A DNA stretch of 28,883 bases. Origin: a virus. Shown here piece after piece: positions 1-28,883 of the stretch (positions are counted from its first letter, which is position 1; each line of letters starts with the position of its first letter). Both the position numbers and the translations under genes were made by a program. The stretch spans positions 1 to 28,883 of the IMG/VR virus record IMGVR_UViG_3300035698_013279; one strand, written 5' to 3'. The notes beneath the pieces are model-generated. The model was not told the DNA's origin and did not search any database. It saw only the letters and a list, made by a program, of their open reading frames with translations.

Positions 1-642
1 CCATTCAGTGTGGTCCTCGAAGCCCTCGAACACGCGCCACGCATTAACTATTTTATCGTAAGAAATAGAATTGGTACCATGAATTTTATCTGCGCCATCG
101 ACGGCTATTCCAGTGGTCGGGCCTACACCCATCATACCCGTAGCAGATTCAAAGCCCTCAATCAAATCTCCCGCGCTCTCAGACTCATCTAGGGTGAGCA
201 CTACCTTGCTAACGTCCGTAACTGAGGAGAGATATGCATCAACATATAGAAATTCAGAAGCAGAAAGGTCTAAAGACACTCCTGGCTTCCAGATAGCTCC
301 ACCGACTCTATCAGTAGCATCTTTATCGAAAGTTACTGCTGACGATCCTTCTTGATACTCAATAGCTTCATCAGCTGGTGCTGATGCTCCTGCATCTTCA
401 GTGAAATCGCCATGAGTTTCAAAATCTTCTTGAGGGGTATTGCCCTTATCAAATTTAGTAGCTCCAACACCTTGTTGATGATCAGATGCCTCAGTAGATA
501 AGGTTATAGCATCCTTATAAGCAATCCAATCAGCGTGACTATCAAATGACTCCATTAGATGAGACGTATCTAAATCCATCTCAAGTAAAACAAGCGGTCT
601 CGCACCTGAAGGCTTGGTAATCTCATCATCAAATGTGGACAT
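1..642 (-). CDS. Minor tail protein, C-terminus beyond window (partial)
   Basis: An open frame of 214 codons with no stop starts at ATG 642 and runs off the left edge. It begins MSTFDDEITKPSG. Its start overlaps the stop of the upstream distal-tail gene by one base (TAATG), so it is translationally coupled. The visible part is acidic and low in Cys, with alternating beta-type stretches such as SSAVTFDKDATD, EFLYVDAYLSS and SKVVLTLDES. These resemble the beta-sandwich (lectin or LamG-like) folds common in phage adhesion proteins, but no family is certain. Position after tape measure and distal-tail genes makes a tail-tip, fibre or adhesin subunit most likely. The tail-protein call is inference from position. 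Confidence 0.7.
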   Translation of the reverse strand, partial: MSTFDDEITKPSGARPLVLLEMDLDTSHLMESFDSHADWIAYKDAITLSTEASDHQQGVGATKFDKGNTPQEDFETHGDFTEDAGASAPADEAIEYQEGSSAVTFDKDATDRVGGAIWKPGVSLDLSASEFLYVDAYLSSVTDVSKVVLTLDESESAGDLIEGFESATGMMGVGPTTGIAVDGADKIHGTNSISYDKIVNAWRVFEGFEDHTEW

Positions 643-1454
643 TATGAATCATCCAATTCTACCGCAAAAGGTAAGGCTTTACAAGTCATACCAGTGACAT
701 TATTCAGACCCTCGAATTTGAAAATCCTTTCGACTTGATCTTTCAACTTCCCATAGATGGAACGACCTAGATTATCGTCCGGGTTCCACATGAGAATTAT
801 GGGGTACTCTGAACCTTCAGCGTTATCATAGAGATCCAAAATCTCATCCATGGTAGTATCTGTAATTCCTGGGTTTCGGAAATCAATTTTATTGATTTCT
901 CTGAGCTTATTGAATTTATAGGACCAGATCATCCCATAATCAGTTTCATGTTTTACGTTTTTATACGTAGATTTTTCTTTCAGGCCCCAATTGAAGTTCT
1001 GAGTGAATTCAATGTAATCACCCAACACTACCTCGCCAATGTATGGGTAGTTAGCATTCGAGGCATCTTCAATACGAAGTTCCCAATACCGATTAGTGTT
1101 ATTAGCTGGTATCAAAATGTATATCTCATTTTCAGCCCACGTCACTGATAAGTTCAGGTCAATAGAACTGAATGAATCGTTATCATCATTTACTAGGGTT
1201 ATAGTAGCTGTAGACGAAAGACTATGACCAATCAAACCTAGTATTGTACACTTTTGCGATGATGTAAAATCAATAGTAACTTTATTCCCAGTCTTAGAAG
1301 AAAACCTGATTGGTAAACTCGGAATACGATTACTTAGATTGGCCACTGGGAAGGACGAATCTTCATTGGTCATTACTGCTGAAGTAGCACTGGCTGCAAG
1401 TTTATTGAAACCTTGACTGAGACTTCCGTAATCTACGATGTAACTCAAGTTCAT
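642..1454 (-). CDS. Distal-tail / minor tail protein
   Basis: This 270-residue beta-rich protein follows the tape measure gene, where siphophages encode the distal tail protein that caps the tube and holds the adsorption apparatus. Residues about 35-145 read like a discoidin-type sandwich (KVTIDFTSSQKCTILGLIGHS, then RYWELRIEDASN). The GEVVLGDYIEFTQNFNWGL segment followed by a charged RxIxxIDF stretch is typical of minor tail proteins of this kind. The start ATG at 1454 has a GAGAG ribosome site and lies 13 bases past the palindrome at 1468-1482, which would be the last structured element of the leader. Exact family unverified; the position argument is strong. Confidence 0.68.
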   Translation of the reverse strand: MNLSYIVDYGSLSQGFNKLAASATSAVMTNEDSSFPVANLSNRIPSLPIRFSSKTGNKVTIDFTSSQKCTILGLIGHSLSSTATITLVNDDNDSFSSIDLNLSVTWAENEIYILIPANNTNRYWELRIEDASNANYPYIGEVVLGDYIEFTQNFNWGLKEKSTYKNVKHETDYGMIWSYKFNKLREINKIDFRNPGITDTTMDEILDLYDNAEGSEYPIILMWNPDDNLGRSIYGKLKDQVERIFKFEGLNNVTGMTCKALPFAVELDDS

Positions 1455-1467
1455 GATTATCTCTCAT

Positions 1468-1482
1468 TCTTACGGTGTAAGA
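1468..1482. promoter_or_regulatory. Dispersed palindrome TCTTAC-GGT-GTAAGA, copy 1
   Basis: A perfect 6-3-6 palindrome lies in the 35-base gap between the tape measure stop (1490) and the distal-tail start (1454). It is one of eight exact copies of TCTTACNNNGTAAGA in the window. It could be a DNA operator or an RNA hairpin with a 3-base loop just upstream of the ribosome site. Confidence 0.7.
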
Positions 1483-1489
1483 CTAACAA

Positions 1490-4400
1490 TTAAACTCCAG
1501 TCATGGCATCAGCATAAGCCGTTCGTGATTCGGCATTCATTGAGATCTCTTCCCGATTTCGAGGAGCTATCTTTTCAACATAGAATTCTTCAAATGAAGC
1601 TGCATCAATAGCACTTACATAGATGTAAGTATTTCCGCCGCCACTACTACCGCTGCCCATCTCTCCAACTAAACCTCTAACAGCATTTGAGGCTGAACTA
1701 TCTAGTACGATTTCATCAGGGCGCAAGGCTACATTAACTGAGTCTTGACCTGGAATGCCGCCGCCAAAACCTCCTAATGGAGATCCATTTGCGGCTCCGA
1801 ACATAGTAGTTCCACTGCCCCCTGCTGCATCGTCAGCGCCCCCTGTCATTGCTTTCAAACCAGTGTTAGCACCTAACTGGGCTCTACCCATCATAGCGAT
1901 TGCTTTAGATTCGGCGGCTGCTGCCAATGCACCGACCGGTCCTAAATGGGCTCCCCATGCTGCACCATTTGACCATGCTACTCCAGCAGCAGTGGCTATC
2001 TTAGCTTGAGCTGCCATCTTCGCAATGTTAACGCCTACTATATTACTGATGAGGTTTTGCATTTGAATTTTGATATAACTAGCGATCATTGACTTGGCCA
2101 TTGAGACGCCCATATCCTGGAAAATCTTCTTCATTGATTTACCAGACCCAAATGCACTGCCTACCATTTCATTCAAACCGTTTTCGAAGACATCGAAAAA
2201 TCCAACGAAAGTGTCTGCCCAGATTTGAGCTTCAGTCTGGAATGATTCGGTCATTAAACCGAGTTTGCCGATAAAGGCTTCTTCCATACCAACACCATCT
2301 ACATTACCAGCCATATCATAAAGGTTTTGAAATCCATCACGATAAGTTTGAACTATAGCCTCATTATGTTCTTCAAGGAGTTGTCTTTGTTCTTCCAAGT
2401 AAACGGGATCAAACATTTTAAACGCAGTGGCCATTGTTGCTATGCCATCAGATATATCAAACTCAGTAAAAACATTAGTTACCTCATCCATACCTCGTCT
2501 GACAGTATCAGCACCTTTTTGAAATAGATCACTCATCCCATCCCATCTGGCACCTTGAGCTATTTCTTCAATACCACTCATATCAATGATCTTTTTAAAG
2601 TCCTGAAATTCATTTGGATCAAATTTCGGAATAAAATTACTAAAATCTCTCGCTTTACCACTTGCCTCGAAATCATCAAATAAGTTATCAATAGTGAACA
2701 TACCTCGTCTGACAGTATCAGCGTTTTCTTTGAAGATGTCATCCATCATGCTCCAGCGCTTCGTCCTCGAAGCCTTATGAGCTATGTCAAAATTTGCTTG
2801 TTTTAATGCCATTGCTATTTCGTCTATTGTTCCTTCTCCAGAGTCAATGCCTCCAATCTCCATATCTTCAAATTCGTCTAGAACATTTACAAACTCGGCT
2901 TTAATATCTTCTTTTTGTTTGCCCGTTAAGAAATTCATCTTCCAAGATATATCGTATTCAAGCATCTCTACTTGATTTTTATGATCATCTTGGCGTTTCT
3001 TATCTGGTAAATTTTCCAAATCTCCTAAATCGCTCATATCGCGTAAAATTAGTTTCCCTATCTTAGTATTTGCAATACCATCATAGCTGTTTTTTACGTC
3101 CTGCTCCAATTTCTTTAAGTTCTTTTCAATATCCAAACCATCTTTTCTGATCGATTCAGCTAAATCATGTAATGGTTGAATTTTTTCTCTGGGACCGAAT
3201 AATTTCTCCATCCACCATAGTGAATTTTCTAGGTTTGAAAGATCGTAGCCCAATTTTTTGATGAGGGGGAAAATGGCTGTAAGTCCTGTTACAAGTCTCT
3301 TTCCCCAGGTATAAACTATTTCAATTATGGGGATCATACTTATTAATAGTTTCCCAACCTCTAATCTCATTTCAAGTAGGGCTTTTTTGATATCAAAGGC
3401 TTCTTCTTCTATATCTCCTAAAGATTTATTGATGTCAGAGTTAACACCGATCCATTTCAAGAATGCTCCCAGTAATTCATTGGTTGCAGTAATGAGCAAT
3501 ACTATTTGAGGCTCGAACTTAGCATAGAGGAATTTCCACAGAGTATCCATCTGCGCTTTAAATAAATCAATCTGACCAGACAGCTCAAGGAATTGTCGTC
3601 CATATACCTCTAACTGTTTAGTTTGATCCTCATATATCTCTTCAGCTTTTTTGTTAATATCTAAACCATCACGAGTAGCTTGAACTAATTTTGCGATATA
3701 ACCACCAAAGCGTTTACCAAACAAAGCAATGGCATCATCAGCGTTTTCAGAAGCAAATCCTATATCTGCAAATAATTGAATAACATCACCAAAGCTGCGA
3801 TTGGCACTTACTTTAATATCATCCATTTCTATCTTGTATTTTTTAAGAACCACGCGACCCTTTTTAGTTACTTCGTTGAGTGCTGCTAATGACCGTCTAA
3901 ATACAGTACCAGCAGTAGAGGCTTGTAAACCTAAATCCCTGAATGACATGATGACTGAAAGGGTCTGTTCAAAGGACTGGCCAAATGCAGCACCAGCAGC
4001 ACCGGCGTATGCAAAGGCTTTCTCCAATGATTCGAAACTCATTCTCGATTTGAAAATAGCATTTGAAAATCCAGACGTAACTCTCCAACCCTCTTCGGCA
4101 GTCATGTTGTATGCTCGGAGAGCGCCAGTGATAAGAGTAGTAGCCCTATTCATATTAGTCTGGGCCACTTTGGCGAAGGTAGCAGCAGGTACAAACAATT
4201 GTACTGATTCAGTAGCATTGAAACCAGCACGAGAAAACTCTTCCATTCCTTTAGCGGCATCCTTCATCATGATGCCAAGGAAAGTTCCAGCTTGTGCTAT
4301 GTCATAAATGATCTGAGTCTGTACCTCTAGAATAGAAGATGCTCCAACAGCAACTCGATTAAACTCAGCATATTTTTTCGTGTATTCGACAAAAGCTGAA

Positions 4401-4678
4401 ACAAGATCTTTAATTCCTTGAATAACAAACTTAGCTGCTGCACTGATAAGATCAAAGACTTTTTTCAGTGCATATAAACCAACAAGTCCTATTACTATCT
4501 TCGCGGCCATGTCCTTCATCTCTTTAGTGAAAGACATGATGAAACCAACAGCTTTGCCTAAGCTACCCGAGAGCAAACCCAGACCACGGGCCATACCAGT
4601 AAAAGATTTTAGAACTTTGGCTTCACCTTTGGTAATGAAACCGAATACTAAGTTTGTCTCTCGGACTGTAGCTGCCAT
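1490..4678 (-). CDS. Tail tape measure protein
   Basis: At 1062 residues this is the longest gene here. It sets tail length and is threaded inside the tube before genome delivery. Hydrophobic segments lie at about residues 31-50 and 57-86. A TP901-type core follows (about 100-290, with FSRAGFNATESVQLFVPAA and a run of Ala-rich helices). Another hydrophobic stretch lies near 438-470. The Gly-rich C-terminal region has the GQDSVNVALRPDEIVLD motif usual near tape measure C-termini. Residues about 637-776 contain a duplicated 70-residue unit, each copy carrying ADTVRRGM (residues 653 and 723). The start overlaps the upstream chaperone stop by one base (TAATG). Confidence 0.93.
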   Translation of the reverse strand: MAATVRETNLVFGFITKGEAKVLKSFTGMARGLGLLSGSLGKAVGFIMSFTKEMKDMAAKIVIGLVGLYALKKVFDLISAAAKFVIQGIKDLVSAFVEYTKKYAEFNRVAVGASSILEVQTQIIYDIAQAGTFLGIMMKDAAKGMEEFSRAGFNATESVQLFVPAATFAKVAQTNMNRATTLITGALRAYNMTAEEGWRVTSGFSNAIFKSRMSFESLEKAFAYAGAAGAAFGQSFEQTLSVIMSFRDLGLQASTAGTVFRRSLAALNEVTKKGRVVLKKYKIEMDDIKVSANRSFGDVIQLFADIGFASENADDAIALFGKRFGGYIAKLVQATRDGLDINKKAEEIYEDQTKQLEVYGRQFLELSGQIDLFKAQMDTLWKFLYAKFEPQIVLLITATNELLGAFLKWIGVNSDINKSLGDIEEEAFDIKKALLEMRLEVGKLLISMIPIIEIVYTWGKRLVTGLTAIFPLIKKLGYDLSNLENSLWWMEKLFGPREKIQPLHDLAESIRKDGLDIEKNLKKLEQDVKNSYDGIANTKIGKLILRDMSDLGDLENLPDKKRQDDHKNQVEMLEYDISWKMNFLTGKQKEDIKAEFVNVLDEFEDMEIGGIDSGEGTIDEIAMALKQANFDIAHKASRTKRWSMMDDIFKENADTVRRGMFTIDNLFDDFEASGKARDFSNFIPKFDPNEFQDFKKIIDMSGIEEIAQGARWDGMSDLFQKGADTVRRGMDEVTNVFTEFDISDGIATMATAFKMFDPVYLEEQRQLLEEHNEAIVQTYRDGFQNLYDMAGNVDGVGMEEAFIGKLGLMTESFQTEAQIWADTFVGFFDVFENGLNEMVGSAFGSGKSMKKIFQDMGVSMAKSMIASYIKIQMQNLISNIVGVNIAKMAAQAKIATAAGVAWSNGAAWGAHLGPVGALAAAAESKAIAMMGRAQLGANTGLKAMTGGADDAAGGSGTTMFGAANGSPLGGFGGGIPGQDSVNVALRPDEIVLDSSASNAVRGLVGEMGSGSSGGGNTYIYVSAIDAASFEEFYVEKIAPRNREEISMNAESRTAYADAMTGV
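2489..2722 (-). repeat. Internal duplication in tape measure gene (210-bp spacing)
   Basis: The same 24 bases, encoding ADTVRRGM, occur at 2489-2512 and at 2699-2722, exactly 210 bases (70 codons) apart. The flanking protein is similar too: RWSMMDDIFKENADTVRRGM versus RWDGMSDLFQKGADTVRRGM, with FDP downstream in both. The outer parts have diverged, so this is an older in-frame duplication with a conserved centre. Confidence 0.75.
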
Positions 4679-5124
4679 TATCTTCTCTTTTTCATGTCAC
4701 TCAAATTGCGTTTTGAAGGCGTTCCATACTTACCATGAATCACTATCTCTTTTTTATCTTTCTCCATCTTTATCTTGTTCTTGTAATCTTGAGAGTCCAT
4801 CAACTCTTTGATTAGAGCCTCTAAGTACTGCAACGTCTCAATGAACAAGTTTGGTTGTTGATATAGCGATCCTGGAAAAGGGAGGTGGTTAGTGGTCTTA
4901 TACAATTGGAACATTTCATAAAGCTCCACAGCCTCATCAGTGACCAATCGTTGAGGACACCTCGGAAGAAAAGTGATAGGGAGATAAGGATCAACTGCCG
5001 ATATTTCGAAGTTCTCACCTTGATCTCCCTCACAATTTCTTGCTTTCTGTTGAAACTCAGTACAATTCTCGCAGTCGTATTTGCGAGGCTTGCCCGAGAT
5101 AGCAACATAGACAAGCGCCTTCAA
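4678..5124 (-). CDS. Tail assembly chaperone, downstream (T-like) frame
   Basis: This 148-codon frame lies between the first chaperone and the tape measure, where lambda encodes gpT. The only start near the beginning is a TTG without a good ribosome site. The frame is open upstream through ATA-GCG and joins the preceding gene in the -1 frame at the A-AAA-AAA heptamer (5130-5136). It is therefore probably made only as the C-terminal half of a roughly 279-residue fusion. It holds a Cys cluster (YDCENC, then ARNCEGD and FLPRCP at about residues 18-53) that could bind zinc, and a basic C-terminus. Chaperone function is inferred from position and frame arrangement. Confidence 0.72.
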   Translation of the reverse strand: MKALVYVAISGKPRKYDCENCTEFQQKARNCEGDQGENFEISAVDPYLPITFLPRCPQRLVTDEAVELYEMFQLYKTTNHLPFPGSLYQQPNLFIETLQYLEALIKELMDSQDYKNKIKMEKDKKEIVIHGKYGTPSKRNLSDMKKRR

Positions 5125-5126
5125 CG

Positions 5127-5516
5127 CTATTTTTTTCCGTCATCAAGAACCGAATGGTCCTGAATCGCTTCCAATACGTCATCAACCAAAGCACCCGGTG
5201 CCATATCGTAAAACTGAGCTACTGTAGGTTGTTCAATCAATTCACTCGTTGCTATATCTCTAATTGAGCAGTTAACAACCTTAACAATATGTTTCAACGC
5301 AATATCCCTTTGAATCTCAAGGGCATTACTAGAAATCTCACTCGTCTTGCGATTGATCCTAGTCCTCGACTTCTTACCAAACTTGTTCTGACTAGATTTG
5401 CTAAGAGGCCGAATCCATACCACTATTTGTTCGCTCTCAGGGAGAGAGCGATTATCCAGATAGTCTGGGACATAGGGGATACCAATATCCACGTTTTCGT
5501 AATACTTAACTTCCAT
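5127..5516 (-). CDS. Tail assembly chaperone, upstream (G-like) frame
   Basis: This 129-residue protein lies between the tail tube and tape measure genes, the position of lambda gpG, which coats the tape measure protein during tail assembly. It begins MEVKYYENVDIGIPYVPDY. The middle holds IVVWIRPLS and a basic linker, and the C-terminus is helical and acidic (ALVDDVLEAIQDHSVLDDGKK). It ends GGA-AAA-AAA-TAG, a slippery heptamer directly before the stop, so a fraction of ribosomes should shift -1 into the next frame. No sequence family is recognised; the assignment rests on position, size and the frameshift site. Confidence 0.78.
   Translation of the reverse strand: MEVKYYENVDIGIPYVPDYLDNRSLPESEQIVVWIRPLSKSSQNKFGKKSRTRINRKTSEISSNALEIQRDIALKHIVKVVNCSIRDIATSELIEQPTVAQFYDMAPGALVDDVLEAIQDHSVLDDGKK
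5130..5136 (-). promoter_or_regulatory. Predicted -1 ribosomal frameshift site A-AAA-AAA
   Basis: Seven consecutive A (minus strand) are read as GG(A AAA AAA) immediately before TAG at 5129-5127. This fits the X-XXY-YYZ rule. Slipping back one base continues as ATA GCG TTG AAG GCG, the frame of the 4678-5124 chaperone. G/GT frameshifting between tail tube and tape measure genes is widely conserved in long-tailed phages. Confidence 0.8.
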
Positions 5517-5543
5517 TTTACTGCCTCGTTTCTGTTACAACCA

Positions 5544-6704
5544 TTAAGAGCATGAAATGGTAATCTCGTCTTCGCCCGTACTACCAAATGCTCGACCTTC
5601 AAATGCCATTGTTACGTTTTCTTGTTCTGGGAATTCCAGCAAACCACTAGTTACTGTGAACTTACAATACAGCATGGTAAGCGTCACTATATTACCCACT
5701 GCCGTTCCCAGTGTTGCGACTATTGGTTTACTGATGTTATCATCGACCCAACCTACTTTTTCACCATAGCCACGATGGGCTCGCGTATTCATAGTGAAGC
5801 TAACTTCACGAGGTGCTGAGGAAACATAACCAATAGCGCTTTCGCTTCCAAAGACATCGTTCAGCATACCCACTTGGTTATTAATGGTTACTTCAAAGGA
5901 ACTGAAATGCATCGCATCCCCGTCTACAGTAATTGAGCCACCAGTACAAGGAATTGGTGAACCCGAAGTACTTGCAGTCGGGAAGTAAGGAAGAAGAACA
6001 GCAGCATCAGCGGCATCACCAGTGAGAGCTGAAACTGTCATAGCTCCGGTTGTTTGATTGATAGCTGTGATTTCATAACCGGCTCCACCGTTAGTGTCAG
6101 TGCCAATTTTAACAACAGAGTGAACTCTGAAGTTATAAACATCAGCAGCGGCAACATTAATCGTAGTAGCACCACTTGCGGCAGAAGCAGAAAGAGTAGC
6201 CCGATGAGTATGAATAAAGTCTTTAGCGTTACCACTATATTCAACTTCAATAGCTTCTTCGCCCTGAACTCTGATCGTCATCTGGTTAACAACAGCTCCA
6301 TAAATGGACTGTGCATATTCACCAGAGATACGATGCATGGAAAAGCTCTTAGTAATATCTTTCGCAAGGCTATAGTCTACAGTTGATCCTGGAGTAGCCA
6401 CTGTGCCAAAGACAGCTTCAATCAAAGCACTGTCATCTTGTTCAGTTCCAGCAACACCACTGGGATTCCAATACTCAGTGATGGTATATTCAGTAGCACG
6501 TTTACGTTCAATCTGCTCTAACACAGATCGTGTTCCGTTCTTGTCTGCTCTAGGAACTCTGTCATGTGTGTTATTAAAAGCTGACGTTTTAATAACAATA
6601 GCATGAGCAGCGGTCGGCTTGACGAACGTTCCGAACGTAACCTCGGGGCTCGCATAGAATTGTTCCTCTGCGCCAACGGGAATGTTAAAGTTACTGTCGC
6701 TCAT
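5544..6704 (-). CDS. Major tail (tube) protein
   Basis: This 386-residue protein forms the tail tube. The N-terminal half has the look of tube subunits (EQFYASPEVTFGTFVKP, then a long beta-rich body). Residues about 165-245 (TLSASAASGATTINVAAADV, then YEITAINQTTGAMTVS) form a beta-rich stretch of the kind found as surface-exposed insertions in tube and adhesion proteins. The C-terminal part (DGDAMHFSSFEVTINNQV, FTMNTRAHRGYGEKVG) resumes the tube fold. It sits directly upstream of the chaperone pair, as expected. It should be one of the two most abundant virion proteins. Confidence 0.85.
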   Translation of the reverse strand: MSDSNFNIPVGAEEQFYASPEVTFGTFVKPTAAHAIVIKTSAFNNTHDRVPRADKNGTRSVLEQIERKRATEYTITEYWNPSGVAGTEQDDSALIEAVFGTVATPGSTVDYSLAKDITKSFSMHRISGEYAQSIYGAVVNQMTIRVQGEEAIEVEYSGNAKDFIHTHRATLSASAASGATTINVAAADVYNFRVHSVVKIGTDTNGGAGYEITAINQTTGAMTVSALTGDAADAAVLLPYFPTASTSGSPIPCTGGSITVDGDAMHFSSFEVTINNQVGMLNDVFGSESAIGYVSSAPREVSFTMNTRAHRGYGEKVGWVDDNISKPIVATLGTAVGNIVTLTMLYCKFTVTSGLLEFPEQENVTMAFEGRAFGSTGEDEITISCS

Positions 6705-6933
6705 CGGATTTCACCTTTCTTTTTTTAGTCAACTTTCGAGGAGCGAGTACTAAGTTCTCACTTTTAGCATCGAGAGCTGGGTATTCGTAGACTGGATTCC
6801 AATCTTTGTTTGTTTCGTAATGAGCAGCATCGTCCAGTGCCATCTCAATTTCATCGTCCTTTTTAACTACACCGTATTTGCCAATTCGCAGACTCTTCTT
6901 TCCGGTGTATTTCATCTTACGTGTTCGGAGCAT
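6691..6933 (-). CDS. Small basic protein between tail terminator and tail tube
   Basis: This 80-residue protein has lysine-rich ends (MLRTRKMKYTGKKSLRIGKY, then LAPRKLTKKRKVKSDERQ). I prefer ATG 6933 over the TTG three bases upstream because GAGG lies seven bases before it. It overlaps the preceding gene by 17 bases and the tail tube gene by 14. No family is recognised. Small genes at this place in other phages encode connector or tail-completion accessory proteins, which is the best guess. Confidence 0.65.
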   Translation of the reverse strand: MLRTRKMKYTGKKSLRIGKYGVVKKDDEIEMALDDAAHYETNKDWNPVYEYPALDAKSENLVLAPRKLTKKRKVKSDERQ

Positions 6934-7393
6934 CAAAATACCTCACTTCCACTGTAACTTCGGCCATAGTAAGAGGACTCCTTGTACCTTTATCAGTTGA
7001 TTCTCTTGCAATCTTCCAGTATTGAACCAAATTGTCAGTGCCATCATTTAGATGAGGGTTTAGATCAGCAAGCATATTTAAGTCCTGTAAAAATTCAAAG
7101 AACTTATCAACTCCTGGATCAGATTCGCTGCGATCATCACAACAAAAGAGTAACGCAAAAGTGCCTCTACAATCTTTAACTTTAGTTACCCCCACATCGT
7201 GAGTTCCATTTGCATAACTAACGTGACACGAAGGAACTTGATTATAAGTAGTCCATTTCAATGCGTTCTTGAAAATAGCATTACTTGAAAAGTTCGTAAC
7301 ATAATCACTACCAGCAATCATCTTCTTTAACTCAGTGATGATCTGGTTCAGTATCTTCTTTAGTTTAGAAACGTTTCTAGCCAAGACGTTCAC
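6917..7393 (-). CDS. Probable tail terminator / tail completion protein
   Basis: This 158-residue alpha/beta protein lies between the virion-morphogenesis gene and the tail tube, the usual place of the tail terminator that caps the tube end and docks it to the head. It starts with a helix (VSKLKKILNQIITELKKMI) and ends in a beta strand (MAEVTVEVRYFDAP), as tail terminators do. It begins at GTG 7393. A TTG at 7384 is an alternative start, better spaced from the GGGGTGA ribosome site. The gene overlaps the previous one by 17 bases. The assignment is by position and secondary-structure pattern, not by a recognised motif. Confidence 0.62.
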   Translation of the reverse strand: MNVLARNVSKLKKILNQIITELKKMIAGSDYVTNFSSNAIFKNALKWTTYNQVPSCHVSYANGTHDVGVTKVKDCRGTFALLFCCDDRSESDPGVDKFFEFLQDLNMLADLNPHLNDGTDNLVQYWKIARESTDKGTRSPLTMAEVTVEVRYFDAPNT

Positions 7394-8003
7394 CCCAATA
7401 GTTCAGCATATGATTCTGGGCTATATTAATAGCCTCGTATATCTCTTTAGGACCCCACCATAACGACGCCCTTTGCGGTAAGACTTTACCCTTCCAGCCC
7501 CGCATATTACTCTGAATGACTCTTTTACCAGGATCATCATATTCATGGACAACCTGGGGCAATCTAGAACCAATAACAATACGTTTCTTTCCTTTAGCCT
7601 TCGGAGTAAATCTGTGAGAGGTATTACTAAGGCTCATCAGATCAGCAAAGTAATTTCCAGAGGCCATCATGATATCAGAGAAACTAGCAGCTCTGCTTCC
7701 CCCTCCACGTTTGCCGCCTATACGTGCCAAACCTCTTTGTATTTTAAAGTACTGACTAACTTCAGTATTGCTTTTCCATTTTTTCCCACCAGGATTTTGT
7801 GTTTTCTGAAAATGGTTATATATCATCTCACGCATCATAGCTTGAATGTCTTCAAATGCTGGAGTCATATCTATTTCACGAAAAAATCGTTCAGGGCTAT
7901 TAAGCAACTGACTCATTGGATGGGTAGGATTATTCAAATCGGATATAAAATATAAATTCAATATCCCAGTATCACCGCTAATTATGTCAGGCATTAATTT
8001 CAT
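7377..8003 (-). CDS. Phage virion morphogenesis protein (head-tail connection)
   Basis: This 208-residue basic protein resembles the Mu gpG-type virion morphogenesis family. Features include an N-terminal helical region ending in the NPGGKKWKSNTEVSQYFKIQ segment, a Gly/Arg-rich turn (RIGGKRGGGSRAASF), the region SGNYFADLMSLSN where this family has its 'G.L..S' motif, and a beta hairpin with IVIGSRLPQVVHEYDDPGKR. The C-terminus is helical. It follows the DUF1320 connector gene, the order found in Mu-like head modules. Members help complete the head neck before tail joining. Confidence 0.72.
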   Translation of the reverse strand: MKLMPDIISGDTGILNLYFISDLNNPTHPMSQLLNSPERFFREIDMTPAFEDIQAMMREMIYNHFQKTQNPGGKKWKSNTEVSQYFKIQRGLARIGGKRGGGSRAASFSDIMMASGNYFADLMSLSNTSHRFTPKAKGKKRIVIGSRLPQVVHEYDDPGKRVIQSNMRGWKGKVLPQRASLWWGPKEIYEAINIAQNHMLNYWGERLG

Positions 8004-8018
8004 TTTTAACCTTAAAGA

Positions 8019-8513
8019 TTAACTTGGAAGAGTGGTCTCAGCGTCGTCTCTGTCGTCTTCGATATCATCCAGGAGGTTGCCGTCAACACCCCATTCGGTT
8101 TCATGGTCTACATCAAAGACTCGTTGATAATCTTCATCGGCAGCTTTATCATAAACTCGGGAAGTCTCTCCTTGTATGGCAGTAACACCTGAAAGAGCTA
8201 GTTTGCCACTGGCAAGCTTCTCTAGCATTTTCATAGCCTTTTTATATCGATCATCTACTAGTTCAAAAGGATTTACTACACTGCCACCTAATACATTATC
8301 AACAACAATATAATAGGTAGCAATTTCTTCAGAGAGAGATCTGATAATGTTTGGGATGGGAGCTGATAAAGGAACTGAGTAGCGCGACCCGAGATGCATA
8401 TCAACCATTGCATCTGCCTTATCCATAGCCTCTTCGATATTTGTATTTGCCAAGTCGGCTACGGCAATATTACTCATGCGTACACGCATTCGAGCCACGC
8501 TACTGTATGACAT
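8019..8513 (-). CDS. DUF1320-like head-tail connector (Mu gp36 type)
   Basis: This 164-residue protein has the family pattern of a small helical connector: IEEAMDKADAMVDMHLGSRY then SVPLSAPIPNIIRSLSEEIA and TYYIVVDNV, matching the 'A...iD.yL..RY.lPL...P..l....diA.y' signature. The C-terminal 45 residues are acidic and Asp-rich. Such proteins form the ring below the portal. The start overlaps the previous gene's stop by one base (TAATG). Confidence 0.8.
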   Translation of the reverse strand: MSYSSVARMRVRMSNIAVADLANTNIEEAMDKADAMVDMHLGSRYSVPLSAPIPNIIRSLSEEIATYYIVVDNVLGGSVVNPFELVDDRYKKAMKMLEKLASGKLALSGVTAIQGETSRVYDKAADEDYQRVFDVDHETEWGVDGNLLDDIEDDRDDAETTLPS

Positions 8514-9154
8514 TATTTTACTTTCTTTTTAGCGAGTTTGGTTTTCTTGATTTTCTTGGGTTTCGGCTTTTCATCAAGTTCTAAATCCATAGGATCTTCG
8601 TCTTCAGGAGCCTCGCTAGGGGACTCTCCAGAAAGATCTTCTCCCTCTTCAATGCCTTCAGGGAGATCAAAAGTATTGGATTCATCAATCTCAAAAGCCA
8701 AGATGTCTGGTTCTTTTTCTACGGGAAGACCAGGCACTTCAAGATCGTCATCGACATCCACGTCTTCAGGAAGCTGAATCTGATCCTTGAGGCGAGTGAT
8801 CATGATTTCCGCTTCTTTAAGTCTTGCATGAAGACCATGAGAGGTTTTCTCTTTGACAGCTACATTTAGCTTATCTTTGATATTGAACAGTTGATCGTCA
8901 CTATTCATAGGAACGAACACTTTCTTAGCATAACCCTTCTCAGTCAAAGCCTTGGCTTTCGTAGCAGAGATTTCGTACAAAGGAGTCTTCAGTGAGAGAT
9001 CGCTCTGCTTCTTAGCAACCATTTTCAGGAGGCCATGGAAATGAACATCAGATTCATCATCCATCGCAAGAATGATAGAGGCGTATTTATGCTCTCCACC
9101 GGCATAAATTACGGCCCCGTCCTTACAACCATAAAAGAAATATCTTGTTTTCAT
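8513..9154 (-). CDS. Structural-module protein of unknown role with acidic/basic tail
   Basis: This 213-residue protein follows the major capsid gene. The N-terminal ~125 residues are mixed alpha/beta (FFYGCKDGAVIYAGGEHKYA; KTPLYEISATKAKALTEKGY) with a helical segment. The remaining ~85 residues are very acidic and probably disordered, and the last 20 are almost all Lys with Pro. A body, acidic arm and basic tip could suit a protein bridging capsid subunits or DNA, but I recognise no family. A strong hairpin separates it from the capsid gene, so it may be expressed at a lower level. Confidence 0.65.
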   Translation of the reverse strand: MKTRYFFYGCKDGAVIYAGGEHKYASIILAMDDESDVHFHGLLKMVAKKQSDLSLKTPLYEISATKAKALTEKGYAKKVFVPMNSDDQLFNIKDKLNVAVKEKTSHGLHARLKEAEIMITRLKDQIQLPEDVDVDDDLEVPGLPVEKEPDILAFEIDESNTFDLPEGIEEGEDLSGESPSEAPEDEDPMDLELDEKPKPKKIKKTKLAKKKVK

Positions 9155-9182
9155 CTTTTTGCTCTTTCTCGTTTCTTAGATC

Positions 9183-9206
9183 GGGGGGAAGCCTAAGCCT
9201 CCCCCC
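9183..9206 (-). terminator. Strong GC hairpin after the capsid gene
   Basis: On the minus strand GGGGGGAGGC and GCTTCCCCCC pair as a 10-bp stem (one G-U) with the loop TTAG, about 10 bases past the capsid stop. No U-run follows, so it is not a standard intrinsic terminator. It may reduce read-through or protect the 3' end of an abundant capsid transcript. Confidence 0.6.
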
Positions 9207-9214
9207 TAAGTTGA

Positions 9215-10168
9215 TTACGTCAAAACACCGTAGAGCAAGTAGCCCAATTCAGAACTGGCAACCTTCTCAACGTCCAAGTGCGAGACTTGAACGTAAGTGC
9301 TGTCAACTTCTTCTTTGCGGAACTTCTTAACCTGGTAATAACGACTCTGGAAAGTAAGCATTGCAGTCTGGACCTGATTACCAACGGGGTTGGCTTCGAC
9401 ATAGCCGAACCAGCAAATGTCATTCCAGATACGAGCATTAACTTCAGTCTGTACGCCAATGCCAGCCGTATCATAAATCTGCGACCCAACATACCAGTTC
9501 TGGATACCGAAAAGACCCTGGAAAGGAGCGTAAGGACCGCTCATAGTACCTTTACTATAAGCATTGCCACGCCATTCTTTCAGGCTAACGGCACTCGCCG
9601 CATGGTGAACCAAATAGTTATGGATAGCATCTCGAACTTGATCGTTGATGATACACATGTTAGGAAGACAACCGGCCTGAAGCAAGAAAGCCTGCTTCAC
9701 CGTATTGATGTCATCTTCAATTACAGGAGTAGCATTATCCCACTTCGTTGTAGGAGTTGCACTACCATCCCAGTTACTAGCGGTTTCGACGATAACCTTG
9801 ACACGTTGTTCCCGGCGAATGCGAAGGGTGTTGATCAATTTCGAAGTACATCTTTGACCAAATGCAATTACGGAATCACAATTCTTCAGGATACGATCAG
9901 TCATCTTAGTCTTGAGCTTCTTTTCTGTGCATTTATAAGTATCAGTCGTCCAATCGATCTCAAGCTCAGGGGCCTCGACACCATCAGCGACGATAACTTC
10001 GTGATCCTTCAGTTCTTCACGATAGAACTTATAGAAAGAATCCGTTTCATGCTTGACCTTCGAAAAGGGACAAACCTGATCCGAGATCATTCCTTGAATA
10101 CTCGGCAACTGCACCGCAAAAGCCGTAAGGGCCTGATCGATATGAACGTTATAAACTCTACTTGCCAT
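9215..10168 (-). CDS. Major capsid protein
   Basis: This 317-residue protein follows the decoration gene and has the HK97-type pattern seen in this head-gene group. An N-terminal region ends in SFYKFYREELKDHEVIVADG. An E-loop-like part follows with PELEIDWTTDTYKCTEKKLKTKM, then a long spine helix (LINTLRIRREQRVKVIVETA). The P-domain includes VKQAFLLQAGCLPNMCIIND, and the C-terminal strands are WFGYVEANPVGNQVQTAMLTF. Its upstream gene order (protease/scaffold, decoration) supports the call. It should be the most abundant virion protein. Confidence 0.87.
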   Translation of the reverse strand: MASRVYNVHIDQALTAFAVQLPSIQGMISDQVCPFSKVKHETDSFYKFYREELKDHEVIVADGVEAPELEIDWTTDTYKCTEKKLKTKMTDRILKNCDSVIAFGQRCTSKLINTLRIRREQRVKVIVETASNWDGSATPTTKWDNATPVIEDDINTVKQAFLLQAGCLPNMCIINDQVRDAIHNYLVHHAASAVSLKEWRGNAYSKGTMSGPYAPFQGLFGIQNWYVGSQIYDTAGIGVQTEVNARIWNDICWFGYVEANPVGNQVQTAMLTFQSRYYQVKKFRKEEVDSTYVQVSHLDVEKVASSELGYLLYGVLT

Positions 10169-10211
10169 TGTTTACTTCACCGTACTCCATTTCTTTTTTA
10201 CGGGTTAGAGA

Positions 10212-10604
10212 TTAATCTCTGGAAATAACCTGTTTTTCGATACGAGCTTTGAAACGCAAACCAGTGGTTTGCGTCTCCATACATTCACCGATGATGTTTG
10301 CATCAGTTGCGCCAGTTTCAGGATCGGTCATAGCAGCTCCACCGGAAGCGGCGATCAAAAGATCACCCTGAGTGACACTACCACTAGCGATCATCCAAGT
10401 AATTCCGCCACCGAGGCAGATAGCAACATAGTCTCCACTGGCAGATGCGTCTTCATCATCATAAACACCGATACAAGCTTCATTCTGAGCAGTAGGATGA
10501 ATAACGGTCTTTGCAGTAGCACTAAAGCGTACCAGGTAGTAAGGAGTCAAAGCCTCCCCAGCAAGAAACGAATCATGTTCTTTTTGACAACTCTTCTGTC
10601 CCAT
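10212..10604 (-). CDS. Head decoration / stabilisation protein
   Basis: This 130-residue beta-rich protein sits between scaffold and major capsid genes. It matches the small decoration proteins of the DUF2190 kind: GEALTPYYLVRFSATAK, EACIGVYDDEDASASGDYVA, ICLGGGITWMIASGSVTQGD, and a final strand RFKARIEKQVISRD. Such proteins bind as trimers at the capsid's threefold positions to reinforce it. No metal or catalytic motif is visible. Confidence 0.75.
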   Translation of the reverse strand: MGQKSCQKEHDSFLAGEALTPYYLVRFSATAKTVIHPTAQNEACIGVYDDEDASASGDYVAICLGGGITWMIASGSVTQGDLLIAASGGAAMTDPETGATDANIIGECMETQTTGLRFKARIEKQVISRD

Positions 10605-10634
10605 TCGATTTTTTCCCTTCTCTAATTACGGTGA

Positions 10635-11333
10635 TTACTTCTTAGCGTTAATTCTAGTTTCTGCCTCAACTTGTGCCTTGGCATATGAAATCGTTTTACC
10701 AGCAGTAGCAAATTCAGTCACAATCTCAGTGGCCATTTCGGCGATATCGAGGTTCGTTGCAGGATACTTATTGCCATCATTGGCTTCAACCAATTCTTCA
10801 GCCTGATCCTTCGTGTTTTCGACACCAGCAGAATCAAGTTTGTTTGCGTTCTTCGATGCTTCAACGTCGTCCCACATCTTGACAGAACCCATAAGTTCTT
10901 TGAACAGATCAATAGCAGTAACATCAGAAGCTTCTTTGTCGCCCATTGCAAAGGATGCTACACCATCAGCACTTCTGAGTGCGGTGAACATAGCCTTGGT
11001 ATTATCAACGAGAGCCGGGGTGATATTCTTGCCCTTAACAAGACCTTCAACAAAACTCTCATCTTCGCGCTTCTCGAAATTAGCACGATCACTCTTAAAC
11101 TCTTCCTGCAACTTCTTCATGTTGTCATTAGCCAAAGTAAGCTTCCTTGCTGCTTCAACATTGGCAGCTTTACTATCTTTAAGTTCCTTAGCTAATTTAG
11201 CAGTAGCTTCGTCTGCCAGACTTTTGGCATCCAACTGATTCTTGAGAACTTCAGCCAACTGGCTCTGAAGCTCTTCAACTTTCTCAGTACTAACTGCATC
11301 TTTCTTCGTTTCAGTTTCTTTAGCAATAGCCAT
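10635..11333 (-). CDS. Possible separate scaffold protein from internal start
   Basis: ATG at 11333 is preceded by AGGGA with six bases of spacing. It begins MAIAKETETKK and would yield about 232 residues containing the whole coiled coil and C-terminus without the protease. Nested scaffold genes are known for lambda and related phages. The signal is a good ribosome site in frame, nothing more. ATG 11360 (MMSKDEREE) is an alternative. Confidence 0.4.
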   Translation of the reverse strand: MAIAKETETKKDAVSTEKVEELQSQLAEVLKNQLDAKSLADEATAKLAKELKDSKAANVEAARKLTLANDNMKKLQEEFKSDRANFEKREDESFVEGLVKGKNITPALVDNTKAMFTALRSADGVASFAMGDKEASDVTAIDLFKELMGSVKMWDDVEASKNANKLDSAGVENTKDQAEELVEANDGNKYPATNLDIAEMATEIVTEFATAGKTISYAKAQVEAETRINAKK

Positions 11334-12470
11334 TTCTTCCCTTTCGTCCTTACTCATCATTGTTGGAAAATCTACCCCTATGCCTTTTTCTGTGTCAAAT
11401 ACGACTATATCAACTTCAGGTCTTACGGTGTAAGAATCCGAAGATTTCGAAAAGTAAGATTCTATTGGTCCAAGATCATCAACTGCTGGAGTACTAATAC
11501 CCAGAAGAGCAACAGCCTTGATAACATTCTTGTATTCTATTCCATCCTTTTTAATAGAATTAAAAACCTCGATTGACTTACCTGTGAGTTTCTTTGTTTT
11601 GATGTAAGTATCATGATCCTTAGCGCTGAAATCAAGGTCGCCCACTAACCAATCTTCTACAACACGAGGATCTCTCAAAAGTCCTAAACCCGCTTCCTTT
11701 CCGTCCTTTCTTTCCTTTATATTATCATGACCATCTTTCAGAGGCGGTATGAACCACGAAGAGAACTCTTCATAATTAACAACCATTTCCAAAACGTCTG
11801 CTTTGGTGTAGGGTTTACCATTCCAAGTACCTACCTTGAAAATACGCTCATCATAAACCATGACACGCTCCAAGTTAGGATCTGCATCAAAATCAGAGGC
11901 ATTTATCGAATCCATATAGAACTGAAGTTCTGAACTAGCAGTAGCGCTGCGCAAAAAGTACTTGGCATGCGCGCTGATGTGATTGAATACTGATTTGGAG
12001 ATTGAAGGCGGGAGCCAGTAGTCATTGTCCAATAGTTCCTCGTAACACGATACGAGCATTTCACAAGTCACTGAATCGTTATCCGCATCCGAGGTAGCCT
12101 CTTCTGTGTGATGCTCAAAGAGATAGCGCTCTTCGTCACTATAAGCATACCTCATTGCCTTGTTGTCTTTAGTCATTTTCATTTCCTTTACGCTGACCAC
12201 TGGATACAAGGAGAAGTATCCGGCCCCCGGCCATATTTTACTTTTAGCATCCAAAGTGATGTTATGTTCATCGACTCTTTGTTCGAAATCAATAATGTTG
12301 ATCTCTTCTGGTTCTCCTAGAACAACATGAAGCCTCTTCGAGTACTTCTCCGTGGATACTATTACTTCATTGTTGATAAATGGTTCAGTGTCCTTAGCCA
12401 GGAGCGCCTTAACCTTGTTTCGGCTCAACTTTGAATAGATCCGGTCGAAATACTTATCCCTGAGCTTCAT
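10635..12470 (-). CDS. Capsid maturation protease fused to scaffold
   Basis: This 611-residue protein joins two functions. Residues about 200-335 match Mu-I-like phage proteases: WFIPPLKDGHDN (His248), GLLRDPRVVEDWLVGDLDF, GKSIEVF (Ser299) and NVIKAVALLGISTPAV. His248 and Ser299 are the likely catalytic residues. Residues about 380-480 are a charged coiled coil typical of scaffolds, followed by a basic Lys-ended C-terminus. Residues 1-200 are unassigned. Internal starts at Met371 (11360) and Met380 (11333, preceded by AAAGGGAAGAA) could make a free scaffold, as in lambda C/Nu3. A dispersed palindrome lies in the coding sequence at 11421, upstream of those starts. Confidence 0.85.
   Translation of the reverse strand: MKLRDKYFDRIYSKLSRNKVKALLAKDTEPFINNEVIVSTEKYSKRLHVVLGEPEEINIIDFEQRVDEHNITLDAKSKIWPGAGYFSLYPVVSVKEMKMTKDNKAMRYAYSDEERYLFEHHTEEATSDADNDSVTCEMLVSCYEELLDNDYWLPPSISKSVFNHISAHAKYFLRSATASSELQFYMDSINASDFDADPNLERVMVYDERIFKVGTWNGKPYTKADVLEMVVNYEEFSSWFIPPLKDGHDNIKERKDGKEAGLGLLRDPRVVEDWLVGDLDFSAKDHDTYIKTKKLTGKSIEVFNSIKKDGIEYKNVIKAVALLGISTPAVDDLGPIESYFSKSSDSYTVRPEVDIVVFDTEKGIGVDFPTMMSKDEREEMAIAKETETKKDAVSTEKVEELQSQLAEVLKNQLDAKSLADEATAKLAKELKDSKAANVEAARKLTLANDNMKKLQEEFKSDRANFEKREDESFVEGLVKGKNITPALVDNTKAMFTALRSADGVASFAMGDKEASDVTAIDLFKELMGSVKMWDDVEASKNANKLDSAGVENTKDQAEELVEANDGNKYPATNLDIAEMATEIVTEFATAGKTISYAKAQVEAETRINAKK
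11421..11435. promoter_or_regulatory. Dispersed palindrome TCTTAC-GGT-GTAAGA, copy 2 (inside a gene)
   Basis: An exact copy lies within the protease/scaffold gene, encoding SYTVR of DSYTVRP, about 60-90 bases upstream of the candidate internal scaffold starts. It is the only exact copy inside an assigned reading frame. Confidence 0.65.
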
Positions 12471-12489
12471 ATCTTCCTTACATTAAGTA

Positions 12490-12594
12490 GGCTTGAGCAA
12501 ATGCCAGAAACGAGCGAAAAACATCGACTCAAGCCAACATGTTCTTATTCTTATACCCATCTAGTACTTTTACTATGGGGTAATTTACCACCCC
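12490..12594. other. Structured intergenic region between portal and protease genes
   Basis: The 131-base gap holds an 8-bp inverted repeat (GGCTTGAG at 12490-12497 and CTCAAGCC at 12528-12535, loop 30) and a second palindromic patch GGTAATTTACC at 12579-12589 inside GGGG/CCCC. The latter lies just after the portal stop. The structures may separate the portal and scaffold transcripts; I see no convincing promoter. Confidence 0.4.
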
Positions 12595-12601
12595 TCAGTT
12601 T

Positions 12602-14119
12602 TTATTCCTTATCATTTGCTTCTGGGTTAGTTCCGTCTGCCTGGGATCTTTCTTCGTTTTCATTCCGTCTAGTACCACGGTCATCCAGATCTTCTTCTCT
12701 CTCTCCCGGCTCTGGGCCTTGATCTTTCTCCTTTCCTGGGATAATAATGGCTTCACCAGGTTCGCGCATTTGACTCATTTGCATTGGAAGATCAACGAAA
12801 CTAATCATCCAAGGCTGGAATTCAGTGATGATTCCTTTTTCTATAAGGATCTGCAATATCTGAGCACGTTCTTTACGTGATTCTCTCTTGATGCTGCCAA
12901 GTTTGAATTTAGGATAGTGTTTAACATCCTTATAATTCATGTCAACTAGAGGTCTAATGATCTGACGATCAAATGCAACCTCTTCTAATAGAAGACCGAT
13001 GTATTCCATGCTCATTACGAATATATCATATTGGGTTTTGCCTAAACCATACGAACCACCAGCACCAGCGCCTCCAGAAACACCAAGCAAATCTGGAACT
13101 AAGGACGAGCGAGTCATGCCGCCATTATTAATAGCAATCGCCTTCTCGAATCCAGGAGTAGCAGTCCTAATGGATTCCAAGTATTTCAGATCAAACTCAT
13201 GAGGAAGAGTTACAGCACTTCGATTTTGAAGATTACCAACAATCTCTCGAAATCGCTTAACATCGTTTCCATCAGCACCCATCGGAATATTTCCTACAGG
13301 AATCGGAGCAGCATATCGCTCCAGATACATATTCCAATACTTATAGATAATATCCTTTGCGATCCAACTACGATAAGCGGCTCGATGATCAGAAACTCCA
13401 TAAGGATTTCTAAACGAGGAGTTATAAGAGAAGAGAACAAACTTATCAGTTTTCATATGACGCATGCCGGGGAGTTGATCGACAAGTTTACCCCATTCAA
13501 TATCTTGACAGGCATATACGTTCTCAACAACACCATATTTTTTCAACCCACCAGTAGGTTCACGGTCGAACAAAAAACCATGAGGTGCTTTTGGCGCAAT
13601 GCGACGATATCTGACTTTTCCAGCGTGTTCGCCCTCTTCAACATACATCCAAACCTTTTCGGCTATTGAGAAACCGTAATCCATGGCTGTTAGGAAGTTG
13701 AAGATAAGCTCTCGAACGGTGATGTCCATTCTGTCTAGTGAATCTCTTACGAAATCTCCTATCTCTTTGTCTCGATCATCATTAGTTGGAGCCTGGATTG
13801 AGAAATCAGTAGAGCTTCTAACTACCTTCTTCAAAAGGCTAGTGGCTGCAATCTGATCATCAGTCATCATATAATCGTAGACACCTAGTCCCTTTTTCTG
13901 AACTAGGATATCTGGATTATAGTTGTAAGTAGGCATTGCAAGGTTCTGACGCTGATCAGTGTCCAGCCAATGAGCCCAGTTAGTGGAAGCACTAATGGAA
14001 TCGGTTATTTCCTCAAGAGTTGGAGGCAATATCAATCCGATTGGCGACCGCTTCTTCTTCTTTGTATAAGATTCGTTCGGCGTAAGACTTTTAGATTTCG
14101 AAACGTCCTGCTTTTTCAT
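12602..14119 (-). CDS. Portal protein (DUF935 / Mu gp29 type)
   Basis: The portal forms the dodecameric ring through which DNA is packaged. Features of the DUF935 family include residues ~140-170 with FNFLTAMDYGFSIAEKVWMY, then IAPKAPHGFLFDREPTGGL, the helix KYWNMYLERYAAPIPVGNIP, and a Gly-rich turn GVSGGAGAGGSYGLG before the final helical region. The C-terminal ~40 residues are acidic and charged. I chose ATG 14119, nine bases after GGAG, over ATG 14125 (three bases after it). Longer forms reaching 14266 are inside the terminase frame and unlikely. It overlaps the terminase gene by 29 bases. Confidence 0.88.
   Translation of the reverse strand: MKKQDVSKSKSLTPNESYTKKKKRSPIGLILPPTLEEITDSISASTNWAHWLDTDQRQNLAMPTYNYNPDILVQKKGLGVYDYMMTDDQIAATSLLKKVVRSSTDFSIQAPTNDDRDKEIGDFVRDSLDRMDITVRELIFNFLTAMDYGFSIAEKVWMYVEEGEHAGKVRYRRIAPKAPHGFLFDREPTGGLKKYGVVENVYACQDIEWGKLVDQLPGMRHMKTDKFVLFSYNSSFRNPYGVSDHRAAYRSWIAKDIIYKYWNMYLERYAAPIPVGNIPMGADGNDVKRFREIVGNLQNRSAVTLPHEFDLKYLESIRTATPGFEKAIAINNGGMTRSSLVPDLLGVSGGAGAGGSYGLGKTQYDIFVMSMEYIGLLLEEVAFDRQIIRPLVDMNYKDVKHYPKFKLGSIKRESRKERAQILQILIEKGIITEFQPWMISFVDLPMQMSQMREPGEAIIIPGKEKDQGPEPGEREEDLDDRGTRRNENEERSQADGTNPEANDKE
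14071..14089. promoter_or_regulatory. Degenerate copy of the dispersed palindrome
   Basis: ATTCGTTCGGCGTAAGACT keeps the complete right arm GTAAGA and the GGC centre, but two bases of the inner left arm are changed. It lies at the terminase/portal junction, just inside the portal gene. It may be a decayed site or chance. Confidence 0.3.
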
Positions 14120-15572
14120 ACTCATTTTCTCCCATCCAAATGGACCTATCATCTTGAAGCAGATCCCTGTTTGTGTCATTTTCAAATCCTGGTAATACAT
14201 CAGAACGGGCCTGGTGAAGGAGTCGAGAGAGCTGGACCCCTTCACCGAAAGCCCCAAAGTGTGCACCGTCTATACGATTGAGGAAGTTGTTATATCTAAT
14301 CAGGTAATATCGCAAAGCATCCAATAGATGATCATTGCGTTTTACAATGTCCTCATATAGTTCTCCCATTCGACTCATTTTTCTATATGAGACCTGTTCA
14401 AATTCCATGAGCATGTTAGGACATCGATCTCTGTCGAATATAATGAAGGGTTGTTTACTCAAACCGTCTAGCCGCAAGTGGTCTCTAATGATTTCCCATC
14501 CAAGCTGTCGATCATTATTGGTTTCAACGAAAGAACAGAAGGGTATGATTCGTTTGAAAATCAGCCGAGCATCGGCAGCGGTCGGATCAATAGTACAACG
14601 ACGTATGTTGTACTTCTTAAACATTGGATATAAATATTCAGCGTTTTGCAAAGAACTGAGGGCACTTTTATAGTATTCCCCAATAACTCGAACTTGACGC
14701 CCATTCTTTTGAAAGAAGAGACAGGCTGTTTTATTGGAAACACCAATATCGAGGGAGGCATCGACTTGCCCATACTTAGGATCATAAGGAACATGCCTGA
14801 AAAAGATCTTATGATTGAAAGTGGGGAATACATCGCCGCCAGAGGCTACAAACTGGCCTAGTATTTCTTGACGATACTTATCAACATTAGTCTTTTTCAT
14901 TGTCTGTTGCAGAAACAAGATTTCTTTACGGGGCACCAGTGGATTATCATGTAAAGTACCACTCCATGATATAAAGTCTTTTTTAGTCGGGTCTTTGCCC
15001 CATAACCACCACTGATGAAAGATTGAGCCCTTGCCGAAAGGTGTGGACGTAGCTAGAACCTCTCCCCCTGAAGTAACTAACCGAGGTAGGAGATAACCAT
15101 CTACAACATCCCTGGGGATTCTAGAAGCCTCATCTATCGGCATGAAATCAACACCCTCACCTAGAAGAGACTCGGGGTTCTGAGTTGTTTTGGCGTGTAT
15201 CTCCGTACCATTTTCCAAAATAATACAAGAATTCTTACGATCACGACGAACAACTTCCATAAATGGAAATCGATCTATAACAAGATGCCAAACTACTTTG
15301 AATATCTTTTCAGCCAAACTATAGAGAGGAGCAACTACCCAGATAATCTGTTTTGTTGGATACCTACAGCGAACATAGACCTCGTTAGCAGCGCAAAAGG
15401 TTTTACCCCACCTAGCAGCACAGGCAAGTATTCGCATACGCTCTGTGGCTTCATGAACCTTCATCTGGCCAGGATGAGGACGATAGCCAATCTCAGCAAA
15501 GATCGCTTTGCGAAATTCTACCGTATCCATTGGGATGCTTGAATGTTCAGTACCAGCTACATATTTAGCCAT
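14091..15572 (-). CDS. terL: Terminase large subunit
   Basis: This is the ATPase and nuclease that packages DNA through the portal. Numbered from the chosen start MAKYVAG: Walker A is CAARWGKT (51-58), Walker B FMPIDEA (143-149), and the coupling motif ATSTP (174-178). The RNase H-type nuclease domain has DASLDIG (Asp275 in DIG), TIDPTAADA and the final acidic DALRYY. I chose ATG 15572 because AAGGGA lies six bases upstream; ATG 15596 lacks a ribosome site. No small terminase gene precedes it, which is unusual; the region upstream is a divergent promoter. Confidence 0.95.
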   Translation of the reverse strand: MAKYVAGTEHSSIPMDTVEFRKAIFAEIGYRPHPGQMKVHEATERMRILACAARWGKTFCAANEVYVRCRYPTKQIIWVVAPLYSLAEKIFKVVWHLVIDRFPFMEVVRRDRKNSCIILENGTEIHAKTTQNPESLLGEGVDFMPIDEASRIPRDVVDGYLLPRLVTSGGEVLATSTPFGKGSIFHQWWLWGKDPTKKDFISWSGTLHDNPLVPRKEILFLQQTMKKTNVDKYRQEILGQFVASGGDVFPTFNHKIFFRHVPYDPKYGQVDASLDIGVSNKTACLFFQKNGRQVRVIGEYYKSALSSLQNAEYLYPMFKKYNIRRCTIDPTAADARLIFKRIIPFCSFVETNNDRQLGWEIIRDHLRLDGLSKQPFIIFDRDRCPNMLMEFEQVSYRKMSRMGELYEDIVKRNDHLLDALRYYLIRYNNFLNRIDGAHFGAFGEGVQLSRLLHQARSDVLPGFENDTNRDLLQDDRSIWMGENEYEKAGRFEI

Positions 15573-15642
15573 TAGTATTCCCTTCGATAAGCCCATATAA
15601 TAAGGTAGGGATACTTATTATCATCACCCCCCACTTATTTTC

Positions 15643-15671
15643 TTGTACCAAAGGGCAAAGTGTGCTATAGT
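15643..15671 (+). promoter_or_regulatory. Promoter for the first rightward operon
   Basis: TTGTAC, 17 bases, then TATAGT, with the extended -10 TGC directly before it (GTGTGCTATAGT). It shares GTGCTAT with promoters at 19965, 19909 and 27741. The gene starting at 15710 has a ribosome site AAAGGGAG. Confidence 0.75.
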
Positions 15672-15709
15672 GTTATGGATATCAACTTTTAATTTGAAAG
15701 GGAGAATTA

Positions 15710-16129
15710 ATGAAAGTCAAGATCGCTGTTGGAGCATGGATCAGAGAAGATAACCACAATTGGATAGTGGATATAGCCTGGCCTAGAAACCCTGAAGAAA
15801 AACGAGGGAAGAAGATAAAGAAAAAGCTGATAAAAAAGGATAGAGACGAACCTATAATTCCACCGATCAAAATACAGGGAATCACATGTAGAATTAAAAC
15901 AGGATACTTTCTATCGTTCGGCCCAGCGATGATTTACGCTTTCAATAATCTGATCAAAAGAAATTTAAGGCTTGTAGAGATGGCCGATATTGATGAAGGG
16001 AAATACACGAAGCATTGTACCAATATCAAAAAACTCTATGAGATTATCAAAGACGTTGAAGGAAAACTTGATCCTGTTAAGATCAAACAAAAAGTAAGAA
16101 AGAGTAAACATGTCATCGTGGCTAAGTAA
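15710..16129 (+). CDS. Hypothetical basic protein, first early gene
   Basis: This 139-residue Lys-rich protein is the first gene after the divergent promoter, with ribosome site AAAGGGAG. The N-terminal strand KVKIAVGAWIREDNHNWIVDIAW is followed by a basic linker (PEEKRGKKIKKKLIKKDRDE). A hydrophobic middle contains ITCRIKTGYFLSFGPAMIYAFNNLIKR, then a helical C-terminus. No domain is recognised. It overlaps the next gene by 20 bases, so expression is likely coupled. Confidence 0.7.
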   Translation: MKVKIAVGAWIREDNHNWIVDIAWPRNPEEKRGKKIKKKLIKKDRDEPIIPPIKIQGITCRIKTGYFLSFGPAMIYAFNNLIKRNLRLVEMADIDEGKYTKHCTNIKKLYEIIKDVEGKLDPVKIKQKVRKSKHVIVAK

Positions 16130-16706
16130 CCTATTTGATTTGTTTCTACCAACGGTCCTAAAAGAAGAATCGTTAAATGAAATGGAAGTGGTTGGTGCAG
16201 AACTTATCCAAGTAGGTAAAGAACTAGAAGAATGTGCCGAAGAATTTGGTGAAACTTTCCATGAAAAACTCGTAAGAGAATATGACGAAAAGAAAAAGAA
16301 ACTTGTCAGTGACGAGTCCTTTTGTATAAAAAGCAAAGAGATTTGGGAATGGGAGAGTGAGTTCTCAAAAAGATTGAAAGCAATGAGAGAAAAAAAAAGA
16401 GCGCAGAAACAAGAAAAAGACCAAAAGGAATTAGAAGCAATGAGAGAAAATCATTACTATCAAATGCTCCTTGAGAAAAACTGCGGATCTTCAGCAGCAT
16501 CCGGGGACGCATACAAGCCACCTCCAGAACCAATAAAACCACAAACACAGACATATAAACTAGAAGAAAATAGTAAATGCACTTATTGCGGAAAAGTAAT
16601 CGAAAAAGGAAATGTAGTCTGGAAGTGCAAATGCGATGCAGTAATGTGTTTTAACTGTTATCATGAAAATAAAGGCAAGTGTACCCGGTATGGATGTAAA
16701 TACTGA
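16110..16706 (+). CDS. Coiled-coil protein with C-terminal zinc-binding domain
   Basis: This 198-residue protein has an amphipathic N-terminus (MSSWLSNLFDLFLPTVL), a highly charged helix of about 90 residues likely to form a coiled coil, a Pro-rich linker (YKPPPEPIKPQTQTYK), and a zinc domain at about 155-196. The ligand pattern is CTYCGK, then WKCKCDAVMCFNCYHENKGKC, ending in YGCKY, i.e. at least six to eight Cys suited to two zinc ions in a RING- or treble-clef-like fold. The fold suggests protein-protein or nucleic-acid binding. Function is unknown. The stop codon touches the palindrome at 16706. Confidence 0.75.
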   Translation: MSSWLSNLFDLFLPTVLKEESLNEMEVVGAELIQVGKELEECAEEFGETFHEKLVREYDEKKKKLVSDESFCIKSKEIWEWESEFSKRLKAMREKKRAQKQEKDQKELEAMRENHYYQMLLEKNCGSSAASGDAYKPPPEPIKPQTQTYKLEENSKCTYCGKVIEKGNVVWKCKCDAVMCFNCYHENKGKCTRYGCKY

Positions 16707-16724
16707 TTCTTACTGTGTAAGAAT
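16706..16724. promoter_or_regulatory. Dispersed palindrome, copy 3 (8-3-8)
   Basis: ATTCTTAC-TGT-GTAAGAAT begins at the stop codon of the zinc-domain gene and ends nine bases before the TTG start of the methyltransferase, just ahead of its GGGGGA ribosome site. It is the only structured element in the 27-base gap. Confidence 0.75.
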
Positions 16725-16733
16725 GGGGGAACA

Positions 16734-17561
16734 TTGATCTATCGCAAGATACATCTAAAGGGAATTGAACATATTGGCACGATAACATTTAAGGAGAGTC
16801 AGCAATTTCGGAAAAAATATTATCCTGTGAACAAGTTCACGAGCAAAAACAGTATCAAAGGCGCTCGGTGGCTGATTAAAAAGTACGGAGGGATTAAATC
16901 TCATATATGTGATCCTATGGTCGGCATAGGGACTTACTTAGTCGAGGCTATCTCTCTAGGCCATACTGCTTATGGATTTGATATCTATGAATATCAGATT
17001 CAGTCAGCTCGTGAGAACGCCGAATGGCGTCAGAGACATCAAAAGAATGTTGGGTGTTATAAACTGCACTGGATGCCAGGAAATCTCGCTTATGAGGTTT
17101 TACCTCCTGGTTCAATGGACCTGACTATATGGAGCCCACCTTATGGTTTACAGAATCATTCGATGGGAACTACCAAGAAACAGATAGATCTACAAAAAAA
17201 GAAAAACCTGTATTCTTGTCAATCCTATGGAGAGGAATCCCCTTTTAGAGAGAACGATGTGTCTAAGTGTAAGAATATCAAAGCCTTCTATGAATCAATG
17301 AAACCGTTAATCGCATCTAGTGTGCGTATACTGAAGCGAAACGGTTATATGATCATAGTATTACAGGACTACATTCGAAAAGGTAAGCCAGTGGGAATAG
17401 TCCAAGGATTTGTGGATCTCGTTCTGGAACATAGTCCTATGAAAGCCGTAGGGTATCACACCCGACAAGTACCTATCACTTACTTCAAACAGGGACAAAT
17501 AAAAAAAGGGAATAATGTCGTAGTGGTAGAACATATGCTCGTCTTTAGAAAGAAGAAATAG
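16734..17561 (+). CDS. DNA methyltransferase (amino-group, SPPY type)
   Basis: This 275-residue SAM-dependent methyltransferase has motif I DPMVGIGT (60-67) followed by an acidic residue (FDI, 82-84), and the catalytic motif IV SPPY at 134-137. SPPY is the usual form in N4-cytosine or N6-adenine enzymes. The order motif I then IV is that of the gamma-type arrangement. It starts at TTG 16734 with GGGGGA upstream. The central region 138-190 may hold part of the target-recognition part. No restriction partner is adjacent, so it probably marks or protects phage DNA against host restriction, or regulates. Specificity cannot be read from sequence. Confidence 0.82.
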   Translation: MIYRKIHLKGIEHIGTITFKESQQFRKKYYPVNKFTSKNSIKGARWLIKKYGGIKSHICDPMVGIGTYLVEAISLGHTAYGFDIYEYQIQSARENAEWRQRHQKNVGCYKLHWMPGNLAYEVLPPGSMDLTIWSPPYGLQNHSMGTTKKQIDLQKKKNLYSCQSYGEESPFRENDVSKCKNIKAFYESMKPLIASSVRILKRNGYMIIVLQDYIRKGKPVGIVQGFVDLVLEHSPMKAVGYHTRQVPITYFKQGQIKKGNNVVVVEHMLVFRKKK

Positions 17562-17562
17562 A

Positions 17563-18036
17563 ATGAGCGAAGAAATCATCGAAGAGATTAATAGTGCTGA
17601 AAGTATCATTCTGAAAGAACATCAAGTTCAAACTTGGAGACAATCCAAATTTAATCCAAAAGAAATGGAGAAAATATTCAAACGAAAAGATCTCTCAGCA
17701 GCGAAGGTTAAATATCTGATATTAGCAAATGCTCTCCTCTTACGCAAAAAAGGTGTTAATCTAGGTGAGACAATTTATATCATCAAGACAGTGAGAAACC
17801 CCCGAACTCACAGGCTGGTCAGTTTGAATAAAGATATACTTGATTGTGAAGAAACTTTCGGATACTTCCCAATGCACATTGCTGGATGGAATCCCGATAA
17901 GAAGAAGTTCATTATAGGTCGTTACTTTAGATTCACTAAGAGTGTTCATCATAGAGTGCTTCCTAGCATCTTGTTTATCAAAACCAGCGAAGAGATCTTG
18001 GAGCTTGAAAGAAAACGATCAGATAATGCTAAATAA
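17563..18036 (+). CDS. Hypothetical protein
   Basis: This 157-residue protein starts one base after the methyltransferase stop. It has an acidic helical N-terminus, a basic helix (FNPKEMEKIFKRKDLSAAKVKY), and a beta-rich C-terminal half with PMHIAGWNPDKKKFIIGRYF. No catalytic motif or family is recognised. Its tight spacing to the methyltransferase suggests the same transcript. It overlaps the next gene by 11 bases. Confidence 0.65.
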   Translation: MSEEIIEEINSAESIILKEHQVQTWRQSKFNPKEMEKIFKRKDLSAAKVKYLILANALLLRKKGVNLGETIYIIKTVRNPRTHRLVSLNKDILDCEETFGYFPMHIAGWNPDKKKFIIGRYFRFTKSVHHRVLPSILFIKTSEEILELERKRSDNAK

Positions 18037-18448
18037 AACTGATCAATGGCGGTATCAAGAAATTCAGAAAAAGAAGGAGCGAGAAGACACTTGTCACAGG
18101 TTATCTAACCAGGAACATAAGCTCATCAAAAAATGGCAGCAATATCTCATTGAAAATCATCAGATGCATTTGAAAGTAGATGAATTGAAAGAGATCTGGA
18201 TTGCTTGTAAAAGAAGAATTCTGAAATTGGTTGAGCTAGGCCATTGTAATCTAAACTTCCTCGATATCTGTTTGAAATGGGTAACGTTTGGCCCTGCAAA
18301 TATATTCTTACGGCTTCAGTCTAAGCCTACAGGACGGTTGAGTCAAACCCTGAAAGAAGTCGAGAAAGTTTACTATAACCAGAGAAAAACACATGGAGCA
18401 GAAAAGAGATTTCGAAATCATCATATGAAAAAATGGGAAAAGCTTTAG
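18026..18448 (+). CDS. Hypothetical helical basic protein
   Basis: This 140-residue protein is mostly helical and charged. I chose ATG 18026 because it overlaps the previous stop in the style of this operon; an earlier ATG at 17942 would be within the previous gene. It contains QEHKLIKKWQQYLIENHQMH and FLDICLKWVTFGPANIFLRLQ. No recognised domain. Its stop overlaps the stop of the convergent adenine methyltransferase by three bases, leaving no room for a terminator. Confidence 0.65.
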   Translation: MLNKTDQWRYQEIQKKKEREDTCHRLSNQEHKLIKKWQQYLIENHQMHLKVDELKEIWIACKRRILKLVELGHCNLNFLDICLKWVTFGPANIFLRLQSKPTGRLSQTLKEVEKVYYNQRKTHGAEKRFRNHHMKKWEKL

Positions 18449-19296
18449 AAGTTGGTTATGATTAGCTCATAAACCTCTCTGGACTTAGATTTGGCCTTGT
18501 TCCCTATTCTACGCTTAGTCATGACTCGAAGAAAATTGAAACCCCCATACAGGTTTCGAACAGCCTCAACATCGTGATTGAAAGCTATGAATTTCACACC
18601 TCTAGTGTTGAATCCACTACATAGGTCGGCTAAAGCCTTTTGTTCCCTGTATTCAAATCCTTCGGCTGTGTACGAGGTAAAATTCGATGTGATTGAATAC
18701 GGAACGTAAGGTGGATCTAGAACAACGAAGTCGCCTTGGAGAGGTGGATAGTTTTCAAAGAGAGATCTGAAATCACAAGTAGCTAATAAAGCTCGTTGTA
18801 ATAACTTAGACCATTCACGCAAAATGGTTATGGTTGGTACTTTTCTCTTCATGTGATCTGAAGGATGAATGGGGGAATTAAATCCCCCATTCTTATTGTA
18901 TCGACACAGACCGTTGAAACACTTGGCGTTCATGTAGAGAAACATTATGGCACGATTCAAGCCGATGTCTTGTTCCATCTTGCGGTTGAACCTTGCACGA
19001 ACTCTGTAGTAATATTCTTTGTCATGAAGAGATGCCATCTGTTTCAGTTTCTTACCCACGAGCAAGGGAGCCTTTTTAATAGCTTTCATAGTTAGCATTA
19101 AATCGGTCTGTGCATCAGAAATAACTGCTCTGTTCCAGGTTAGTTTTTCAATGAAATATTTATAGAGCCCTCCCCCTCCTAGAAAGGGCTCATAGTAACA
19201 ACCCACTTTAGTAGGAAAGTTTAGTTTATCGAGATAAGGATACATCCAAGTTTTGCCACCGGCCCACTTGAGAGGAGACCTTACAGAATTGGGCAC
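18445..19296 (-). CDS. dam: DNA adenine N6-methyltransferase (D12 / Dam family)
   Basis: This 283-residue enzyme has the full Dam signature: PLKWAGGK (8-15, SAM binding), EPFLGGGG (36-43), FNGLCRYNKNGGFNSPI (about 127-143) and DPPY (194-197, catalytic), in the alpha-type order. Dam relatives methylate GATC, but target specificity is not proven here. It transfers methyl from SAM to adenine N6, which can block host restriction and mark replicated DNA. It is downstream of dNMP kinase with a 16-base overlap on the minus strand and converges on the gene ending at 18448. Confidence 0.93.
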   Translation of the reverse strand: MPNSVRSPLKWAGGKTWMYPYLDKLNFPTKVGCYYEPFLGGGGLYKYFIEKLTWNRAVISDAQTDLMLTMKAIKKAPLLVGKKLKQMASLHDKEYYYRVRARFNRKMEQDIGLNRAIMFLYMNAKCFNGLCRYNKNGGFNSPIHPSDHMKRKVPTITILREWSKLLQRALLATCDFRSLFENYPPLQGDFVVLDPPYVPYSITSNFTSYTAEGFEYREQKALADLCSGFNTRGVKFIAFNHDVEAVRNLYGGFNFLRVMTKRRIGNKAKSKSREVYELIITNF

Positions 19297-19892
19297 GACT
19301 GACCTTTCCTATCCACAAATTCTTCCCAACAATTAGATATGTCTTCTTCGAAGTCTTCTTGACTATTGTTGTTGATAGAGATATACATATTTAGGTCGCC
19401 TATGAACTTTTCGTAGATCGTTCCGAAGTTTTGTTCAGAAGCATGAGTCGGCGGGGGCAGTTGAAGGCGCTTATCAGCATCAATCAGAATCAGCATTCCT
19501 TTTCGGTCTATAATCCACTGAGCTTCGTTTAGAAAACGTATATCTGTTATCACAATTTTGTCGCCGTATTTTTCTGGATGGTCAACTTCAACTTCTTGGA
19601 TCAATCGTCTCATCCAGTAATCGTCACTGAATGTCATCTTATTATGGAAATCCATCCCTGTACTTAATCGACATAACTGAGTACCGTAAAACTGGAGAAT
19701 ATGACGAGCATAAGGATCTTTCTTTTTAATCTGATCCCAGGTGAGCCAACCGAACTCAACACAATCCTCTTTCAAACAATCAGCTAATGCTCTACGGACA
19801 AAGCCGAATTTCTTTACCATCACAATACCAGCTGTATCTTTCCCGGACCTCATTTGACCACACATACCAACGTACATTCTTTTCATATCCAA
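19281..19892 (-). CDS. Deoxynucleoside monophosphate kinase
   Basis: This 203-residue P-loop kinase raises dNMPs to dNDPs. The nucleotide site is GQMRSGKDT (12-20) and the substrate-side motif DIRFLNEAQ lies at 117-125, as in the T4 gp1 type. The Asp-rich C-terminus is not diagnostic. Placement with two methyltransferases suits a phage that may use modified bases, but no modification enzyme for the bases themselves is visible. The ATG at 19892 has an extended -10 promoter 17-22 bases upstream; an internal ATG (MKRMYVG) is also possible. Confidence 0.87.
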   Translation of the reverse strand: MDMKRMYVGMCGQMRSGKDTAGIVMVKKFGFVRRALADCLKEDCVEFGWLTWDQIKKKDPYARHILQFYGTQLCRLSTGMDFHNKMTFSDDYWMRRLIQEVEVDHPEKYGDKIVITDIRFLNEAQWIIDRKGMLILIDADKRLQLPPPTHASEQNFGTIYEKFIGDLNMYISINNNSQEDFEEDISNCWEEFVDRKGQSCPIL

Positions 19893-19908
19893 TCCTTTCA
19901 GTTAGTAC

Positions 19909-19931
19909 ATGATAGCACACTTAGAGAGAAA
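19909..19931 (-). promoter_or_regulatory. Leftward promoter for dNMP kinase / Dam
   Basis: The extended -10 is GTGTGCTATCAT, with TATCAT at 19914-19909. There is no -35 like TTGACA at 17 bases; that place is taken by the palindrome at 19933-19947. This arrangement is expected for a promoter that needs, or is blocked by, a bound factor. Confidence 0.6.
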
Positions 19932-19932
19932 G

Positions 19933-19947
19933 TCTTACAGTGTAAGA
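19933..19947. promoter_or_regulatory. Dispersed palindrome, copy 4, in a divergent promoter region
   Basis: TCTTAC-AGT-GTAAGA lies between the divergent starts at 19892 (minus) and 20014 (plus). Its centre is about 37 bases from the likely leftward transcript start, where -35 contact would be. For the rightward promoter at 19965 it lies upstream, near -60. Confidence 0.72.
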
Positions 19948-19964
19948 ATGAATAAAGATTTTTA

Positions 19965-19994
19965 TTGAATTCGTTACATACAATGTGCTATAAT
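19965..19994 (+). promoter_or_regulatory. Strong rightward promoter of the main early operon
   Basis: TTGAAT, 18 bases, then TATAAT preceded by TGC (extended -10, ATGTGCTATAAT). It is followed by an AAGGAGG ribosome site before the ATG at 20014. This is the best-formed sigma-70-like promoter in the window. Confidence 0.82.
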
Positions 19995-20013
19995 AGGTGA
20001 AGGAGGAAAACAA

Positions 20014-20301
20014 ATGGCAATCATCACTCGGGAGAATCTTGGCAAATATCTTGAAAAGCGAAAATTTGTATATGATAACAGTCTACCACACCATCATATG
20101 GACCATATGACTCGTCGAGGTCCGATCCATTTCTACTACGATAGGGGATGTCGTCAGTGTACAATAATCTGTTATTACAAAGGCCAGAATGTATATCCAG
20201 GGGTCAGAGTTAATCTTACTTTACCCTGTGAGCACAAGTGGTTAGACTCCAATATTAAGATGATCGCCCTGTGGAAACGAGAAGCCGATGAACAATCCTG
20301 A
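20014..20301 (+). CDS. Hypothetical protein, first gene of the main early operon
   Basis: This 95-residue protein has an ideal ribosome site (AAGGAGG). It is rich in His, Tyr and Arg in the middle (LPHHHMDHMTRRGPIHFYYD), followed by RGCRQCTIICYYKGQ and a C-terminal CEHKW. His and Cys could bind metal but the pattern is not a known finger. Being first after a strong promoter, it may be a highly expressed takeover factor. Function unknown. Confidence 0.7.
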   Translation: MAIITRENLGKYLEKRKFVYDNSLPHHHMDHMTRRGPIHFYYDRGCRQCTIICYYKGQNVYPGVRVNLTLPCEHKWLDSNIKMIALWKREADEQS

Positions 20302-21178
20302 GATGCTTAATAACCTTGCGCAAAAGTGGAAGAGCTTAAAGATTGGCAAATTTGTTTTATGGCTAGAGCAGAAGTTAGTTATGCACGGGCCAACGGTAGT
20401 AATCCCTGAAAGCCATGTCGACCTATTAAGTGAACTTGAAAACAAAGAGATTATTGAATTCAAAAAAGGTAATGATTCATATCAGATTATCCCTAGTCCG
20501 TTTTTCTGGGAACTAGTTGGTAAAATACGTCGAAGCAAAGCGATGACTTTTGATCACTACGAAGAAACCTTCGGGCCAGATGTTACCGCCCTGTGTCGAG
20601 TCGAAAACCGATCTTCACGTCCAAGAAAGTTTCATCCTGCTTATGGTGAAATTAGAATTCGACGGCGCAGCGATAAAGAAGGAGTATTTCTGTTTCAGTA
20701 TTTGAAAGAACAGAAAGAATACATTGAGATAGAAATTGATGAAGCGTATTCATATTGCGACGGGTCGTCTCATAGTAGTAATGACAACATAGTAACTTTA
20801 TTAATTTCATTCAGTGATTTATTGAGATGCTTTCTCGTTGCAGGATATACAGCATTCCCGTGTACGTTTACTCATAGAAGAGACATAAATGGGAAAGTGC
20901 CTGAGATCAAGGGAGAGTTTCGAAAAAATGATAAAAATTACGTACAAAAAAGTATTAAGGAAAAACTAGAATACACTCTGAAAGAAATGAACTCATTAGA
21001 AGGTGCTATGAAGCGTATGTTATGGGAAACTACCATCAAAAAGAAATCTTTCAAAGGTATCCTTGAACAATTCCAAAAAATAAGTCAAACTTTATTCTAT
21101 AATATCCCTCACGTCATTGAACAATATCTAAACGAACTTGAAAAGGAAGAATCATGTACCGAACAATCCTCGACATAA
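20288..21178 (+). CDS. Hypothetical protein
   Basis: This 296-residue protein overlaps the previous gene by 14 bases. The N-terminal region is helical (QKWKSLKIGKFVLWLEQKLV). The middle is beta-rich and charged (EIRIRRRSDKEGVFLFQYLK, then YIEIEIDEAYSYCDGSSH). The C-terminal 100 residues are helical with LEYTLKEMNSLEGAMKRMLW, suggesting a coiled coil. No catalytic signature or known domain is seen. Confidence 0.65.
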   Translation: MNNPEMLNNLAQKWKSLKIGKFVLWLEQKLVMHGPTVVIPESHVDLLSELENKEIIEFKKGNDSYQIIPSPFFWELVGKIRRSKAMTFDHYEETFGPDVTALCRVENRSSRPRKFHPAYGEIRIRRRSDKEGVFLFQYLKEQKEYIEIEIDEAYSYCDGSSHSSNDNIVTLLISFSDLLRCFLVAGYTAFPCTFTHRRDINGKVPEIKGEFRKNDKNYVQKSIKEKLEYTLKEMNSLEGAMKRMLWETTIKKKSFKGILEQFQKISQTLFYNIPHVIEQYLNELEKEESCTEQSST

Positions 21179-21414
21179 GTTTCCTTGTATTGTTTTTCAT
21201 ATGGAGCTGGTTTATGTTTAAGATATTTATGATTTACCTCTACCGAAGATGGGGTCTCGAAGTTTGGATAACCTTGGAAACTGGGCAATCGTGTGGTATT
21301 AGTAAACATACAATTAAACTCAGTCGTCATGGTATCTGGCTACACATCAATAAAGTTATCTTCGTCGGGTTTGATTTTGAGTATGTTCCTATTAATGAAA
21401 GGAAAAAGGCATGA
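21154..21414 (+). CDS. Small membrane protein
   Basis: This 86-residue protein has one hydrophobic segment (residues ~7-29, ILDISFLVLFFIWSWFMFKI) followed by a soluble C-terminal domain with basic residues. It is probably anchored in the host inner membrane. It overlaps both neighbours (25 bases upstream, ATGA with the phosphoesterase). No holin-type duplicate membrane segment is present, so I do not call it a holin. Confidence 0.6.
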   Translation: MYRTILDISFLVLFFIWSWFMFKIFMIYLYRRWGLEVWITLETGQSCGISKHTIKLSRHGIWLHINKVIFVGFDFEYVPINERKKA

Positions 21415-21929
21415 TTTACCTTACAGGAGATAATCATTTTAATCATGGGAACATCGTTGAATATTGTAGACGGCCATATGTTGATCTCATGGATATGAAC
21501 ACCGATATGATGTACAAATGGAATATCTTAGTCAATCCTCAAGATACTGTCTACCATGCTGGGGATATTGCATTTGGAGGACGTAAACAACTGAAACATC
21601 TTAAAGAAAACCTCAACGGAACTATTCACATCGTCAAAGGCAATCACGACCGAACAGTAACATCTCTCAACGGCTGCGGTTTCATAGCTCATAAAGGACC
21701 TTACTACATTAAAGAGTATAAGGTCTGGATGATACACGATCCGAAAGACATTGATTTAATTCCTATACATGAATTAAGATATCCAGTGCTTTGCGGTCAC
21801 GTTCATGAAAAATGGAAAACCAAAAAGCATAACCAGGGATTAATCATCAATGTAGGTGTAGATGTATGGAACTTTACCCCTATTACTTTCCATGAAGTGT
21901 TAATCCTGATGAATGGAAATACAGAATGA
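21411..21929 (+). CDS. Calcineurin-like metallophosphoesterase
   Basis: This 172-residue enzyme has the complete metal-ligand set: GDNHFNH (6-12), GD (51-52), GNHD (77-80), HD (109-110) and GHVH (129-132), ending in INVGVDVW. Such proteins bind two metal ions and cleave phosphoester bonds of nucleotides, nucleic acids or phosphoproteins. Phage members of this size are common, and a cyclic-nucleotide or nucleic-acid substrate is likely, but the sequence does not tell. It overlaps the nuclease gene (ATGA) and is probably co-translated. Confidence 0.88.
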   Translation: MIYLTGDNHFNHGNIVEYCRRPYVDLMDMNTDMMYKWNILVNPQDTVYHAGDIAFGGRKQLKHLKENLNGTIHIVKGNHDRTVTSLNGCGFIAHKGPYYIKEYKVWMIHDPKDIDLIPIHELRYPVLCGHVHEKWKTKKHNQGLIINVGVDVWNFTPITFHEVLILMNGNTE

Positions 21930-22642
21930 AAGAATGCGAGTTAGCTGCGCCATTAGCTACCTGGCTAGAGGCCCGAGGCTTTGAAATATGGGCAGAAGTG
22001 CCCTCTAGACGTAGGATTATTGATATTATAGCATGGAAGCCCAATATCAAGAAACTACTCTGCATTGAACTCAAATTAGGAGCCACTAAAGACCTATTAT
22101 ACCAGTGTCTTTACAATAGAAAGCTTACAGGATTCTGTTATGGGTGTGTTGCCAGCAATCCGCGCAAGGTGAGTGTTAGTAGATTCAAAAAGTGGGGCAT
22201 CGGTTTATTGTGTTATAACGGCACGGACATTGAAGTCATCTTAAAGCCTTGCAGAGCCCTATCTTCATTTCACAGTACTACTGTCACTAAATACCGTAGA
22301 AAATTGCTGAAAAGGCTAGAAACGCACCCTAAAGGGCATGAAGGGGGTCTTGCTTTAACAAAAGGGGATGGGCCACAGATAAGATGCAGGAAATTGATCA
22401 TTGCGTACCGCCTAAACAGACCAGAATCATCATGGAAAGAGATATTTAGGGACGTTCCAAATCACTATGCTAGCTACAAATCTATGCGAAAAAGTATGAC
22501 AAAGTTTCTGAAATGGGAGGTCAAGAATTTTTTAGCTAATGGATATCCCGATTATGGGATGATTTGTGCTAAATATGGTGAAGGATGGGAATCTCTATTA
22601 CGTTTGACTCTTCAGAAAAAGATATTGAGATGTAGAAGATGA
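21926..22642 (+). CDS. PDDEXK-type nuclease with C-terminal basic region
   Basis: In this 238-residue protein the N-terminal 110 residues have the restriction-endonuclease fold signature: RRRIIDIIAW with Asp33, then LLCIELKLG with Glu48-x-Lys50, followed by Gln60 in a helix (LLYQCLYNR). The family includes Holliday-junction resolvases, RecB-like and VRR-NUC-like nucleases. The C-terminal half is basic and helical, a possible DNA-binding domain. The start overlaps the phosphoesterase stop, and the pair may act on the same nucleic acid. Substrate is unknown; I read the core motif with good but not complete certainty. Confidence 0.7.
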   Translation: MKECELAAPLATWLEARGFEIWAEVPSRRRIIDIIAWKPNIKKLLCIELKLGATKDLLYQCLYNRKLTGFCYGCVASNPRKVSVSRFKKWGIGLLCYNGTDIEVILKPCRALSSFHSTTVTKYRRKLLKRLETHPKGHEGGLALTKGDGPQIRCRKLIIAYRLNRPESSWKEIFRDVPNHYASYKSMRKSMTKFLKWEVKNFLANGYPDYGMICAKYGEGWESLLRLTLQKKILRCRR

Positions 22643-22661
22643 ACTATCTAATAGAACAGAG

Positions 22662-22676
22662 TCTTACACTGTAAGA
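22662..22676. promoter_or_regulatory. Dispersed palindrome, copy 5
   Basis: TCTTAC-ACT-GTAAGA lies in the 45-base gap between the nuclease stop and the next gene's GGAGGAAGA ribosome site. This is the widest gap within the main early operon. Confidence 0.75.
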
Positions 22677-22687
22677 ACGGAGGAAGA

Positions 22688-22855
22688 GTGCCAAAGGTCA
22701 AAAGGAAAAAGACTAAAGAAGATATCAGACGTAATTTTGTCCCTGGTATATTGAATGTACATATGTGCCCATATTGTGGAGCGAGATTAGACTTATTATT
22801 CAGGTGCCTCGTTAATAATTGTCACCTGGTTAAAAAAAGAAAGAAGAAAAAATGA
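22688..22855 (+). CDS. Small zinc-ribbon protein
   Basis: A 55-residue basic protein starts at GTG with a strong GGAGGAAGA ribosome site. A zinc-binding unit is visible in the centre: MCPYCGARLDLLFRCLVNNC, with Cys at four positions. The N-terminus (VPKVKRKKTKEDIRR) and C-terminus (VKKRKKKK) are strongly basic and would bind nucleic acid. It is probably the first gene of the segment after the palindrome. Overlap with the next gene is ATGA. Confidence 0.68.
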   Translation: MPKVKRKKTKEDIRRNFVPGILNVHMCPYCGARLDLLFRCLVNNCHLVKKRKKKK

Positions 22856-23064
22856 AGAACCAAATAGAACACATTGCTCATGGTGTTAAGTTAATGAACT
22901 TACTTAGAAATCACCATAAAGACCCAATGACTGAAGATGAAATAGAAGAGCTTCGTGAGTGGATGCAAGAATCAGCTAAGAGGGCTGCTCAATGTCCTGG
23001 CGTATATAGATTTGCATGTCCACTTGCGATAGCTGGTATAACCGAGGAAGAGTGGAAGTGGTAA
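22852..23064 (+). CDS. Small acidic helical protein
   Basis: This 70-residue protein starts in an ATGA overlap. A long helix (HGVKLMNLLRNHHKDPMTED) and EEIEELREWMQESAKRAAQ lead to a short segment with FACPLAIAGITEEEWKW. The final GI-x-EEW resembles the end of the next gene's protein (GINPKEWNNL), perhaps a recurrent short motif. No family recognised. Confidence 0.62.
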   Translation: MKNQIEHIAHGVKLMNLLRNHHKDPMTEDEIEELREWMQESAKRAAQCPGVYRFACPLAIAGITEEEWKW

Positions 23065-23074
23065 ATGTAGTAAT

Positions 23075-23236
23075 ATGGATTTGCCAGTGTCAGCTAATCG
23101 TATTAAGGATTGGAAGGAACAACATTCAAGACCTTTCATTCAAAACGCATTTCCCGATCTAAATGCAGATGAACGAGAATTTCTATTAACAGGCATAAAT
23201 CCAAAAGAATGGAATAATCTTATGAAAGAAGATTAA
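23075..23236 (+). CDS. Small phage protein with RPFIQNAFPDL motif
   Basis: This 53-residue protein (MDLPVSANRIKDWKEQHSRP...) contains RPFIQNAFPDLNADEREFLL followed by TGINPKEWNNLM. I associate this signature with very small, poorly characterised proteins in several phage groups, from general memory rather than a search. It is acidic and helical. It lies between the zinc-ribbon/helical genes and the sigma factor, with only one base to the next start. Confidence 0.6.
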   Translation: MDLPVSANRIKDWKEQHSRPFIQNAFPDLNADEREFLLTGINPKEWNNLMKED

Positions 23237-23237
23237 A

Positions 23238-23729
23238 ATGACCTTCAAAGAATATCAGAAAAAAGTAAACTATATAACTAAAATTGCCTTCAAAAAAATT
23301 AAACCATATGAAGAAGCTCAAGACATAGCGCAAGAGTTGATGATTGAGGTTTGGAAAGAAAATAGAATCTTTGCAAATGAAACTCATTGGAAGCGATGGA
23401 TGACAAAAGCAGTTAGATGGAGAGTCCATGATAAAATAAGCAGTATAAAACAGTGGCTTAATAGAACTATAAATTATGAAACTAATCAGAAAGATAGAGG
23501 AAAAAAGTATTATAACGACCGTCTAAAATACGTTGAACTCAAAGAAGCAATTGATGGAAAACTCCCTAAGAATTGTCAAGATATTATACTTCTAAAATGG
23601 CAAGGGTATAAATTCAAAGATATTGGACCTAAAGTAGGATTGACCTCAAGAACAGCAGAACGCTATTGGATTGGAACTTGTAAACCATTCTTACGATTTT
23701 TATATGGAGGAGATCATGACTCATTGTGA
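23238..23729 (+). CDS. Sigma-70 family (ECF-like) RNA polymerase sigma factor
   Basis: This 163-residue protein has the two domains of extracytoplasmic-function-type sigma factors. Region 2 (about 23-68) holds PYEEAQDIAQELMIEVWKEN and WKRWMTKAVRWRVHDKI. Region 4 (about 100-152) has LPKNCQDIILLKWQGYKFKD then GLTSRTAERYWIG, a helix-turn-helix for -35 contact. The linker (75-95) is short and basic. It would redirect host RNA polymerase to phage promoters, probably for middle or late genes, though it lies in an early operon. Its target promoters are not known. Alternative: a helix-turn-helix terminase or repressor subunit, less likely. Confidence 0.75.
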   Translation: MTFKEYQKKVNYITKIAFKKIKPYEEAQDIAQELMIEVWKENRIFANETHWKRWMTKAVRWRVHDKISSIKQWLNRTINYETNQKDRGKKYYNDRLKYVELKEAIDGKLPKNCQDIILLKWQGYKFKDIGPKVGLTSRTAERYWIGTCKPFLRFLYGGDHDSL

Positions 23730-24048
23730 TTTATGCTACGATGAAATTAAAGAAGACACTGAGGATTGGAATCGTTGTAAGCTCTACATTCCAACGGGTA
23801 AAAATACTGTTACTGCTATAATGGATCTTTTAGTGTGTGGTGAGTGCCTAGAGATTAACCTGAATGATTGGGTTAGAATATTTAAGATAGGCCCAGCAGT
23901 GCAGAACTATTCCTCTTACTTGGTTCCAGTGACATGGTTAATAGATAGGGTTCAAGAAAAAAATCAAGAACTGAATGCATTAATCACCAATCTTGGAGAT
24001 TATGATCTGAGCGCTGATATCAGAAATTTTGGAAAGGAAGAACAATGA
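23716..24048 (+). CDS. Small zinc-binding protein
   Basis: This 110-residue protein starts at ATG 23716 with GGAGG five bases upstream and overlaps the sigma gene by 14 bases. Cysteines HCDLCYDEI and VCGECLEI form a CxxC...CxxC ribbon at about residues 4-40. The rest is helical and acidic. A zinc ribbon next to a sigma factor suggests a polymerase-binding accessory factor, but this is inference from position. Confidence 0.62.
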   Translation: MTHCDLCYDEIKEDTEDWNRCKLYIPTGKNTVTAIMDLLVCGECLEINLNDWVRIFKIGPAVQNYSSYLVPVTWLIDRVQEKNQELNALITNLGDYDLSADIRNFGKEEQ

Positions 24049-24260
24049 AAGTATCGCACGTAGCTGAACGGTACCACGGCACTTTCACCAATATCTCATA
24101 TTGCGGAAAAGTGATGCGGAAAGAAGTAGGATTTACTCAGGCTGGGCATCTACTCAATGCCGAATCGAAAGGACCTGGGTTGCAACAGCCCTGGAAAAAA
24201 TGTTTGAAAGCAATTCGGAAACAAATCAATATAATCTGTGAGAGAGAAGGTGTTAAATGA
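24045..24260 (+). CDS. Small basic protein
   Basis: This 71-residue protein begins MKVSHVAERYHGTFTNISYC and ends KKCLKAIRKQINIICEREG. ATGA overlaps exist at both ends, so it belongs firmly to the operon. It has one Cys near the start and two near the C-terminus, no clear zinc pattern. No family is recognised. Confidence 0.6.
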   Translation: MKVSHVAERYHGTFTNISYCGKVMRKEVGFTQAGHLLNAESKGPGLQQPWKKCLKAIRKQINIICEREGVK

Positions 24261-24436
24261 AAGAGTTCGGAAAGATAATTGCTATCACACTCTTAACATC
24301 CCTCTGTACTAGTGCTGCTAATGAAATCATACCCTGGGTGAAGAAGAAACTTAAAAAGAAAAAAGAACCTGTGCAAATTGTAATCTATGGTAATGGCCAT
24401 GATGTCATTGTGGAGGATGGAGCACTCGATGAATGA
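24257..24436 (+). CDS. Small membrane-anchored protein
   Basis: This 59-residue protein has an N-terminal hydrophobic segment (KIIAITLLTSLCTSAANEII, residues 6-25), a basic stretch (VKKKLKKKKE) and a beta-like end (VQIVIYGNGHDVIVEDG). It looks like a single-pass protein with the charged part in the cytoplasm, or a secreted protein. It overlaps the previous stop by ATGA and the next start by ATG 24429. Function unknown. Confidence 0.6.
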   Translation: MKEFGKIIAITLLTSLCTSAANEIIPWVKKKLKKKKEPVQIVIYGNGHDVIVEDGALDE

Positions 24437-24797
24437 ATATGACAAACTAGTTATCGCTTTTAGTGCTGCTGATCTTCGTTTCACACACAGTTTATGTGCA
24501 CGGAGTGGGTTGGGTGTGATTGTTGAGGCGTTTGATACGTTCGACGATGCCTGGAAATGGTTGAAGCAATATAAAAACCCACCTAAAACAGGTACATCTC
24601 TCTTAGTTCAAAAAGTTTTCAATGACAATACATACAATAAAGGATGGCTCAGATTTGATGTGTCAGAACTTCGGTCTGTAAAAATCATACTGGGAAGTAA
24701 AACACTAATTCAATTTAAGGGACATGTTGAAACATATGAAATTGAGTTTGACTATAAAACCCTGATTAAAATATGGAAGGAATATTTACAACAATGA
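24429..24797 (+). CDS. Hypothetical protein
   Basis: This 122-residue protein, MNEYDKLVIAFSAADLRFTH, is alpha/beta. Strand-helix units include GLGVIVEAFDTFDDAWKWLK and VKIILGSKTLIQFKGHVETY. I chose ATG 24429 because it overlaps the previous stop; an earlier in-frame ATG at 24387 is inside that gene. The fold might bind a small protein or nucleotide, but nothing decisive is seen. Confidence 0.62.
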   Translation: MNEYDKLVIAFSAADLRFTHSLCARSGLGVIVEAFDTFDDAWKWLKQYKNPPKTGTSLLVQKVFNDNTYNKGWLRFDVSELRSVKIILGSKTLIQFKGHVETYEIEFDYKTLIKIWKEYLQQ

Positions 24798-25157
24798 ACA
24801 ATGAAAAACTAGACAGCACCATAGAAACAATGACACTAATCAATCTCACCGCAAGGACGTTTACTCACCCCAACAACGTTTACTCACCCCAACAAAGAAA
24901 TGATAGTGGCCACTATAAAGCGATTAGCGCTAAAAGGAAAAAAGTTAGTATCTATAGTTGAAGAAGGGTCTGAAATTATTGCCACTTGGCATGGTGATGT
25001 AAGGCTGATATTTAGGGGAGATGGATATGATCAGCCTTACACAGTTTATGTCGTAGATAAGTTCTGGAAACCTACAATGGAATGGATGAGATATTGCACA
25101 AAAAACAACACAACTCTCATCATTGACCTGATGGCAGATATGGCTAGATATGAGTAA
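24794..25157 (+). pseudogene. Early gene split by a 19-bp tandem duplication (frameshift)
   Basis: ATG 24794 starts a frame that stops at 24961 after 55 codons, and a second frame runs from 24900 (MIVATIKRLALKGKKLVSIV) to 25157. The 19-base unit ACGTTTACTCACCCCAACA is repeated back-to-back at 24857-24894. Removing one copy makes the length 345 bases (115 codons), and the two parts join as RTFTHPNKEMIVATIKRLAL. The ancestral product would be 114 residues of alpha/beta type. The copy may be a true break, a slippage switch, or an assembly error. The downstream half has an ATG of its own and could still be translated. Confidence 0.72.
24857..24894 (+). repeat. 19-bp tandem duplication
   Basis: Two perfect adjacent copies of ACGTTTACTCACCCCAACA (24857-24875 and 24876-24894). 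The unit length is not a multiple of three, so it shifts the frame of the surrounding gene. Confidence 0.9.
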
Positions 25158-25344
25158 ACGCAATATTACATTTTCATGTGTGTGGGTTCAGTACACTGCC
25201 CCATATTATAGTCTCTACGAAATCAGCTATTATGACAATGGAAAGACAATGACATCACAAAGAATATTCAGAGATCGTTTTTCACGAAAAGAAGTAGCAT
25301 CATTTGTCAAACGTGAACTCGATTTCATTCTAGGAGAATCATAA
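25150..25344 (+). CDS. Small hypothetical protein (paralogous pair, member 1)
   Basis: This 64-residue protein is beta-rich: VWVQYTAPYYSLYEISYYDN then a basic half (GKTMTSQRIFRDRFSRKEVA). The ...YEISYY... core resembles YEVSYY in the next gene, so the two may be related by duplication. The overlap with the split gene is eight bases. No function known. Confidence 0.62.
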   Translation: MSKRNITFSCVWVQYTAPYYSLYEISYYDNGKTMTSQRIFRDRFSRKEVASFVKRELDFILGES

Positions 25345-25550
25345 TGTCCGGGGTCTCATACATCTACATACTTACAGAATTCATTCAAGGTAGGGTTGAT
25401 TCTCATTACGAGGTTAGTTATTACTGCCGTCTAGGAACTGCTGGATTTCATATTGAGCGACGGCATAAAGTTTCAATACCTAAACGCCTAGTAAATGGAA
25501 TTTTCGTAGGAGAAGATTTCACACTGATCAGAAAGAAAATTATATCATGA
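25344..25550 (+). CDS. Small hypothetical protein (paralogous pair, member 2)
   Basis: This 68-residue protein is beta-rich: IYILTEFIQGRVDSHYEVSY, then a basic hairpin (ERRHKVSIPKRLVNGIF). It shares the [FY]...YE[IV]SYY pattern with the preceding gene. The start is a one-base TAATG overlap. It is likely co-translated with it. Confidence 0.62.
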   Translation: MSGVSYIYILTEFIQGRVDSHYEVSYYCRLGTAGFHIERRHKVSIPKRLVNGIFVGEDFTLIRKKIIS

Positions 25551-25621
25551 AAAAGAAGTTAGATGAACGACTATTCTTTCACCTGTGTTGTTCGTGCTGC
25601 CATGAGGGAGGGAAATGCTAG
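25547..25621 (+). CDS. Very small Cys-rich peptide, alternative frame
   Basis: A 24-residue frame in an ATGA overlap with the previous gene reads MKKKLDERLFFHLCCSCCHE GGKC. Five Cys and two His in 13 residues could bind one zinc. It overlaps the 25563 gene almost entirely in another frame. It may be a real microprotein or chance; the ATGA coupling is the only positive sign. Confidence 0.35.
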   Translation: MKKKLDERLFFHLCCSCCHEGGKC

Positions 25622-25688
25622 AACTGGATGGATCACAGTAGAAGGACAATGGGAGTTAACCAACAATCCAGAGAAATGGGAAGTATGA
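25563..25688 (+). CDS. Small hypothetical protein
   Basis: This 41-residue frame (MNDYSFTCVVRAAMREGNAR TGWITVEGQWELTNNPEKWEV) links the previous gene and the next: its stop overlaps the next ATG (ATGA). It is a plausible short beta protein with Trp-rich end. The ribosome site (AGAAG) is weak. I favour it over the 24-residue overlapping peptide because its end fits the operon's coupling pattern. Confidence 0.5.
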   Translation: MNDYSFTCVVRAAMREGNARTGWITVEGQWELTNNPEKWEV

Positions 25689-25939
25689 ACTACTCCGAAT
25701 ACCGATTACAATTACCGTCAGGATATTACTATCGGTGTTTGCGCAAGTTGCTCGACCGATATATCCACCCTAAAGAAAAGGTTAGTGGCCATGAGTGGTT
25801 TAATATTGAAAGAGGGGAAACTGTTGTTGTCTTTTCGACATACCCAGAACAGTTTGTTCTGCACGTTATGACCACCACTGTGGGAGGCAAATACCCACTA
25901 ACCCATGGGCATTTGAAAAGCTCTATAAGAGGAGAATAG
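25685..25939 (+). CDS. Hypothetical protein
   Basis: This 84-residue protein starts at ATG 25685 in an ATGA overlap (MNYSEYRLQLPSGYYYRCLR). A longer in-frame start at 25628 lies inside the previous gene and is unlikely. It is basic with helix LLDRYIHPKEKV and beta strands GETVVVFSTYPEQFVLHVMT. No family recognised. Confidence 0.65.
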   Translation: MNYSEYRLQLPSGYYYRCLRKLLDRYIHPKEKVSGHEWFNIERGETVVVFSTYPEQFVLHVMTTTVGGKYPLTHGHLKSSIRGE

Positions 25940-25943
25940 AATT

Positions 25944-26393
25944 ATGGAACATCTAAGCTATCTAAGTGAAAACAGAAAACATCGAAACCGAGTCTATGAG
26001 ATATTGGGTATGGTATGTAGACTGTTAGAAGTAAGAGCAAACACTCATGACATCACCAAAACTCAAGAGCCTGAACTAACTGGCTTCTCAGAATCATATG
26101 AAGGGTTAAGGGGGTTGACTTATGGGTCGTCTGAATATATGGAACGATTACTTGAACTTAAACCCTACTTAGACATACACTACAAAAACAACCTGCATCA
26201 CCCTGAACACTATAAAAATGGGATAGAGAGTATGACGCTAATAGATATCGTCGAAATGCTAGCTGACTGGCTAGCCGCCACTGAAAAACATGAGGACGGA
26301 GATATTAACGTATCTATCAATCACAATCAAAAGCGGTATAAAATATCAGATCAGCTAACTCAAATCTTTAGAAACACAGTGAAAGTATTATGA
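25944..26393 (+). CDS. DUF5662-like protein
   Basis: This 149-residue protein is largely helical. It has THDITKTQEPELTGF (about residues 34-48), HYKNNLHHPEHYKNGI (about 79-94) and MTLIDIVEMLADWLAATEKH (about 96-115). His-rich motifs of the type HD...HHPEH...D..EMLADW.AAT recur in the DUF5662 family, found in phages and Firmicutes; they resemble metal-binding sites of HD-like hydrolases, but activity is unproven. Ribosome site AGGAG lies upstream. It ends in an ATGA overlap with the next gene. Confidence 0.72.
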   Translation: MEHLSYLSENRKHRNRVYEILGMVCRLLEVRANTHDITKTQEPELTGFSESYEGLRGLTYGSSEYMERLLELKPYLDIHYKNNLHHPEHYKNGIESMTLIDIVEMLADWLAATEKHEDGDINVSINHNQKRYKISDQLTQIFRNTVKVL

Positions 26394-26590
26394 GAGATAT
26401 CTATCGCAAGGACTATTCAAATTATAACGGGGATAATAATGAAGAAGTGTTTATAACATACTTTTCCTCACTGAAAAAGTGTGTAGACCATGCTCACAGT
26501 ATAGGCCATACACACTTCAACCCTGGCAAGCTAATCAGTTTTCATTACCACAGCAAAAACGTAGCTGTGAATAGGGTGGTGGTCTGCTGA
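26390..26590 (+). CDS. Small hypothetical protein
   Basis: This 66-residue protein has MRDIYRKDYSNYNGDNNEEV then a helix SLKKCVDHAHSIGHTHFNPG with several His (DHAHSIGHTHF) that could bind metal, and a C-terminal strand (VAVNRVVVC). ATGA overlaps upstream; the stop overlaps the next ATG by one base. No family recognised. Confidence 0.6.
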   Translation: MRDIYRKDYSNYNGDNNEEVFITYFSSLKKCVDHAHSIGHTHFNPGKLISFHYHSKNVAVNRVVVC

Positions 26591-26880
26591 TGTTTGTTCT
26601 AGAAATTTTGGACGATGGCGGCTGGCGTAGTCGGGGTAAATATTTCACTAAACAAAAAGCACTACTGAGATCTGCGAGGTATAAAGAATGGAAAGTATCT
26701 GAAGAGGTATATACGCTCATCATTTACCGTTCATCCTGGCGAGAATCGATTAAAAGTAAAACTAATTTTGACACTTTAACACAAGCATATAGGTTTGCTG
26801 GTGACGAAAAATACTGGGACATAAGAGCAGACTTGGCCTTACTCCAAATGCAAGAGGTGAGCGCTAATGAAAATTCCTAA
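26590..26880 (+). CDS. Small hypothetical protein
   Basis: This 96-residue protein begins MFVLEILDDGGWRSRGKYFT. It has a helix KQKALLRSARYKEWKVSEEV and a strand TLIIYRSSW, then KSKTNFDTLTQAYRFAGDEK. Its start overlaps the previous stop by one base (TGATG). The pattern of a strand-Trp-strand-helix start is shared by several small proteins in this operon, but similarity is too weak to claim paralogy. No function known. Confidence 0.62.
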   Translation: MFVLEILDDGGWRSRGKYFTKQKALLRSARYKEWKVSEEVYTLIIYRSSWRESIKSKTNFDTLTQAYRFAGDEKYWDIRADLALLQMQEVSANENS

Positions 26881-27004
26881 GAGAAACAAACGCAAATGCT
26901 CTCGTCACAAGTATATGAAAGCCTATTATCAGAGACTCCATGGAAAGCCCCGCTTATATCGTATAGGGTGGGCACAACTCATAGAAGACACTACCCATAA
27001 GTGA
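26867..27004 (+). CDS. Small basic protein, last gene of the main early operon
   Basis: This 45-residue protein (MKIPKRNKRKCSRHKYMKAY...) is strongly basic at the N-terminus and would bind nucleic acid. The ribosome site GAGGTGA with six to seven bases of spacing is very good. It overlaps the previous gene by 14 bases and ends 18 bases before the first palindrome of the array. Confidence 0.62.
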   Translation: MKIPKRNKRKCSRHKYMKAYYQRLHGKPRLYRIGWAQLIEDTTHK

Positions 27005-27021
27005 ACCACTAATACTCATCG

Positions 27022-27042
27022 GATTCTTACGGCGTAAGAATC
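27022..27042. repeat. Palindrome array, copy A
   Basis: The arms GATTCTTAC and GTAAGAATC flank GGC, a 9-3-9 perfect palindrome. It extends the core TCTTACNNNGTAAGA by three bases on each side. Confidence 0.8.
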
Positions 27043-27088
27043 ATGGCTAAATTCTACTCTCTCATTTACACAATCTAATACCCACTCG

Positions 27089-27109
27089 GATTCTTACGCC
27101 GTAAGAATC
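27089..27109. repeat. Palindrome array, copy B
   Basis: Same arms as copy A (GATTCTTAC / GTAAGAATC), with centre GCC, the complement of copy A's GGC. Confidence 0.8.
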
Positions 27110-27155
27110 ATGGCTAAATTCTACTCTCTCATTTACACAATCTAATACCCACTCA

Positions 27156-27176
27156 CATTCTTACGCCGTAAGAATG
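27156..27176. repeat. Palindrome array, copy C
   Basis: Arms CATTCTTAC and GTAAGAATG, centre GCC. It ends directly before the triple-HTH gene's stop codon. Confidence 0.8.
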
Positions 27177-27177
27177 G

Positions 27178-27723
27178 TTACTTTACATGATTCCATGATT
27201 TCCTTCGTTTAATATCAGATATCGTACCAGGAGTAACCCCAAATTTCTTAGCTATCTCAACACCACTTAATATACCTATCAGTTTCCTTATCGCAATAAC
27301 ATCTATCTCAGTTAACTTAGCATTGCCATTAGAACGCCCGATACACTTCGATACTCTTGAATATGGCCCTTTCCATAGATAATGCCACGATTTACCAGTG
27401 TATATGTCTCTGATGGCAGCCATACTTACTTTATATAAACATGCAACGTCTCCTAACTCCATATCCGTCAAAAATAAACGATTGATTTCGATCACCTGAT
27501 CTCGACTTAATTTACCTGTGTGATGAGGTATTATTCTAGCTTTAGGATATGGACCCCTATACAGCCACTTCCAAGTCTTTCCATTAACAATGCTATACAC
27601 TGTAGATAGAGATACATTAAATCTCTCAGCTATAGCACAACGTGTTTCCATGGAAAGCAACCTTTCCACAATTTTAACAACATCACTCTCAGTTAACTTA
27701 GCATTTGCCCTTCGAACTTTCAT
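27178..27723 (-). CDS. Triple helix-turn-helix DNA-binding protein
   Basis: This 181-residue protein is three tandem modules of ~60 residues: KLTESDVVKIVERLLS...IAERFNVSLSTVYSIVNGKTW (about 10-53), KLSRDQVIEINRLFL...VACLYKVSMAAIRDIYTGKSW (about 71-113), and AKLTEIDVIAIRKL...IAKKFGVTPGTISDIKRRKSW (about 135-177). Each is a helix-turn-helix like those at the C-termini of HNH homing endonucleases, but no HNH or other nuclease part is present. It is probably a sequence-specific DNA-binding factor, or a remnant of such a nuclease. It has its own promoter and AGGAGG site. The palindrome array lies just past its stop. Confidence 0.78.
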   Translation of the reverse strand: MKVRRANAKLTESDVVKIVERLLSMETRCAIAERFNVSLSTVYSIVNGKTWKWLYRGPYPKARIIPHHTGKLSRDQVIEINRLFLTDMELGDVACLYKVSMAAIRDIYTGKSWHYLWKGPYSRVSKCIGRSNGNAKLTEIDVIAIRKLIGILSGVEIAKKFGVTPGTISDIKRRKSWNHVK

Positions 27724-27740
27724 TAGATCCTCCTATCTAT

Positions 27741-27763
27741 AGTATAGCACACTTTCAACCCAA
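27741..27763 (-). promoter_or_regulatory. Leftward promoter for the triple-HTH gene
   Basis: The extended -10 is GTGTGCTATACT on the minus strand (TATACT at 27746-27741). The -35 is weak (GCACAT at 17 bases). An AGGAGG ribosome site lies between it and the ATG at 27723. Confidence 0.65.
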
Positions 27764-28122
27764 ATGTGCTCCAATAATGAAAAAAAGCCACTCCGTACCC
27801 CTTTGATGGGCCGAAAAACGTGTGAATCAGAAAATTTAATGATCCGATCACTTGCATGTTGCGCTGTTCATCAGTGTCTGCGCGCCCTTGGCGCTGCCAC
27901 CCTAGCCATGTAGGGGAGTAGGAGCTGTTCTCCAGTACACTATGACCATGTTGCCCCTCGTGTTATGCTCTATCACAGGTTGGCACGGTGTTGTATACCT
28001 ACTCTCAAGCCCTGTGCTACGATGATACATGATATGGTCACGCTATGATGTGGTATAGGCGTTGATTGGCGTGTATAGGGTGGTATTGCCCTACGTGATT
28101 CTAGAAATTACTTTGTTGGCTT

Positions 28123-28135
28123 TGACAAATTGTCA
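28123..28135. promoter_or_regulatory. Palindrome TGACAAATTGTCA over a -35-like TTGACA
   Basis: A perfect 6-1-6 palindrome overlaps TTGACA at 28122-28127. A poor -10 (TGTACT) lies 17 bases on. It may be an operator or chance. Confidence 0.3.
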
Positions 28136-28200
28136 CATGATTACTGTACTAATACGGTAATACAATCGCCATAGTGACCATATCATCGTGCATGCACTAC

Positions 28201-28336
28201 CATAGCCTACGTATTATCACCTATGATACACATGCAATACCCTATTATCACCAATAATTACATGCACTAGCCTACCCTATGCCATAGCCTACGTATTATC
28301 ACCAATGGCACACATGCAATACCCTATTATCACCAA
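28201..28336. repeat. Two 54-bp imperfect direct repeats
   Basis: 28201-28254 and 28283-28336 both read CATAGCCTACGTATTATCAC ... CACATGCAATACCCTATTAT ... CACCAA, with three differences near the middle. TATCACC also recurs within each copy and again at 28595. The repeats lie 82 bases apart. Confidence 0.75.
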
Positions 28337-28395
28337 TGGCACTAGACCGTAATGCAATCACGATACTTGCGCAAGAACTGTGGTGTCCATTGTAG

Positions 28396-28425
28396 GTGTG
28401 CTGTGCTGTGCTGTGCTGTGCTGTG
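28396..28425. repeat. CTGTG microsatellite
   Basis: Five perfect CTGTG units follow a GTGTG start. This is a simple 5-base tandem run prone to slippage. Confidence 0.85.
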
Positions 28426-28463
28426 GTACTGCGAGGGTACTGCGAGGGTACTGCGAGGGTACT
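28426..28463. repeat. 11-bp tandem repeat GTACTGCGAGG
   Basis: Three full units (28426-28436, 28437-28447, 28448-28458) and a partial GTACT fourth follow directly on the CTGTG run. Confidence 0.85.
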
Positions 28464-28464
28464 A

Positions 28465-28529
28465 CCCTGTAAGAATCCCAACACGTGCTGTGCTATTAAT
28501 TTCTGCCGCGACCTATACTTAGGTATAGG
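28465..28529 (+). promoter_or_regulatory. Possible promoter and short hairpin (candidate RNA gene)
   Basis: A half-palindrome CTGTAAGAATC (28468-28478) is followed, after a gap like that at the leftward dNMP kinase promoter, by TGTGCTATTAAT. A 7-bp hairpin, CCTATAC-TTAG-GTATAGG, lies at 28512-28529. No gene follows. A short phage RNA is conceivable but unproven. Confidence 0.35.
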
Positions 28530-28802
28530 GCAAGGGCAAATAGTGGCTATATGATAGTGTGTCGGCCTCCTCATGGGTGAGATAGTGGGCAAATATCACC
28601 AATACGTGATCATATCACGTTCAAAAAAAAAACTTGAACATAAGAAAAATTGAAACGAGGATAGAATCTATCCTGGATGGGGGTGACGTGTAGACAGTAA
28701 TAAAGGCTTGAGAAAGGATAGGGTATGGAGGGTATGGAGGATAGGCTTAATAAGAGCGTGGTAAAGGATAGGGTAGGTAGGTGGACAGCGGTATAGGCTA
28801 CT

Positions 28803-28883
28803 TAGTAATAGAATCCTAGTTAGTAATAGAATCCTAGTTAGTAATAGAATCCTAGTTAGTAATAGAATCCTAGTTAGTAATAG
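28803..28883. repeat. 18-bp tandem repeat running off the right edge
   Basis: TAGTAATAGAATCCTAGT occurs four times in a row from 28803 and a fifth copy is cut by the window end. The array is probably longer than seen. Confidence 0.9.

Follow-up and report, generated by a model that had tools for sequence, protein, structure and literature searches.

Do the two overlapping reading frames at 24794-25157 of this viral DNA encode two proteins, or are they the remains of one gene interrupted by a short duplication? The window analysed here is the entire IMG/VR record, 28,883 bases without a run of N. Judged by its predicted terminase, portal, major head, and tape-measure proteins, the source is an uncultured tailed phage. 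The structural genes occupy the minus strand between 0.6 and 15.6 kb, and from 15.7 kb onward small genes follow, mostly on the plus strand. The two frames, ORF1 and ORF2, belong to an operon of 13 frames at 24045-27004 (Table 1). The initial annotation read them as a single early gene split by a perfect 19-bp tandem duplication. Its term "early" derives only from the place of the gene in the plus strand block beside a weakly sigma-factor-like gene, and we use it in that sense.

Table 1. Coordinates of the duplication, the gene slot, and neighbouring features in the window.
Feature	Position	Strand	Remark
Sigma-70-like protein (weak)	23238-23729	+	Pfam E 0.0011 and 0.0085, both below curated cut-offs
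Upstream neighbour of the slot	24429-24797	+	Joins ORF1 by ATGA overlap
Single gene slot, 364 nt (1 mod 3)	24794-25157	+	Overlaps its neighbours by 4 and 8 nt
ORF1, 55 aa	24794-24961	+	Probable true slot start; 27 residues through the end of copy 1, then 28 in the shifted frame
Imperfect partner	24845-24856	+	Matches the unit's final 12 nt at 9/12, likewise at a lag of 19 nt
Copy 1 of the 19-nt unit ACGTTTACTCACCCCAACA	24857-24875	+	Exact match
Copy 2 of the 19-nt unit ACGTTTACTCACCCCAACA	24876-24894	+	Exact match; shifts the frame of the remaining gene
ORF2, 85 aa	24900-25157	+	Probable rest of the same gene; ATG almost without a ribosome site
Next gene downstream	start 25150	+	Weak ribosome site (-2.8); overlapped by the slot by 8 nt
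DUF5662 protein	25944-26393	+ (plus strand block)	E 1.7e-28

The two copies of the unit form a perfect periodic run of 39 nt with a period of 19 (24857-24895), and no further match to the unit was found in the window, even allowing 3 mismatches. When the window was simulated 200 times with an order-2 Markov model and searched for tandem units of 8-100 nt, the longest perfect unit was 11 nt and none of the simulated windows contained a unit of ≥12 nt. The comparison set comprised 17 other viral loci totalling 172,519 bases, after removal of two loci belonging to the window and of one that overlapped. Perfect tandem units of ≥12 nt were observed in 5 of the 17, and in one of those five (L020) the unit exceeded 13 nt. 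The duplication is present in the sequence and goes beyond chance identity, yet the kind of event is not exotic. The tract consists of two exact copies and one degenerate partial copy, which falls short of a multi-unit array. We also asked whether the repeat could act as an operator or an RNA element and rejected this, as there is no third copy, the window has no Rfam match, and the repeat gave no stable fold. The unit has a 10-nt reverse complement at 25151-25160 that is perhaps due to chance, and the four matches to a 12-nt core of the unit at ≤2 mismatches, two of which are the copies themselves, are equalled in number in 4 of 100 shuffles.

A duplication of this kind could also be produced by the assembly or the library, in which case the phage DNA would carry one copy and the contig would have been misjoined at a short overlap that was left in twice. 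The record comes from an uncultured virus in IMG/VR, a bad join would be expected to look like this, with a perfect duplication close to k-mer size interrupting a gene slot that is otherwise sound, and the contig ends inside a perfect 18-nt array, a usual spot for assembly trouble. However, ordinary short reads are longer than 39 nt and can therefore span the array, the window has no run of N, and short perfect tandem units also occur in the other viral loci counted above. We consider such an artefact unlikely.

With the duplication taken as real, the phase of the two frames follows its length. The starts of ORF1 and ORF2 are 106 nt apart (+1 frame), and the frames are offset by one unit. Without one unit the slot measures 345 nt, or 115 codons including the stop, and encodes 114 aa. 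The ORF1 frame is open through copy 1 and the ORF2 frame is open from 24840 across both copies; the single-copy frame therefore contains no stop. This frame was derived by frame arithmetic and the open frames on both sides, and it bears out the initial annotation on both the exact duplication and the restored 115-codon frame.

The alternative that ORF2 is a genuine second gene, starting independently at 24900 and overlapping ORF1, is compatible with both frames being open and ATG-started, but translation signals and gene spacing speak against it. The ribosome-site duplex energy is -9.1 at the ORF1 start vs. -1.4 at the ORF2 ATG. The latter site is weaker than all 20 reference plus strand starts (mean -8.4, range -13.4 to -2.8) and is also surpassed by at least 75% of 252 ATGs that are not starts; these energies were computed against a generic 16S tail, which may differ from that of the host. 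The ORF1 stop lies 61 nt past the ORF2 ATG, a poor geometry for restart, and none of the 7 sigma-70-like plus strand promoter matches in 23700-27300 is near 24900. The 11 other junctions of the operon range from -14 to +12 nt. A single slot fits this spacing; two genes would have to overlap by 62 nt (-62 nt). Overlaps of about this length are conceivable in this phage: the portal alignment to the related L017 record starts at residue 40, which falls 59 nt inside the terminase frame, and the two genes would share at least 59 nt were the portal to start there. The terminase/portal pair was left out of the list of junction spacings. Finally, if there were two genes, the match between their phase and the length of the unit would be luck, and we regard two independent genes as very unlikely.

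Codon usage points in the same direction over the longer stretch. Over the length of ORF2, the ORF2 frame has a codon score of 0.163 vs. 0.086 and 0.008 for the other frames, and the largest off-frame score across 20 genes is 0.126. Two further stretches are not long enough to be informative: the part of ORF1 ahead of the repeat (21 codons) scores -0.10 vs. an off-frame mean of -0.03, and 24895-24958 scores -0.07 in the ORF2 frame vs. 0.01 in the ORF1 frame. Because phase, open frames, ribosome-site contrast, operon spacing, and codon score agree when taken together, the likeliest arrangement is one 115-codon gene that contains an additional copy of the unit. Our best explanation, which we consider probable, is an ORFan gene of ~114 codons carrying a frameshifting 19-nt tandem duplication. 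The ancestral single-frame state is an inferred one, as no relative with an intact single frame was found.

The flanks of the duplication suggest how it could have arisen. Exact microhomology at its edges amounts to 1 nt on the right and 0 on the left, and next to copy 1 lies the imperfect partner listed in Table 1. A 9/12 match at lag 19 is found at 31 of 11,200 positions in 15.7-26.9 kb, a frequency to be read with the length having been chosen after the match was seen. During replication of the phage DNA the growing strand may have stepped back 19 nt and copied the unit twice, with the imperfect 12-nt repeat CTCACCGCAAGG / CTCACCCCAACA at the 19-nt lag probably aiding the misalignment. The tandem match now extends over 20 nt, so a copy should be lost much more easily than gained, and the frameshift defect is in principle reversible. 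In E. coli, tandem repeats of 101 bp are known to undergo RecA-independent template switching (PMC8378479). The initial annotation had called the change recent; the identity of the copies makes this plausible, but 39 nt without relatives cannot date it.

In the two-copy genotype, ribosomes starting at 24794 would make 27 correct and 28 wrong residues and stop at 24961. Because translation from 24794 would end there, this genotype would lack the full protein, and the 85-residue remainder would be mostly untranslated. The next gene, with its weak ribosome site and the usual 8-nt overlap at its start, could lose translational coupling and may be translated less.

Relatives of the slot were sought at the DNA, protein, and structure levels. 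No relatives of ORF2 were found in viral contigs (IMG/VR patterns) or GTDB genomes, where pattern scans reach close relatives only, nor by tblastn against phage records with an E limit of 1, nor in 15 viral records including the whole L017 record. The upstream neighbour likewise had none in 14 viral records and in the pattern scans, again for close relatives only, and the 19-nt unit was absent from all viral contigs scanned. Among 50,697 phage records there is no near DNA match for 20-28.9 kb of the window, and its terminase is <60% identical to all 1172 matching phage records, the best of the matches listed being ~27%. The only near relative found is L017 (IMGVR_UViG_3300014208_000033), a viral record of 107,668 bases that was reached via the portal. 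Its portal is 52% and its terminase 42-44% identical, and the matches comprise the structural block in order, two plus strand genes, and the gene at 18445-19296. The other parts of this record (L019 and L020, 22.7 kb) gave no convincing match to a window protein, with a lowest E of 0.31 by tblastn and 0.044 by phmmer. The parts read contain different small early genes and none from this operon. Since no window protein matched convincingly in these other parts, the L017 phage offers no comparison for the slot gene. Neither ORF1 nor ORF2 has a PHROG or Pfam match. ORF2 was modelled with AlphaFold2 from its sequence alone; the model consists mainly of strand (mean pLDDT 65.6) and had no Foldseek match in BFVD or PDB at E up to 0.001; no inference was drawn from the model or from this search.

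Known systems share parts of this picture. Like frameshifts that arise by slippage or template switching, the locus has a short non-triplet unit repeated head to tail that shifts the gene and whose loss restores the frame, and it shows two features of a frameshifting short tandem duplication, namely adjacent identical non-triplet copies and an open frame in the single-copy state. The instability of tandem repeats through RecA-independent template switching has been shown for 101-bp repeats (PMC8378479), whereas here there is one case in an assembled uncultured phage. Fungal microhomology-type duplications (MTDs; e.g. in ssp1) are likewise small duplications in a coding region that lead to an early stop, and they are reversible (PMC13207564). 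They differ in having a pair of exact microhomologies of several bases at the edges, whereas the edge here shares a single exact nucleotide set in an imperfect 9/12 repeat, and reversal was not observed. In phase-variable genes, as here, the frame is set by the copy number of a non-triplet unit. Known phase-variable tracts have many units; the present tract has two, and alternative copy numbers are not in evidence. Among the papers listed by literature searches, none reported this locus or switching by short tandem duplication in phages, which is not proof of absence.

The initial annotation had also proposed a slippage switch in the population, for which we found no support: neither a second genotype nor a relative was found, and two copies are the minimum array. 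More broadly, the full protein could be kept by +1 slippage in copy 2 or switched by gain and loss of a copy. The ORF1 codons TCA CCC CAA in copy 2 include a CCC-C run in the right register that can re-pair after a one-base step, the +1 frame is that of ORF2, and some leak by this route could occur. However, there is no stop codon beside the slip site and no predicted RNA structure around it, as a 131-nt fold is weaker than the shuffle mean (z +1.19). The 20 nt of tandem identity permit copy loss by template switching, as with the 101-bp repeats of E. coli (PMC8378479), but there are only two copies, and the exact unit was not found even once in the viral contigs scanned. We judge these routes to be about as unlikely as two independent genes. 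Very unlikely, too, is that one-copy and two-copy states coexist in the phage population as a slow reversible on/off switch of an early gene, with a low leak via CCC-C slippage in copy 2.

Overall, the locus is best read as a real, ordinary frameshifting duplication in an ORFan phage gene, or possibly as an assembly error, and a switch is unproven. If the duplication were a true polymorphism, it would mark this early phage gene as dispensable or as harmful under certain conditions, and would warn that gene callers split such a gene into two ORFs; if there is no polymorphism, it is a caution for annotation or assembly.

Several other repeats were observed in the window. Within ORF2, an inverted repeat at 24998-25041 pairs perfectly over 12 bp around a 20-nt loop (RNA fold -19.5 kcal/mol, z -4.1). 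It is the only stem of ≥12 with a loop of ≤40 nt in the window, and simulated windows average 0.06 stems of ≥12. At 27009-27175, between convergent frame ends, 2.5 copies of a 67-bp unit (95% matches) carry the palindrome ATTCTTACGCCGTAAGAAT, making this a candidate terminator-like or operator array. Beyond it, the minus strand at 27178-27723 encodes a protein of 181 aa that has helix-turn-helix matches (HTH_23, E 5e-8) and resembles a threefold repeat of an HTH unit. The right end of the window (28212-28883) is gene-poor and contains tandem arrays with units of 31, 5, 11, 9, and 18 nt, the perfect 18-nt array being the one in which the contig ends.
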